Below are positions 1-64,000 of a stretch of DNA of 64,000 nucleotides, piece after piece. How positions within the stretch are numbered: the first letter of the stretch is position 1; the number at the start of each line of letters is the position of its first letter. Where the stretch lies: assembly GCA_947074275.1 (NCBI GenBank), contig CAMTPA010000004.1, forward strand, positions 1-64,000, in the 5' to 3' direction. The translations under genes were made by a program, and so were the position numbers. The DNA comes from an uncultured Bacteroides sp. GTDB lineage: Bacteria > Bacteroidota > Bacteroidia > Bacteroidales > Bacteroidaceae. Under the pieces are notes generated by a model. The model was not told the DNA's origin and searched no databases. It saw nothing but the letters and a program-made list of their open reading frames with translations.

Positions 1-348
1 GTTTAGTTGGTTGTCGCCCACCTCAAAGTTTACGGTCTCGTTACCGATTTCCAAGATGTACTTTCCTTTTTGTTTTGCTGCGCTCAGATCTATTTTTGAT
101 CGGATTTTCCCCGATAAGAGCGATGCGGTGGAATGCTCGGTTGTTCCTGTTCCTATAATGGCTCCGTTGCTATCTCTTATTGTATATTTGGTTGTGTTTT
201 CATTGTCCCAAATAGCAACTTTTTCTTGTTGCGGATAGAAGCCAAGCTGGTTGATGCGCACACTCGATGTGGTGTTTGACGTGTGTGTGCTGCACCCTGC
301 GCATAGCAAGCACCCCGAAAATAGATAAGATATGACGATGTTTCTCAT
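1..348 (-). CDS. N-terminal part of a GH9-type (cellulase N-terminal Ig-like) lipoprotein, truncated by window edge
   Basis: Reverse strand from the ATG at 348 reads MRNIVISYLFSGCLLCAGCSTHTSNTTSSVRINQLGFYPQQEKVAIWDNENTTKYTIRDSNGAII... with no stop to position 1. It has a lipobox-like LLCAGC and the VRINQLGFYPQQEKVA motif typical of CelD_N domains. Absent from the ORF track because no stop lies in the window. Confidence 0.7.
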   Translation of the reverse strand, partial: MRNIVISYLFSGCLLCAGCSTHTSNTTSSVRINQLGFYPQQEKVAIWDNENTTKYTIRDSNGAIIGTGTTEHSTASLLSGKIRSKIDLSAAKQKGKYILEIGNETVNFEVGDNQLN

Positions 349-497
349 ACTGCATTCAATTTGATTCGTTAATAAGGATTGAACAAAATTAGAAATAATC
401 AGTTGAATCGTTGGTATCGAATGATTTTAAATAGGTATCCGATTGTATCAAACCTTCTTAATAAAGTGTAGTCCGCCACCATATAGCATTATCATAC

Positions 498-1484
498 TCA
501 CCAATATCTCTTTTCTAAATATTGGTACAGCGTTGGGTATTTGTCTGCTATGGGAGTCAGAAATTTCCTTGGATCAACAATCTCATATTTGGTTTGGTCG
601 CTCAGACACGTTCGCCAGCTTTGTTCCATTCCTTTGCCGGTTGTTTTATATCTCTTGTTGAGTAAATCGGTATTTTCGCTTGGAATGATATGCAGGTGTA
701 AGTAGTTTGTTGCTTTGAGCAACTCATCTTCTTGGTGCAGGATGATTTGTTCTGCCCACAATGTTTGGCGCATCAGCTGATAGAATGGCTCGTAGAAGTA
801 GATTGACTGTCGATAATCAGGCAGTGTTTTAAGCTGTTCCGATTGGTCTATCAAATGGGCGTATCGGCTTAACCGCTCCTTGCCCTTCCCGTTTGTTCCT
901 TTGGGCTCAGACGCTCTGTCCTCTACCGACTTGTCTTGATTGTTGTAGTGTTCGGTATATTTCCACTCTATCGGGATAAGCCATAGTCCTCCCGACTTGT
1001 GTTTAGCATAGATAAAAGCATCTATCGAGGTGCAGTTGGAACCACGTGTTATATCAGCGTCCTCGTTTTTTGCTTCGTTTAGTCGGTCTTTGCGGCTTGT
1101 CACCTCAAAGGCGATATAGGTAGGCTCTTTATCGCAAGGAATGGGCAATACCTCTACGAACTCATCTCTTACGTTATTGAGTACTTTGAGCACAACGTCC
1201 TTGTCGTTGCGGATTAGAAATAGATGGTTCAGGCACGCTATCTGCGATGAGAGTGTGTGGGCGGTAGGGTCTCGCTTTCCACCCCACCACACTATTTTGT
1301 TGTCGTTGATGTATTTTTTTGAAGCGTCCACTATATCACAAAATAGATTTGCGTCAGACTTTTTGAGAATCTCATCTCTTACTCCTCTAAAATATCCACC
1401 ACCCTGCACTCCATTAAAGATAGTTGATTTTTTAATCAATTCTCGTTGCTTGGCTCTTTGTGCCTCTTGAAATTTTGATGCCAT
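498..1484 (-). CDS. PD-(D/E)XK nuclease-like protein (PGN_0703-type putative restriction endonuclease family)
   Basis: 328 aa ORF with AFEVTSRKDRLNEAKNEDADITRGSNCTSIDAFIYAKHKSGGLWLIPIEWKYTE, i.e. an acidic residue followed by an E-x-K core. Confidence 0.6.
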   Translation of the reverse strand: MASKFQEAQRAKQRELIKKSTIFNGVQGGGYFRGVRDEILKKSDANLFCDIVDASKKYINDNKIVWWGGKRDPTAHTLSSQIACLNHLFLIRNDKDVVLKVLNNVRDEFVEVLPIPCDKEPTYIAFEVTSRKDRLNEAKNEDADITRGSNCTSIDAFIYAKHKSGGLWLIPIEWKYTEHYNNQDKSVEDRASEPKGTNGKGKERLSRYAHLIDQSEQLKTLPDYRQSIYFYEPFYQLMRQTLWAEQIILHQEDELLKATNYLHLHIIPSENTDLLNKRYKTTGKGMEQSWRTCLSDQTKYEIVDPRKFLTPIADKYPTLYQYLEKRYW

Positions 1485-1730
1485 ATTTACACGATTTTAT
1501 CTAACAAAGATAAATGCCAAACTATGAGTTGTCAAGTAGAAAGCTGTAAGATTTCGATGTTTATCTTTTATTAACAACTAAAAATGTGTTTCAGCAAAGC
1601 CAACCTAAGTTCCAGATTGAGGGTAGCATAGGTACCCCTTTTTCATACCCTCTGCGAGAAACTGTTGTGGAAGGGGTGCAGGCTGATTTTAGGCTTGGTT
1701 ATCTATGTATATAGATAATGTGTGGTGGTT

Positions 1731-2705
1731 TCAGCGTTTCTCGGTCGATGTTGTCAGGTTAGGAATGCTTCCATCGGCATTGTATACAAACTCCTCTACA
1801 CATACCGAGCGGCGGTGATTGCCTCCTTTGGGTAGTGCTCCGTTGTGATACACCAAGTACCATCGGTCTTTGAATTGCGAGATGGCTTGGTGGCTCGTTC
1901 CGCAGTTCTCAACAGGGTCGAGTATTCTGCCCCGATGTGTCCACGGCCCTGTGGGTGAGGTGGAGGTGCTGTATTCGATGGTGGAGGGTAGTCCGTGCGA
2001 ATAGGATAAATAGTACACCCCGTTGTGTTTGTGCAGCCACGGAGCTTCGCCAAACAATGGAACATCTACGTAGTGGATTGAGTCTGAGAAACTAATGAGG
2101 TCGTCGTTCAACTTGACGTACTTGCACTTCCCGTTTCCCCAATACAAGTAGGCCTGTCCGTCATCGTCTACAAACACGCTGGGGTCGATGTCGTCAAAGT
2201 CGCCTTGGTTGGGTGTCATGTCGGTGGTGATGAGGGCTGTTCCTCTTGGGGCGGTGTAAGGGCCAAGGGGGTGATCGCTGACTGCCACACCTATCGCCTT
2301 GCCCCCTTTCTCTTTGTGATTGGCGGATACATACCAGTAAAACTTTCCGTTGTGGTGTATGCACTGGCTTGCCCACGCATCACCGTCCGACCATTCAAAG
2401 TCGGTCGGTCTCAGTCGTGCGCCGTGGTCTGTCCAGTTCACCATATCGTCCGAAGAGTAAATTCTCCATTCCCTCATATCAAACCATCCTCCATCTTCTG
2501 CTGCTTCGTCTCTGCCTACGAAGATGTAAAAGCGGTCTTCGTACACCAATGATGCGGGGTCGGCTGTGTAGCAGGTTTGCGACACAGGCGTTTGAGCCAT
2601 ACCAACGAATGATAATAGATGGCAAGCTACTGTCAGCAATAGTCTTTTCACTTTACGAATTATATCTACACGTACGCACACAACGGCAGCAATCATTTTT
2701 TTCAT
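1731..2705 (-). CDS. Glycoside hydrolase family 43 (beta-xylosidase / alpha-L-arabinofuranosidase type)
   Basis: ADPASLVYEDRFYIFVGRDE, DDIDPSVFVDDDGQAYLYWGNG, EAPWLHKHNGVYYLSYS: the GH43 five-bladed propeller catalytic motifs; N-terminal signal-like segment. Confidence 0.9.
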   Translation of the reverse strand: MKKMIAAVVCVRVDIIRKVKRLLLTVACHLLSFVGMAQTPVSQTCYTADPASLVYEDRFYIFVGRDEAAEDGGWFDMREWRIYSSDDMVNWTDHGARLRPTDFEWSDGDAWASQCIHHNGKFYWYVSANHKEKGGKAIGVAVSDHPLGPYTAPRGTALITTDMTPNQGDFDDIDPSVFVDDDGQAYLYWGNGKCKYVKLNDDLISFSDSIHYVDVPLFGEAPWLHKHNGVYYLSYSHGLPSTIEYSTSTSPTGPWTHRGRILDPVENCGTSHQAISQFKDRWYLVYHNGALPKGGNHRRSVCVEEFVYNADGSIPNLTTSTEKR

Positions 2706-2709
2706 AGCA

Positions 2710-4338
2710 TCAATATCCTTTCTTTTGATAGTCGAATTGGGCGATGTCTACATAGCCGCCCTCTTTTTGAGTGGCATAGTTGAAGATAGCAAACTTTGAG
2801 CCCATAAACATCCGTGTGTGGTCGAACAGCATCTTTACCTCTGTGCCCAATTGTTGCCAGTGCTGGTTGTCGTAGCTGTAATAAAAGGTGGCCAAGTCTT
2901 TCTTATCGGTAAAGTCGCACGCTATCTTTAGATACACCACGGGTTGTGTTAGCGGTATTTCTGCTTGGATGTTGCTATGTACTTTCTCTACGGCGTGTTT
3001 CTCTTTGGCAAAGTCAACGCTTTCTTCCACCATACGGAGGTATCTCTTTTTACCCTTTTGGGTGATGGCCAATGTGCCAGCCGGACTGTTGAATGCGCTG
3101 AATCCTGCCACGTCGCCCTCTTTCATCTTCGACACGTCGATGAGGATTGTACCCTCGCATTTAGGGCCTTCCATTCGTTGTGTCAGGGTGTTGGGAGCAA
3201 GAAACAGATTGTCTACAATGCGGTTTGTTTTCAGGCGCAGATAGCCGGGGCGGTCGGTGAGCGACCACTTGCTGTCTATCGGGTTGTGATTCCACTGCCA
3301 GTAGAGTGATAGTTTGTCGCTATCGAAATTGTCGCTGCCCACAATGCTTTTACCTATCGAATTGGCATCTACCTCTTTGGTCATAGTCAGTGGCACGTGT
3401 CCGTGCTTGTCGCCAAGTATGGGCCAGCCGTCTACCCACGTGCAAGGCATCAAGATAGGCACTCGCCCTATGCCGCCACGGTCTTGAAAGATAAGCCCAT
3501 ACCAGTCGCCTTGTGGACTGTCTATGATGCAACCTTGCCCCACGCCGCCATATCCATCGAAGTCGTGTTCTAAGATAACCTTCTTCTCGTAAGGCCCTGT
3601 CACGTGGTCGGCTCTGTAACACACCTCTCTGCGCACTCTGCCGGGTTCGCCCCACACCATCGAAATCATGAGCAGGTAGTATTTCCCATCGTGTTTTATC
3701 ACTTGGCTACCTTCCAATAAGCCATACTCTTCGGCATCTCTTTCAAATATCTTTTGGCTCACACCATCGGGTTTTACGTCCGAAAGGTCGCTCTTTAGCT
3801 CTTTCACTTCGCCAGTGCCATAAAACACATACACACGTCCGTCGTCGTCGAACAAGAGCGATGCGTCGTGAAAGTGCTGCGTGCGCGACACAAGCGTCCA
3901 CTCCCCTTCGGGAGTGTCGGCACTGTAAATGTACGAGCGATAGGGTGCGTCGTTGGGCGAGAAGAGCACGTAAAACTTTCCGTTGTGGTAGCGGATGGAC
4001 GATGCCCATTGCCCGTGTCCATACACCGTTCCGTCTATTAAGTCGTAGCGCGAGTGGTCGGTCAGTTTGTCGAACACGTAGTTCACCGTTTCCCAGTTCA
4101 CCAAGTCTTTTGATTTCATGATGGGTGCGCCGGGCATCAGGTGCATTGTGGTGCTTATCATATAATAATCATCGCCTGCACGGGTGAGTGCCATATCGGG
4201 CACATCGGCATAAATCACCGGGTTGCGGAAGGTGGCCATTGCCGTTTTTGATGCCACGCTGTCTCGCTCGTGTGCCAACGAGGGAGTGCAAGACAACATC
4301 GCTCCCAAAAGTATAGATAGATATTTCAACTGTTTCAT
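2710..4338 (-). CDS. Glycoside hydrolase family 43 with C-terminal beta-sandwich domain (XynB-like)
   Basis: FRNPVIYADVPDMALTRAGDDYYMISTTMHLMPGAPIMKSKDLVNWE, HDASLLFDDDGRVYVFYGTGE, LLEGSQVIKHDGKYYLLMI; signal peptide; downstream ConA-like C-terminal domain. Confidence 0.9.
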   Translation of the reverse strand: MKQLKYLSILLGAMLSCTPSLAHERDSVASKTAMATFRNPVIYADVPDMALTRAGDDYYMISTTMHLMPGAPIMKSKDLVNWETVNYVFDKLTDHSRYDLIDGTVYGHGQWASSIRYHNGKFYVLFSPNDAPYRSYIYSADTPEGEWTLVSRTQHFHDASLLFDDDGRVYVFYGTGEVKELKSDLSDVKPDGVSQKIFERDAEEYGLLEGSQVIKHDGKYYLLMISMVWGEPGRVRREVCYRADHVTGPYEKKVILEHDFDGYGGVGQGCIIDSPQGDWYGLIFQDRGGIGRVPILMPCTWVDGWPILGDKHGHVPLTMTKEVDANSIGKSIVGSDNFDSDKLSLYWQWNHNPIDSKWSLTDRPGYLRLKTNRIVDNLFLAPNTLTQRMEGPKCEGTILIDVSKMKEGDVAGFSAFNSPAGTLAITQKGKKRYLRMVEESVDFAKEKHAVEKVHSNIQAEIPLTQPVVYLKIACDFTDKKDLATFYYSYDNQHWQQLGTEVKMLFDHTRMFMGSKFAIFNYATQKEGGYVDIAQFDYQKKGY

Positions 4339-4353
4339 ATTGATGGTGTTGAT

Positions 4354-6090
4354 TTAAGGAATGGTTATATCGTTGTTGGTAGTGGCATATAGCCCAATCA
4401 TACTACCCGTGAATCCGCCTGCCACATTGGTAGAGAGCACATCGCCCGACACCGTGCCGCCCACGTTCACAAACGGTTTTCCATCGGTAGAGTAGCTAAA
4501 TGCGTAGTCGTTGCCTTGTGCTGCTACTTGCAGCGTGATGGGCAACGTGAGGTCAATCTCTTGGCTTGCCAATAGGGTAGATGCTCCTTTCTCGGTACGC
4601 TCCAGCACGATGTAGTATTGACTTCCTTTTTTGGTGATGCCAAACACGTAGTGGAAACGCTCGCTTTGGTAGCAAGTAAGCCCTGCAAGGTCTTTGTCCG
4701 ATTTAGGGAGGTAGCTCAATTGCACCGATGCTTTGAAGTGGTTGTGTTGTTGACGGTGGAAGAGGGTTGCGGTAGGTGCTACTTGCTTGATGTTGGTAGC
4801 AAATGGAGTGAGATAAACACCGTTCTTGTCGTTGGTGATAAATGCTTCGCGAGGGCCGCGAAGTGCCACCCATCTATAATCCAATTGTTCGCCATTCAAG
4901 GGGTCGGTGTAGGTGAAGTTGCCGTTGGGCAGATAGCCTTCCTTCCCGGTTTTATTCTCTACTCCTTTGGGTAGCTTTAGTTTTGCCTCCATCGGAATCA
5001 GTCCATTTTCAAAAACAGGAAACTCTCCACTCCAGTCTACGGGCAGAATAAAGGTTTCTCGTCCTGTGTTCACCTGATTTTGCTCGTTGGGGCGCACACC
5101 CAAAAACACACCGTAGTATTTCCCGTCGGGACCTTTCACCAAGTCGGCGTGTCCTGCCCAGTCCACTTTGTAGGGGCGGTTGTGTGGCAAGTGACGTTGC
5201 GACAGTATGGGGTTGCTTGGCGCAGGAGTAAAAGGCCCTTTGGGGCTATCACCCACAAAAATCACCTCGCTATGATTGCCACCTGTGCCACCTTCGGCGC
5301 ACATCAAGTAGTAGCGTCCATCTTTCTTGTAGATGTGTGGTGCTTCAATCCAAATGGGTTGTTTGCTCAAGTCCACACCGCCGTTCACTATCACCTTGTC
5401 GGTGCCTGCTATCACTTGGTCGTTTTCTACATCATACTCCCATACTTTTATCACCCGGTGGCCGTTGTATAGCTCCTCGCCCGGTGCTGGTGCATCGTTG
5501 TGAACCACGTAGGCCTTGCCATCTTCATCGAAAAACATCGAGGGGTCTATGCCGTCGAAATTGAGTTTGTAAGGGTCGCTCCATCCTTTCATTGGGTCTT
5601 TGGTTTTTACCACCATATTGCCAAACCCACCCGAAAACTGAGTCGTAATCATATAAAACGTATCGTTGTAGGGGTTGTAGCGAATGGCAGGAGCATACAC
5701 GCCCGCACTGATACCGCAATCTTCTACTTGGAGTTGCGAGGTGCGGTCGAGCACGTGTCCTATCTGTTTCCAATTCACAAGGTCGTTGGAATGGAAGATG
5801 GGCACTCCCGGAAAGATAGCGAACGAGGAATGCACTAAGTAATAATCGTTTCCTTTCTGGCAAATGCTGGGGTCGGGGTAGCACCCTTGCAAGATGGGCG
5901 AATAGAACTCATCTGCCTTTAGTGGGTTTTGCTCATAAATGGGATCGTTGCCCTGATAGGTGAACTGACTGAAATGGGGGACATTCTTCCCTTTTACTTT
6001 GTTTTTTGCCATTAGCTCCGTGGGGCAGCTTATGGCCGCCAAGCCCATCAATAGAGCCACTGTGCATTTTCCGATTGAAATGTTTTTCAT
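4354..6090 (-). CDS. Glycoside hydrolase family 43 (XynB-like beta-xylosidase/arabinofuranosidase)
   Basis: YSPILQGCYPDPSICQKGNDYYLVHSSFAIFPGVPIFHSNDLVNWKQIG, DGIDPSMFFDEDGKAYVV, WIEAPHIYKKDGRYYLMCAEGG; signal peptide. Confidence 0.92.
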   Translation of the reverse strand: MKNISIGKCTVALLMGLAAISCPTELMAKNKVKGKNVPHFSQFTYQGNDPIYEQNPLKADEFYSPILQGCYPDPSICQKGNDYYLVHSSFAIFPGVPIFHSNDLVNWKQIGHVLDRTSQLQVEDCGISAGVYAPAIRYNPYNDTFYMITTQFSGGFGNMVVKTKDPMKGWSDPYKLNFDGIDPSMFFDEDGKAYVVHNDAPAPGEELYNGHRVIKVWEYDVENDQVIAGTDKVIVNGGVDLSKQPIWIEAPHIYKKDGRYYLMCAEGGTGGNHSEVIFVGDSPKGPFTPAPSNPILSQRHLPHNRPYKVDWAGHADLVKGPDGKYYGVFLGVRPNEQNQVNTGRETFILPVDWSGEFPVFENGLIPMEAKLKLPKGVENKTGKEGYLPNGNFTYTDPLNGEQLDYRWVALRGPREAFITNDKNGVYLTPFATNIKQVAPTATLFHRQQHNHFKASVQLSYLPKSDKDLAGLTCYQSERFHYVFGITKKGSQYYIVLERTEKGASTLLASQEIDLTLPITLQVAAQGNDYAFSYSTDGKPFVNVGGTVSGDVLSTNVAGGFTGSMIGLYATTNNDITIP

Positions 6091-6469
6091 GCTGTTTCTT
6101 GCTAAGTTTTATATATTGTCTTCTAATAATTGACTGTGTGGATGAACGTTGGTTGTATATGCTCTTGATGAGTGTTAACATCTGCCTTGTGGAGTGTTAA
6201 TAACCATCGTGCCAACTGTTCACATTCGAAAGAACAACTGTTCATAGCTGACACACCTTGCTACGAATCGTCTGCTCGTTACTTTCGGAAGCAAATATAA
6301 CAGGAACAAAAAAGGTATGCTTTTCTCTGTATTACAGATATTTTATCGTATATTACATCTTTTGGATGGTTGTTTTAGTGCAATGTACTGTATGTAACAC
6401 CTTGTTTTGTAATACTTTGAAAATGAGGTGTTTGTGGTCTGTATTTTGTAACCTTCAACCCTCTTTGCT

Positions 6470-6557
6470 GGCAAGAGCTACCCACCACGGTGGCAAGGGC
6501 TACCTACCGTGCTGGCAAGAGCTGTCTACCACAGTGGCAACAGCTATCCACCAACTT
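6470..6557. repeat. Four-copy 22-nt tandem repeat array (dispersed family, minus orientation)
   Basis: TGGCAA occurs at 6470, 6492, 6514 and 6536 (exact 22-nt period). Reverse-complement units read GGTGGATAGCTGTTGCCACTGT / GGTAGACAGCTCTTGCCAGCAC / GGTAGGTAGCCCTTGCCACCGT / GGTGGGTAGCTCTTGCCAGCAA. Confidence 0.9.
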
Positions 6558-6666
6558 CGTTCTGTAACCATCTCTTTTTCGTGTGTTTCATCTACCTCAA
6601 TATGTCTCCTTTTTTCTTGTAAGCTCCGTTGTTTTATCTATATTTGTACTGACCAATTATTACCTT

Positions 6667-9600
6667 ATGTACTATAAATCGATACTATGCGCTGTGTTGC
6701 TTTGTGTTATGTCTGCTCTTCACGCACAGAACAGCAAGCTTTTTACGGCCGACCGCGAACTTTCCAGTAGTTTGATAAACGAAATCTATCAAGATAGGAA
6801 CGGAATGATATGGGTGGCCACCGAAGATGGACTGAATCGCTACGATGGCACAAAATTCTCAATCTACAAGCACGATGCCAATGACGATAATTCGCTGGCT
6901 CACAATTTAGTGAGGTATCTTTTTGAAGACAACAAAGGGCATCTGCTGGTGGGGTGCTACAATGGTGTGCAGCTCTACAACCCCGCCACCGACGACTTTT
7001 CGCTGCCTGCCGTGCGCGAAAATGGAGAACGCTTTGTGTGCAACATCAATATGATACTCCAACGCAAGAATGGTGAAATTTGGCTGTCGGGCAGTGAGTT
7101 GAGCCGCTTGGTGATAGAAGATGACAAGCTGGTGGTGACTCCCATCGACCTACCCATTGGCACTGCGGTGACCGACTACTTGCTGGAAGATTCGCAGGGA
7201 GATATGTGGGTGGTGGTAGACGAGAATAAAGTCTACCGACTGAATGCCAACCAAGAACTTGTGTACTACCCACTTGCCGATGACAAGATGCTGATTAACG
7301 CATTGGGGCAAGACTTTCAAGGAAACATCTATTTGGGCACGCTTGCTCACGGCTTGCTCAAGCTTAGTGGAGACAAACGGTGTTTTGTTTCCATTCCATC
7401 GCACGAGCAACTATCTGTGCGCACCATTTATCCTGGCAATCAAGACGAAGTGTATGTGGGAACCGACGGGCACGGGCTAAAGGTGTATAACAACCGACTG
7501 AATGAATTGACTGATAGTAGAATAGACAACAGTTACTTTGACCTGACGAAATCGAAAGTACACTCGGTGATAAAAGACAGCGATGGTAATTTCTGGTTGG
7601 CTATCTACCAAAAAGGGGTGATGATGATTCCTGCACAACCCAATCGGTTTAAATACATTGGCTACAAATCGGCCAATCGCAACATCATCGGCTCGTGTTG
7701 CGTCACGGCTTTGTTTAAGGACAAAGAAAATACCCTGTGGGTAGGAACCGACAACGACGGCATCTATCGCATTGATAAGGATGGAAAAGAGAGCTGCCAC
7801 TTTGAGCACTCCACTTCGTCTCACTCTGTTCCCTCCATTGTTATCAACCTGTTCGAAGACTCCGACGGTGTGCTTTGGTGTGGCTCTTTCAGCAATGGGA
7901 TGGGGCGTGTAGACAAACAAACGGGACGGTTCACTCCGCTGAGGCTGATAGACAGCGAAAACAGCTTGACGCATCGGGTCTATTGCATTGTCGAAGATTC
8001 GGACAAAAAACTGTGGATAGCCACTATGGGCGGTGGTGTGTTTTGCTACGATATGAACACCCAAAAGGTATCTACCACCAATGTCACTCCCAACGAAAAA
8101 TGGGTTAGTACGCTGTTTTATGCAAAAGAGAAAAACAAACTCTATGTAGGCACTTACAACGGGGTGGCGTGTGTAGATTTAAACGACGAAAACCACGACA
8201 CCCATATGCTGCTGTCAAGGCATATCATCTACTCTATAAACGAAGATGCACGTGGCAATGTGTGGATTGGAACATCCGAAGGGTTGGTTTGCTTGGAAAA
8301 CGAGAGTGAAGCCATCGAGAAGTTTACCATTGCAAACGGATTGCCCTCGGATGTGATTTATGCGGTGCTCGAAGACGACTACAACAACCTGTGGATAAGT
8401 ACCGATGCAGGTGTTTCGCGTTTCGACCCGCTGTCTCGTCGCTTTATCAACTATTTTGTGGGCGATGGATTGCAAGGCAATGAGTTCAGCAAAAACACGG
8501 CGTTCAAAGAAACCAACGGAATACTGTGGTTTGGCGGTGTCAATGGAGTGACCTACTTCAATCCGATGGAAATCACCAATCCGGCACGAAAATGGAACGT
8601 GGCAATCACCGACTTCTACCTACACAACACACCTGTGCGCAAGGGAATGCTATCGGGTGGAGGTCTTATTATAGACAAGCCTGTGTATGAGGCCGAAGAG
8701 TTTCATTTGTCGCACAAAGACAACGCTTTCACAGTGGAGTTTGCCACCCGTGAATACAACAGTCCCGAACGTGTGAGCTTTATGTACTCGATGAACAATG
8801 CCGACTGGGTAGACCTCCGTTCGGGGGTGAATCGCATTTCGTTCAACGACCTCCATCCCGGCACCTATCACTTGAGGATAAAGGCCAAAGACTACGATTT
8901 GCTATCGGACGAAAAAGAGATAAAGATTGTGATTGCATCGCCGTGGTATGCTACCACTTGGGCAAAGATGGGCTACACGTTGGTGTTTCTTGTTGTGGCC
9001 TATTTGGTTTATCTGCAAATAAAACTACGGATGCGAGCCAAACGCGAGATGATGGAACACCAGCACGCCGAAGCGATAAACGAAGCGAAACTGCAATTCT
9101 TTATCAACATCTCTCACGAAATTCGCACGCCTATGTCGCTTGTGATGAGTCCGCTAAAAAAACTGATGAGCCAAGACGAAGATATTGACCGCCAACGCAA
9201 TTATCGCACCATCTATCGTAACTCCGAGCGCATACTTAGTTTGGTGAATCAGCTGATGGATATACGCAAGATAGACAAAGGACAAATGCAGCTACGTTTT
9301 GGCGAAGTGGAGTTGGGCGATTTTCTGCAAGAGCTTTGCGATACGTTCGATTATCAAGTGTCTCACAAGCACATCGGGCTGCTATTCAATAAATGCACGC
9401 ACGAGGTGAAAGCTTGGGTTGACCTTAAAAACTTCGATAAGATATTGGTAAATCTACTATCCAATGCCGTGAAGTTCACCCCCGAAGGCGGACAGATAAC
9501 AATATCCTTGTCTACCGGCGAGGACAAAGAGGCAAAAGGGGCGTTGCAAAATTACATCGAAATAAGCGTGTCCGATACAGGCATCGGTATGGATGCAACC

Positions 9601-10707
9601 GAGATGAACCGCATCTTCGAACGTTTCTATCAGATAAACAACAGCCACAACAACTCCAATGTGGGGACGGGCATCGGGCTACATCTCACCAAATCGCTGG
9701 TAGAACTGCATCACGGCACCATTGCTGTGCAAAACAACGAAGATGGAGTGGGAAGCCGTTTCACGGTACGTATCCCGTGGGGCAATGCGCACTTGCACGC
9801 CGATGAGATAATAGATGATACAATGGTGTCTATCAAGCCGTCGAAGGCAGAGAACGTGCTTGCGGTGGTGGATGCGGAAGAACTGGATGAGAAAAAACAA
9901 AAAGCACGAACCAAGCACCGCATTGTGGTGATAGAGGATGATGAAGAGATACGCAGATACGTCGGTCGCGAGCTTTCGTCTACCTATCACGTGGTGGAGT
10001 TTGCCAATGGCAAGGAGGCACTTCCCTACATTATAAAAAAGAATCCAAGCTTAATAATAAGCGACGTGATGATGCCCGAGATGGATGGGATAACCCTTTG
10101 CAGAAAAGTGAAGCAAAATGTGCATACCAACCACATCCCTGTATTGCTGCTTACTGCCAAAAACCGAGAAGAGGACAACATCGATGCACTCGATATGGGA
10201 GCAGATGCCTATATGACTAAGCCCTTCAACATCGACCTGCTGAGGAAAACTGCCGAAAGCCTCATTCGTAGTCGTGAGGTGCTTCGCAATTGCTTCACCG
10301 GCAATCAGGAACAAGAGGTGAAGAAACCCGTGCTACCCGTTCAGTCTACCGACGACAAACTACTCGACCGCATAATGAATGTGGTGAACCGCAACCTAAG
10401 TAATCAAGATTTGAGCGTGGAGATGATAACCAAAGAGGTAGGCATTAGCCGGGTGCATTTGCATCGTAAACTCAAAGAACTGACCAACCAAAGCGCGCGC
10501 GACTTGATAAAGAATGTGCGATTGAAACACGCGGCTACCCTGCTCACCACCACACACTACAACGTGACGGAGGTGACAGAGATGGTAGGCTTTTCGAGTA
10601 TCACGCTTTTCTCGCGCTCGTTCAAAGAACTGTATGGTATGCCGCCTACCGAATATGCCCTTGCGCACGACAAAAAAACGATTACTCCTACTGCCGAAGA
10701 TAACTGA
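6667..10707 (+). CDS. Hybrid two-component system (HTCS): propeller sensor, Y_Y_Y domain, histidine kinase, receiver, AraC-type HTH
   Basis: Start set to ATG 6667 (MYYKSILCAVLLCVMSALHAQ signal) rather than 6583. Repeated propeller motifs (DRNGMIWVATEDGLNRYDG), H-box FFINISHEIRTPMSLV, receiver LIISDVMMPEMDG, C-terminal AraC HTH VTEVTEMVGFSSITLFSRSFKELYGMPPTEY. Confidence 0.95.
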   Translation: MYYKSILCAVLLCVMSALHAQNSKLFTADRELSSSLINEIYQDRNGMIWVATEDGLNRYDGTKFSIYKHDANDDNSLAHNLVRYLFEDNKGHLLVGCYNGVQLYNPATDDFSLPAVRENGERFVCNINMILQRKNGEIWLSGSELSRLVIEDDKLVVTPIDLPIGTAVTDYLLEDSQGDMWVVVDENKVYRLNANQELVYYPLADDKMLINALGQDFQGNIYLGTLAHGLLKLSGDKRCFVSIPSHEQLSVRTIYPGNQDEVYVGTDGHGLKVYNNRLNELTDSRIDNSYFDLTKSKVHSVIKDSDGNFWLAIYQKGVMMIPAQPNRFKYIGYKSANRNIIGSCCVTALFKDKENTLWVGTDNDGIYRIDKDGKESCHFEHSTSSHSVPSIVINLFEDSDGVLWCGSFSNGMGRVDKQTGRFTPLRLIDSENSLTHRVYCIVEDSDKKLWIATMGGGVFCYDMNTQKVSTTNVTPNEKWVSTLFYAKEKNKLYVGTYNGVACVDLNDENHDTHMLLSRHIIYSINEDARGNVWIGTSEGLVCLENESEAIEKFTIANGLPSDVIYAVLEDDYNNLWISTDAGVSRFDPLSRRFINYFVGDGLQGNEFSKNTAFKETNGILWFGGVNGVTYFNPMEITNPARKWNVAITDFYLHNTPVRKGMLSGGGLIIDKPVYEAEEFHLSHKDNAFTVEFATREYNSPERVSFMYSMNNADWVDLRSGVNRISFNDLHPGTYHLRIKAKDYDLLSDEKEIKIVIASPWYATTWAKMGYTLVFLVVAYLVYLQIKLRMRAKREMMEHQHAEAINEAKLQFFINISHEIRTPMSLVMSPLKKLMSQDEDIDRQRNYRTIYRNSERILSLVNQLMDIRKIDKGQMQLRFGEVELGDFLQELCDTFDYQVSHKHIGLLFNKCTHEVKAWVDLKNFDKILVNLLSNAVKFTPEGGQITISLSTGEDKEAKGALQNYIEISVSDTGIGMDATEMNRIFERFYQINNSHNNSNVGTGIGLHLTKSLVELHHGTIAVQNNEDGVGSRFTVRIPWGNAHLHADEIIDDTMVSIKPSKAENVLAVVDAEELDEKKQKARTKHRIVVIEDDEEIRRYVGRELSSTYHVVEFANGKEALPYIIKKNPSLIISDVMMPEMDGITLCRKVKQNVHTNHIPVLLLTAKNREEDNIDALDMGADAYMTKPFNIDLLRKTAESLIRSREVLRNCFTGNQEQEVKKPVLPVQSTDDKLLDRIMNVVNRNLSNQDLSVEMITKEVGISRVHLHRKLKELTNQSARDLIKNVRLKHAATLLTTTHYNVTEVTEMVGFSSITLFSRSFKELYGMPPTEYALAHDKKTITPTAEDN

Positions 10708-10733
10708 CGCATCAAACTAAATAGCGAACAACG

Positions 10734-10792
10734 AAGTCTTCAACAACGCATCGACCCTTGGAGGTGAAATGTGGTGTTGAAGACTTTTTTTA
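10734..10792 (+). terminator. Rho-independent terminator after HTCS gene
   Basis: Perfect 12-bp stem AAGTCTTCAACA (10734-10745) / TGTTGAAGACTT (10775-10786) followed by a T-tract. Confidence 0.85.
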
Positions 10793-11035
10793 TTGTGGCG
10801 TATCGAAGTGTCTATCGCATCTTTTCTTGTATGAAATACAATAAGCGTATGTTACGTGGTGTGGTGTGTATTGTGTTGTTGTACAGTGTTTTATGATGCG
10901 GTATGTTACGTGTAGTATAATCCGCAATGTATCTTTTGCGAAGTATGTTATGTGTGGTTTATTTCGTGTAACATTTGAATGAATGCCGAGCGAAATGAAT
11001 GAATACATTTGCCTTTGAAAACAACAATTTAGTAA

Positions 11036-12760
11036 ATGAAAAGCGCAAATTACTTCACACTAAGCATCGGGCTATTGCTGGCATTGGCAATTGGGCTTTC
11101 TTGCTCGTCGAGCAATCGACATAAAAGAGTGTTGGCGAATATGGACGATTCGGTAGCTCTTTTTAGTTATTTCAAATATGAAGGAAATGACGTGTTCTAC
11201 AAAGAAAATCCTCTTCCCGGCGAAAGCTTCTTTTATAACCCCATTCTTCCCGGATGGTATTCCGATCCAAGCATCTGCACCAATGGAGAAGACTACTTCT
11301 TGGTGACTTCTACTTTTGCTTACTTTCCCGGTGTTCCTCTTTTTCATAGCAAAGATTTGGTGAACTGGACACAAGTGGGCAATGTGCTCAATCGTCCGTC
11401 GCAATTGGTGAATATGGAAGGGCAAGGCGTGAGTGGAGGAATCTTTGCACCAGCTATCGAATACAATCCGCACAACCAAACCTACTATATGATAACAACC
11501 AACGTAGGTGCAGGAAACTTTTTTGTGAAAACACAAAATCCTTTTGGCGAATGGTCGGACCCTATTATGCTACCACAGGTAGGTGGCATCGACCCTTCTT
11601 TCTTTTTTGATGAAGACGGCAGGGCTTATATCGTGAACAACGATGAACCAGCAGGCGAACCCGAATACAGTGGACACCGCACCATTATGATTCAAGAGTT
11701 TGATGTGAATACCGATCAAACCATTGGGCCACGCAAAATAATAGTGGACAAAGGATCGCGCCCCGAAGAAAAACCAATATGGATTGAAGGGCCACACCTT
11801 TATAGAATGAACAACAAATACTATCTGATGGCTGCTGAGGGTGGAACTGGTGGTTGGCACTCGGAAGTGATTTTCAGTAGCAACGAGCCAATGGGCAACT
11901 ATCAAGCGTGGGAGAAAAACCCCATCTTGACGCAACGACACTTGAACCCCGAACGTTCGAGACCTGTGACAAGTGCAGGACACGCAGACTTGATTCAAAC
12001 CAAAGAAGGAGACTGGTGGGCACTCTTTTTGGCTTGCCGCCCCATCGACAATATGTTTGAGAATTTAGGGCGCGAAACCTTTATGATGCCTGTGAGATGG
12101 AGTGAAGATGGTTATCCCTACATCACCAAAGAAGACGACTTGGTGCCTATGATAGCCAAGCGAGAAGGGGTGATACGTGACGAACAAATCACCTTCGGCA
12201 ACTTTGAAGTATGCGATGAGTTTGATCAACCGCTGCTGGGCAATGACTGGCTCACGCTTCGAACACCTGCATCCGACTTATACTCTTTGGCAAACACGCC
12301 CGGCTACCTCACATTGAAGTGTGCGCCTGTGTGTGCCACCGAAAAGAAAACACCTGCATACGTAGGCCGAAGAGTGCAGCACCACAGTTTTGTGTGTAGC
12401 ACCCAAATGCTATTTAAACCCGCAGGGAATAATGCGCGCGCAGGAATGCTGCTCTTTAAAGATGAACAACACCAATACTTTTTTGGGGTGAAGGCTACCG
12501 ACGATAAAAAGATGATTACGCTAATGCAGGTAGATGGAACAGAGAAGAACGACTTGGTGGCCAAAGAGATAGAATACAACATAAATGACATAGAAATGAA
12601 AGTGGTTTCAAACGGACTAACCTATGATTTCTATTATGCGCTAAAGCCTCAGAAGTGGCAACTCTTATGCAAGAATATAGATGCAAGCCACCTGTCTACA
12701 CGCAATGCGGGCGGATTTACAGGCACTACTATCGGGATGTATGCAACTGCTAATTTGTGA
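11036..12760 (+). CDS. Glycoside hydrolase family 43 lipoprotein
   Basis: Lipoprotein signal (LALAIGLSCSSS). YNPILPGWYSDPSICTNGEDYFLVTSTFAYFPGVPLFHSKDLVNWTQVG, GGIDPSFFFDEDGRAYIVNNDEP, PIWIEGPHLYRMNNKYYLMAAEGG; close paralog of 4354-6090. Confidence 0.92.
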   Translation: MKSANYFTLSIGLLLALAIGLSCSSSNRHKRVLANMDDSVALFSYFKYEGNDVFYKENPLPGESFFYNPILPGWYSDPSICTNGEDYFLVTSTFAYFPGVPLFHSKDLVNWTQVGNVLNRPSQLVNMEGQGVSGGIFAPAIEYNPHNQTYYMITTNVGAGNFFVKTQNPFGEWSDPIMLPQVGGIDPSFFFDEDGRAYIVNNDEPAGEPEYSGHRTIMIQEFDVNTDQTIGPRKIIVDKGSRPEEKPIWIEGPHLYRMNNKYYLMAAEGGTGGWHSEVIFSSNEPMGNYQAWEKNPILTQRHLNPERSRPVTSAGHADLIQTKEGDWWALFLACRPIDNMFENLGRETFMMPVRWSEDGYPYITKEDDLVPMIAKREGVIRDEQITFGNFEVCDEFDQPLLGNDWLTLRTPASDLYSLANTPGYLTLKCAPVCATEKKTPAYVGRRVQHHSFVCSTQMLFKPAGNNARAGMLLFKDEQHQYFFGVKATDDKKMITLMQVDGTEKNDLVAKEIEYNINDIEMKVVSNGLTYDFYYALKPQKWQLLCKNIDASHLSTRNAGGFTGTTIGMYATANL

Positions 12761-12880
12761 ACTTTAAACTAAATAACAATCGCAACTATGAAACGTATTT
12801 TTGATGATAGCTAACAACTCTGTCGCTAACTGAAACAGATAGAAAAGATAGTATTATACTCAAATCTTAAACTAATAAAA

Positions 12881-15800
12881 ATGAAAACTGTATTAAAAAC
12901 TAATCAGAAGATTCCTTTGCTTTTTCTTTTGATGCTATTCAATTGTATGCTGGTGATGGCTCAGGGAGGAATGGCTATAAAGGGAGTTGTCGTGGATGAC
13001 AATGACGAACCGATTACCGGTGCTACGGTAACTGTAAAAGGGAACAGCTCAATAGGTACAATAACAAATATGGATGGAGATTTTGCACTAACAGTTCCCA
13101 GTGCAAAGTCTGTCTTAGTGGTGTCGTTTATCGGTATGATTCCACAAGAAGTAAAACTGAATGGAAATAACAGACTAAAGGTGGTTTTGGTAGACGATAC
13201 CCAACAATTGGAAGAAGTTGTAGTAGTGGGCTATGGTCAGCAGAAAAAGGTGAGTGTGGTAGGTGCTATCACGCAAACCACCGGAAAAGTTCTTGAACGT
13301 GCAGGTGGTGTGTCGGATATTGGTGCGGCACTCACAGGTAACTTGCCTGGTGTTATCACCACAGCAAGTACAGGTATGCCTGGCGATGAAGAGCCTCAAA
13401 TCGTGATTCGTGGTGTAAGCTCTTGGAATAATAGCGACCCATTGATTTTGGTAGATGGTATCGAACGTCCGATGAATAGCGTGGATATTAGCTCGGTGCA
13501 ATCTATCTCTGTATTGAAAGATGCTTCGGCAACGGCTGTGTATGGTGTGAAAGGTGCCAATGGGGTGATTCTGATTACTACAAAACGTGGTAACGAGGGA
13601 AAGGCTAAGATTGATATTGGTGTGAATGTAACTACCAAAATGGCCTCTAAACTACCCGGTAAATACGATGCTTACGATGCCTTGAAGTTGCGTAATGCAG
13701 CTATTGAAAATGAGTTGGGATTATACCCCGATTCGTGGAACAGCATCACGCCAATGGGGGAGATTGAAAAATACCGCAATCAGTCGACACTTGAGGATTA
13801 CGAACGTTACCCCAATGTAGACTGGACGGATGCTTTGTTTAAAAGTCACACGATGTCGTACAATGCCAATGTTAATGTATCGGGAGGTACTAAACTTGTG
13901 AAATATTTTGCGGCGGTAGATTACCTTCACGAAGGCGACCTTTTTAAAGAGTGGGACAACAAACGTGGTTATCAAGCTGGTTATGGATACAACCGCATCA
14001 ACGTGCGTAGCAATTTGGATTTCAACCTGACAAAAACCACTGTGTTGCGCACAAATATATCGGGTTCGCACGGTGTGCGTAAAACTCCTTGGGATATGAG
14101 CGATGACTCTTTCTACGCATCTCAGTTGTGGCAAGCCGCTTACAGCACGCCATCTGATGCTTTCTTGCCAGTTTATTCGGATGGAAGCTGGGGATATTAT
14201 CCCAATGACACGCAAGGTGCGCCAAACTCGGTAGTAAACTTAGCGTTGAGTGGGGTGGAGAAAAAAACAACCACTCGCATCAATACCGACTTTACTTTGG
14301 AGCAAGACCTTGGCTTTTTATTGAAAGGATTGAGCGCACGTGCTACTATTTCGTGGGACAACTCGTTCTTAGAAAGAAAAAGAGGTATCAATGACCTTTA
14401 CAACGATACACAATTCAAATGGATTGATCCAAAAACAGGTGAAGTATTCTACAAACAAGCTTTCGACGGATACAATAAATTCGACTTTCAGGAAAACATT
14501 GCTTGGAGCACACAAGGTGGTGAGGTAGACAACTGGGCTACAACACGCAACTTGTTCTATCAAGCACAAGTAAACTGGGGAGGAGTGTTTGGTAAACATA
14601 CCGTTGCTGCAATGGGTGTGTTCAACCGCAACGAGCGTGCTACAGGTAGTGTGTTCCCAAGCTATCGCGAAGACTGGGCGTTTCGTGTGACTTACGATTA
14701 TGCCAACAAATATTTCTTTGAATACAATGGTGCTTACAACGGCTCGGAAAAGTTTAGTAAAGAGAACCGTTTTGCTTTCTTCAACTCGGGAGCTATCGGC
14801 TGGATGATCAGTGAAGAGAAGTTCTTTAAACCCGTGCGCAAAGTGGTGGATATGCTGAAAGTGAGAGCCTCTTATGGAGAAATTGGTGACGACAATGTGG
14901 TAGGTCGCTGGTTGTACGAAACTCAATGGGGATATGGAAGCACAGCTTTGATGGGACTCAACCCAATGCAAGGGGAAAGAAGCCCTTATACTTGGTATTA
15001 CGAATCGGTGATTGGTAACCCTAACGTGCACTGGGAAAAGGCAGTAAAAACAAACATCGGTATTGATTACTCTTTATTCAACGGTATTCTTGCCGGTACT
15101 GTCGAAATATTCAACGACAAGCGTTCGGACATTCTTGTGGCGGGTGGCAACAGAGCGATTCCATCGTATTATGGAGCTACTGCACCCGTGGCAAACTTGG
15201 GTAGAGTAAGAACAAAAGGGTTTGAGGTAGAAGTACGTCTAAACTATACATTCGACAACAAACTTCGCTTGTGGGGTAACTTTAATATGACGCATGCTGC
15301 AAACAAAATTTTGAGCTATGATGATGCCGATCTTTTGGCAGATTATAAAAAGAATGCAGGCTATGCTATCGGACAAGCTCATTCGTACATCGACCACGGT
15401 TATATCAACAGTTGGGATGAGATATATGGTAGTACACAACACAATACGATGGACGGTCAAAAGTTGCCAGGTAGCTACAACATCATCGACTTCAACGGTG
15501 ACGGTGTGATTGATACCAATGACAATGTGCCCTATGGCTACACAGGAACTCCACAAAATACCTACAACGGTACTTTGGGTTTTGAATGGAATGGTTTTAG
15601 CGGCTTTGTACAATTCTACGGTGTAACCAATGTAAACCGTTACGTTTCGTTTAGCACCTTCAATGGCAAGCTGAATGTGGCTTATGACGAAGGAACTTAT
15701 TGGAGTTCTGATAGACTAAACGGTGATGTGCCAATGCCTCGTTGGAACTCAACTCCAAGTGGTTTCTCAAATGGTACACGCTATATGTACGATGGTTCAT

Positions 15801-16024
15801 ACATCCGCTTGAAGAATGTGGAACTTGCTTACACCTTTACCAACAACTGGGTTAAGAAAATTGGCTTGAGCAATCTACGTCTTTATGTCAATGGAAACAA
15901 CCTTTGGATGTGGTCGCGTATGCCCGATGATCGTGAATCGAATACCGCTGGTACTGGCTTGGCTTCGCAAGGAGCTTACCCTACAATGAAGCGTGTAAAC
16001 TTTGGCATAAAATTCTCACTCTAA
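12881..16024 (+). CDS. SusC/RagA-family TonB-dependent outer membrane transporter (with CarboxypepD_reg-like N-terminal domain)
   Basis: IKGVVVDDNDEPITGATVTVKGNSSIGTITNMDGDF, LEEVVVVGYGQQKKVSVVGAI, DPLILVDGIERPMNSVDISSVQSISVLKDASATAVYGVKGANGVILITTKRG. Confidence 0.97.
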   Translation: MKTVLKTNQKIPLLFLLMLFNCMLVMAQGGMAIKGVVVDDNDEPITGATVTVKGNSSIGTITNMDGDFALTVPSAKSVLVVSFIGMIPQEVKLNGNNRLKVVLVDDTQQLEEVVVVGYGQQKKVSVVGAITQTTGKVLERAGGVSDIGAALTGNLPGVITTASTGMPGDEEPQIVIRGVSSWNNSDPLILVDGIERPMNSVDISSVQSISVLKDASATAVYGVKGANGVILITTKRGNEGKAKIDIGVNVTTKMASKLPGKYDAYDALKLRNAAIENELGLYPDSWNSITPMGEIEKYRNQSTLEDYERYPNVDWTDALFKSHTMSYNANVNVSGGTKLVKYFAAVDYLHEGDLFKEWDNKRGYQAGYGYNRINVRSNLDFNLTKTTVLRTNISGSHGVRKTPWDMSDDSFYASQLWQAAYSTPSDAFLPVYSDGSWGYYPNDTQGAPNSVVNLALSGVEKKTTTRINTDFTLEQDLGFLLKGLSARATISWDNSFLERKRGINDLYNDTQFKWIDPKTGEVFYKQAFDGYNKFDFQENIAWSTQGGEVDNWATTRNLFYQAQVNWGGVFGKHTVAAMGVFNRNERATGSVFPSYREDWAFRVTYDYANKYFFEYNGAYNGSEKFSKENRFAFFNSGAIGWMISEEKFFKPVRKVVDMLKVRASYGEIGDDNVVGRWLYETQWGYGSTALMGLNPMQGERSPYTWYYESVIGNPNVHWEKAVKTNIGIDYSLFNGILAGTVEIFNDKRSDILVAGGNRAIPSYYGATAPVANLGRVRTKGFEVEVRLNYTFDNKLRLWGNFNMTHAANKILSYDDADLLADYKKNAGYAIGQAHSYIDHGYINSWDEIYGSTQHNTMDGQKLPGSYNIIDFNGDGVIDTNDNVPYGYTGTPQNTYNGTLGFEWNGFSGFVQFYGVTNVNRYVSFSTFNGKLNVAYDEGTYWSSDRLNGDVPMPRWNSTPSGFSNGTRYMYDGSYIRLKNVELAYTFTNNWVKKIGLSNLRLYVNGNNLWMWSRMPDDRESNTAGTGLASQGAYPTMKRVNFGIKFSL

Positions 16025-16036
16025 ACTACGAACAAT

Positions 16037-17908
16037 ATGAAAAAATATATTCAAATCTTAAAATGTAGTGTTGCTGCTTTCTTGTTGGCAGGAACCACCG
16101 CCTGTACCGACTATTTGGACAGGTCTCCCGACTCTGCTATATCGGGTACGGCTGCGTTTAAGAACTTTACCAACTTTCAGGGATTTACTGAAGAACTTTA
16201 CTATTGTATTCCCGATTTTGCAAAAGGATACTGGACTAACTCTTTCAATTGGGGTGAAGATGAAATAATGAATGTGGGTGTTGATTACCATATGTGTTAT
16301 AAGGTAGACTTGGGCGACTTTTGGGGTTGGCAAAAAGAATACGATGGCTGGGCTTCGGGCTGGATGGATCGCAACTCGGTGAACACCAAAAACGACGACC
16401 GTTTTGCTAAGTCGTTGTGGCCAATGGCTTGGTATGGTATTCGCAAAGCCAATATGGGACTCGAAAATATAGATAAAATGACAGATGCCACAGCCGAAGA
16501 GCGTGATTTGGTAAAAGGTCAATTATACTTTTTCAGAGGTTGGTTTCACTTCCAGTTGATGCAATATTTTGGTGGGCTTCCTTATATAAACGAGGTGTTG
16601 CCATCCGACCAAACATTGCGATTGGAACGTCTTAACTACCACCAAACTGCTGCTTGCGCTGCTGCCGATTTTCGCGAAGCTGCCAATCTTCTTCCTATCG
16701 ACTGGGATGATACAACTGCAGGAAAACGCACTTTAGGTAAAAACCAATTGCGTATCAATAAGATTATGGCATTGGGCTACTTAGGCAAGAACCTACTTTG
16801 GGCAGCAAGTCCATTGATGAACCAAGAGTCTACAGGAAGCCGCACCTACAATACTGACTTGTGTAAACAAGCTGCTGAGGCTTTTGGAGAACTGTTGTCA
16901 CTGGTAGAAAGTGGTAAAACTCAATACGCTTTGGTTCCATTCGAAAAATACTCCGATTTGTTTTACACCAACAAGCAAAACTGGTTGATGCCAGGTTCTA
17001 CCGAAGCCATCTTTCGTGGCCCATCTTACGAACCCAACGGTACAAACTGGGGGATGAGTAAGCAATATCAAACCAAGCAATTGGTTGATGGTGGTGTTTT
17101 CTCGCTACCTACTGCCAACTATGTGGCTTATTATGGTATGGCAAACGGATTGCCATTGGAAGATCCAGCTTCAGGATTTGATAAGAACTTTCCTTGGAGA
17201 GGACGCGACCCTCGTTTCTATCACGACATTGTGTATGATGGAGCAAAAGTGGTACAAGGTTCAATGCCTGCCGACTCGGAAGGAAACCGCTACGCTAACC
17301 TTTATACAGATGGTAACTTTAGAGACTTGAACTATGGTAGCCGCACAGGATATTTGCTTTATAAATTTATTCCTACAACTTGTAACAAATACGACGATGG
17401 ATTTGGATGGGGAAATGCTCATCACTGTCATCTTAGCTGGATGCGTCTTGCCGATATTTACCTGATGTATGCTGAGGCTGCTGCTCAATACGGTGGTGGA
17501 GCCAATGGAAAATCGACCAACTTCTCCCTCACAGCCGAGGGTGCTGTAAACACCATTCGTGCTCGTGCTGGTGTAGAACCAGTTAATACGAAGTTTACAG
17601 GTTCTTTGGATGCCTTTATGGGCGAACTTCGCAGAGAGCGCGCCGTAGAGTTGGCTTTTGAGAGTCATCGATTCAACGACTTACGCCGCTGGTTGCTACT
17701 CGCAGAGTATCCTTACAACATCAAAACATCGCAAGAGTTTGTACGTGTAGGAGAGTTTGATAGCGAAGATACATCTCAAAATCAAGTTAGCGGATTTAGC
17801 GAAAATTTGATTCTTACTCGTAATTTCAGTAGCAAGCATTATTGGTTGCCACTCAAAGAAAGCGATACTACCCTGTACTTAGAGTTCCCTCAAAACTCAG
17901 GTTGGTAA
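16037..17908 (+). CDS. SusD/RagB-family glycan-binding lipoprotein
   Basis: Lipoprotein signal (LLAGTTACTDYLDRSPDSAISG); C-terminal RRERAVELAFESHRFNDLRRW; follows SusC. Confidence 0.96.
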   Translation: MKKYIQILKCSVAAFLLAGTTACTDYLDRSPDSAISGTAAFKNFTNFQGFTEELYYCIPDFAKGYWTNSFNWGEDEIMNVGVDYHMCYKVDLGDFWGWQKEYDGWASGWMDRNSVNTKNDDRFAKSLWPMAWYGIRKANMGLENIDKMTDATAEERDLVKGQLYFFRGWFHFQLMQYFGGLPYINEVLPSDQTLRLERLNYHQTAACAAADFREAANLLPIDWDDTTAGKRTLGKNQLRINKIMALGYLGKNLLWAASPLMNQESTGSRTYNTDLCKQAAEAFGELLSLVESGKTQYALVPFEKYSDLFYTNKQNWLMPGSTEAIFRGPSYEPNGTNWGMSKQYQTKQLVDGGVFSLPTANYVAYYGMANGLPLEDPASGFDKNFPWRGRDPRFYHDIVYDGAKVVQGSMPADSEGNRYANLYTDGNFRDLNYGSRTGYLLYKFIPTTCNKYDDGFGWGNAHHCHLSWMRLADIYLMYAEAAAQYGGGANGKSTNFSLTAEGAVNTIRARAGVEPVNTKFTGSLDAFMGELRRERAVELAFESHRFNDLRRWLLLAEYPYNIKTSQEFVRVGEFDSEDTSQNQVSGFSENLILTRNFSSKHYWLPLKESDTTLYLEFPQNSGW

Positions 17909-17945
17909 TAGCGAAAACAATACGTAAAATAAAAAAGAAAAAGCA

Positions 17946-20765
17946 ATGAAACATATACAATCAAAAATCGTTGTGTGCGCAATGTTCGCTCTTGCACCTC
18001 TGTGTTTGTCGGCTCAAGACAACCTGGCTGCGAACGATACATTGAGCATTGAAAACGACAAAGAGGTACAGGTCGCTTTTCGGAAGATTAGCGAGAAAGA
18101 CTTGATGGGAGGTATCTCGGTGGTTCACATTCCCGAACTGATGGATAAGAATTTCTCTACTTACAGCTTGAGCAATATGACTGCTTTTGCGGGTGGGGTG
18201 ACAGGCAATCTTTGGGGTATGAATGAGTGCTTGGTGCTGGTTGATGGTGTGCCACGTGATGCTAACAACGTGACTCCTTCTGAAATAGAGCAAATCACTT
18301 TCTTGAAAGGTGCTCAGGCTACTGTGCTTTATGGTAGCAGGGCTGCAAAAGGGGTGATAATGATTACCACCAAGCGAGGTATCAGCGAAGGACTTCAGGT
18401 AGACGTACGTGCTACTACTGAATTTATGGTGCCCAAAAGCTATCCCAAGTATTTAGGTTCGGCCGAATATATGACACTTTACAACGAAGCGCGTACAAAC
18501 GATGGGTTAGACCCTCTTTATTCGGCTACCGACATTTACAATCACGGTTCAGGAAACAACATCTATCGTTATCCAGATGTGGATTTCTTCTCTTCGGACT
18601 ATTTGAAGAAAGCCTACAACGCTACCAATGTGTTGGCTGAGTTTTCGGGTGGTGGTAAATATGCCAGCTTCTACACCAATATCGGTTGGACTACCAATGA
18701 TGATTTGATCAACTTTGGTCAAGGAAAAAACAACCGAGCAAACCGTTTGAATATGCGTGGTAATATCGATTACCGTTTGAACGATTGGGTGACTGGTTGG
18801 GTAAACGCCAACGCTACTTTTTACGATAGCAAAGGTGACCGTGCCAACTATTGGGGAAGCTCGTCTACATTGCGTCCAAACCGTGTGTCGCCTCTGATTC
18901 CGATTAGCTTTATTGAGGCTACAGACGAGACTTCGATGAACTTGGTGAACAACAGCAACTTCTTGGTGGATGGTAAATATTTGCTTGGTGGTACTCAGCT
19001 CGATCAAACCAATCCGTTTGCGTCGATGTATGTAGCAGGACACAATAAATTTACCAGTCGTCAGTTGCAGTTTGACGCAGGGGTAAATTTGAAATTGGAG
19101 AAATTGCTCAAAGGGCTTTCTTTCCGTGCACAGTTGGCGGTAGACTACAATACATCGTACAATACATCCATAGAGAACAATTACGCTACTTATCAGGCAG
19201 AGTGGAACAACTATGCCGGAGGCGACTTGATTACAGGATTGACACAGTTTGGTAAGGATGAGCAAAACGGTGCGCAAAACATTAGTGGTAGTTACAGCCG
19301 TCAAACTATATTTTTCTCAGGACAGTTCAACTACGAAAGAACTTTCAAGCAACGCCACAACGTAAGTGCGATGATTTTGGCTTCAGGTTTCCAACAATCT
19401 ATATCGACCCAATATCATAACACGTGTAATGCCAATCTTGGCTTTCAGTTGGCATACAATTACATGAGCCGTTATTTTGTCGACTTTAGTGGTGCCGAAA
19501 TTCATTCAGCTAAGTTAGCTCCAGGACATCGCAACGCCTTTTCGCCTACCTTGTCACTTGCTTGGCGATTGAGTAATGAAGATTTCTTGAAAAACTCATC
19601 GGTGGTAGACGATTTGAAAATCTATGCTTCGGCTGGTATTCTTCATACCGACTTGGACATAAATGATTTCTATATGTACCAAAACATCTATACATCGGAA
19701 GGTGCTTGGTGGGGATGGTGCGACGGTGCTACCGACAGAACATTCGATGCGCGTCGTGGTGGAAATACCGACTTGACATTTATCAAACGCAAAGAGGTGA
19801 GTGCTGGTATCAACGGTTCTTTTTGGAATAGATTGTTGACAGTGGATATGAACTTCTTTGTAAATCAAATGAATGGCTATCTTACCCTTCCTTCTACTAT
19901 TTATCCCAATTATTTTGCTACTGGCTGGCCAGAATCATCGTTTGTGCCTTATGTGAACTACAACAACGACAAGCGAATTGGTTTCGACTTCAATGTAAAA
20001 GCCAACAAACAAGTGGGTGAAGTGAACTTAGAATTGGGTGTGGCTGGTACTTACTTGAAACACAAAGCTACCAAACGCGATGAAAATGTTGAGTACGGTT
20101 ATCAAAAACGCGAAGGTCGCTCGTTGGATGCATTGTTTGGTTTGCAAAGTGCAGGTTTCTTCTACGACCAAGCTGATATAGACAACTCGCCCACGCAAAA
20201 CTTTGGTACTGTGAAACCAGGTGATATTAAGTATATCGACCAAAATAGTGATGGTGTAATCGACTCGAAGGACCAAGTATATTTGGGACGTGGAGGTTGG
20301 TATGGAGCACCTTTCACAATGGGTGTACACCTCACAGCCAAATGGAGAGATTTCACGTTTTTTGCTATCCTGACAGGCAATTTTGGTGCGAAAGGTTACA
20401 AGGATAACTCGTACTGGTGGGTGTATGGCGACCGCAAATACTCGGAAGTAGTAAGAGACCGTTGGACAGAAGAGACCAAAGATGTGGCAACTTATCCTCG
20501 CTTGACCACACTTAGTGGCGATAACAACTTCCAAGCTTCAGACTTTTGGATGTACAAGACCGACCGTTTCGACTTGGCAAAGGTGCAGATTACTTACGAC
20601 TTGCCTCAAAGTGCATTGCGCAACTGTTTCGTAAAAGGAGTGCAAGCTTATGTGAGCGGATCTAACTTGGTGACATTTGCCAAAGAACGTAAGTATATGG
20701 AGATGAGCATAGGTAGTTCGCCACAATGTCGTTCTTACGCATTGGGAGTAAAAGCTACCTTCTAA
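17946..20765 (+). CDS. Second SusC-like TonB-dependent transporter, apparently lacking the N-terminal CarboxypepD_reg domain
   Basis: Signal peptide then directly the plug-like region: MNECLVLVDGVPRDANNVTPSEIEQITFLKGAQATVLYGSRAAKGVIMITTKRG; C-terminal beta-barrel ending ALGVKATF. Confidence 0.93.
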   Translation: MKHIQSKIVVCAMFALAPLCLSAQDNLAANDTLSIENDKEVQVAFRKISEKDLMGGISVVHIPELMDKNFSTYSLSNMTAFAGGVTGNLWGMNECLVLVDGVPRDANNVTPSEIEQITFLKGAQATVLYGSRAAKGVIMITTKRGISEGLQVDVRATTEFMVPKSYPKYLGSAEYMTLYNEARTNDGLDPLYSATDIYNHGSGNNIYRYPDVDFFSSDYLKKAYNATNVLAEFSGGGKYASFYTNIGWTTNDDLINFGQGKNNRANRLNMRGNIDYRLNDWVTGWVNANATFYDSKGDRANYWGSSSTLRPNRVSPLIPISFIEATDETSMNLVNNSNFLVDGKYLLGGTQLDQTNPFASMYVAGHNKFTSRQLQFDAGVNLKLEKLLKGLSFRAQLAVDYNTSYNTSIENNYATYQAEWNNYAGGDLITGLTQFGKDEQNGAQNISGSYSRQTIFFSGQFNYERTFKQRHNVSAMILASGFQQSISTQYHNTCNANLGFQLAYNYMSRYFVDFSGAEIHSAKLAPGHRNAFSPTLSLAWRLSNEDFLKNSSVVDDLKIYASAGILHTDLDINDFYMYQNIYTSEGAWWGWCDGATDRTFDARRGGNTDLTFIKRKEVSAGINGSFWNRLLTVDMNFFVNQMNGYLTLPSTIYPNYFATGWPESSFVPYVNYNNDKRIGFDFNVKANKQVGEVNLELGVAGTYLKHKATKRDENVEYGYQKREGRSLDALFGLQSAGFFYDQADIDNSPTQNFGTVKPGDIKYIDQNSDGVIDSKDQVYLGRGGWYGAPFTMGVHLTAKWRDFTFFAILTGNFGAKGYKDNSYWWVYGDRKYSEVVRDRWTEETKDVATYPRLTTLSGDNNFQASDFWMYKTDRFDLAKVQITYDLPQSALRNCFVKGVQAYVSGSNLVTFAKERKYMEMSIGSSPQCRSYALGVKATF

Positions 20766-20861
20766 ATTTAACAGAGATTTTGCAGGTTTATAAATAAAAC
20801 AGTATAGACAATTGATGAACCTGCAAAACTCAAATGATTAAATCGTACTTAAAATAAAGTG

Positions 20862-22631
20862 ATTATGAAAAATATAATAAAACTCTTAGCTGTATCCTGC
20901 TTGTTTGTCAGTTGCGAAGATATGTTTACGCCGCAAATAGAAAACAACTTGGATATAGACCACATATACAACAATGCCAGCTATGCGCAAGGGCTTCTGG
21001 CAAATGGATATACCCGTATCCCTATCGACGGTTGGTCGTTCAACGACGTGGCTACCGATGATGCGGTGTCCAACGACAACAACAACGGTTATCGCAAGAT
21101 GGCTTCGGGCTCATGGGCTGCCGATAGAAACCCCATGGACAGGTGGACTTCTTGTCGCTCGGCTATTCACTACCTCAACTTGTTTTTGAGCGAAACGGAC
21201 AAAGTAAACTGGGCTGCCGATGAGTTGGTTGCAGGAATGTTTAACGACCGTATGAAAGGTGAAGCTTACGGACTTCGTGGTATGTATATGTATTATTTGC
21301 TACAAGCACACGGTGGGTGGACCGAAGATGGACGTTTGTTGGGTATTCCTTTGCTTACCGAAGCCGAAACTACTGAATCTGATTTCAATCAGCCTCGTGC
21401 TACTTTTGACGAGTGTATGAAACAAGTTTATGCCGACTTGGATAAAGCTATCGAATTATTGCCAGTAGACTATGCCGATATAGCAAGAGATGCTGATGTG
21501 CCTGCAAAATACAAAAACAAAGGCGTGACTGCCGCACAATACACCCGTGTATTTGGTGATCTTGTACGCCTGCGTATGACAGGGAGAATAGCCGAAGGTG
21601 TTCGTGCACAAGCTGCGTTGTTGGCTGCAAGCCCTGCATTTGCAAGCGGCTCTACTACTACGTGGACAGATGCTGCTCAATATGCAGCCACTGTGCTTGA
21701 CAGAATCGGTGGTATCGGTGGGTTGGACAACTCTGGTAACACTTGGTATGCCAACAGCAACGAAATAGAGTCTTTGAAAGCAGGTGAAAACCCTGCGGAA
21801 ATCTTATGGCGTACAGGCTCAGAAAGTAGTAGTAGCCTTGAGTCAGATCATTTCCCTCCAACGCTTTACGGTAAAGGCAGATTGAATCCGTCTCAAAACT
21901 TGGTGGATGCTTTTCCTATGGCAAATGGTTATCCTATTTCGCTTGACAATAGCCAATACGACGCAGCAAACCCTTATGCCAATCGCGACCCACGCTTGTC
22001 GCTCTACATCTTATTTGATGGAGGCACAGCAGGTCCTAACAATACAACAATTTACACAGCGGCAGATGGTAGCACAAACGATGCTTTGAACAAAACCGAA
22101 ACTTCTACACGTTCTGGTTATTATATGAAAAAGCTGATGCGTCAAGATGTAAATCTCAATCCATCTTCTGTTAATAATCAAAAGCACTACAAAGCTCGTA
22201 TGCGCTACACTGAAATATTCCTTTCGTATGCCGAAGCAGCCAACGAAGCTTACGGACCTACTGCCAATGGTGGTAGCGGTTACTCGGCCTACGATGTGGT
22301 GAAAGCTATTCGCCAGCGTGCAGGTGTAGGTGTAGACAATGGTGACGCTTACTTAGAATCTATCAAAAACGATAAAGAAGCGATGCGTATCCTTATTCGC
22401 AACGAACGTCGCTTGGAACTTTGCTTTGAAGGTTTCCGTTTTTGGGATTTGCGTCGTTGGAACACAAACCTGAATGAAACGGTACGTGGTATGTCTATTG
22501 CATCGGGCAATTACAACCCAGCACTCGAGGTAGAGACAAGAAGTTATAAAGAATATATGAATTTCGGACCAATTCCTTACAGCGAGGTTCTGAAGTTTGA
22601 TGCACTCGTCCAAAACAAGGGATGGAGATAA
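20862..22631 (+). CDS. Second SusD-like glycan-binding lipoprotein
   Basis: Lipoprotein signal (LLAVSCLFVSCEDMFTPQ); C-terminal IRNERRLELCFEGFRFWDLRRWN. The ORF track start 20859 precedes a more likely ATG at about 20865. Confidence 0.93.
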   Translation: MMKNIIKLLAVSCLFVSCEDMFTPQIENNLDIDHIYNNASYAQGLLANGYTRIPIDGWSFNDVATDDAVSNDNNNGYRKMASGSWAADRNPMDRWTSCRSAIHYLNLFLSETDKVNWAADELVAGMFNDRMKGEAYGLRGMYMYYLLQAHGGWTEDGRLLGIPLLTEAETTESDFNQPRATFDECMKQVYADLDKAIELLPVDYADIARDADVPAKYKNKGVTAAQYTRVFGDLVRLRMTGRIAEGVRAQAALLAASPAFASGSTTTWTDAAQYAATVLDRIGGIGGLDNSGNTWYANSNEIESLKAGENPAEILWRTGSESSSSLESDHFPPTLYGKGRLNPSQNLVDAFPMANGYPISLDNSQYDAANPYANRDPRLSLYILFDGGTAGPNNTTIYTAADGSTNDALNKTETSTRSGYYMKKLMRQDVNLNPSSVNNQKHYKARMRYTEIFLSYAEAANEAYGPTANGGSGYSAYDVVKAIRQRAGVGVDNGDAYLESIKNDKEAMRILIRNERRLELCFEGFRFWDLRRWNTNLNETVRGMSIASGNYNPALEVETRSYKEYMNFGPIPYSEVLKFDALVQNKGWR

Positions 22632-22662
22632 GAAACGATGTACAAATTAAAATGAATGAAAG

Positions 22663-23667
22663 ATGAAAAAGTTACTTTTTACAATAGCCGCTTTGGGTGT
22701 TTTGTTTACCTCTTGCCAAAATCAAGATTGGGGTTTCGACGATTTTGATTATACCACAGTCTATTTTGCTTATCAATCGCCAGTGCGCACCATTGTGATG
22801 GGTGAAGATATTTTCGACACCTCGCTTGATAACCAAAAGAAATGTAAGATTATGGCTACTACGGGTGGTGCATACACCAATAATAAAAACATTGTGATAA
22901 ATCTCAATGTGGACAATTCGCTTTGCGACAACTTGGTGTTCAAGTCTACGATGGAAGACGTCCTCCCAATGCCAGCTTCTTATTACACATTAAGCTCAAA
23001 CCAAATAACTATCTCTAAAGGTAGTGTGATGGGTGGAGTAGAGGTGCAATTGACCGACGCATATTTTGCCGACCCAAAAGCCTTGACTACCAACTACGTG
23101 ATTCCATTGGTGATGAACGATGTTCAAAATGCCGACTCTATATTGCGTGGTAAAGCTGCGGTAAGCAACCCAAATCGTTGTATATCGGGCGACTGGAGTG
23201 TTACTCCCAAAGATTATACTCTTTATGCTGTGAAGTATATCAATGCTTGGCACGCCACTTATCTTCGCCGTGGTGTGGATGTGGTGACTGGCAATAGCGA
23301 TGCCTCGTTGAATAAAACTGTGGTTCGTCATCAGAAATATGTGGAAAACGATGAGGTGTGCAGCATGACTACCCAAAATCTGAAAACTGCAATCTTTCCT
23401 GTTACGGCCAACGGCACATCTTGCAACTTGTTGCTCACTTTCGACGATAGTAACAACTGTGTAGTGAGCTCGGAAGATGGCAAAGTCACAGGAACGGGTA
23501 AGTTTGTAGAAAAAGGAGAAAAGAAAAGCTGGGGCAACAAAGATCGCAACGCCATTTATTTGGATTACCAAATAAAACTTGATGACGTGACTTATGCTAC
23601 AAAAGATACTTTGGTAGTGCGCGATCGTGGCATTTCGCTCGAAACATTTGATGTGTTGACAAAATAA
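22663..23667 (+). CDS. Surface glycan-binding lipoprotein, DUF1735 / BT_3987-like N-terminal domain
   Basis: Lipoprotein signal LGVLFTSCQNQDW; position between the SusD-like protein and the GH10 matches the XusE-like slot of Bacteroidetes xylan loci. Confidence 0.75.
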   Translation: MKKLLFTIAALGVLFTSCQNQDWGFDDFDYTTVYFAYQSPVRTIVMGEDIFDTSLDNQKKCKIMATTGGAYTNNKNIVINLNVDNSLCDNLVFKSTMEDVLPMPASYYTLSSNQITISKGSVMGGVEVQLTDAYFADPKALTTNYVIPLVMNDVQNADSILRGKAAVSNPNRCISGDWSVTPKDYTLYAVKYINAWHATYLRRGVDVVTGNSDASLNKTVVRHQKYVENDEVCSMTTQNLKTAIFPVTANGTSCNLLLTFDDSNNCVVSSEDGKVTGTGKFVEKGEKKSWGNKDRNAIYLDYQIKLDDVTYATKDTLVVRDRGISLETFDVLTK

Positions 23668-23685
23668 CCTTAAAAACACCATAAT

Positions 23686-25878
23686 ATGAAGCAATATAAA
23701 AAAATAATACCCTTTGCGATGGCTCTCGCCGCAATGGCTTCTTGTGCCGACGATTCTATTTTGGAGTATTCGGTAGAAAAACCACTTGAGGTAGCCGCAA
23801 TGGAATATGTGAACAAATACGATGCGCTGAAATCGTATGTAGACCGTCAAGCAAATCCCAACTTTAAGTTGGGTACGGGCGTGTCGGTCAGCGACTATGT
23901 TTCGAAAAACATAGTTTACCGACTCACCAATGCCAACTACGATGAAATGACAGCGGGTTGGGAGATGAAGCACATGGCTATTGTTCAAAATAGCGGTGCG
24001 ATGGATTTCTCTACTGTCACCAATTTTGTGGAGGCTGCTCGCGATGCAGGTACTACCATCTACGGACATACGCTGTGCTGGCACGCCAACCAAAATGCCA
24101 CTTACCTGAATACGTTGCTCGAACCTACCGTTATTCCTGGTGAGGGTGGAGGCGGAAACGGAGGCTATGCTTACACTTTCACCAACCCCACTGCCGGTAA
24201 CTTCTGGGAAGCTCAAATTTGCTACGACATCAATCCTTATTTGGTCAGTGGCACTGAGTATACGTTGAAGTTTATGGTGAGAGCTACTGGCAATGGTGCA
24301 ATTCGTGCCGAAATCCAATCTTCTGCCGATTATTCATCGGATGGTTTTGGTGTGTTTAATGTGACGAAAGAGTGGCAAGAATTTGAAGTGACTACTACTG
24401 CCAACAAAGACGATCGTAATCGCTTCATCATCAGCTTTGGCGACTACGAGGGCACAGTGTTTATCGACAATGTGACTCTTTGCCCCGCAGGCAGCAACAA
24501 GAGCATCATCCCCAACGGTGACTTTGAAAATGGTGCCGAAGGCTGGGGAGGCTGGGGCGGAAGCTCTACCCGTGGACTGTCGGAAGATGGCGAGGGGTAT
24601 AGCGCAGGTGCTGCACCGGGTTACGCTTATTGGTTCGAAAACCCCACTGCTGGCAATTTCTGGGAAGCCCAAATCTGCTATGGCATCACTCCTTACTTGG
24701 ACAACGGCACTCAGTACACATTGAAGTTTGTGGCAAAAGCTACCGCCAACGGTGCGATTCGTGCCGAAATTCAATCCTCTGCCGATTATTCATCGGATGG
24801 TTTTGGTGTGTTTAATGTGACAAAAGAGTGGCAAGAGTTCGAAGCAATTACTACTGCCAATAAAGTCGACCGCGATCGTTTCATCATCAGTTTTGGCGAC
24901 TTCGAAGGCAAGGTTTATATCGACAACGTGACGCTTTGTCCTGCTGGAAGTTCGAAAAGTATCATCCCCAACGGTGACTTTGAAAATGGTGCCGAAGGCT
25001 GGGGAGGCTGGGGCGGAAGCTCTACCCGTGGTGTGTCCGAACTTGGCGAAGGATTTGGTGGTGTAGGCGACCAAATTATAGAAAAAACCGATGAAGAGAA
25101 AACGGAAATTATCACCAATGCACTCGAAACATGGATTGCTGGAATGATGGAAGTGACCAAAGACTACGTGACCACGTGGGATGTAGTGAATGAACCGATG
25201 TCTGACTGGCCCGACCAAACTCAACTGAAGAGTGGCATTGGCAAAGAATTGGCATCCGATGAGTTCTACTGGCAAGACTATATGGGCAAAGAGTATGCAC
25301 GCAAAGCGGTAGAGTTTACTCGCAAGTACGGTACAGGAAACGAACTGCTGTTTGTAAACGACTACGGACTTGAAGGCGGCGGACAAAAGTGCCAAGGCTT
25401 GATTGATATGATTCAATACTGGGAGTCGGATGGTGTGACCAAGATTGACGGTATCGGTACACAGATGCACGTGAATGTGAAACTCGACCCTGCGGCAGCT
25501 GCACAGCAAGAAGAAAACATCATCAAGATGCTTCAACTATTGGCAGGCAGTGGCAAGCTTATCAAAATATCAGAGCTTGATATGGGTGTTGTCAAAGAAG
25601 ATAATTTGGCAAGTGTGAAAACAAACGAAGCTACCGAAGAACACTTGAAAGCTCAGTCGGACTTGTATGAGTTTATCGTGAAGAAGTACTTCGAGATTAT
25701 ACCAGCCGCTCAACGCTATGGTATCACGCATTGGGCACCTACCGATAGCCCCGAATCATCATCGTGGCGTGGTGGCGAACCTATTGGGCTGTGGACATTG
25801 GGCTACGACCGCAAGCACGCTTATGCAGGCTTTGCAAATGGTTTGGCTGGGAAGATAGTCTATCCGTTAGAATATTAA
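23686..25878 (+). CDS. GH10 endo-1,4-beta-xylanase interrupted by two tandem CBM4/22-like modules
   Basis: GH10 N-terminal half (GHTLCWHANQNATY), acid/base motif TTWDVVNEP, nucleophile motif ISELDMG, HWAPTDSPESSSWRGGEPIGLW; two near-identical beta-sandwich modules inserted between the halves. Confidence 0.95.
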   Translation: MKQYKKIIPFAMALAAMASCADDSILEYSVEKPLEVAAMEYVNKYDALKSYVDRQANPNFKLGTGVSVSDYVSKNIVYRLTNANYDEMTAGWEMKHMAIVQNSGAMDFSTVTNFVEAARDAGTTIYGHTLCWHANQNATYLNTLLEPTVIPGEGGGGNGGYAYTFTNPTAGNFWEAQICYDINPYLVSGTEYTLKFMVRATGNGAIRAEIQSSADYSSDGFGVFNVTKEWQEFEVTTTANKDDRNRFIISFGDYEGTVFIDNVTLCPAGSNKSIIPNGDFENGAEGWGGWGGSSTRGLSEDGEGYSAGAAPGYAYWFENPTAGNFWEAQICYGITPYLDNGTQYTLKFVAKATANGAIRAEIQSSADYSSDGFGVFNVTKEWQEFEAITTANKVDRDRFIISFGDFEGKVYIDNVTLCPAGSSKSIIPNGDFENGAEGWGGWGGSSTRGVSELGEGFGGVGDQIIEKTDEEKTEIITNALETWIAGMMEVTKDYVTTWDVVNEPMSDWPDQTQLKSGIGKELASDEFYWQDYMGKEYARKAVEFTRKYGTGNELLFVNDYGLEGGGQKCQGLIDMIQYWESDGVTKIDGIGTQMHVNVKLDPAAAAQQEENIIKMLQLLAGSGKLIKISELDMGVVKEDNLASVKTNEATEEHLKAQSDLYEFIVKKYFEIIPAAQRYGITHWAPTDSPESSSWRGGEPIGLWTLGYDRKHAYAGFANGLAGKIVYPLEY
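24145..25031 (+). repeat. 456-bp in-frame tandem duplication encoding the two CBM modules of the GH10
   Basis: Homologous positions lie 456 bp apart. A 71-bp identical stretch occurs at 24505-24575 and 24961-25031 (atcatccccaacggtgactttgaaaatggtgccgaaggctggggaggctggggcggaagctctacccgtgg). Confidence 0.93.
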
Positions 25879-25943
25879 ATTGAGGTTATAGATATAATAT
25901 CAGTACACTATTTGATAGGGAATTGATATTGATTTGTGCATCG

Positions 25944-25975
25944 ACGGCACTCGCTGTGAAGCGTGTGCCGTTTTT
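25944..25975 (+). terminator. Rho-independent terminator after GH10
   Basis: ACGGCAC t CGCT GTGA AGCG t GTGCCGT hairpin followed by TTTTT. Confidence 0.8.
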
Positions 25976-26037
25976 ATGTTTCTTATCACTGCCTCGAGGA
26001 AATAATTCGTCATTTTGCTAATATTATGCCTTATTTC

Positions 26038-26055
26038 TTTGATTATATAATCAAA
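26038..26055. promoter_or_regulatory. 18-bp perfect palindrome upstream of hutU (candidate operator)
   Basis: TTTGATTATATAATCAAA is self-complementary and lies 68 bp before the likely hutU ATG at 26123. Confidence 0.45.
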
Positions 26056-26122
26056 ATGTTTAATTTGCGCAGGCTTGTTATCCTTTAGTGGTGACAGTTT
26101 GTAAACCTTATACTTTTTGATT

Positions 26123-28114
26123 ATGAAAATAGCTCTGAGCAATACACTACCTTCATACCCGGAGTTTCTTCCGGATATTAGGCGTGCGCCCGATAGGGGG
26201 TTCACCCTTACACCCTTGCAAACTTCGCTGGCACTGCGCAATGCTTTGCGCTACATCCCCGTTGAACTCCATTCGGTATTGGCTGCCGAGTTTTTAGAGG
26301 AACTGCGCACACGTGGGCGTATTTATGGCTATCGTTATCGTCCTGTTGGCGATTTGAAAGCAAAGCCTATTGACGAATACAAAGGCAATTGCATCGAAGG
26401 CAAGGCTTTTCAGGTGATGATAGATAATAATCTATGTTTCGATATTGCGCTCTATCCTTATGAGTTGGTCACCTATGGCGAAACGGGACAAGTGTGCCAA
26501 AACTGGATGCAGTATCAATTGATAAAGCAGTATTTAGAAGAGCTGACGCAAGAGCAAACTTTGGTCATTGAGTCGGGGCATCCGTTGGGATTGTTTCGCT
26601 CTCATCCAGATGCACCACGGGTGATAATAACCAATGCGATGATGGTGGGTATGTTCGACAATCAGCACGATTGGCACACGGCTATGCAGCTTGGTGTGGC
26701 AAACTATGGGCAGATGACTGCTGGAGGATGGATGTACATAGGGCCTCAAGGCATCGTACACGGCACGTTCAACACACTGCTCAATGCAGGAAGGATGAAG
26801 CTGGGCATTCCTCAAAATGGTGATTTGCGTGGTCGGCTATTTGTTTCCTCTGGACTGGGGGGAATGAGTGGAGCACAACCCAAAGCGGCCGAAATAGCCG
26901 GTGCAGTGAGTATCATTGCCGAGGTGGACTTGTCGCGCATCGAAACTCGCCATAAACAAGGTTGGGTAGGGGTAGTCACCGACAACGTATCCGATGCTTT
27001 CAAAATGGCTCATCGTGCCATTCAGCATCACGAAGTGCTTTCTATTGCCTATCACGGCAACATCGTCGATCTTTTGGAATATGCTGTCAGGGCAAATGTA
27101 CACATTGATTTGCTTTCCGACCAAACATCTTGCCACGCTGTCTACGAGGGTGGTTATTGCCCTGTTGGGCTTACTTTTGAAGAGCGCACCAGAATGCTTC
27201 ACGAGCACCCCGATGTGTTTCGCATCTTGGTAGATAAATCCCTGCATCGTCATTTTCAGGTCATTAAAAAACTGGTAGCCCGCAACACCTATTTCTTCGA
27301 TTATGGCAATTCTTTCTTGAAAGCGATATTCGATGCAGGCGTCAAAGAGGTGGCTCGAAACGAAGCCGATGTGCAGAGTGGATTTATTTGGCCCAGTTAT
27401 GTAGAAGACATAATGGGGCCTGAATTGTTCGATTACGGTTATGGCCCGTTCAGATGGGTGTGCCTGAGTGGTAAACACGAAGATTTGATAAAGACCGACC
27501 GAGCTGCAATGGAGTGTATCGACCCCAATAGACGTGCGCAAGACTTAGATAATTACAATTGGATACGCGATGCCGAGAAAAACCAATTGGTAGTGGGCAC
27601 GCAAGCGCGCATTCTTTATCAAGATGCCGAAGGGCGACTCAAGATTGCGCTTCGATTCAACGAAATGGTGCGCCGTGGCGAGGTAGGCCCTATTATGCTG
27701 GGGCGCGACCACCACGATGTGTCGGGAACTGATTCGCCTTTCCGTGAAACGTCTAATATCAAAGATGGCAGCAACATTATGGCAGATATGGCGGTGCAGT
27801 GTTTTGCTGGCAACTGTGCTCGTGGAATGAGCTTGGTGGCTTTGCACAACGGCGGTGGAGTAGGCATTGGAAAAGCTATAAACGGAGGCTTTGGTATGGT
27901 GTGCGATGGCAGTCAGCGTGTAGACGAGATATTGCGCTCGGCTATGCTATGGGATGTGATGGGTGGCGTGGCACGACGCTCGTGGGCACGAAACGAAAAT
28001 GCGATGCAAACCACCAATCAATTCAACGAAACACACAGTGCGTATTATCACGTCACAATGCCTCACGTGGCCGACGAACAATATATAAACCAACTAATCA
28101 ATGAAACACTATGA
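26123..28114 (+). CDS. hutU: Urocanate hydratase
   Basis: GQMTAGGWMYIGPQGIVHGT, FVSSGLGGMSGAQPKAAEIAG, GPIMLGRDHHDVSGTDSPFRET: urocanase motifs. Likely ATG is 26123; the track start at 26117 is a TTG. Confidence 0.96.
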   Translation: MKIALSNTLPSYPEFLPDIRRAPDRGFTLTPLQTSLALRNALRYIPVELHSVLAAEFLEELRTRGRIYGYRYRPVGDLKAKPIDEYKGNCIEGKAFQVMIDNNLCFDIALYPYELVTYGETGQVCQNWMQYQLIKQYLEELTQEQTLVIESGHPLGLFRSHPDAPRVIITNAMMVGMFDNQHDWHTAMQLGVANYGQMTAGGWMYIGPQGIVHGTFNTLLNAGRMKLGIPQNGDLRGRLFVSSGLGGMSGAQPKAAEIAGAVSIIAEVDLSRIETRHKQGWVGVVTDNVSDAFKMAHRAIQHHEVLSIAYHGNIVDLLEYAVRANVHIDLLSDQTSCHAVYEGGYCPVGLTFEERTRMLHEHPDVFRILVDKSLHRHFQVIKKLVARNTYFFDYGNSFLKAIFDAGVKEVARNEADVQSGFIWPSYVEDIMGPELFDYGYGPFRWVCLSGKHEDLIKTDRAAMECIDPNRRAQDLDNYNWIRDAEKNQLVVGTQARILYQDAEGRLKIALRFNEMVRRGEVGPIMLGRDHHDVSGTDSPFRETSNIKDGSNIMADMAVQCFAGNCARGMSLVALHNGGGVGIGKAINGGFGMVCDGSQRVDEILRSAMLWDVMGGVARRSWARNENAMQTTNQFNETHSAYYHVTMPHVADEQYINQLINETL

Positions 28115-29013
28115 ATTGGAATAAAATAGTAGAGTGTGTGCCCAACTTCAGCGAAGGAAGAGATGCACAAAAGATAGACCAAATAGTAGAGTCCTTTCGA
28201 TCAAAGCCGGGAGTGAAGCTACTTGATTATAGCAACGACGAAGATCACAACAGATTGGTGGTGACCGTAGTGGGCGAACCTGATGCTCTGTGCGATGCTT
28301 TGTTTCAAGCCATTGGGGTTGCTGTCCGGCTGATAGACCTTACCAATCATAAAGGGCAACACCCACGTATGGGAGCGGTAGATGTGGTGCCATTTATCCC
28401 AATCAAAAATGTGTCGATGGAAGAGGCGGTAGAGTTATCAAAGCAGCTCGCTTGTAGGGTGTCGGATGCCTATCAACTACCCGTGTTCTTATACGAAAAG
28501 TCTGCTTCTGCCCCTCATCGTGAAAACTTGGCTGCCATTCGCAAAGGTGAGTTCGAGGGTATGGAACAAAAGATAACTCTACCCGAATGGAAACCCGATT
28601 ACGGCACAGCTCAACGCCACCCCACGGCTGGGGTAGTAGCCATTGGTGCGCGTATGCCTTTGGTGGCCTACAACATCAACCTCAACACCCCCTCGCTCGA
28701 TATAGCTACCGACATTGCCAAGAAAATACGCTTTATTGGCGGTGGTTTGCGTTATTGCAAAGCGATGGGAGTGGAGCTAAAGGAGAGAGGCATCACGCAG
28801 GTTTCTATCAATATGACCGATTATTCCAAAACCGCTCTTTATCGTGCTTTCGAACTGGTGCGCATCGAGGCTCGCCGCTACGGTGTCAGCATTGTAGGTA
28901 GCGAAATCATTGGACTTGTTCCGATGGAAGCCCTTATCGACACGGCTGCATACTACTTAGGATTGGAAGACTTCTCGATGCAGCAAGTGCTCGAAGCACG
29001 CATAATGGAATAA
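28111..29013 (+). CDS. ftcD: Glutamate formimidoyltransferase
   Basis: IVECVPNFSEGRD, LIDLTNHKGQHPRMGAVDVVPFIPI; ATGA overlap with hutU. Confidence 0.95.
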   Translation: MNWNKIVECVPNFSEGRDAQKIDQIVESFRSKPGVKLLDYSNDEDHNRLVVTVVGEPDALCDALFQAIGVAVRLIDLTNHKGQHPRMGAVDVVPFIPIKNVSMEEAVELSKQLACRVSDAYQLPVFLYEKSASAPHRENLAAIRKGEFEGMEQKITLPEWKPDYGTAQRHPTAGVVAIGARMPLVAYNINLNTPSLDIATDIAKKIRFIGGGLRYCKAMGVELKERGITQVSINMTDYSKTALYRAFELVRIEARRYGVSIVGSEIIGLVPMEALIDTAAYYLGLEDFSMQQVLEARIME

Positions 29014-29025
29014 AACAAGAAGCCT

Positions 29026-30261
29026 ATGAACCGCAACTTGATTCTGAAAAATGCACGCATTGTCACCCCGATGGGGCGCACCGCACGCTGTGGGGCAGAG
29101 ATGAAACGCTTGCTTGATATACCTCGTGGCACAATCGAAGTGACCGATGGACGCATCACCTACGTGGGCGAAAATTTGCCCGACACTCGCGATGGATATG
29201 ACGTGATTGACGTGAGAGGCAATGTGGTGCTTCCGGGTTTTGTCGATTCGCACACCCATTTGGTGTTTGGTGGCTATCGCCCCGACGAGTTTGTGTGGCG
29301 GATGAATGGCGAAAGCTATATGAGTATAATGGAGCGTGGCGGCGGTATATTCAGCACTGTGCGTGCCACGCGCGAAGCCTCTTTCGATGAATTGAAACAA
29401 AAAGCCGAATGGTTTATCAACGTGATGAGCCGGATGGGAGTGACTACCGTGGAGGGAAAGAGTGGTTACGGGTTAGACCGTGACACCGAGCTGATGCAGC
29501 TTGAGGTGATGCGCGCTATCAATCAAGACCCTTGTCGCAAGGTAGATATTGCTACCACCTTTTTGGGGGCGCACGCTGTGCCACGCGAATATGCTGGGCG
29601 CACTGACGAGTATATCGACTTTTTGATAAACGATATGCTGCCATTGGTGAAACAGAGAGGACTGGCAGAAAACTGTGACGTGTTTTGCGAGAAAGGAGTA
29701 TTCACCATTGGCGAATCCAAGCGATTGCTGATAGCCGCCAAAGAGATGGGGTATGGCATCAAGCTACACGCCGACGAGATAGTGAGCTTTGGCGGCGCTA
29801 CTCTTGCAGGCGAACTGCGAGCTTTGAGCGCCGACCACCTGCTTCACGCTTCCGATACAGGCATTCAGGCGATGAAGGAGGGAGGGGTGATTGCTACTCT
29901 GTTGCCGCTTACAGCTTTCACCTTGCGCGAACCTTATGCCCGTGGCAGAGAGATGATAGACAGCGGTTGTGCGGTGGCACTTGCTACCGACCTCAACCCC
30001 GGCAGTTGTTGTTCAGGCTCCATACCTTTGCTGTTTGCTTTGGCGTGCATCTATATGCGCTTCTCGGTCGAGGAGGCGATAACTGCGCTCACGCTTAATG
30101 GAGCAGCGGCACTCAACAAAGCCGATAGCATTGGCAGCATCGAAGTAGGAAAGTGGGGCGATTTGGTGGTGTTGGATACCGATACACCCAATGTGTTGCC
30201 CTACTACACGGCAATGAACTCGGTGCAACACACCATTAAGCGTGGTGTGATTTTGAAGTGA
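29026..30261 (+). CDS. hutI: Imidazolonepropionase
   Basis: GNVVLPGFVDSHTHLVFGGYR, GVTTVEGKSGYGLD, LHADEIVSFGGATLAGEL; hut context. Confidence 0.96.
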   Translation: MNRNLILKNARIVTPMGRTARCGAEMKRLLDIPRGTIEVTDGRITYVGENLPDTRDGYDVIDVRGNVVLPGFVDSHTHLVFGGYRPDEFVWRMNGESYMSIMERGGGIFSTVRATREASFDELKQKAEWFINVMSRMGVTTVEGKSGYGLDRDTELMQLEVMRAINQDPCRKVDIATTFLGAHAVPREYAGRTDEYIDFLINDMLPLVKQRGLAENCDVFCEKGVFTIGESKRLLIAAKEMGYGIKLHADEIVSFGGATLAGELRALSADHLLHASDTGIQAMKEGGVIATLLPLTAFTLREPYARGREMIDSGCAVALATDLNPGSCCSGSIPLLFALACIYMRFSVEEAITALTLNGAAALNKADSIGSIEVGKWGDLVVLDTDTPNVLPYYTAMNSVQHTIKRGVILK

Positions 30262-30291
30262 CAAAATTGAATGTAAAGGGTGATGTGTCAC

Positions 30292-30376
30292 AACATCCCC
30301 GTGTTGTAATAGAAAACACCCGGATGTTGTGGTGCAAAACATCCGGATGTTGTGGCATAAAACATCCGGGTGTTTT
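30292..30376 (+). repeat. Four-copy 23-nt-period array of AACAYCCGGRTGTT palindromes between hutI and fchA; outer units form a terminator-like hairpin
   Basis: Units begin at 30292, 30315, 30338 and 30361. AAAACACCCGGATGTT (30313-30328) is the perfect reverse complement of AACATCCGGGTGTTTT (30361-30376), followed by T; unit 3 AACATCCGGATGTT is itself a perfect palindrome. Confidence 0.88.
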
Positions 30377-30419
30377 TACTGTTGATGCACCTATTTGATA
30401 ATCCTAAAAACGAAATAAA

Positions 30420-31049
30420 ATGTTAGTAGACCTATCTGTAAAGCAATTTATAAACAAAGTGTCGGGCAACGAACCTGTGCCTGGAGGTGGCAGCATCGCT
30501 GCACTCAACGGCGCAATAGCCGCCGCCCTTGCTGCAATGGTGGCAGGACTTACCATCGGGAAAAAGAATTACGAGCAGCACGAAGAGCTGATGCAGCGCA
30601 TACGTGGGCTTGCGCTGATAAATCAGGAGGAGTTTTTAGAAAATGTGGATCGTGATGCCGAAGCCTACTATCAGGTGTTTGCCTGCTACAAAATGCCCAA
30701 AGCTACCGATCAAGAGAAGGAATACAGAAGCCGTGCCATTCAGGAAGCCACTCGCTATGCCGCATTGGTGCCAATGCAAGTGGCGCGCAACGCTTTCGAG
30801 CTGATGAGCATCATCGATGAAGTGGCGCGCTATGGCAACAAGAATGCTGTGACCGATGCTTGCGTGGCAATGATGTCGGCTCGCACCGCTGTGTTGGCAG
30901 CTTTGATGAATGTGCGCATCAATCTTGGTTCGCTCGACGATAAGGTGTTTGCCGAGCAACTTTTTGATGAGGCCGACACACTCGAAATGAGAGCTTGCAA
31001 AATGGAGCAAGAGTTGGTAGATACTGTAAAACAAAAAATAGGCGTATGA
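30420..31049 (+). CDS. fchA: Formimidotetrahydrofolate cyclodeaminase
   Basis: NEPVPGGGSIAALNGAIAAALAAMVAGLTIGKKNY: FTCD_C family motif; hut operon context. Confidence 0.93.
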   Translation: MLVDLSVKQFINKVSGNEPVPGGGSIAALNGAIAAALAAMVAGLTIGKKNYEQHEELMQRIRGLALINQEEFLENVDRDAEAYYQVFACYKMPKATDQEKEYRSRAIQEATRYAALVPMQVARNAFELMSIIDEVARYGNKNAVTDACVAMMSARTAVLAALMNVRINLGSLDDKVFAEQLFDEADTLEMRACKMEQELVDTVKQKIGV

Positions 31050-32542
31050 GCAATGTGTATTATGTAGGTTCGGGTGAATTGACGTTCGATACAATTGAGC
31101 GCATCATAAACGAGAACCTGAAACTGGAACTTGCACCCGAAGCAAAAGTGCGCATACAGCGTTGTCGCGACTATCTTGACGAGAAAATAGCCCAGTCGGA
31201 CGCGCCGCTCTATGGCATCACCACGGGCTTTGGGTCGCTTTGCAATCGCAACATATCGCCTGGCGAACTGGGCACTTTGCAAGAGAATCTTATCAAGAGC
31301 CACGCTTGCAGCGTGGGTGAGGAAATCAGCCCCGTCATCATCAAGCTAATGATGCTTTTCAAGGCACACGCTCTTGCTTTGGGGCATAGCGGTGTGCAAC
31401 TCGTCACCGTGCAGCGCATTCTCGATTATTTCAACAACGATGTGATGCCCATCGTCTACGATAGGGGGTCGTTGGGGGCTTCGGGCGATTTGGCTCCATT
31501 GGCCAACCTCTTTTTGCCTCTTATTGGTGTGGGGGATGTGTATTATAAGGGTAAAAAACGCGAAGCCATCGGTGTGCTCGATGAGTTTGGCTGGCAACCC
31601 GTGCAGCTCAAAAGCAAAGAGGGATTGGCGTTGCTCAATGGCACACAGTTTATGAGTGCCAACGGTGTGTTTGCCATTCTCAAAGCATTCCGCCTATCTA
31701 AAAAGGCCGACCTTATAGCTGCGCTCTCGCTCGAAGCATTCGACGGACGCATTGAGCCATTTATGGATTGCATACAGCAGATTCGCCCTCACAAAGGACA
31801 GATTGAAACAGGCGAGGCGTTTCGTAAACTGCTTGAGGGGAGCGAAATCATTGCTCATCCCAAAGCGCACGTGCAAGATCCGTACTCTTTCCGTTGCATT
31901 CCGCAAGTACACGGCGCTACCAAAGATGCCATTCGCTACGTGGCCTCCGTGTTGCTCACCGAAATCAATTCGGTGACCGACAACCCCACCATCTTCCCCG
32001 ATGAAGACCGAATTATTTCGGGAGGTAACTTTCACGGGCAGCCATTGGCCATATCATACGACTTCTTGGCAATAGCCCTTGCCGAACTGGGCAACATTTC
32101 CGAACGGCGTGTGGCGCAGCTCATTATGGGACTTCGTGGACTACCCGAATTCTTAGTAGCAAATCCCGGATTGAACTCTGGCTTTATGATACCTCAATAC
32201 ACGGCAGCCTCGATGGTGAGCCAAAACAAGATGTATTGCTATGCTGCCTCGAGCGACTCCATCGTTTCGTCCAACGGACAAGAAGATCACGTGAGTATGG
32301 GAGCCAACGCAGCCACCAAGCTCTATAAAGTGATGAACAATTTAGAGTTTATCCTCTCCATCGAGCTGATGAATGCCGCACAAGGCATCGATTTCCGTCG
32401 TCCCGAAAAAACATCGCCTTTGCTGGAACGCTTCCTAAAAGAGTATCGCAAAGAGGTGCCTTTTGTAGACGAAGACATTGTGATGTATAAAGAGATACAC
32501 AAGACAGTAGCGTTTCTGAGCCGCACCAAGTTCGACTACTGA
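31046..32542 (+). CDS. hutH: Histidine ammonia-lyase
   Basis: MIO-forming ASG in DRGSLGASGDLAPLANLFLPLIG; YGITTGFGSL. Start set to ATG 31046 (ATGA overlap with fchA). Confidence 0.96.
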   Translation: MSNVYYVGSGELTFDTIERIINENLKLELAPEAKVRIQRCRDYLDEKIAQSDAPLYGITTGFGSLCNRNISPGELGTLQENLIKSHACSVGEEISPVIIKLMMLFKAHALALGHSGVQLVTVQRILDYFNNDVMPIVYDRGSLGASGDLAPLANLFLPLIGVGDVYYKGKKREAIGVLDEFGWQPVQLKSKEGLALLNGTQFMSANGVFAILKAFRLSKKADLIAALSLEAFDGRIEPFMDCIQQIRPHKGQIETGEAFRKLLEGSEIIAHPKAHVQDPYSFRCIPQVHGATKDAIRYVASVLLTEINSVTDNPTIFPDEDRIISGGNFHGQPLAISYDFLAIALAELGNISERRVAQLIMGLRGLPEFLVANPGLNSGFMIPQYTAASMVSQNKMYCYAASSDSIVSSNGQEDHVSMGANAATKLYKVMNNLEFILSIELMNAAQGIDFRRPEKTSPLLERFLKEYRKEVPFVDEDIVMYKEIHKTVAFLSRTKFDY

Positions 32543-32580
32543 TTTTTGCTAAAGCGAAGTTTCTTTTATTCTGATGATAG

Positions 32581-32636
32581 AAGGCGAATACTTTCCTGCT
32601 GTTTGGGTAGGATTGTGTTCGCCTTTTCTGTTTTTT
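32581..32636 (+). terminator. Terminator-like hairpin after hutH
   Basis: AAGGCGAA (32581-32588) / TTCGCCTT (32619-32626) followed by a T-rich run; long loop. Confidence 0.5.
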
Positions 32637-32841
32637 GATGATATAGATGTTAAAAAGCTTTTTACTGTTAACGTTTGTTTTTATGTCGTGTATAATGTAT
32701 AATTAATGCGAAATAATAAGTGGGCAGTATGAAAACTTAAATCCAGATTAAAGTTTTCTATTTATATTTGCTTCACTTTTTTTATAAAAGAAGATGTTTG
32801 ATTGCAAAAAAATAAAAGTGAAGTACACAAATAGTAGCACA

Positions 32842-33495
32842 ATGATTGATACGGAAAAAGATAATTCGGCGGCACGCTTGGAATTGCGTAATAAAATTAT
32901 AAGAACTGCCTCGCAAGCTTTTAGAAGCAACGGCATAAAGTGCATTACAATGGATGAGATAGCTGCATCGCTCTCAATGTCGAAACGCACTCTATACGAA
33001 ATATTTGAAGATAAGGAAACTTTGCTTCGCGAGTGTATATTGGCCGATCACGATGAATTGATAGCTTTTATAGGTGAGGTGATGAAAGAGGCTAAAAATG
33101 TTCTGGAGGTGATATTGGTGTGCTACAAAAAAAACATAGAACGCTTTCACGAAACGAACAAACAGTTTTTTGAAGATATAAAAAAGTATCCGAGAGTGTA
33201 TGATCTGATAAAAGAGTTTAAGACAAGAGATACCGATAGCACCATTGCCTTCTTTATGAAAGGCGTAGAACAGGGGATATTTCGTTCGGATATAAACTTT
33301 GAGATTATCAATCAGTTGGTTCGCTTGCAAATGGATGTACTGATGAGCACCGATATATGTAGTAAATACTCGATAGCCGAAGTTTACGAGTCGATTATGT
33401 TTACCTATTTGCGCGGCATCTCTACCGAAAAAGGTGCCAAAGAGTTGGAAGAGTTTATTCAAGAATATAGAAAGCTCAGAGGCGAAAAAAAATAG
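32842..33495 (+). CDS. TetR/AcrR-family transcriptional regulator
   Basis: IIRTASQAFRSNGIKCITMDEIAASLSMSKRTLYEIFEDKETLLREC: TetR HTH. The track also allows a start at 32794. Confidence 0.9.
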   Translation: MIDTEKDNSAARLELRNKIIRTASQAFRSNGIKCITMDEIAASLSMSKRTLYEIFEDKETLLRECILADHDELIAFIGEVMKEAKNVLEVILVCYKKNIERFHETNKQFFEDIKKYPRVYDLIKEFKTRDTDSTIAFFMKGVEQGIFRSDINFEIINQLVRLQMDVLMSTDICSKYSIAEVYESIMFTYLRGISTEKGAKELEEFIQEYRKLRGEKK

Positions 33496-33551
33496 TGCGA
33501 CTTTTTATGACGAGATAAAATACAAATCACAGGAATATACATTAAAATTTT

Positions 33552-34904
33552 ATGAATAAAATGACAAAGAGGTTTGGTAAAGGAATGTTTTTTATAGGTA
33601 TAGCATTCATCTTTTCATTGGGCTTTGTGCAAGCGCAAGAATCGAAGCAAACGTTGAATCTAACTTTGAGTCAGGCTTTGGAAATAGCGTTGAGCGACAA
33701 CCCTACCATCAAAGTAGCCGACGAAGATGTGATGCTGAAAAAGATTGCCAACAAGGAGACGTGGCAAAACTTATTGCCCGAAGTAGGGATTGGAGCAGGG
33801 CTCGATCACACCATCAAGGCTCCGCAGATGAACTTGGGTGGACAGGTGTTTAAAATGGGACAAGATAATTCGAACACCACCAATGCGGCTCTTTCTATTA
33901 GTTTGCCTGTTTTTGCCCCTGCGGTGTACAAAGCGATGTCTATGAGCCGCACGGATATAGAACTTTCGCTCGAAAAAGCACGCTCTTCTCGATTGGATTT
34001 GGTGAATCAAGTGACAAAGGCTTACTATCAGTTGATGCTTGCACAAGATACTTACGATGTGATGCTTGCAAGCTACCAATTGGCAGAAGATAATTTCAAC
34101 GTGGCAAATGCAAAATACGAACAAGGAGCGGTGAGCGAGTTCGACAAAATCAGTTCGGAGGTTCAGATGCGAAGCACCAAGCCTTCGGTGGTTTCTTCGG
34201 CCAATGCTATCACGCTGTCTAAATTGCAATTGAGAGTGTTGATGGGAATTACAGAAGATGTGGATATTGTGATTGCTGACAACTTGTCGAATTACGAAAT
34301 GTCTTTGTTTGCCGAGCAACTCAACACCGATTCGCTAAATCTATCGAGAAACTCCACGATGCTTCAATTGGATTTGAATCGCAAATTGCTCGATCAGAAT
34401 GTGAAAGCGATGCGCGCCAATTTCCTGCCTACATTGGCTATGGGCTTTTCTTATCAATACCAATCGCTTTATAACAATAATTGGAATGTGTTTAAATACG
34501 ATTGGATTGGTAGTTCTTCGCTCTCTTTTTCATTGAGCATTCCGCTCTACAAGGCTGGAAACTTCACAAAGATGAAAACGGCTCGTGCGCAAATCACTCA
34601 GCTCGACTGGAGTCGCCTCGATACAGAGCGCAACTTGAAGATGATGGTAGAAAGCTATCGCAACAACATGACAGCAAGCACCGAACAGGTGGTGAGTAAT
34701 AAAGAAAACGTGCTTCAAGCAGAAAAGGCGGTGCTTATCGCTGGCAAAAGATACGAAGTGGGTAAGGGTACTGTGCTCGAACTGAATAGTTCGCAAGTAT
34801 CGCTCACACAAGCGCAACTCACCTACAATCAATCCATCTACGACTATTTGGTGTCGAAAGCTGATTTGGATCAGGTGTTGGGAAAAGAGGTATCAGTAAA
34901 GTAA
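33552..34904 (+). CDS. TolC-family outer membrane efflux protein
   Basis: LNLTLSQALEIALSDNPTIKVADEDVMLKK and repeated coiled-coil architecture; adjacent MFP/RND genes. Confidence 0.93.
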   Translation: MNKMTKRFGKGMFFIGIAFIFSLGFVQAQESKQTLNLTLSQALEIALSDNPTIKVADEDVMLKKIANKETWQNLLPEVGIGAGLDHTIKAPQMNLGGQVFKMGQDNSNTTNAALSISLPVFAPAVYKAMSMSRTDIELSLEKARSSRLDLVNQVTKAYYQLMLAQDTYDVMLASYQLAEDNFNVANAKYEQGAVSEFDKISSEVQMRSTKPSVVSSANAITLSKLQLRVLMGITEDVDIVIADNLSNYEMSLFAEQLNTDSLNLSRNSTMLQLDLNRKLLDQNVKAMRANFLPTLAMGFSYQYQSLYNNNWNVFKYDWIGSSSLSFSLSIPLYKAGNFTKMKTARAQITQLDWSRLDTERNLKMMVESYRNNMTASTEQVVSNKENVLQAEKAVLIAGKRYEVGKGTVLELNSSQVSLTQAQLTYNQSIYDYLVSKADLDQVLGKEVSVK

Positions 34905-34932
34905 AAAAAGAAATAATAAACATCAGAATAAT

Positions 34933-35949
34933 ATGAAAAAGAGTTTCCAATTAATAGCTCTGTTTGCAATTGCATTTTTAAGCTCTTGCACGGGTGGAAA
35001 AGAGACGAAGACGGTAGAGGTAGTAGAGGAAAAACCACGTGTGAAACTGGCCGAAGTGAAAGCGCGCCCAGTAGAACAAGTACAAGAATATACAGCAACA
35101 GTTGAGGCGGAAGTGAAAAACAACATCGCTCCATCATCTCCTGTACGTATTGATAAGATATTTGTGGAGGTGGGCGACCGTGTGTCGAAAGGACAAAAAC
35201 TTGTTCAGATGGATGCTGCCAACTTGAAACAAATGAAACTGCAACTGGAAAACAAACAAACAGAGTTTAATCGTACTGATGAACTGTATAAAGTAGGTGG
35301 TGCATCCAAATCGGAGTGGGATGCTCAGAAGATGGCTCTTGACGTGCAACAGACTGCCTACAACAACTTGATGGAAAATACAGCTCTTGTAAGTCCTATC
35401 AATGGAGTGGTGACTGCTCGCAATTATGACAACGGCGATATGTATAGCAGTGGAAACCCTGTGCTTGTGGTAGAACAAATAACACCTGTGAAGTTGATGA
35501 TAAACGTGTCGGAAGCTTATTTCACGAAAGTGAAGAAAGGCGAACCCGTGTCGGTGACTTTGGATGTGTATGGCGACGAGGTGTTTAATGGAAAAGTGAG
35601 CTTAGTGTATCCAACGATTGATGCTGCTACACGTACTTTCCCCGTGGAGATAAAAATAGATAATAAAGACCAGCGTATCCGCCCAGGAATGTTTGCACGT
35701 GCCACCATCAACTTTGGTGTAGAAGACAATGTGGTAGTTCCCGACTTGGCTATCGTGAAGCAAGCAGGATCGGGCGACCGCTACGTGTATGTATATAAAG
35801 ATGGAAAGGTGTCTTACAATAAAGTGGAGTTGGGTCGTCGTATGGGTGTAGACTATGAATTGAAATCGGGAGTGCCTAATAATTCTCAAGTGGTTATCGC
35901 TGGACAGTCGCGCCTTATCAACGGAACGGAAGTTGAAATTGAGAATTGA
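34933..35949 (+). CDS. RND efflux periplasmic adaptor (membrane fusion) lipoprotein
   Basis: Lipoprotein signal FLSSCTGGKE; IDKIFVEVGDRVSKGQKLVQMD lipoyl-like hairpin; SPINGVVTARNYDNGDMYSSG. Confidence 0.93.
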   Translation: MKKSFQLIALFAIAFLSSCTGGKETKTVEVVEEKPRVKLAEVKARPVEQVQEYTATVEAEVKNNIAPSSPVRIDKIFVEVGDRVSKGQKLVQMDAANLKQMKLQLENKQTEFNRTDELYKVGGASKSEWDAQKMALDVQQTAYNNLMENTALVSPINGVVTARNYDNGDMYSSGNPVLVVEQITPVKLMINVSEAYFTKVKKGEPVSVTLDVYGDEVFNGKVSLVYPTIDAATRTFPVEIKIDNKDQRIRPGMFARATINFGVEDNVVVPDLAIVKQAGSGDRYVYVYKDGKVSYNKVELGRRMGVDYELKSGVPNNSQVVIAGQSRLINGTEVEIEN

Positions 35950-36005
35950 TTTATTGGTGAGACTTAATATTTTGGAATAACCCCACAAGATAAAATAAAA
36001 AGAAT

Positions 36006-39000
36006 ATGAGTATATACGAAGGAGCGGTTAAAAGACCGATTATGACCTCGCTCTGCTTTGTGGCAGTGATGATATTTGGTCTGTACTCTTTGTCCAGATT
36101 GCCGATTGACTTGTATCCGGATATTGATACAAATACAATTATGGTAATGACTGCATATCCGGGTGCAAGTGCCTCGGATATTGAGAACAATGTGACACGT
36201 CCACTCGAAAATACGTTGAATGCGGTGAGCAACCTGAAGCACATCACTTCGCGTTCGTCCGAGAATATGTCAATCATTACACTTGAGTTTGAGTATGGCA
36301 ACGATATAGATGTGCTCACCAACGATGTCCGGGACAAGCTGGATATGGTTAGTTCGCAAATGCCCGATGATGCCGAAACACCCATCATCTTTAAATTTAG
36401 TACCGATATGATTCCAATCGTGATGCTTTCGGTACAAGCAAAAGAGAGCCAGTCGGCTCTTTACAAAATCCTGGACGACCGTGTGGTGAACCCATTGGCT
36501 CGTATCCCAGGTGTTGGCACGGTTTCTATCAGTGGTGCTCCCCAACGTGAGATTCAAGTATATTGCGACCCAGGCAAACTGGAAGCTTACAACTTGACAA
36601 TCGAAACGATTAGCTCGGTGATTGGTGCCGAAAACCGCAATGTGCCAGGTGGTAACTTTGATATTGGTAACGAAACCTATTCGCTGCGTGTAGAGGGTGA
36701 GTTTGATGATTCACGTCAGCTCGAAAACATTGTAATAGGCACACACAACGGTGCCAATGTTTACTTACGCGATGTAGCGAAGGTGATTGATACAGTAGAG
36801 GAACGTGCGCAACAAACCTATAACAACGGTGTACAAGGGGCGATGATTATCGTTCAAAAGCAGTCGGGAGCCAACTCGGTAGAAATATCGCGCAAGGTGC
36901 AAGATGCTCTTCCCCGTTTGCAAAAGAGCTTGCCAAGCGATGTGAAATTAGGTGTAATTGTAGATACTTCCGAGAACATCTTGAACACAATTGACTCGTT
37001 GACCGAAACAGTGCTTTATGCTTTGTTGTTCGTTGTTATTGTGGTGTTCTTATTCTTGGGTCGCTGGCGTGCTACTTTGATTATCTGTATCACTATCCCG
37101 CTTTCTCTGATTGCCTCATTTATCTACTTAGCAGCTTCGGGCAATACGATTAATATCATCTCTCTTTCGTCGCTATCCATTGCTATTGGTATGGTGGTAG
37201 ATGATGCGATTGTGGTGCTCGAAAATGTAACTTCACACATTGAACGTGGTTCCGACCCGAAACAAGCCGCAGTACACGGCACCAACGAGGTTGCTATTTC
37301 GGTAATTGCTTCTACGCTGACAATGATTGCCGTGTTCTTTCCATTGACAATGGTAAGCGGTATGTCGGGGGTAATGTTCCGTCAGTTGGGATGGATGATG
37401 TGTGCCATTATGTTTATCTCTACAATGGCGGCTCTTTCGCTCACTCCGATGCTTTGCTCTCAGTTGCTTCGTTTGCAGAAAAAACAATCTAAAGCGTTCA
37501 AGTTGTTTTTCAGACCCATTGAGTTTGTGCTCGACGGACTTGATGCAGGCTATGGTCGTATGCTAAACTGGGCTGTGCGTCATCGTGCTTTGGTGCTTTC
37601 TTGCTGTTTTGGTTTCTTCTTCTTAAGTCTTTTCTGTGGCAAATACATCGGTTCGGAGTTTTTCCCACCACAAGATAATGCGCGTATTGCTGTCAAGTTG
37701 GAGTTGCCTATCGGAACGCGTATGGAGCTGGCACAAGAGATGGCTGATAAGCTTACTAAACAGTGGATGGAGAAGTATCCGGGAGTGATAAAAGTGTGCA
37801 ACTATACAGTAGGGCAAGCCGACTCGGACAATACGTGGGCTTCGATGCAGGACAATGGTTCGCACATTATATCGTTCAATATGAGCTTGGTCGATCCGGG
37901 CGATCGTGATAAAACGCTTGCTGAGGTTTGTGATGAAATGCGTGCAGACTTGAAGAAATACCCGGAGTTTAACAAAGCACAAGTTATCTTTGGTGGTAGC
38001 AATCAAGGTATGTCTGCACAGTCGTCTGCCGATTTTGAAGTATATGGCTACGATATGGCTGCTACCGACAGTGTGGCTGCATATCTAAAACGCGAATTGC
38101 TTCGGGTGAAAGGGGTTTCGGAAGTGAACATCAGTCGTAGCGACTACCAACCCGAATATCAGGTAGACTTCGACCGCGAAAAATTGGCATTGCACGGATT
38201 GAATCTAAGTACTGCTGCTACCTATCTGCGCAATCGTATCAATGGAGCCACAGCATCTAAATATCGTGAAGATGGAGATGAATATGACATTAAAGTGCGT
38301 TATGCACCCGAACATCGCACCAGCCTCAATGATATTGAAAACATCCTAATCTACAACAGTAAAGGCGAATCGGTGCGTGTGAAAGATGTGGGTAAAGTAG
38401 TCGAACGCTTCAATCCACCCACTATCGAGCGTAAAAACCGCGAACGTATCGTGACGGTTTCTGCCATTATCTCGGGTGTGCCGATGAGTGATGTGGTGAG
38501 TGCCGGAAACACGTTGATAGATGAAATGGATGTTCCGGGCGATATATCGATTCAAATTGCAGGGTCGTACGAAGACCAACAAGAGTCGTTTAGAGATTTG
38601 GGTACGTTGGCTGTGATGATTGTATTGCTCGTGTTCATCGTGATGGCAGCACAGTTCGAGTCTATGACCTATCCGTTCATCTTGATGATTTCGGTGTTGT
38701 TTGCCTTCAGTGGTGTGTTGATGGCCCTGTTTATCACTGGCACTACTCTGAGTGTAATGAGTTTGTTGGGAGGTATTATGCTGATTGGTATCGTTGTGAA
38801 AAATGGTATCGTACTCATCGACTACACCATTCTTTGTCGTGAACGTGGACAATCGGTGATCAATGCCGTGGTGACTGCTGGCAAAAGCCGTCTTCGCCCT
38901 GTATTGATGACCACTGCAACTACCGTACTTGGTATGATTCCGATGGCGGTAAGTTCGGGACAAGGGTCGGAAATGTGGAGTCCGATGGCGATTGCCGTAA

Positions 39001-39167
39001 TTGGTGGTTTGTTGGTCTCTACACTTCTCACACTGATTTACGTGCCCACGATGTATTGCGTGTTTGGTGGTGTGGGTGTGAAAAACCAACGTAGAAAACT
39101 ACGCAAGAAACGTGAGATGGATGAGTATTTCGAGTCTCACAAGCACGAAATCATTAAGCACAAATAA
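36006..39167 (+). CDS. RND-family efflux transporter permease (HAE1/AcrB type)
   Basis: 1053 aa; RPIMTSLCFVAVMIFGLYSLSRLPIDLYPDIDTN, AIGMVVDDAIVVLENV, GIVVKNGIVLIDYT. Confidence 0.96.
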   Translation: MSIYEGAVKRPIMTSLCFVAVMIFGLYSLSRLPIDLYPDIDTNTIMVMTAYPGASASDIENNVTRPLENTLNAVSNLKHITSRSSENMSIITLEFEYGNDIDVLTNDVRDKLDMVSSQMPDDAETPIIFKFSTDMIPIVMLSVQAKESQSALYKILDDRVVNPLARIPGVGTVSISGAPQREIQVYCDPGKLEAYNLTIETISSVIGAENRNVPGGNFDIGNETYSLRVEGEFDDSRQLENIVIGTHNGANVYLRDVAKVIDTVEERAQQTYNNGVQGAMIIVQKQSGANSVEISRKVQDALPRLQKSLPSDVKLGVIVDTSENILNTIDSLTETVLYALLFVVIVVFLFLGRWRATLIICITIPLSLIASFIYLAASGNTINIISLSSLSIAIGMVVDDAIVVLENVTSHIERGSDPKQAAVHGTNEVAISVIASTLTMIAVFFPLTMVSGMSGVMFRQLGWMMCAIMFISTMAALSLTPMLCSQLLRLQKKQSKAFKLFFRPIEFVLDGLDAGYGRMLNWAVRHRALVLSCCFGFFFLSLFCGKYIGSEFFPPQDNARIAVKLELPIGTRMELAQEMADKLTKQWMEKYPGVIKVCNYTVGQADSDNTWASMQDNGSHIISFNMSLVDPGDRDKTLAEVCDEMRADLKKYPEFNKAQVIFGGSNQGMSAQSSADFEVYGYDMAATDSVAAYLKRELLRVKGVSEVNISRSDYQPEYQVDFDREKLALHGLNLSTAATYLRNRINGATASKYREDGDEYDIKVRYAPEHRTSLNDIENILIYNSKGESVRVKDVGKVVERFNPPTIERKNRERIVTVSAIISGVPMSDVVSAGNTLIDEMDVPGDISIQIAGSYEDQQESFRDLGTLAVMIVLLVFIVMAAQFESMTYPFILMISVLFAFSGVLMALFITGTTLSVMSLLGGIMLIGIVVKNGIVLIDYTILCRERGQSVINAVVTAGKSRLRPVLMTTATTVLGMIPMAVSSGQGSEMWSPMAIAVIGGLLVSTLLTLIYVPTMYCVFGGVGVKNQRRKLRKKREMDEYFESHKHEIIKHK

Positions 39168-39180
39168 GATCTAAATAAGT

Positions 39181-39305
39181 ACAAGTCTCAATAGTTAACA
39201 GTCCTTGTTCAGACTGTGGACTATTGAGCCGACAAACGTTAACAGTTGTTTTGCAGAACATAGACTGCCGATAAACGTTTTGTTTGAAAGATCATTGAGA
39301 CTTGT
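39181..39305. repeat. 125-bp intergenic element bounded by perfect 12-bp inverted repeats
   Basis: ACAAGTCTCAAT (39181-39192) and ATTGAGACTTGT (39294-39305) are perfect reverse complements; interior has degenerate repeats of SCGAYAAACGTTAACAG-type sequence. Confidence 0.75.
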
Positions 39306-39341
39306 GCGGCATTATAAATCAAGAAATAAAAAGATAAGAAT

Positions 39342-39635
39342 ATGAAATCAGTTTTAATCACATTCGACCAAGCCTACTACGAACGAATTTTGGCTTTGCT
39401 CGATCGCTTGAATTGCCGTGGATTCACCTATTTAGATCGCGTGCAAGGGCGTGGCTCTAAAACGGGTGAACCCCATTTTGGCACGCACGCTTGGCCCAGT
39501 ATGAACTCGGCTATTATCACGATGGTAGAAGATGCACGTGTCGACCCCTTGTTGGAGGCTTTGCACAAGATGGATAAACAAACCGAGCAGTTGGGGCTGA
39601 GAGCCTTTGTTTGGAATATAGAAAGAAGCATTTAA
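39342..39635 (+). CDS. Small PII-like protein
   Basis: 97 aa MKSVLITFDQAYYERILALLDRLNCRGFTYLDRVQGRGSKTGEPHFGTHAWPSMNSAIITMVEDARVDPLLEALHKMDKQT: ferredoxin-like PII-type arrangement. Confidence 0.6.
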   Translation: MKSVLITFDQAYYERILALLDRLNCRGFTYLDRVQGRGSKTGEPHFGTHAWPSMNSAIITMVEDARVDPLLEALHKMDKQTEQLGLRAFVWNIERSI

Positions 39636-39656
39636 GCAGCTTTATACAAAGCTGAT

Positions 39657-39706
39657 AGTTCGGCAAGGTGGTGTATATACTATAACTCATCTTGCCGAAC
39701 TTTTTT
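39657..39706 (+). terminator. Rho-independent terminator
   Basis: AGTTCGGCAAGGTG (39657-39670) / CATCTTGCCGAACT (39688-39701), one G-T pair, then TTTTT. Confidence 0.85.
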
Positions 39707-39797
39707 ATGCCTCAAAAGATTCATTAACGGTTTTTTTGATAAGCGACGCTGATTTACTACTTTTGTGCGATAAATTTGAAATGCAAAATAACAAGTG

Positions 39798-41201
39798 ATG
39801 AACAGGCGACGGGTAATCTTATATGTGATACTGTGTTTAATAGGGGTGATTTGTGGGTATGTGATTTATCTGAACCACACACAAAAACCACAAACAGATG
39901 CAAGCGTTGTTGGCGTTGATACACTTGTGATAGCAAATGCGGTAGTGACTGAAGATACAGTAATGCCTACTACAACTACACTACCTTCCGAACCTGTTGT
40001 CGAAAAAAAACGAATCGACCTCCCTAAAGCCGAACCCGGCTTGGTGCGCATCGAAGATTATGGCGATTCAACGGGAATCAATCGTGGTGTCGCCTCTTTC
40101 TATCAGCAACTCACTCATTCGCAAAACCTCAACCGACCGATACGCATTGCTGTGTTTGGTGATTCTTTTATTGAGGCCGATATTCTCACAGGCGATTTTC
40201 GTGAGATGCTTCAGAAACAGTTTGGTGGCTGTGGAGTGGGCTTTGTCTCCATCACCTCCAGCACCAACTCCTATCGTCCCACAGTCAATCATCGTTTCAA
40301 TGGATGGCAAAGCTATGCCTATACCGACCGAAAAAAAGCCAACCAGAACAAACAAAAGATGGGTTTGTCGGGCTACTATTTTGAGACCGATGGATTTGCT
40401 TCGGTACAACTGCGTGGGGTGAGCAAATATGCCTCCAAGCTTGATACCTGCGAACGTGTTACTTTTTACCTGCGAAATGAAAAACCCGTTGAAATGAGCG
40501 TGAAGGTAAATGGCGGTGAAGCCACCGATATAACGCTCTCACCTTCGGCCACCTTGCAAGCGCAAAGCATCGAAAATAAGATTGCCGCTATCGACTTTGA
40601 GGTGCAAGCCAGCGACTCTACCACCACTTTTTATGGCATAGCAATGGATGGAAAAGATGGGGTGACGGTAGACAACTACTCAATGCGTGGCTCTTCGGGG
40701 TTGTTTCTTTGCACCGTGCCGATGAGCTTTCTTGAAGAGTTCAATAACATTCGTCCTTACGATTTGATTATCTTGCAATATGGCTTGAACGTGCTGTCGA
40801 ACACCACGACCAACTACACGGGCTACGAGCGCAAAATGATAGAGGCAATTGAACGACTGAAAAAGGCATTTCCACAGAGCGGTATTCTGCTGATGAGTAT
40901 AGGCGACCGTGCCTACAAAGACCAAAACACGCAGGAGATGCAAACTGCTTCCGAAAACATCAACGCATTGCTCAATGCCCAGCGCAATATGGCTCGAAAG
41001 ACTGGCGTGGCTTTTTGGAACGTGTTTGAGGTGATGGGAGGCGAAGGTGGCATTATCCGAATGGCTCATCGTACACCCGCTTTGGCCAATAAAGACTATA
41101 CGCACATCAACTTTCGTGGAGGCAAGTTTATTGCAACCAAGCTTTATGATGCTATTATAGATGGATTGAAACGTCACAACTCCCAACAGCAAACGCAATG
41201 A
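39798..41201 (+). CDS. SGNH/GDSL-type membrane-anchored hydrolase (MBOAT cassette protein 1)
   Basis: N-terminal TM; block I FGDSFIEAD; block V KDYTHINFRGG (DxxH) present. Confidence 0.75.
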   Translation: MNRRRVILYVILCLIGVICGYVIYLNHTQKPQTDASVVGVDTLVIANAVVTEDTVMPTTTTLPSEPVVEKKRIDLPKAEPGLVRIEDYGDSTGINRGVASFYQQLTHSQNLNRPIRIAVFGDSFIEADILTGDFREMLQKQFGGCGVGFVSITSSTNSYRPTVNHRFNGWQSYAYTDRKKANQNKQKMGLSGYYFETDGFASVQLRGVSKYASKLDTCERVTFYLRNEKPVEMSVKVNGGEATDITLSPSATLQAQSIENKIAAIDFEVQASDSTTTFYGIAMDGKDGVTVDNYSMRGSSGLFLCTVPMSFLEEFNNIRPYDLIILQYGLNVLSNTTTNYTGYERKMIEAIERLKKAFPQSGILLMSIGDRAYKDQNTQEMQTASENINALLNAQRNMARKTGVAFWNVFEVMGGEGGIIRMAHRTPALANKDYTHINFRGGKFIATKLYDAIIDGLKRHNSQQQTQ

Positions 41202-42583
41202 GAAACTATCTATCTACTGCGTTAATCCTTTTGTGGATGGTGATTGGTGGGCTTTTCTTGCTCTCCTTTCTGCCCGAAACCTCTTTTTTGCGTCCTGTCA
41301 GTTTGGTCGACGAGGTTTTTGGCCCAGAAAAAACCACGGGCTATCGCTTTCAGAATGATGATATTGCGAACGCTTTAGACGAGGAACTTGCATCAATCTC
41401 TGCTATGGAGGAAGTGGGAGGTCAAATATCCGCAACGCAGCGGTATGATGATGTGGAGCAACTCAACTCCAACCAAATAATAGATTACGGTGCATCTACC
41501 ACCACTGATATAAGCTCTTTTTTTAGGAAGCTGACCAATGAGAAGACGATTGCAAAGCAGCCCGTACGCATAGCTGTGATGGGCGATTCCTACTTTGCTG
41601 CCGACGCTTTCTCGGCACTCTTGCGCGACCGTCTGCAAACACAATACGGCGGTAGTGGAGTGGGCTACATATCTATGATACCCACCAACAAAAAAGGGTA
41701 TCGTCCGCCTGTGTTTCATTTGGCCAATGGCTGGACAAAACACCGAATGGACACCCCCTCAGATAAAGAGCAGATTGGCTTGGATGGACACTATTTCAAA
41801 GCTCAACCCCGTGCCAATGCCTATGTGTATGGTCTGAAAAACTACTCTTCACGTTTGGCTTGGGGCGATCGGTTTTCATTGTACGTTGCAAATCAATTGC
41901 CCGTGAGCATTGCGCTCACCACCAACGAAGAAGACAGACAGATCTATTCCATTCCACCTGCCGATGGACTAAACCACCTACAAATCAACACACACGTAGA
42001 GTCGGTGCGCCTTGAGGTGTTGCAGGGCGATGAGGCTACTTTTTATGCAATGGCTATCGACTCGAAGGGTGGAGTTTGTATTGACGACTTGTCGGTGGAC
42101 GAAGCAACGGGGCTACATCTGAATGATATATCAACTGAGATGTTGGCCAATTTCAACCGGGTGCGGCCTTATGATTTGGTGATTCTGCAATATGGTTCGT
42201 TGCTCTCTAAGCGCATCAGCCTCGAAGAGTATAAACAGGCGATGGGCGAAGCACTCCGAAAACTCAAGCACACGATGCCTCATACCACTTTTCTATTGAT
42301 AAGCGCAGGAAGTCAGGCCATTCACTGGCAAGACAAGGTGGCATCGGTGTCGATGGAACAAGTGGTGGAGTGCCAAAGGCAGATAGCCAAAGAAAATCAG
42401 ATAGCCTACTGGAATCTGTACTACACGATGGGTGGCGAAGATGGACTGAAAAAACTGGTTCAAGCAGGCCAAGCCTCTGTGTCGCCCAACGAAATGGGGC
42501 GAATCGGTTCTACGGGTAGCATCAATATAGCACTTCAATTTCTGAAATCTCTCAACGAAGCTCAATTACGATATGGAAAATAA
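41198..42583 (+). CDS. SGNH-like protein paralogous to the upstream gene, catalytic Asp-His pair apparently lost (MBOAT cassette protein 2)
   Basis: N-terminal TM; MGDSYFAADAF present, but the region aligned to KDYTHINF reads NEMGRIGS. ATGA overlap with the upstream gene. Confidence 0.7.
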   Translation: MRNYLSTALILLWMVIGGLFLLSFLPETSFLRPVSLVDEVFGPEKTTGYRFQNDDIANALDEELASISAMEEVGGQISATQRYDDVEQLNSNQIIDYGASTTTDISSFFRKLTNEKTIAKQPVRIAVMGDSYFAADAFSALLRDRLQTQYGGSGVGYISMIPTNKKGYRPPVFHLANGWTKHRMDTPSDKEQIGLDGHYFKAQPRANAYVYGLKNYSSRLAWGDRFSLYVANQLPVSIALTTNEEDRQIYSIPPADGLNHLQINTHVESVRLEVLQGDEATFYAMAIDSKGGVCIDDLSVDEATGLHLNDISTEMLANFNRVRPYDLVILQYGSLLSKRISLEEYKQAMGEALRKLKHTMPHTTFLLISAGSQAIHWQDKVASVSMEQVVECQRQIAKENQIAYWNLYYTMGGEDGLKKLVQAGQASVSPNEMGRIGSTGSINIALQFLKSLNEAQLRYGK

Positions 42584-43460
42584 ATCACTCTTTCGCCTTG
42601 CGATTGCCCTTGTGGCCATTGTGGTGTGGCAACTCTTTGCACCGCAGGTTTCTGCACAAGATTCGTTATCGGTAGCGACTCATCAAGTGGCGCAAATAGA
42701 CACGATTTCTTTCGACGAACCTCCGCTGCCACTTCCTTTTCCTGTTATCCCGTTCGAGGTGATTGAAAATAATCTGATAAATAGCCAGCAAAACGACGTG
42801 CTTTGGGAGAAAATAGCTCGTAGCCTAAATGACAACAACCGAGATAGTATTCGTATTATACACATTGGCGATAGCCACGTGAATGGAGGTACTTATGCCG
42901 AAACTGCTGGCGAACTGCTGAAATACGATTTGGGCAGAGTGGTACACAAATCCTTTGGCATCAACGGCGCCACCTACCTTTCGTTTGCCAAGCCGATGAA
43001 CTTGAAAAAAATCACCGACTTCAATCCCGATTTGATTATTGTATCTTTTGGTACCAATGAAAGTTATGGCAAGCACTACAATGCGCAAACACACTATCGG
43101 CAGATAGACAATTTTATTTCTCAGCTTCGAGCGCGTCTGCCTCGTGCCACCATTCTGCTCACCACTCCTCCGGGTAGTTATCTGCGTGGACAAATTAAAA
43201 ACCAGAAGAGAAGATACGTACACAACCCCAACACGCTGAAAACCGCCGAAACCATCAAACGCTATGCCGACAAGCACCGCTTGATGGTGTGGGATTTGTA
43301 TGCCGTGGTGGGAGGCTCTGAGGGAGCTTGCAAAAACTGGTTGCAAGCTGGGATGATGTACAAAGACTATGTACACTATTATGCCAAAGGCTATGCTTTG
43401 CAAGGTCAGCTACTATACCAAGCCATAATGAATGCTTATAAAAACTATGCAGACAACTGA
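42573..43460 (+). CDS. SGNH/GDSL hydrolase (MBOAT cassette protein 3)
   Basis: Signal peptide; IGDSHVNGG, SFGTNESYG, YKDYVHYYAKGY: GDS, GTN and DxxH blocks all present. Confidence 0.85.
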   Translation: MENKSLFRLAIALVAIVVWQLFAPQVSAQDSLSVATHQVAQIDTISFDEPPLPLPFPVIPFEVIENNLINSQQNDVLWEKIARSLNDNNRDSIRIIHIGDSHVNGGTYAETAGELLKYDLGRVVHKSFGINGATYLSFAKPMNLKKITDFNPDLIIVSFGTNESYGKHYNAQTHYRQIDNFISQLRARLPRATILLTTPPGSYLRGQIKNQKRRYVHNPNTLKTAETIKRYADKHRLMVWDLYAVVGGSEGACKNWLQAGMMYKDYVHYYAKGYALQGQLLYQAIMNAYKNYADN

Positions 43461-44934
43461 TTTTAATATTGATCGGCTTTTAAACCTGTTGGCCTACAAT
43501 CCGCAATCGCCCATTATCTTCAGTAGTGGCTTGTTCTTGTGGTTGTTTGCTTTCTTTATGCTTGTCTATGTGGCTTTGCGTCACAAGTACACGGCACGTG
43601 TGGTGTTTGTCATCCTCTTTTCTTACTATTTCTACTACAAAAGTAGCGGCAACTATTTCTTCTTGCTCGCTTTGGTCACCTGTGCCGATTTCTATTTGGC
43701 TCGTTGGATGAACGGCATCGAGACTCTTTGGAAACGGAAAAGTCTGGTGGCTCTTAGCGTGTCGCTCAACTTGGGGCTGCTTTGCTACTTTAAGTACACC
43801 AACTTTTTTGGTGGAGTGGTGGCATCGCTTATGAGCACCGAGTTCACCTCGTGGGAAATCTTTTTGCCTGTGGGCATCTCGTTTTTCACATTCCAGTCTA
43901 TGAGCTACACCATCGACATTTATCGTCGACAACTCACGCCACTCAACAGTTTGCTCGATTACGCCTTTTACGTATCCTTCTTCCCGCAGTTGGTGGCGGG
44001 TCCCATCGTGCGTGCTCGCGATTTTATTCCACAGATGCACCAGCCCTTGCAGGTGACGCAAGCTATGTTTGGGCGTGGCATATTCCTCATCGTGGGTGGT
44101 CTGTTCAAAAAGTGCGTCATTTCCGATTACATTAGCATCAACTTCGTCGATCGCATTTTCGACAATCCCACGCTCTATTCGGGGGTAGAAAATTTGCTGG
44201 GTGTCTATGGCTATGCGATGCAGATTTATTGCGATTTTTCGGGATACAGTGATATGGCAATCGGCATTGCGCTATTGCTGGGTTTTAAGTTCAATCTCAA
44301 CTTTAACTCACCCTACCAATCGGCATCCATCACCGAGTTTTGGCGTAGGTGGCACATCTCGCTTTCCAACTGGCTGCGCGACTACTTGTACATCTCTTTG
44401 GGTGGAAACCGTCACGGCAAGTTTCGCCAATACCTCAATCTCATCATCACGATGTTTTTGGGAGGATTGTGGCACGGCGCATCTTTCAACTTCGTGTTTT
44501 GGGGCATCTTGCACGGGTGTGGATTGGCGGCTCATAAAATGTGGATGTCCCTGACGGGTAAATCCAAAGATGAGCAATCGCACGGATGGCGCAGAGTGTT
44601 TGGGGTGATTGTTACCTTCCATTTTGTATGTTTGTGCTGGGTGTTCTTTCGCACCGCCGATTTTCAACACGCCACCGATATGCTTGGGCAGATAGCTACC
44701 GATTTCCGTCCCGAACTTTTCGTTCCGCTCATATCGAGTTATCAAGCGGTGTTTGTGCTTATTGCGTTGGGCTATTTGCTGCATTGGATTCCACAAAGCT
44801 GGGAAGATGAGGCTTGCGCCGAAGTGAGCCGAGTGCCGTTTGCAGCCAAAGCTTTGCTACTCATCATCGTCATCTATATGGTGGTGCAGATAAAGAGTGC
44901 CGATGTGCAGCCGTTTATTTATTTTCAATTCTAA
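43450..44934 (+). CDS. MBOAT-family O-acyltransferase (AlgI/DltB-like)
   Basis: VGISFFTFQSMSYTIDIYRRQLTP, FPQLVAGPIVRARDFIPQ, YCDFSGYSDMAIGIALLLGF, EFWRRWHISLSNWLRDYLYISLGGNR, GGLWHGASFNFVFWG. The track start is 43432; an in-frame ATG (MQTTDF) lies at 43450. Confidence 0.95.
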   Translation, partial: QTTDFNIDRLLNLLAYNPQSPIIFSSGLFLWLFAFFMLVYVALRHKYTARVVFVILFSYYFYYKSSGNYFFLLALVTCADFYLARWMNGIETLWKRKSLVALSVSLNLGLLCYFKYTNFFGGVVASLMSTEFTSWEIFLPVGISFFTFQSMSYTIDIYRRQLTPLNSLLDYAFYVSFFPQLVAGPIVRARDFIPQMHQPLQVTQAMFGRGIFLIVGGLFKKCVISDYISINFVDRIFDNPTLYSGVENLLGVYGYAMQIYCDFSGYSDMAIGIALLLGFKFNLNFNSPYQSASITEFWRRWHISLSNWLRDYLYISLGGNRHGKFRQYLNLIITMFLGGLWHGASFNFVFWGILHGCGLAAHKMWMSLTGKSKDEQSHGWRRVFGVIVTFHFVCLCWVFFRTADFQHATDMLGQIATDFRPELFVPLISSYQAVFVLIALGYLLHWIPQSWEDEACAEVSRVPFAAKALLLIIVIYMVVQIKSADVQPFIYFQF

Positions 44935-44947
44935 GCAAATAGATTCA

Positions 44948-45041
44948 GTTTGGTAGCTATGCCTACTCGGCGCGGTAGACAGCTCTCTCCAGCGTGGTAG
45001 ATAGCTCTCTCCAGCACGGTAGATAGCTATAGCTACCAAAC
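44948..45041 (+). repeat. 22-nt-period array bounded by perfect 13-bp inverted repeats (same family as 6470-6557)
   Basis: GTTTGGTAGCTAT (44948-44960) / ATAGCTACCAAAC (45029-45041) perfect inverted repeat; GGTAG units at 44952, 44974, 44996 and 45018 (exact 22-nt period). Confidence 0.92.
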
Positions 45042-45065
45042 CCCTCTCAGAACTACCTCTGGAGG

Positions 45066-45521
45066 CTATTGGTGAGTGGCCAAACGCTGCATTGCCAGAT
45101 CCTCGTATTTGGTGCCCGGACGGCCATAATTGGCATACGGATAAATGGAAATTCCACCACGGGGAGTAAACAATCCCGTCACCTCGATGTACTTAGGATT
45201 CATTAGTTTGATAAGGTCTTTCATTATCACGTTTACACAATCTTCGTGAAAGCCGCCGTGATTGCGAAAGCTGAACAGATAAAGCTTCAAGCTCTTGCTC
45301 TCCACCATTTTCACATCGGGCAGGTAGCTGATGCGGATTTCGGCGAAATCGGGTTGGCTGGTGATGGGGCACAGGCTGGTGAACTCGGGGCAGTTGAAAC
45401 GCACCCAATAATCGTTCTCAGGGTGTTTGTTGTCGAACGCTTCCAGCACTTCGGGAGCATAGTCTTGTTTGTATTCGGTGGTGCGTCCCAGTAGAGACAA
45501 TTGTTCTTTTAAATCTTCCAT
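45066..45521 (-). CDS. queF: NADPH-dependent 7-cyano-7-deazaguanine (preQ0) reductase
   Basis: [53 protein letters not shown]. Confidence 0.97.
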
Positions 45522-45533
45522 ATCGTCGATTGA

Positions 45534-46193
45534 TTATTTCTTGGTTGCTAAATAAGTTTCCAAACCCTCACGGCGCAATTTGCACGCCGGGCAGTGGCCA
45601 CACCCGTCGCCCATCTCGCCATTGTAGCAGGTGAGTGTTTTGGTGCGCACCAATTGGAGCACGCCAAGCTCATCGGCCAGTGCCCACGTTTGCGCTTTGT
45701 CTATCCACATCAGTGGTGTATGAATCACAAACTGTTCGTCCATCGCTAAGTTCAACGTCACGTTGAGCGACTTGATGAATCCGTCGCGGCAATCGGGATA
45801 ACCGCTAAAATCGGTTTGCGACACACCCGTCACCAAGTGATTGATGCCTTTTTCGCGTGCGTAGACTGCTGCTACACTCAGGAAAAACAGGTTGCGTCCA
45901 GGCACAAAGGTGTTGGGGAAGCTGCCCACAGGCTGCTCCTCGTCCATTTGTATCGATATGTCGGTGAGCGAATTGCGTCCCAGTTCTGCGATAAACGATA
46001 CATCTTTTGCTTCAAACTCCACACCTGCCTCTTGTGCAATGGCACGTGCATACTCCACCTCTTTTTGGTGTTTTTGTCCATACAGAAAGCTCAGTGCATA
46101 CACCTTTTTGAAATGCTTTATGGCCCAAAACAAGCAGGTTGTAGAATCTTGTCCGCCGCTAAACACGACTAAGGTCTCTTCTTTATTCATCAT
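45534..46193 (-). CDS. queC: 7-cyano-7-deazaguanine synthase
   Basis: [18 protein letters not shown]-loop; C-terminal [19 protein letters not shown] zinc site. Confidence 0.97.
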
Positions 46194-46876
46194 TATGATA
46201 AGTCTTTTACTTTAAGAACGTTGTATGAAATGTCGTTGTCGAATACGTCGATGCCTTCCACTTGTTTGATGTATTTCACCACTTGAATGGTGACAGGTAG
46301 AATCACGATCTCGTAGAGTGTTTTCAGCACAATCTGTATTCCCATCAGCACCAGCAACTCGCGCGGAGCGATGATACCCACAAAAGCGATGGGGAAGAAT
46401 ATCAACGAATCGGCGGTTTCGCCTACCACCGTAGAGAGCACCGCGCGAGCCGAGAAGTTGCGCCCTCCCGAAGCCACTTTCATCCTGCTCATCACATAGG
46501 CATTGAGAAACGAACCGACTAAAAACGCCGTGAGGCTGGCAAACGCAATGCGTGGAGCCAGTCCAAACACAAAGTTGAAATGTTCTTCACCTTCCCAGTA
46601 GGGTGCGGCAGGTATAGCTACGGCTATCAGGCCCAGTGCCACAACAAAGAAGTTCATAACAAATCCCGACCAAATGATGAGACGGGCTTTTTTGAAACCC
46701 CACACTTCGGCTATGCAATCGTTGATGATGTACGAAATGGGAAAAACTAACAAACCAGCGGTGACGGTGATTCCACCTACTTGAATCACCTTGGTTTCGA
46801 GGAGATTGGCTGCAATGAGGCATACGTTGAAGAGTATAGCCAACAGCATAAAGGGTACTGAAACTTTTTCTTTCAT
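46193..46876 (-). CDS. yhhQ: Queuosine precursor transporter (YhhQ/VUT family)
   Basis: Multi-[70 protein letters not shown]; next to queC. Confidence 0.92.
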
Positions 46877-46914
46877 AATCCTGTTTTTTACGTGGTGTTC
46901 TAGAATACACGACC
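46877..46914 (-). promoter_or_regulatory. Candidate preQ1-I-like riboswitch in the yhhQ leader
   Basis: Minus-strand RNA GGUCGUGUAUUCUAGAACACCACGUAAAAAACAGGAUU ends at the yhhQ ATG: CGUG/CACG stem, UUCUAG loop plus ACAC, and A-rich tail UAAAAAAC, close to the preQ1-I layout as recalled. Confidence 0.5.
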
Positions 46915-47102
46915 GCTATTCACGGCATCATAAATTTGTATTAAAAATCAATGGTGCAAAATTAATAGTTAATTCCGAGAAGTGTCCTTTTTTTGAGGCT
47001 AATTAAACGAAGTACATCTATATTAAGCAAAAAACTCTTTCATAAGTCAACCATTTTTAATTTCTGTTGTTTAATCCACATTCACCTATAACTTAACTCA
47101 TA

Positions 47103-48419
47103 ATGAAGACAACATTAAAATCGATGGCATTGCTGTTGGGCTTAGGGCTACTCCCAATGGTTGTAAATGCACAAAAAAAGATTATCATCGAAGATGAAGA
47201 GCCCAATGCAGTAGTACTTGTGTCGCAAGATAAAGCAGGCGATGAGATTGTTAAAATTATGCACTCTACCAGATTGCCACACTTTCGCGAACCCAATGCA
47301 CCCCGTTTCTTGCTCACCGACACCAAAGGTAGATTTGCTTTGGGTATTGGTGGATACTTGCAAGCGGTGGCAGAGTATGACTTCGGTGGCATTGCAAAAG
47401 ATATAGATTTCTTTCCATCTTCCATTCCTGCCAAGGGAGCAACAGCCGTGAAAAATCAGTTCCAAATGGATATTACCACCTCTACCCTGTTCTTAAAGAT
47501 GGTGGGACGCACCAAACGCTTGGGCGACTTTGTGGTGTATGCCGCTGGTAATTTCCGTGGCGATAACTATACTTTTCAGATGCTGAATGCGTATGCTCAG
47601 TTCTTAGGGTTCACAATGGGGTATAGCTATGGTAACTTTATGGACTTAGCTGCTTGTCCTACCACCATCGACTACGGTGGCCCAAGTGGTATTGCTTACT
47701 ACCGTACGGTTCAGTTGGCTTATACCTACTCAAAACTAAAACATTGGCAGTTTACTGGTGCCATCGAAATGCCTTCGGTAGATGCTACTTATGGCAGCTA
47801 TTCGACAGATAAAAACGCATCGGTATCGGCTGCTCAACGTATGCCAAACTTTGTGGCTACTGCACAATATCATTGGGGACCCAATAGCCACATTCAAGCA
47901 GGTGCGCTTGTGCGTAGTATGACTTACGATAGCTACAACAAGGCCGGTGATTTGTCAGCAAAATCACAAATTGGTTGGGGTATTCAGTTGGCTTCTACTT
48001 TTGCCATTGGCAAAAACTTGCAATTCTTTGGTGAGGCCAATTATGGTAAAGGCATTGGCCAAATGCTGAATGATTTGAGTAACTTGAATGTAGACCTTGT
48101 TCCCGACCCAGAAGACCCAAGCAAAATGCAAGCATTGCCAATGATGGGATGGTATGCAGGTTTGCAATACACCTTCTCTCCCAAAGTATTTATGTCTGCC
48201 ACATATAGTGCCACTCGTCTTTATTCCGACAACGGTTGGCCAATCAATAATTCTGACTTCTATCGCTACGGTCAATATTTCGTGACCAATATTTTCTGGA
48301 ATGTAACAAACGAATTGCAAGTAGGAGCTGAATATTTGAGAGGTTGGCGCACAGGATTCCTCGACAACTCCACTCGCCACGCCAATCGCATCAATGTGAT
48401 GATGCAATACTCATTCTAA
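47103..48419 (+). CDS. Outer membrane porin (DcaP-like)
   Basis: Signal peptide, FALGIGGYLQAVAEYDFGGI, C-terminal aromatic MMQYSF; alternating beta-barrel pattern. Confidence 0.75.
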   Translation: MKTTLKSMALLLGLGLLPMVVNAQKKIIIEDEEPNAVVLVSQDKAGDEIVKIMHSTRLPHFREPNAPRFLLTDTKGRFALGIGGYLQAVAEYDFGGIAKDIDFFPSSIPAKGATAVKNQFQMDITTSTLFLKMVGRTKRLGDFVVYAAGNFRGDNYTFQMLNAYAQFLGFTMGYSYGNFMDLAACPTTIDYGGPSGIAYYRTVQLAYTYSKLKHWQFTGAIEMPSVDATYGSYSTDKNASVSAAQRMPNFVATAQYHWGPNSHIQAGALVRSMTYDSYNKAGDLSAKSQIGWGIQLASTFAIGKNLQFFGEANYGKGIGQMLNDLSNLNVDLVPDPEDPSKMQALPMMGWYAGLQYTFSPKVFMSATYSATRLYSDNGWPINNSDFYRYGQYFVTNIFWNVTNELQVGAEYLRGWRTGFLDNSTRHANRINVMMQYSF

Positions 48420-48446
48420 GGAAACACAACCTTAACTATATAATAA

Positions 48447-48497
48447 AAGAGGTTTCAATTTCTACATCGTGTAGAGTAGTTGAAACCTCTTCTTTGT
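48447..48497. terminator. Bidirectional terminator between convergent genes
   Basis: AAGAGGTTTCAA (48447-48458) / TTGAAACCTCTT (48480-48491), perfect 12-bp stem with A- and T-rich flanks. Confidence 0.8.
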
Positions 48498-48512
48498 TTT
48501 ATTGAGATTGTA

Positions 48513-49877
48513 TTAGAAGCGGTAATCCACTCCTACACCAAATACTTTGTTTGTACGTTTGTAGATATTCGAGCCAGATAATTGAGGCATATCGGGAAGT
48601 GTTGTGCCTGCGTAATTATCCATATTCTTTGTGTAATCTTTGTATGTAGTCCAAAAGTAAGCCACATTCAACGATAACTTAGATGTGATGTTGAACTTCG
48701 CTCCGAAACCAAGTGAGTAAGAGTCGCAAGAGAAGCTTGTGTCTGTTTGAAAATCATCCGACAAACCATAATCGGTGTATTGAAAACCACCACTTACAGT
48801 CAATAGTTTGATGATGTCCCACTCGATACCTGCCAAATATTCGCTGGTGCCGTGCTTCAATGTCTTTTGTTTGGCATCTGCCATACGAGCTTGTTTATCG
48901 AAAAAGTGGTGATACTCTACCGAAGCGTTCAGGTTGGGCAAGAATTTGTAGTTGGCTGCAATTGACAGATAAGCTGGAATATCATTCGGTGTATTCACGC
49001 CGTGGTCATAAGCAGGCATCCCTGTGGTGTTTTCCTTCGTCTTGTTTTCGATGTTCAAGTTTGTTCTAAACTCATATTTAGCACCAAAGTTCCATTTGCC
49101 CACTTTAGCATCTACACCAATAATAGGAGTGATGCCCCAACCTGTTTGGTCTACATCCAATGCCATATCTACCAACGTGGTAGAACCGCTTGGTAGCAAT
49201 GCGCCCATCCAAGCATAATCAGAGTTCAGGTCGGCTTTTACGTGTCCTTTGTAGCCTGCACTCACATAGTTCATACGGCCACCACCAAATACCGACAACC
49301 AATCGTTTATCTTATAAGTCACACCAAGTTGTAGCCCGAAGATGTATTGTTTTCCATCCATTGCACTGTTGATGGAGTACATATTGGGTGTTACCAATCC
49401 TTTGGATGCACCGTAGATGCCCGACATAGCCATTGCGTAGAACATCGGAAGCCCTTGGTCGAAAGAGGCTTTACCACCACCGCCTGTAATGGCGAAGCTT
49501 CCCGAAAATACCCAATCGCCCATCTTGTAGGCTGCTTGTACGCTTGGGATAACAGGAGCTGAAGCCGTGCCTTTGAAATGGCGATTATATGGCGTAGTTG
49601 CTGTTTTATTATCCACGTTAGTATAAGTGAGGAAGTCTGCTGTTATCTCGCGAGTTTGGTATGCGCTCTGTGCATTTAGCGAGAACTGAAAACCGTCGTT
49701 TGCTAAAAAAGCTAAACCTGCGGGATTGGAGTAAACAGCGTCTATTTCGGTAGAAGCTCCACGAGCTATCATTCTAAGAAAAGCCACATTCTGATTGGTG
49801 TTGGTCAAATAACCTCCTGCGAAAGTTGGAATTGAAACTATCAACATCAGTATCGCAATCCAAGTAATTTTTTTCAT
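48513..49877 (-). CDS. OmpP1/FadL-family outer membrane protein
   Basis: Signal peptide; GGYLTNTNQNVAFLRMIARGASTEIDAVYSNPAGLAFLANDGFQFSLNAQ; C-terminal GVGVDYRF. Confidence 0.85.
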   Translation of the reverse strand: MKKITWIAILMLIVSIPTFAGGYLTNTNQNVAFLRMIARGASTEIDAVYSNPAGLAFLANDGFQFSLNAQSAYQTREITADFLTYTNVDNKTATTPYNRHFKGTASAPVIPSVQAAYKMGDWVFSGSFAITGGGGKASFDQGLPMFYAMAMSGIYGASKGLVTPNMYSINSAMDGKQYIFGLQLGVTYKINDWLSVFGGGRMNYVSAGYKGHVKADLNSDYAWMGALLPSGSTTLVDMALDVDQTGWGITPIIGVDAKVGKWNFGAKYEFRTNLNIENKTKENTTGMPAYDHGVNTPNDIPAYLSIAANYKFLPNLNASVEYHHFFDKQARMADAKQKTLKHGTSEYLAGIEWDIIKLLTVSGGFQYTDYGLSDDFQTDTSFSCDSYSLGFGAKFNITSKLSLNVAYFWTTYKDYTKNMDNYAGTTLPDMPQLSGSNIYKRTNKVFGVGVDYRF

Positions 49878-50097
49878 TTATCTTTCGTTTAAAATTAATT
49901 TGGGCGCAAAGATAGAATAAATATGCACACGTTGCGTCTTGATGTGCAATTATTTTTGAGATGGTGTTAAAATAGCTTTCTAAACAAGATGGTTTCAGTT
50001 TTAACTTACCCGTGATGTGGGCAGAAAAAGCAAGCGTAAACACAAACAATCCACCTCGAAAGGTGTTTTTCAATAAATCTTCTAATCTTGAATAGAT

Positions 50098-51099
50098 ATG
50101 GCTTATAGAATTGCTTTTTTTGGCTCCAAACCTTATGATGAATCTACATTCAACGAACGAAATGTCGAGTTTGGATACGAATTAATCTACTTTAAAGGGC
50201 ATCTCAACCCCAACAATGTGTCGCTCACGAAGGGGGTTGATGCTGTGTGTGTGTTTGTGAACGATACGGTAGATGCAACTGTGATTCGCGCAATGGCAGA
50301 TAATGGTGTGAAGCTGTTAACACTTCGTTGTGCTGGATTTAACAACGTCGATTTGGATGCGTGCGCTACCTGCGGCATCACCGTGCTTCGTGTGCCAGCT
50401 TACTCTCCTTATGCGGTGGCCGAATATACGGTGGCTCTGATGCTATCGCTCAATCGGAAGATTCCTCGTGCAGTGTGGCGAACACGTGATGGGAACTTCT
50501 CACTTCACGGCTTGATGGGGTTTGATATGTATGGCAAAACGGTAGGCATTATCGGAACGGGCAAGATTGCAAAGATCGCAATACACATATTGCGTGGCTT
50601 TGGAATGAATATTTTAGCTTACGATCTTTATCCCGATTATGAGTTTGCAAAGCAATACGATGTGTCCTACACCACACTCGATGATTTGTATGGTCGTTCG
50701 GACATAATATCGCTTCACTGCCCGCTTACTGCCGACAACAAATATATGATAAACAGTGAGTCGATAGCTAAAATGAAAGAGGGTGTGATGATAATCAACA
50801 CGGGTAGAGGGCAATTGATACACACCACCCAACTGATAGAAGGATTGAAGAGCAAAAAAGTAGGGTCGGCAGGTTTGGATGTGTACGAGGAAGAGGGGGC
50901 AGTGTTCTACGAAGATCAATCGGACAAGATAATGACCGATGACACGTTGGCGCGATTGCTTTCATTCAACAATGTAATCGTAACCTCGCATCAAGCTTAT
51001 TTCACCAAGGAGGCGTTGGACAACATCGCCGCTACTACCTTGCAAAATGTAAAGGACTTTATCGAACATAAACCCTTACTAAATGAAGTGAAAAAATAA
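50098..51099 (+). CDS. ldhA: D-lactate dehydrogenase / 2-hydroxyacid dehydrogenase
   Basis: LLTLRCAGFNNVDLDACATCGITVLRVPAYSPYAVAEYTVALMLSLNRKIPRA, GKTVGIIGTGKIAKI, MINTGRGQLI-like motif. Confidence 0.9.
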   Translation: MAYRIAFFGSKPYDESTFNERNVEFGYELIYFKGHLNPNNVSLTKGVDAVCVFVNDTVDATVIRAMADNGVKLLTLRCAGFNNVDLDACATCGITVLRVPAYSPYAVAEYTVALMLSLNRKIPRAVWRTRDGNFSLHGLMGFDMYGKTVGIIGTGKIAKIAIHILRGFGMNILAYDLYPDYEFAKQYDVSYTTLDDLYGRSDIISLHCPLTADNKYMINSESIAKMKEGVMIINTGRGQLIHTTQLIEGLKSKKVGSAGLDVYEEEGAVFYEDQSDKIMTDDTLARLLSFNNVIVTSHQAYFTKEALDNIAATTLQNVKDFIEHKPLLNEVKK

Positions 51100-51158
51100 A
51101 ACCATTATAGCCACTATTTGTTTTTTAGCTTATTACCCCCAATTAGACGATACTATAT

Positions 51159-51863
51159 ATGATGAAGATAGTGCATAGAGCGGAAACTCGCGGACGTTCT
51201 TGTAATAACTGGTTGAGAAGTTACCACACTTTTAGCTGCGACGATTATTACGATGCCGAAAGAATCAACTTCGGTGCTTTGCGTGTGCTGAATGACAACC
51301 GCATTGCGCCGGGTATGGGCTTTAGCATACACCCACACAAAAATATGGAGATTGTCACCATTCCACTCAAGGGGGAGTTGCAACACGGCGACAGTAAAAA
51401 AGTACACTCGGTGATTGGGGCCAACGATGTGCAAGTGATTAGTGCAGGAACAGGGATATTTCATAGCGAAACCAACGGTAGCAAAATCAATCCCGTAGAG
51501 TTTCTTCAGATATGGATTATGCCGCGCGAACGCAATGTACACCCCAATTATCAGAGTTGCAACTTGAGCGATTTGAAAACCGAAAATGGTGTGACGCTTA
51601 TTGCATCGCCCGATGAAATGGCTCCTATGTCGTTGCTGCAAGATGCTTGGATATCGGTATATAGCGGTGTAGAAAATGAAACCTTGCAATATCAGCTAAA
51701 CCAATCGCACAATGGAGTTTATCTTTTCCTGATTGACGGGGAGGTGTTGGTGGGCGATGTGCTACTGAAAAAACGCGATGGAATGGGACTTTCCGAAGTA
51801 AACAATTTTGAGGCGACGGTAGTGAAAGATGCTCATCTGCTACTTGTCGAAGTTCCAATGTAA
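51159..51863 (+). CDS. Pirin-like bicupin protein
   Basis: FGALRVLNDNRIAPGMGFSIHPHKNMEIVTIPLKGELQHGDSKK, GTGIFHSETN. Confidence 0.93.
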   Translation: MMKIVHRAETRGRSCNNWLRSYHTFSCDDYYDAERINFGALRVLNDNRIAPGMGFSIHPHKNMEIVTIPLKGELQHGDSKKVHSVIGANDVQVISAGTGIFHSETNGSKINPVEFLQIWIMPRERNVHPNYQSCNLSDLKTENGVTLIASPDEMAPMSLLQDAWISVYSGVENETLQYQLNQSHNGVYLFLIDGEVLVGDVLLKKRDGMGLSEVNNFEATVVKDAHLLLVEVPM

Positions 51864-52014
51864 ACACTTTGCGCGATAAACGTGAACAGTTGATTTGTAG
51901 ACTGTGCATATCCATTCCGATAACTATTAACAGTAGAAAACCAAACTAAGTAGCACCGTAATTTTGTTATTCAATAAAATAATGAGTAATATTGTGGCAT
52001 TAACTTATTGAACG

Positions 52015-52746
52015 ATGAAGTTAGATTATATTTATCACAGCGGTTTTGCCATTGAAGCAAATGGTGTTACCGTGATTATCGATTACTTTAAAGACTCTTC
52101 TGCCACCGAATACAATCGTGGCATTGTACACGACTATCTGCTGAATAAACCCGGCAGGCTTTACGTGCTCTCCACCCACTCGCACCCCGACCACTTCAAT
52201 CCCGAAATACTTCGTTGGAAAGCTTTGCGTCCCGATTTGACTTACATCTTTTCGGGCGATATACTTCAAAATGGAAAAGCGGACAAGCAAACCGCTGTTT
52301 ATCTGAACAAAGGCGATGTGTATCAAGACAACAACATTCGTGTCGAAGCTTTTGGATCTACCGACATAGGGGTGTCGTTTCTGATTGATGTGGATAATAC
52401 TCGCTTTTTTCACGCTGGCGACCTGAATAACTGGCATTGGAGCGAAGAGTCTACCCCAGAGGAAATAGAACAGGCCAATACCGATTTCTTGAACGAACTA
52501 AACTACCTCAAAGAGCGAGTTGAGCACATCGATGTGACTATGTTTCCGGTAGACAATCGGATGGGGAAGGACTACTATAAAGGGGCACAACAGTTCGTGG
52601 AGATGATAAAAACAACTATATTTGTGCCGATGCACTTCGACCAAACCTACAAGGCTGCCGATGACTTTGAAAAGATAGCCGAAGAGAATGGTTGCCGCTT
52701 CTTCAAGATTACCCATCGAGGTGAAATATTTGATATAACTGAATAA
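52015..52746 (+). CDS. Metallo-beta-lactamase-fold hydrolase
   Basis: LSTHSHPDHFNPEILRW (HxHxDH-like), FFHAGDLNNWHW. Confidence 0.85.
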   Translation: MKLDYIYHSGFAIEANGVTVIIDYFKDSSATEYNRGIVHDYLLNKPGRLYVLSTHSHPDHFNPEILRWKALRPDLTYIFSGDILQNGKADKQTAVYLNKGDVYQDNNIRVEAFGSTDIGVSFLIDVDNTRFFHAGDLNNWHWSEESTPEEIEQANTDFLNELNYLKERVEHIDVTMFPVDNRMGKDYYKGAQQFVEMIKTTIFVPMHFDQTYKAADDFEKIAEENGCRFFKITHRGEIFDITE

Positions 52747-52757
52747 ACATCATACGT

Positions 52758-53837
52758 ATGAGAAAGATTATCGCCCTCTTGTTTTTTGCTTTACTGCTCA
52801 CAAACCCGAACGCTTTGCTGGCACAAAGCCACGACGAAAACGACGATGAGAGCCGCTACTTAGTGGGTGCTGTGCCCCAAGTGGAAGGAAAGGTTGTGTT
52901 TCAAAAAGAGTTTACCATACCCGGTATGTCTCAAGAGCAGATTTACCAACGAATGTTGAAGTGGCTCGAAAAACGCTTGGCCGAAAATAACAACCAAAGC
53001 AGGGTGGTATATACCCAACCCGAAGAGGGGGTGATTGCTGGCATTGGCGAACAATGGATTGTTTTTAAGTCGAGTGCGCTATCGCTCGATCGCACTTGGA
53101 TGAATTACACCATTCAAATCAATTGTCGGCCCCAGCATTGCTCGATAGAGATAGAGAAGATACGCTATACTTATCAGGAAAAAGAGAAATACAACGCCGA
53201 AGAGTGGATAGCCGACAAGGTGGCTCTCAATAAATCGCAAACGAAACTGATACGTGGATTGGCGAAGTGGCGCAAAAAGACAGTCGACTTTGCAGATGCT
53301 ATCTTCGACGGTGCTGCACAAGCATTGGGCGCAGCCGACGTGCAACCACAACCAGCTACGCAAGCTGCCGCGGCGGTAGCTACTGGCCCAGTTGTGATTC
53401 AACAAGCTAAACCCGTGGAGGTGGCTACTCCTGCGCCTGTTGTCGTAGCTCCATCACAACCAGCTGCTGCGACAACTTCAGCTCAACTCAAAGAGGTAGA
53501 GCCTGCACTTGTCCCCAAAGACGCTATTCGGATAGGTGAAGGTAAAATTGTGATTGCCATAGGCACAGATGCTTTCAATATGACAATGATGACGGCAAAT
53601 GCAGGTGGCTCGATAGGCAAGATAGAAGGAAAACCAGTCGTGTTTACCATCCTCTCGCCCGACCAACCCTACGAGGCCATCGAAAAAGCTGAGAATTATA
53701 CGGTGAAATTTTTCCCTACCGGACAAAACGAACCGTCGGTGGTGCTGGAGTGCGTGAAGATGCCAAGCCAAAACCTCTACGAAGGTCAGCCACGCACCTA
53801 CATAGGCCAGATTACAAAAGCGTGGATTAAAGAATGA
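52758..53837 (+). CDS. Secreted DUF4468-type protein
   Basis: Signal peptide; GKVVFQKEFTIPGMSQEQIYQRMLKWLEKRLAENNNQSRVVYTQPEEGVIAGIGEQWIVF; Ala/Pro/Val-rich linker and C-terminal domain. Confidence 0.65.
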   Translation: MRKIIALLFFALLLTNPNALLAQSHDENDDESRYLVGAVPQVEGKVVFQKEFTIPGMSQEQIYQRMLKWLEKRLAENNNQSRVVYTQPEEGVIAGIGEQWIVFKSSALSLDRTWMNYTIQINCRPQHCSIEIEKIRYTYQEKEKYNAEEWIADKVALNKSQTKLIRGLAKWRKKTVDFADAIFDGAAQALGAADVQPQPATQAAAAVATGPVVIQQAKPVEVATPAPVVVAPSQPAAATTSAQLKEVEPALVPKDAIRIGEGKIVIAIGTDAFNMTMMTANAGGSIGKIEGKPVVFTILSPDQPYEAIEKAENYTVKFFPTGQNEPSVVLECVKMPSQNLYEGQPRTYIGQITKAWIKE

Positions 53838-53865
53838 CGATTACACCATAATAAATAATAGCACA

Positions 53866-54243
53866 ATGGAAATTAAAGGAAAATTTGATCACTTCAACAT
53901 CAATGTGACCAACTTAGATAAAAGTATTGAGTTTTATCAAAAAGCGTTGGGACTGACCGAACATCATCGCAAAGAAGCGCAAGATGGCTCGTTCATATTG
54001 GTTTACCTCACCGACGAAAGCAGTCCGTTTATGCTCGAACTCACTTGGCTTCGCGAACATCCCGATGCCTATGAACTGGGCGAAAATGAGAGCCACCTAT
54101 GTTTTCGTGTAGCAGGCGACTACGATGCCGTGCGCCAATATCATAAAGAAATGGAGTGCGTTTGTTTTGAAAATACTGCGATGGGGCTTTACTTCATCAA
54201 CGACCCCGACGATTATTGGATAGAGATTCTGCCTGCCAAATAA
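53866..54243 (+). CDS. VOC/glyoxalase-family protein
   Basis: KFDHFNINVTNLDKSIEFYQKALGLTE, FINDPDDYWIEILP. Confidence 0.9.
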   Translation: MEIKGKFDHFNINVTNLDKSIEFYQKALGLTEHHRKEAQDGSFILVYLTDESSPFMLELTWLREHPDAYELGENESHLCFRVAGDYDAVRQYHKEMECVCFENTAMGLYFINDPDDYWIEILPAK

Positions 54244-54288
54244 AAAAGTGAGGGTTTGCATACAGTTGATGCAAACCCTCACTTTTTT
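54242..54288. terminator. Bidirectional terminator with perfect 20-bp stem
   Basis: AAAAAAGTGAGGGTTTGCAT (54242-54261) acagttg ATGCAAACCCTCACTTTTTT (54269-54288). Confidence 0.95.
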
Positions 54289-54472
54289 ATCTTTTACTTC
54301 TACTGGCTCTTTTTCGGCGATACTCCGCTTTCATCTTTGCCGAACCCGATCCGTGCTGACCACGAATGTAGGTCGCCTTTTTCGCTTTCGTTTTCACCTT
54401 GTCATCCTCTTTGGGTTTCTCTTTTTTGCCTTTAAAAACCAACCCCTCTACTATTACATCTTCTATCTTCAT
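54287..54472 (-). CDS. Small highly basic protein (61 aa)
   Basis: MKIEDVIVEGLVFKGKKEKPKEDDKVKTKAKKATYIRGQHGSGSAKMKAEYRRKRASRSKR; stop abuts the bidirectional terminator. Confidence 0.55.
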   Translation of the reverse strand: MKIEDVIVEGLVFKGKKEKPKEDDKVKTKAKKATYIRGQHGSGSAKMKAEYRRKRASRSKR

Positions 54473-54586
54473 ATCTTACAGCAAATTAAGCTAAATGGTT
54501 TAAGTTCGTAGCATTCAAGTGTTGGTATCACAAGAATCTTTTATAAAAAGTGGTTTAACTCAAAAAGGGCTAAACTCTAACCTTGT

Positions 54587-54658
54587 CGGAATGAGGCGAT
54601 TCGAACGCCCGACCCCTACGTCCCGAACGTAGTGCGCTACCAACTGCGCTACATTCCG
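54587..54658 (-). tRNA. tRNA-Pro (anticodon CGG)
   Basis: Minus strand CGGAATG TA GCGC AGTTGGTA GCGC A CTACG TTCGGGA CGTAG GGGTC GGGCG TTCGAAT CGCCT CATTCCG folds as a 72-nt cloverleaf; anticodon CGG. Confidence 0.95.
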
Positions 54659-54848
54659 AAACATCCTAAGATGCGAATACCGCTATTGTCGACAAATCGC
54701 TCAATAACAGTCTTTTTAAGTTTATCGTGCAAAGTTAGTTGCTTTATTTTAAAAAGCAAAACAGACGCTTCATTTTATGAACTTCGATGATTGCCCAGCC
54801 GCCGTTCATTGCGTTGCAGGGTGGGCATAGCAGTCGTAAAACGGCTGT

Positions 54849-54916
54849 TTGGTAGATAGGCCTTCTCAGCGCGGTAGGTAGGCCTTGCCAGGTCGGTAGA
54901 TAGGGCTGTCTACCAA
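54849..54916 (+). repeat. 22-nt-period array with imperfect terminal inverted repeats (same family as 6470-6557 and 44948-45041)
   Basis: GGTAG units at 54851, 54873 and 54895 (22-nt period); TTGGTAGATAG (54849-54859) / CTGTCTACCAA (54906-54916) inverted repeat. Confidence 0.88.
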
Positions 54917-55035
54917 GCGGGGTGGGTATAGCTAATTCTGCGATACCGTAAAAATCTATTTTTATATGTGTGGCATTGAGTGTATATTTGTGGAGTATCG
55001 TATTTTATAAGTAGAAAAACATAAAGACAATTGAT

Positions 55036-57768
55036 ATGAAATTATTATTTACAGCTATATGGCTATTGTTTTTTTTGCTACAAGCATACGCACAGATAGA
55101 TGTCGATAAAATTCAGTTTCCTACTGAACATCCGCGCTATCTGACAACCCCTGCTGGCAAAGCGGAAGTAGAGAAACTGATACATCAAGAGGCGTGGGCT
55201 AAAGATGTGTACGACAAACTAAAGGAGCGTACTGATAAGTATGTGGGCTACACTCAACAGCAGCCCGACTGGTTGTTGTCTCGACTGGCTATGTATTGGA
55301 ACACGCGTCCTACCGAGGTTTTTATCCGTGGCGAGGTGTATGATAGTGCGGGTGGCAAACAAGCACCTGTGCCTACTGTGCGCTACAACGGGACACGGGG
55401 GACGGTAGCCACACACGGTCGGCCCAAACTCGAAGATGTGTTGCCTTACGATGACGTGGATGGAAATATTACTTTTTGCAACAATGCGCTCCCCAATCGG
55501 CCTATGGAGGTGGTACATCCGTCGAAAACAGGCCGAAACATCGAAAATCAGAATAAGGAGATTATAGGCATCGCACGCGACGCAGCTTTTCTTTATTGGA
55601 TGACAGGTGATGAGCGATATGCGCAACTTGCAGCAGACGTGTTCGACACCTATATGCAAGGCATCTTTTATCGCAATGTGCCCAAAGACTTAAACTACGG
55701 TCATCAACAGACATTGGTAGGAATGACCACGTTCGAGGTGATTCACGAGGCGGTACTCTACGATTTGGTGCCGCTTTATGATTTCTTGTACAATTATCTG
55801 GCAGCAAACTATTCTGACAAGATGAATATCTATGCTGGTGCTTTCAAAAAGTGGGCGGATAATATCATAGCCAATGGCGTGCCTCACAATAATTGGAACT
55901 TGATGCAAGCTCGCTACATTGTAGATATAGGTATGATTCTTGAGGATAACAGTCACTACGCCGATGGCAAGGGACGCAACTATTACATCGACTACGTGCT
56001 CAATCAATCTTCCATTCGCCAATGGAGCTTGCAGCAACTTGCCAGTTATGGTTTCGATGCCAATACAGGCATTTGGGCCGAGTGTCCAGGTTATAGCAGC
56101 GGGGTTTTGAGCGATTACGCCTCTTTCGCCACACTTTTCGATCGCAACCTCAATTACGATTTGGTGGCAGATATGCCCATTGTGGCGAAAGCGATAGCCG
56201 CCACTCCGCAATACCTTTTCCCCAACAAGATGATTTGCGGTTTTGGCGACACGCATCCTACCTATCTTAAAACGAGTTTTACTTCTAAAATGGTGCAAAA
56301 CGCACAGGTGAATGGCAAAGAAGAGCAAGAAGCCTATTTTACGGCTCTGCTGAAATGCTTGCATCCACAGTTTGAAGATGGTAACGATGCTCCTAAAAAT
56401 GTGCGGGTAGCTGTGAGCAGTCTGTTCGATGAAAAACCCTTGAAACTGAACCCAAAGATAAAGGCTGGTAATATTGAGGAGTATGTTTCACCTTTGTTCT
56501 ATGCGCCCAATGTGTCGTGGCTTGTGCAACGCAACGGAATGAACCCCCGTCACAGTCTGATGATTTCTCTCAACGGAAGTGATGGCAACCATATGCATGC
56601 CAACGGCATTTCGATGGAGCTTTATGGCAAAGGCTATGTATTGGCACCCGATGCGGGGATAGGCAAAAGTTCTTATAGTGGACTGGATTATTTGGAGTAT
56701 TACTCGCAATTCCCCAGTCACAACACGGTTTGCGTAGACGGTGTTTCTTCGTATCCTATAATGAAAAGCAATCACGCCTTTAAGCTGCTTTCGGCTTTTC
56801 CTACTTCTGCTGCCCCAGGCAAGCCTTTTAGTTCGGTAACCTTTAGCGATGTTTACTTTCGCGAACCCGAAACGCGCGCCGACCAAACAAGGATGATGAG
56901 CATTGTCACCACTTCGCCACAAAGTGGCTATTATGTCGATGTGTTTCGCAGTCGCAAAGAGCAAGGAGGCGACAAAATGCACGATTACTTCTATCACAAC
57001 TTGGGGCAAACAATGACGTTGACCGCAGCAGATGGTTCCAATTTGGATTTGCAACCTACCGAAGAACTGGCATTTGCAGGTGCTCACCTCTATGGCTATT
57101 CGTATATTTACGATAAGAAAATGGCCGAAACGGCACAAGATGTAAAGGCTTCCTTTACAATGGATATGCCCAATGGCGATAATATATCGATGAATATGTG
57201 GATGAAAGGCGATGAGAATAGAGAAGTGTTTACTGCATTGTCACCATTTACCGAGGGATATTCGCGCACTCCCAATATGCCCTATAATATAAAAGAACAG
57301 CCTACTTTAACCTTTGTAGCTCGCCAAAAAGGAGAGGCTTGGACACGTCCGTTTGTAGCGATATATGAACCTTGTTCTGTGAATGAACCGAGTAGAATTA
57401 GAAAAGTTTCGTATCCTGAAATGAATGATGAAGGCACGGTGGCTATTTGTGTAGAGCAAACCAATGGGAGAACCGATTGGATTCTTTCATCCGACGATAC
57501 TACCACAGAGCACCAAATAAAAGGGTTGTCGGCAAAAGCAAGCTATGCGCTCTGTGGTGATACGCCGACAGGAGTTGAGGTGGTATTTTTAGGCAATGGC
57601 ACTTATATCAATGCAGGTGGAATGACTGTTGTTTGCCAAGAGCCTGCTTCGGTATTGGTAGAAAAGAAAGATGGACGTTGGCATTACACAGCTACACACG
57701 ATTGCACTGTGACTATTGACGGCAAGAAATATCGCTTGAAAGCAACTGATTCTTACCGCTCTTTTTAA
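55036..57768 (+). CDS. Heparinase II/III-like family protein (putative polysaccharide lyase)
   Basis: Signal peptide; N-terminal alpha-toroid-like region (HPRYLTTPAGKAEVEKLI); NHMHANGISMELYGKGYVLAPDAGIG and QFPSHNTVCVDG, as in Heparinase_II_III domains. Confidence 0.75.
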   Translation: MKLLFTAIWLLFFLLQAYAQIDVDKIQFPTEHPRYLTTPAGKAEVEKLIHQEAWAKDVYDKLKERTDKYVGYTQQQPDWLLSRLAMYWNTRPTEVFIRGEVYDSAGGKQAPVPTVRYNGTRGTVATHGRPKLEDVLPYDDVDGNITFCNNALPNRPMEVVHPSKTGRNIENQNKEIIGIARDAAFLYWMTGDERYAQLAADVFDTYMQGIFYRNVPKDLNYGHQQTLVGMTTFEVIHEAVLYDLVPLYDFLYNYLAANYSDKMNIYAGAFKKWADNIIANGVPHNNWNLMQARYIVDIGMILEDNSHYADGKGRNYYIDYVLNQSSIRQWSLQQLASYGFDANTGIWAECPGYSSGVLSDYASFATLFDRNLNYDLVADMPIVAKAIAATPQYLFPNKMICGFGDTHPTYLKTSFTSKMVQNAQVNGKEEQEAYFTALLKCLHPQFEDGNDAPKNVRVAVSSLFDEKPLKLNPKIKAGNIEEYVSPLFYAPNVSWLVQRNGMNPRHSLMISLNGSDGNHMHANGISMELYGKGYVLAPDAGIGKSSYSGLDYLEYYSQFPSHNTVCVDGVSSYPIMKSNHAFKLLSAFPTSAAPGKPFSSVTFSDVYFREPETRADQTRMMSIVTTSPQSGYYVDVFRSRKEQGGDKMHDYFYHNLGQTMTLTAADGSNLDLQPTEELAFAGAHLYGYSYIYDKKMAETAQDVKASFTMDMPNGDNISMNMWMKGDENREVFTALSPFTEGYSRTPNMPYNIKEQPTLTFVARQKGEAWTRPFVAIYEPCSVNEPSRIRKVSYPEMNDEGTVAICVEQTNGRTDWILSSDDTTTEHQIKGLSAKASYALCGDTPTGVEVVFLGNGTYINAGGMTVVCQEPASVLVEKKDGRWHYTATHDCTVTIDGKKYRLKATDSYRSF

Positions 57769-57948
57769 CTGTTTGAATTTGTGTTTCAGTTATTAACAGT
57801 TGTTGATACATTATAGAATAAGACAATTTGGGTTACAAAAAGCTTTGCTATTCGTCAATGAGTAGTGAAGCTTTTCCCTGTTTTATTCTATTTCAAAAGG
57901 GAAAATTTCTATATTTGCTTTATAAAATCAAGTACGCCGAAAAAGACA

Positions 57949-60738
57949 ATGCTATTTCATTTCAAACACATATACCGTTATTGTGCAACGTTATTGTTGT
58001 TGCTGTTATTTTTAGTAGCATCAGCCAAATCATCTGTTTTTAAAGGCTTGTCAGTATCCGATGGATTGTCCGATTTGGTGGTGAACGCTCTTTACAAAGA
58101 TTCGATGGGCTATATGTGGATTGGAACGGGCAATACCTTGGAGCGTTTTGATGGTGTGCGGCTCAAGCATTATCCAGTAGATGGAGCTAACGAAAAGCTA
58201 AAGCGAATCAATGCCATTGTTCAATCTGCTGGTGGTGAAATTTGGATGGGGAATGGAATGGGATTGTGGCGCATAAACAAAAATACCGATACTCTCGAAC
58301 AAATATCCTCTGAAACCCTGAATAGTAGTGTGAACACTCTTCTTGCCAACCAACAAGGGGCTTTGTATATTGGCACCGATACGGGGCTTTTCATATATCA
58401 CAACGGAAAGTTTACTCATATTCTGCTCGATTCCAATATTCTTTCTGCTGCTAATATCATCAATGGTTTGGCTTTCGATGGTGATGGATTGCTATGGCTT
58501 GCTACCAACGATGGTCTTTTCTCTTTCAACCTCTCCAATCATCAAATAAATTCTTATTCCTACTCTATCGATCGTAAATCTTGTATTCTAAAAAACATTA
58601 CTTGTATATGCGACAACCTATATCTTGGCACGATGGGGCAAGGTATTGTTCGCTTCAATCTTGCTACACACCAATTTACATCCTATCTTTCGGTCGATTG
58701 CAATGTGATTTCGGCGTTGTCGAGCGATGGCAAAGACACACTCTATGTAGGGACAGATGGCAATGGCGTTCACTTCATCTCTACCAAGCAACAACGTATC
58801 GTGCAATCATTCCGTCACAGCCCCAATCAAGCAGGAAGCATTCGCTCCAACTCGGTTTACTCACTCTTGATTGATCGTGATGGCTTGATATGGGTAGGTT
58901 TTTATCAGTTGGGGCTGGATTATACTCTCTATCAAAGAGATATATTTAAAACTTATCAATATCCGCCTCACTTTGACTCGCACAATATGCCTGTGCGTAC
59001 CATTGCTAAAAAAGGAAGCGAATTGCTTGTTGGCTCGCGCGATGGTTTGTTTTTTATTGATGAAAAGAATCGGCGGTTTAAGAGCTTTAAAATACCCGAA
59101 CTTCGCTCTAATATGATAATGTCGAGCTGTGAGTTTCAAGGAAAATACTATGTGGGAACTTATGGTGGAGGCTTATACGTGCTCGATCCTGTAACTTTGA
59201 CCTTGAGCGATTTTAATGACGAGGAACCGCTCCCTTTCTTGCGCGGACAAATCTTTTGCATCAAGCCCGATGCCGAAAACAACCTGTGGATAGGCACTTC
59301 ACAAGGGTTGTATCAATACAAAAACGGCGAGCGTATCAATCATTTTACCAGTGCCAATTCCAAACTGCCCGAAGGGAATGTATACGAAATCTATTTTGAC
59401 TCTACCAAAAAAGGATGGATATGCACCGAGAATGGAATGTGCATTTGGGATCCTTCTTCGCAAAGTTTAAAAACGGAGGTGTTTCCCGAAGGGTTTATTC
59501 ATAAAGAAAAGATTCGTGTGGTATACGAAGATTCCAATCACGAACTTTACTTCTTGCCCGATAAAGGGAGTATGTGTGTGTCCGATTTATCAATGAATCG
59601 CTTTCGTCACATTCAGCCCAATACTTTACTTCACGGCAAAGACGGTATGTTTATCATCGAGGATAAAGGTGGATACCTTTGGATTGGTACGAATAACGGA
59701 CTTCTGCGTTATGATAAAGCCGATTTGTTTATCCCTTACAACTTTATTGATGGCATACCAAGTTCTATTTTCACGCTGTGCCCACCCGTGCAAGACGAGA
59801 ATGAATGTTTGTGGATGGGCAATTCAAAAGGGTTGATTTATATCGATTTAAACTTGGACGATGACAAACGCTCATATGTTTATCTTCCAGCCATAACCAG
59901 TCTCCATGTGAACGGAAAAGAGACGGTGCGTATGGAGAAAATTGGCGATAAAAGCTATAACGTAGTTTTAGAGCCCAATCAGCGTAACCTTACCATTGGA
60001 TTGTCCAACTTCTTATATACCGACCCTGCATATTTGTCTTTTGAATATAAAACGGACAAAGTAGATACCGATTGGCAAATTGTATCGGGTAAACCTGAAG
60101 TTCATTATTACAATTTATCACCGGGCAACTATGTGTTTAGAGCCAAGCATATTGGCGACGATGATTCGGAGATTCTACTAAGCATTAAAATTCCTTATCC
60201 GGTGTGGACTTGGATATGGAGTGCTGTTGCGGTGTTGTTGGTATTGTTTGCAGGAGGCTACTATTGGTGGCATAGAAAAAAAAGACCACATACTCACCCT
60301 GTTCAGACAGAAGAAAACGTGGTGACAGAAGATGTGGAAAAAACTATCGAAGAGAAATACAAAACAAACAAAATAAACTCGGAAGAGTGTCAAAGGCTCA
60401 AAGAAAAGTTGGATGCACTGATGCTGACTGACAGGCCATATACCAATCCCGACTTGAAGATTGCAGATTTGGCGGCTATGATTGGCACCTCGGCACACGC
60501 TCTTTCTTATCTGTTCAATCAGTACCTCAATCGCAACTACTACGACTACATCAACGATTACCGCATTGCTGAGTTTAAACGCTTGGTAGAACAAGAGGAG
60601 TATAGCAAATACACCTTAAGTGCATTGGCGGAGCTTTGCGGGTTTAGTTCAAGAGCATCATTCTTCCGTTACTTCAAAAAGGCTACGGGCATTACCCCCA
60701 ACGAGCACATTCGGAGCGTAGGAAAAACAAATGAGTAA
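57949..60738 (+). CDS. Membrane regulator: two-component-type propeller sensor, Y_Y_Y domain, TM and AraC HTH, without kinase/receiver
   Basis: Propeller motifs (MGYMWIGTGNTLERFDG, NNLWIGTSQGLYQY); TM WTWIWSAVAVLLVLFAGGYYWW; then LSALAELCGFSSRASFFRYFKKATGITPNEHI. No H-box or receiver motif. Start set to 57949. Confidence 0.85.
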   Translation: MLFHFKHIYRYCATLLLLLLFLVASAKSSVFKGLSVSDGLSDLVVNALYKDSMGYMWIGTGNTLERFDGVRLKHYPVDGANEKLKRINAIVQSAGGEIWMGNGMGLWRINKNTDTLEQISSETLNSSVNTLLANQQGALYIGTDTGLFIYHNGKFTHILLDSNILSAANIINGLAFDGDGLLWLATNDGLFSFNLSNHQINSYSYSIDRKSCILKNITCICDNLYLGTMGQGIVRFNLATHQFTSYLSVDCNVISALSSDGKDTLYVGTDGNGVHFISTKQQRIVQSFRHSPNQAGSIRSNSVYSLLIDRDGLIWVGFYQLGLDYTLYQRDIFKTYQYPPHFDSHNMPVRTIAKKGSELLVGSRDGLFFIDEKNRRFKSFKIPELRSNMIMSSCEFQGKYYVGTYGGGLYVLDPVTLTLSDFNDEEPLPFLRGQIFCIKPDAENNLWIGTSQGLYQYKNGERINHFTSANSKLPEGNVYEIYFDSTKKGWICTENGMCIWDPSSQSLKTEVFPEGFIHKEKIRVVYEDSNHELYFLPDKGSMCVSDLSMNRFRHIQPNTLLHGKDGMFIIEDKGGYLWIGTNNGLLRYDKADLFIPYNFIDGIPSSIFTLCPPVQDENECLWMGNSKGLIYIDLNLDDDKRSYVYLPAITSLHVNGKETVRMEKIGDKSYNVVLEPNQRNLTIGLSNFLYTDPAYLSFEYKTDKVDTDWQIVSGKPEVHYYNLSPGNYVFRAKHIGDDDSEILLSIKIPYPVWTWIWSAVAVLLVLFAGGYYWWHRKKRPHTHPVQTEENVVTEDVEKTIEEKYKTNKINSEECQRLKEKLDALMLTDRPYTNPDLKIADLAAMIGTSAHALSYLFNQYLNRNYYDYINDYRIAEFKRLVEQEEYSKYTLSALAELCGFSSRASFFRYFKKATGITPNEHIRSVGKTNE

Positions 60739-60821
60739 ATAAAACATCTGTTTGTTGAGTACTTTTCTATCTATCTTCGTATTCTAATATAAACGAAATG
60801 TCAATATTAAAATACTATGAT

Positions 60822-62762
60822 ATGAATGTAAGATTATTGTCCCTACTTTTTTTACTGTTTTCAATGACAATTGCTGCGCAAGAAATTGTGTCCAATACTC
60901 AGCAAGTGGTTTCATCGCCCGATGGAACCTACCGTTTCACATTTTATCAACGAAGCTTTGGCGAAGACAACCTTCGTATGTGTTATACGGTAGATTACAA
61001 AGGAATCCCAATCGTAGAAGAGAGTGAACTGGGGGTGGAAATAAAGAACCAACTATTTGAGTCGGCATTGGGAGTGCCCAATGAAACTTGTCAAATATGG
61101 TGTGAAAATCTGAAACTTACCAATGTGTCGCAGGGTAATCAAGACAAAACGTGGAAACCCGTGTATGGAGAGCGTGCCGAAGTGCGTAACCATTACAACG
61201 GAATGACGCTTCACTTTAGTAAAGGTGTAGGCGATAAAAACGCAATCAGTGCCTACGACCGTCGCAAAAACTACTTTATGGATATTGAGGTGCGAGCCTA
61301 CAATCAAGGTGTAGCTTTCCGCTATCACTTTCCCGAAGCTACAAACGGGCTGTTTCTTCACATCACGGGCGAGCGCACCAACTTTACAATGCCTGCCGGA
61401 ACAATGGCCTACTACTCGCGCTGGGCACAAAGCCATTACACTCTTCGTCCGCTCGAAGGGTGGGGAAGTGATGAGAGTGAACGACCACTCACCTTGAAGC
61501 TTCCCAATGGATTAATGGTGGCTCTTACCGAAGCGGCTATGATAGACTACGCTCGTGGAAAATTTGCTCTTTCTGCCGAAAAACCCTCTACGTTGCAAAC
61601 ATCTCTTTATAGCAGTGCAGATGTGATTACTCCCTACAACACTCCGTGGCGTGTGATTATGGTGGGTGAACGTGCTGTTGACCTCATTAACAATAACGAC
61701 CTTGTGCTCAATTTAAACGAACCTTGCTTGATTGAAGATACCTCTTGGATAAAGCCCGGAAAAATATTCCGTTGCTGTAACCTGAAGCAAGCCGAAGTGC
61801 TCAAAGGCATTGACTTTGCCGCAGAGCGTGGATTGCAATACGTTCATTTGGATGCAAGCTGGTATGGACCCGAAATGAAAGTGGCTTCAGATGCTACTAC
61901 CGTGGCAGAAGATAAAGATTTAGATATTCCTGCCATTTGTCAATATGCAGCTTCTAAAGGTATTGGCGTAATGGTGTATGTAAACCAACGTGCGCTTGTG
62001 CAGCAGCTCGACGAGCTATTGCCATTATACAAAAAGTGGGGCTTGAAAGGCATTAAGTTTGGATTTGTGCAGATAGGCAATCAACGCTGGAGCACTTGGC
62101 TGCACGAGGCCATTCGCAAATGCGCCCAATACGGTATGATGGTAGACATTCACGATGAATATGTTCCCACAGGTTTCAGCCGCACTTATCCCAACTTGAT
62201 GACGCAAGAGGGCATTGCAGGAAACGAAGAGATGCCCGATGCTACTCACAACGTGACTTTACCCTTTACACGCTACATTGCCGGTGCAGGCGACTATACA
62301 CCTTGCTACTTCAACAATCGAGTGAAAAACACCAAGGCGCATCAGTTGGCTATGGCGGCTGTCTATTATAGTCCCCTGCAATTCCTTTACTGGTATGATA
62401 GCCCCGATTTATACAAAGGCGAGCAGGAACTTGAGTTTTGGAAATCCATACCTACCGTGTGGGACGATAGCCGCGCACTCGATGGCGAAGTTGGCGAATA
62501 CATCGTGCAAGCGCGTCGCTCGGGCGATGAGTGGTTTGTGGGCGCAATGACCAACAAAGAAGCTCGTACTGTAACTGTTCCAACAGATTTTCTTACTCCA
62601 GGAAAACGATACACCGTTGCTCTGTATGAAGATGACGACAAGCTAAACACACGTACCAATGTACGCATCACGCATAAAAAAATCAAAGCTGGCGATAAGT
62701 TGACTCTGAAACTGAAAGAAAGTGGTGGAGCGGCTATGCACTTTGTTCCGTTAGAGAAATAA
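60822..62762 (+). CDS. Glycoside hydrolase family 97
   Basis: Signal peptide; NLNEPCLIEDTSWIKPGKIFR, YVHLDASWYGPEMK, VDIHDEYVPTGFSRTYPNLMTQEGIAGNE. Confidence 0.93.
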   Translation: MNVRLLSLLFLLFSMTIAAQEIVSNTQQVVSSPDGTYRFTFYQRSFGEDNLRMCYTVDYKGIPIVEESELGVEIKNQLFESALGVPNETCQIWCENLKLTNVSQGNQDKTWKPVYGERAEVRNHYNGMTLHFSKGVGDKNAISAYDRRKNYFMDIEVRAYNQGVAFRYHFPEATNGLFLHITGERTNFTMPAGTMAYYSRWAQSHYTLRPLEGWGSDESERPLTLKLPNGLMVALTEAAMIDYARGKFALSAEKPSTLQTSLYSSADVITPYNTPWRVIMVGERAVDLINNNDLVLNLNEPCLIEDTSWIKPGKIFRCCNLKQAEVLKGIDFAAERGLQYVHLDASWYGPEMKVASDATTVAEDKDLDIPAICQYAASKGIGVMVYVNQRALVQQLDELLPLYKKWGLKGIKFGFVQIGNQRWSTWLHEAIRKCAQYGMMVDIHDEYVPTGFSRTYPNLMTQEGIAGNEEMPDATHNVTLPFTRYIAGAGDYTPCYFNNRVKNTKAHQLAMAAVYYSPLQFLYWYDSPDLYKGEQELEFWKSIPTVWDDSRALDGEVGEYIVQARRSGDEWFVGAMTNKEARTVTVPTDFLTPGKRYTVALYEDDDKLNTRTNVRITHKKIKAGDKLTLKLKESGGAAMHFVPLEK

Positions 62763-62792
62763 TACTTGTCAGAACCTTTAATTTGATTCAAA

Positions 62793-64000
62793 ATGAACAT
62801 TAAATCTTTTTTCTATTTAAATATAGGTCTCTGTATATTATCTTCTTGTTCAAACTCCTTATCTCCCCATAGGGAAGAAATAATTATTAATCTTCAGGAA
62901 CGAGGATCGGATATATCACCTACAATGTATGGAGTCTTTTTTGAAGAAATCAATCACGCAGGGGATGGTGGATTATATGCCGAATTGATACAAAATAGGA
63001 GCTTTGAAGAAAACGAAAAACCTGCAGGTTATCATATTGTTGGTGATAAACTCATACCTTGTTCTAAACCATATCATTTAACTGGTGAGGTTAGAGATCG
63101 CTCTTACAATTGGTGTACAGATGAAGTACGTGGATGGAGTTTGCAAGCTAAAGACTCCTTAGCGGCTCAAATGAGGTTAACTAAAGAACATCCCAAATTT
63201 GAAACAGCTCCTAATAATCTAAAATTGACAATAACAGATATATCCTCTCCTGTTTCATTAATAAATGAAGGATATTGGGGAATGGGAATTAAAAAAAATG
63301 AGAATTATCATTTGAGATTAATTGTACGTACTTCTTCTGATTATAAGGGGGGGATTGTAGTTAAATTGATTTCTTCAGAAGGTGATATTTTGACCTCAAC
63401 ACGTATTGATGTTTCCAGTGCAAACCAATGGAATGATATAAAGACATCTTTAACTTCAAATGCAGCAGATGATAATGCAAGGTTAATGTTAGAGTTTGAC
63501 TCACCAGGTGATGTATGGATTGATTTTGTATCTCTTTTTCCCGAAAAGACATTTAATAATCGCCCCAATGGTCTACGTAAGGATGTTGCAGATATGTTGG
63601 TCCAGATGAAACCTGCTTTTTTTCGATGGCCAGGTGGTTGTGTTGTCGAAGGTATTACACTGGAGAATCGCTTTGAATGGAAAAAAACATTAGGTGATCC
63701 TGCGGCACGGTCAGGCGAATATAGTACGTGGGGGTATCGTTGCTCATATGGTTTTGGTTATTACGAAATGCTTCAATTCTGTGAGGATATTGGTGCACAA
63801 GCAATGTTTGTTTGCAACGTTGGTTTGGGTTGTCAGTTTCGTATGGGAGATGCTTGTCCTAATGAGGATATTGATTATTATATTAATGATTGCTTGGATG
63901 CAATAGAATATGCAATAGGTGATATAAACACAGAATGGGGAGCGCATCGTGCTAAAGATGGTCATCCAACTCCCTTTCCTCTAAAATATATAGAAATAGG
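62793..64000 (+). CDS. GH51-type alpha-L-arabinofuranosidase lipoprotein, truncated by window end
   Basis: Open frame from ATG 62793: MNIKSFFYLNIGLCILSSCSNS...ISPTMYGVFFEEINHAGDGGLYAELIQNRSFE...PAFFRWPGGCVVEG...WGYRCSYGFGYYEMLQFCEDIGAQ. Not in the ORF track because no stop lies in the window. Confidence 0.9.
   Translation, partial: MNIKSFFYLNIGLCILSSCSNSLSPHREEIIINLQERGSDISPTMYGVFFEEINHAGDGGLYAELIQNRSFEENEKPAGYHIVGDKLIPCSKPYHLTGEVRDRSYNWCTDEVRGWSLQAKDSLAAQMRLTKEHPKFETAPNNLKLTITDISSPVSLINEGYWGMGIKKNENYHLRLIVRTSSDYKGGIVVKLISSEGDILTSTRIDVSSANQWNDIKTSLTSNAADDNARLMLEFDSPGDVWIDFVSLFPEKTFNNRPNGLRKDVADMLVQMKPAFFRWPGGCVVEGITLENRFEWKKTLGDPAARSGEYSTWGYRCSYGFGYYEMLQFCEDIGAQAMFVCNVGLGCQFRMGDACPNEDIDYYINDCLDAIEYAIGDINTEWGAHRAKDGHPTPFPLKYIEI

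Follow-up and report, generated by a model that had tools for sequence, protein, structure and literature searches.

A dispersed array of quasi-palindromic 22-bp units in an uncultured Bacteroides sp. and a diverse class of 22-bp-period intergenic arrays in Bacteroidota

Introduction

Among described systems, the closest relative in kind of the array reported here is the BrickBuilt MITE of Porphyromonas gingivalis (PMC4596501). BrickBuilt is intergenic, is present in 19 dispersed copies and consists of 23-nt tandem repeats for which dyad symmetry is mentioned; its sequence is restricted to the species. Long stem-loops are predicted for it, its units number from 1 to 22.8, strains differ in unit number, and the element has leader and tail segments and IS5-type ends (GAGACC...). 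PMC4596501 also cites direct repeats of 41, 23 and 22 nt in P. gingivalis W83. The 22-nt repeats among them are, like ours, described as tandem and in a Bacteroidota genome.

GTAG REPs are palindromes of 20-40 bp that have a GTAG foot outside the pairing and are tied to transposase (RAYT) genes (PMC3733652). GTAG repeats are listed in Proteobacteria, Cyanobacteria, Chloroflexi and the PVC group, and not in Bacteroidetes (PMC3733652). In the open-licence literature, we found no description of a class of 22-bp arrays in Bacteroides.

Like BrickBuilt, the family described here is made of tandem repeats that are intergenic, dispersed and capable of folding into long stem-loops. The differences lie in unit length (22 nt at all 115 spacings, in place of 23 nt), in the ends (TTTGGTAG or TTTGCTGG, in place of IS5-type ends) and in unit number, which is near-fixed at four. 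Moreover, whereas BrickBuilt has a leader and a tail, we saw neither here, nor a target duplication. With REP and BIME sequences of the GTAG super-family it has in common short intergenic palindromes, many copies and GTAG near the ends. However, GTAG here lies inside a quasi-palindrome and in a 22-bp register, the unpaired foot on a single hairpin is absent, and no Y1 transposase was found. As in MITEs, there are terminal inverted repeats (13 bp and perfect in the copy studied, variable in others), but no target-site duplication was seen.

Results

Structure of the array and its neighbours

The window (the whole stretch of 64,000 nucleotides that was analysed) contains a non-coding element of 94 bases at 44948-45041. 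Its inverted ends of 13 bp, GTTTGGTAGCTAT (44948-44960) and ATAGCTACCAAAC (45029-45041), are perfect reverse complements, and the span TTGG...CCAA is 90 nt. Unit starts fall at 44951/44952, 44973/4, 44995/6 and 45017/8, TRF detected the array with a period of 22 and a score of 97, and an imperfect single hairpin is predicted for the whole. The earlier note had described four exact 22-nt-period units between perfect inverted ends. The ends and the period are as described; the units have the exact period in common and are not identical in sequence. The features are as follows.

44948..45041, no strand assigned: whole element, a GTT 3-nt flank, four 22-bp units and an AAC 3-nt flank
44951..44972, minus strand: unit 4 of the polar element, which reads TGGTAGCTATGCCTACTCGGCG on the plus strand; element polarity on the minus strand
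44973..44994, minus strand: unit 3 of the polar element; element polarity on the minus strand
44995..45016, minus strand: unit 2 of the polar element; element polarity on the minus strand
45017..45038, minus strand: unit 1, the distinct end unit with a TATAGCTA-type centre; element polarity on the minus strand
43432..44934, plus strand: left neighbour, MBOAT acyltransferase, converging on the array
45066..45521, minus strand: right neighbour, QueF (queF), converging on the array
6466..6553, no strand assigned: copy 1 of the GGTAG family, four units, ends TTTGCTGG / CCACCAA
54850..54915, no strand assigned: copy 3 of the GGTAG family, three clear units
about 54916..54937, no strand assigned: decayed fourth unit of copy 3, AGCGGGGTGGGTATAGCTAATT

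The array thus lies, as had been proposed, at a convergent junction (MBOAT and queF). Copy 3 had been taken for an array of 3x22+2 nt; its three clear units are there, and the decayed fourth unit follows them.

A dispersed intergenic family

Searches of the 3.34-Mb assembly bear out the claim of a dispersed family: 47 distinct arrays of the GGTAG family, to which the array at 44948-45041 belongs, were examined in detail and further ones were seen, over fifty copies in all. Essentially all are intergenic; three overlap short ORFs, which we take to be spurious. The flanking genes are in mixed orientation (20 tandem, 10 divergent, 9 convergent), and among the arrays examined we saw neither an orientation bias nor a preference for the 3' ends of genes.

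The unit is a quasi-palindrome with the halves nGSTRGMWAGG and CCTWKCYASCn, in which GTAG is included and is present again in most units. Half-units are of two types, GGTAGATAGG and GCTGGCAAGG. Halves that adjoin across a unit junction are of opposite type in 90 cases and of the same type in 5, so the array is in effect a hetero-palindrome repeated directly, with ends that are inverted. The termini read TTTGGTAG or TTTGCTGG. TTGGTAG commonly stands at both of them, though not in every copy, and many copies end in TGCTGG. The earlier note had tied the family to TTGGTAG/CTACCAA ends together with the unit-length rule: the ends are missing in some copies, whereas the 22-nt rule holds in all copies examined.

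The first 40 relatives gave no match to the family at E <= 0.01. Among 160 genomes of the genus (G handles; presumably Bacteroides), the query from the own family found clear look-alike arrays in G149 only, and a query derived from G149 found them in G150 as well. Several other weak matches in congeners lie inside genes and are due to chance. An exact-pattern scan for the GGTAG family in a set of genome contigs that may leave out close records found none, and none was found in IMG/VR or among the PLSDB plasmids.

Spacing, unit number and polarity

The spacing between units of the GGTAG family in this genome is exactly 22 in 115 of 115 cases, and not one half-site lies 1-3 bases off register. 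This regularity accompanies considerable divergence, since random units of the family are 70% identical (about 30% divergent). Two units of one array resemble each other no more closely than do units taken from different arrays (identity 0.71 vs 0.70), which argues against recent slippage.

When arrays were aligned with orientation and unit offset left free, they proved polar: at one end stands a weaker unit, with a TATAGCTA-type centre, and the three units after it are strong. Four clear units are present in 23 of 46 aligned arrays. A decayed fourth unit is kept in 13 of the 22 three-unit arrays, copy 3 among them. This is a count of scores above zero, a level that no control flank reached; because orientation was picked by fit, the opposite flank is a biased standard of comparison. 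Most arrays of related type in G149 and G150 have four units as well. The GGTAG-family array is therefore close to a fixed four-unit element, and the free growth and shrinkage by whole units that the earlier note had read into these copies finds no support in this family.

These features bear on the view that the arrays are neutral minisatellites, made by replication slippage and hairpin-templated switching, with the period of 22 inherited from ancestral arrays. The GGTAG units are no more alike within arrays, lack indels of 1 to 3 bases in either direction and are near-fixed in number at four, none of which fits this view well. In other families the number of units is variable, as neutral minisatellites would have it.

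A wider class of 22-bp-period arrays

A sequence-blind scan for self-matches at lags 10 to 69, covering about 790 kb from 15 genomes (the own genome and 14 congeners), gave 31 clusters at lag 22, 18 at lag 44 and at most 6 at any other lag. Some of the scanned regions had been picked near known arrays, and the scan was therefore redone on 400 kb of the own genome sampled regardless of arrays. There were now 22 clusters at lag 22 and 9 at lag 44, and no lag outside the multiples of 22 had more than 4. The lag-22 signal is far above chance, and the density of arrays in this sample is about 1 per 14 kb. In it are at least four 22-bp families unrelated to one another: GGTAG, GAAAC/GTTTC, TCAACTGTTAACAGTTGA-like and TTCTCA/TGAGAA. 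Compared with column-permuted nulls, 18 of 37 arrays have dyad symmetry at p<=0.05. Other families of Bacteroidales (257 kb) yielded one such array. No array with clear dyads was found in 400 kb of other classes and phylum members, and no such array in 50 kb of E. coli.

For the GAAAC/GTTTC family, 84,980 species genomes were scanned with a two-unit pattern that permitted periods of 14-34. Of the 44 pattern matches in Bacteroidota, 36 have period 22, and periods 21 and 23 account for 4 each; the eight matches outside Bacteroidota are spread over 20-29, with one at 22 (a Treponema MAG). When whole arrays were traced in the Bacteroidota loci and in stretches of the relatives' genomes, the spacing was 22 in 199 of 220 cases, 21 in 11 and 23 in 10, a tracing in which some two-unit chains are chance. 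The number of units varies between species (2-10, once 18). The hosts include Bacteroides, Porphyromonas, Prevotella, Parabacteroides, Segatella and Chryseobacterium, with named species among the first four genera. The intergenic 22-bp-period arrays of Bacteroidota are thus a class that is diverse in sequence. That all of these unrelated families share the period 22 is not expected of neutral minisatellites.

Further arrays were seen along the way. A second, unrelated 22-nt family (approximately TCAACTGTTCACATTCATCGTG) lies in the window at 6162-6227 and 51857-51893 and has 18 matches in the own genome; for the TCAACTGTTCACATTCATCGTG-like motif, 13 of 14 matches in array loci are within 350 bp of a GGTAG array. 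Elsewhere in this genome (L318:13668) there is a tandem 22-nt family, GAGAACTTTTTCTCA, and a Bacteroidales MAG (L301:7229) has an 18-unit GAAACCTAGGTTTC array in the 22-nt register.

Transposase, terminator and RNA

The inverted ends (TTTGG/CCAAA) and the dispersal of the family would suit a classical MITE moved by a DDE transposase acting on the 13-bp inverted ends, and in another species a multi-copy element, bounded by inverted repeats of about 135 bp, encloses a 22-nt array. However, target-site duplications were not found at the arrays, and the ends vary (TGGTAG or TGCTGG). A trans-acting transposase had been suggested by the earlier note. A search of the own genome, whose assembly is 92.6% complete, for Y1_Tnp / RAYT (PF01797) found none, with positive controls; no transposase with matching ends was seen in this search, which covered Y1 only. 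We consider a classical MITE quite improbable.

The arrays could instead act as RNA, their transcripts forming hairpins with a role in termination, in 3'-end protection or as a small RNA. In favour of this, arrays fold with a mean z of -4.0 relative to their dinucleotide shuffles, against -0.2 for the control, and the window copy has a z of -4.6 when folded as DNA. But real arrays fold no better than chimeras, which do equally well or better, and there is no RNA covariation at paired positions, where G-T pairs are not clearly above A-C mismatches. Foldability thus follows from the quasi-palindromic units and is no evidence of RNA function. An anti-correlation of symmetric positions is due to hetero-palindromes read in both orientations and not to selection. 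The window array has no terminator-like site (a hairpin with a T-run), and Rfam 15 gave no match above the gathering score at the array, the one match in the window being a tRNA. Ten arrays lie between divergent genes, which also fits RNA poorly. The terminator activity suggested by the earlier note therefore gains nothing from the sequence, nor from any preference of arrays for 3' ends. There is no sign of RNA-level constraint, and we regard an RNA-level element as highly improbable.

Change at orthologous sites

Change by a whole unit was seen in another family only. At a site with conserved flanks (L154:5256-5410 in G021), the array is identical in G062, and in G173 it is shorter by exactly one 22-bp unit. 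The same site has an unrelated 22-bp array in G001 and another inverted-repeat element in G174 and G052, and its spacer is inverted in G009 relative to G047. The loss or gain of one unit in G173 and the inverted spacer are what slippage and template switching could produce. Weighed together with the fixed register, neutral minisatellites nevertheless seem to us an improbable account of the arrays. The spacer that is inverted between G047 and G009 (L230 and L247) is the 9 nt between array half-sites (GTGCCCCGG vs CCGGGGCAC), and the arms are kept.

At a second site, the GAAAC array of G021 is enclosed in an element whose inverted ends measure about 135 bp, and G062 has a bare, unrelated 22-bp array. 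The G021 element (L154:8210-8750) is MITE-like and about 540 bp long, its ends of about 135 bp surround the GAAAC 22-nt array, and there are many copies in G173 and G051.

Unrelated 22-bp arrays also lie 3' of the MBOAT gene in G086 and G147, and in G150 an unrelated array is present in 5 of 16 readable flanks. Arrays occupy about 15% of gaps of at least 150 bp, so the G150 count is only suggestive and not decisive. Such unrelated arrays at the same intergenic sites of relatives, including L154:5256-5410, could mean that the arrays are binding sites for chromosome-organising or regulatory proteins, kept by host selection, with dispersal secondary. The fixed spacing and the near-fixed unit number of the GGTAG family agree with this. 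On the other hand, no gene orientation is preferred, the sequences are wholly different within one genome, and the G150 flanks add little against their base rate. We think a host-functional array unlikely, though it deserves some weight.

Discussion

Tentatively, and with confidence a little short of even, we take the window array to be a copy of a non-coding DNA element that is dispersed in the genome, is built of four 22-bp quasi-palindromes, has a geometry recognised by a protein and belongs to a wider class in Bacteroidota. The element probably acts as double-stranded DNA. Its dyads follow one another at intervals of 22 bp, close to two turns of the helix, so that a dimeric protein could sit on each of them along one face. 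We suspect that a putative trans-acting factor that requires the 22-bp geometry copies or retains such elements, which would spread non-autonomously and would last in those intergenic sites that tolerate them. Any gain from the elements might go to the host or to the element itself.

Several observations count against a protein-read DNA element of this kind. Neither a target duplication nor a Y1/RAYT transposase was found in the 92.6% complete assembly. With four or more unrelated families in a genome, either several proteins would be required or a single one that recognises shape and not sequence. The variation in unit number in other families (2-10, once 18) resembles that of a slippage minisatellite, and spacings of 21 and 23 nt occur in the GAAAC/GTTTC arrays (21 of 220).

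It is possible, although we hold it to be doubtful, that Bacteroidota have a sequence-independent 22-bp ruler. One putative machine that binds or copies DNA would then read dyads two helical turns apart and would shape many unrelated intergenic families, several in each genome. Should conservation lie in the geometry and not in the sequence, common gut bacteria may have a widespread protein or mode of copying that has been overlooked, and this would help to explain the repeat-rich intergenic gaps in these genomes.
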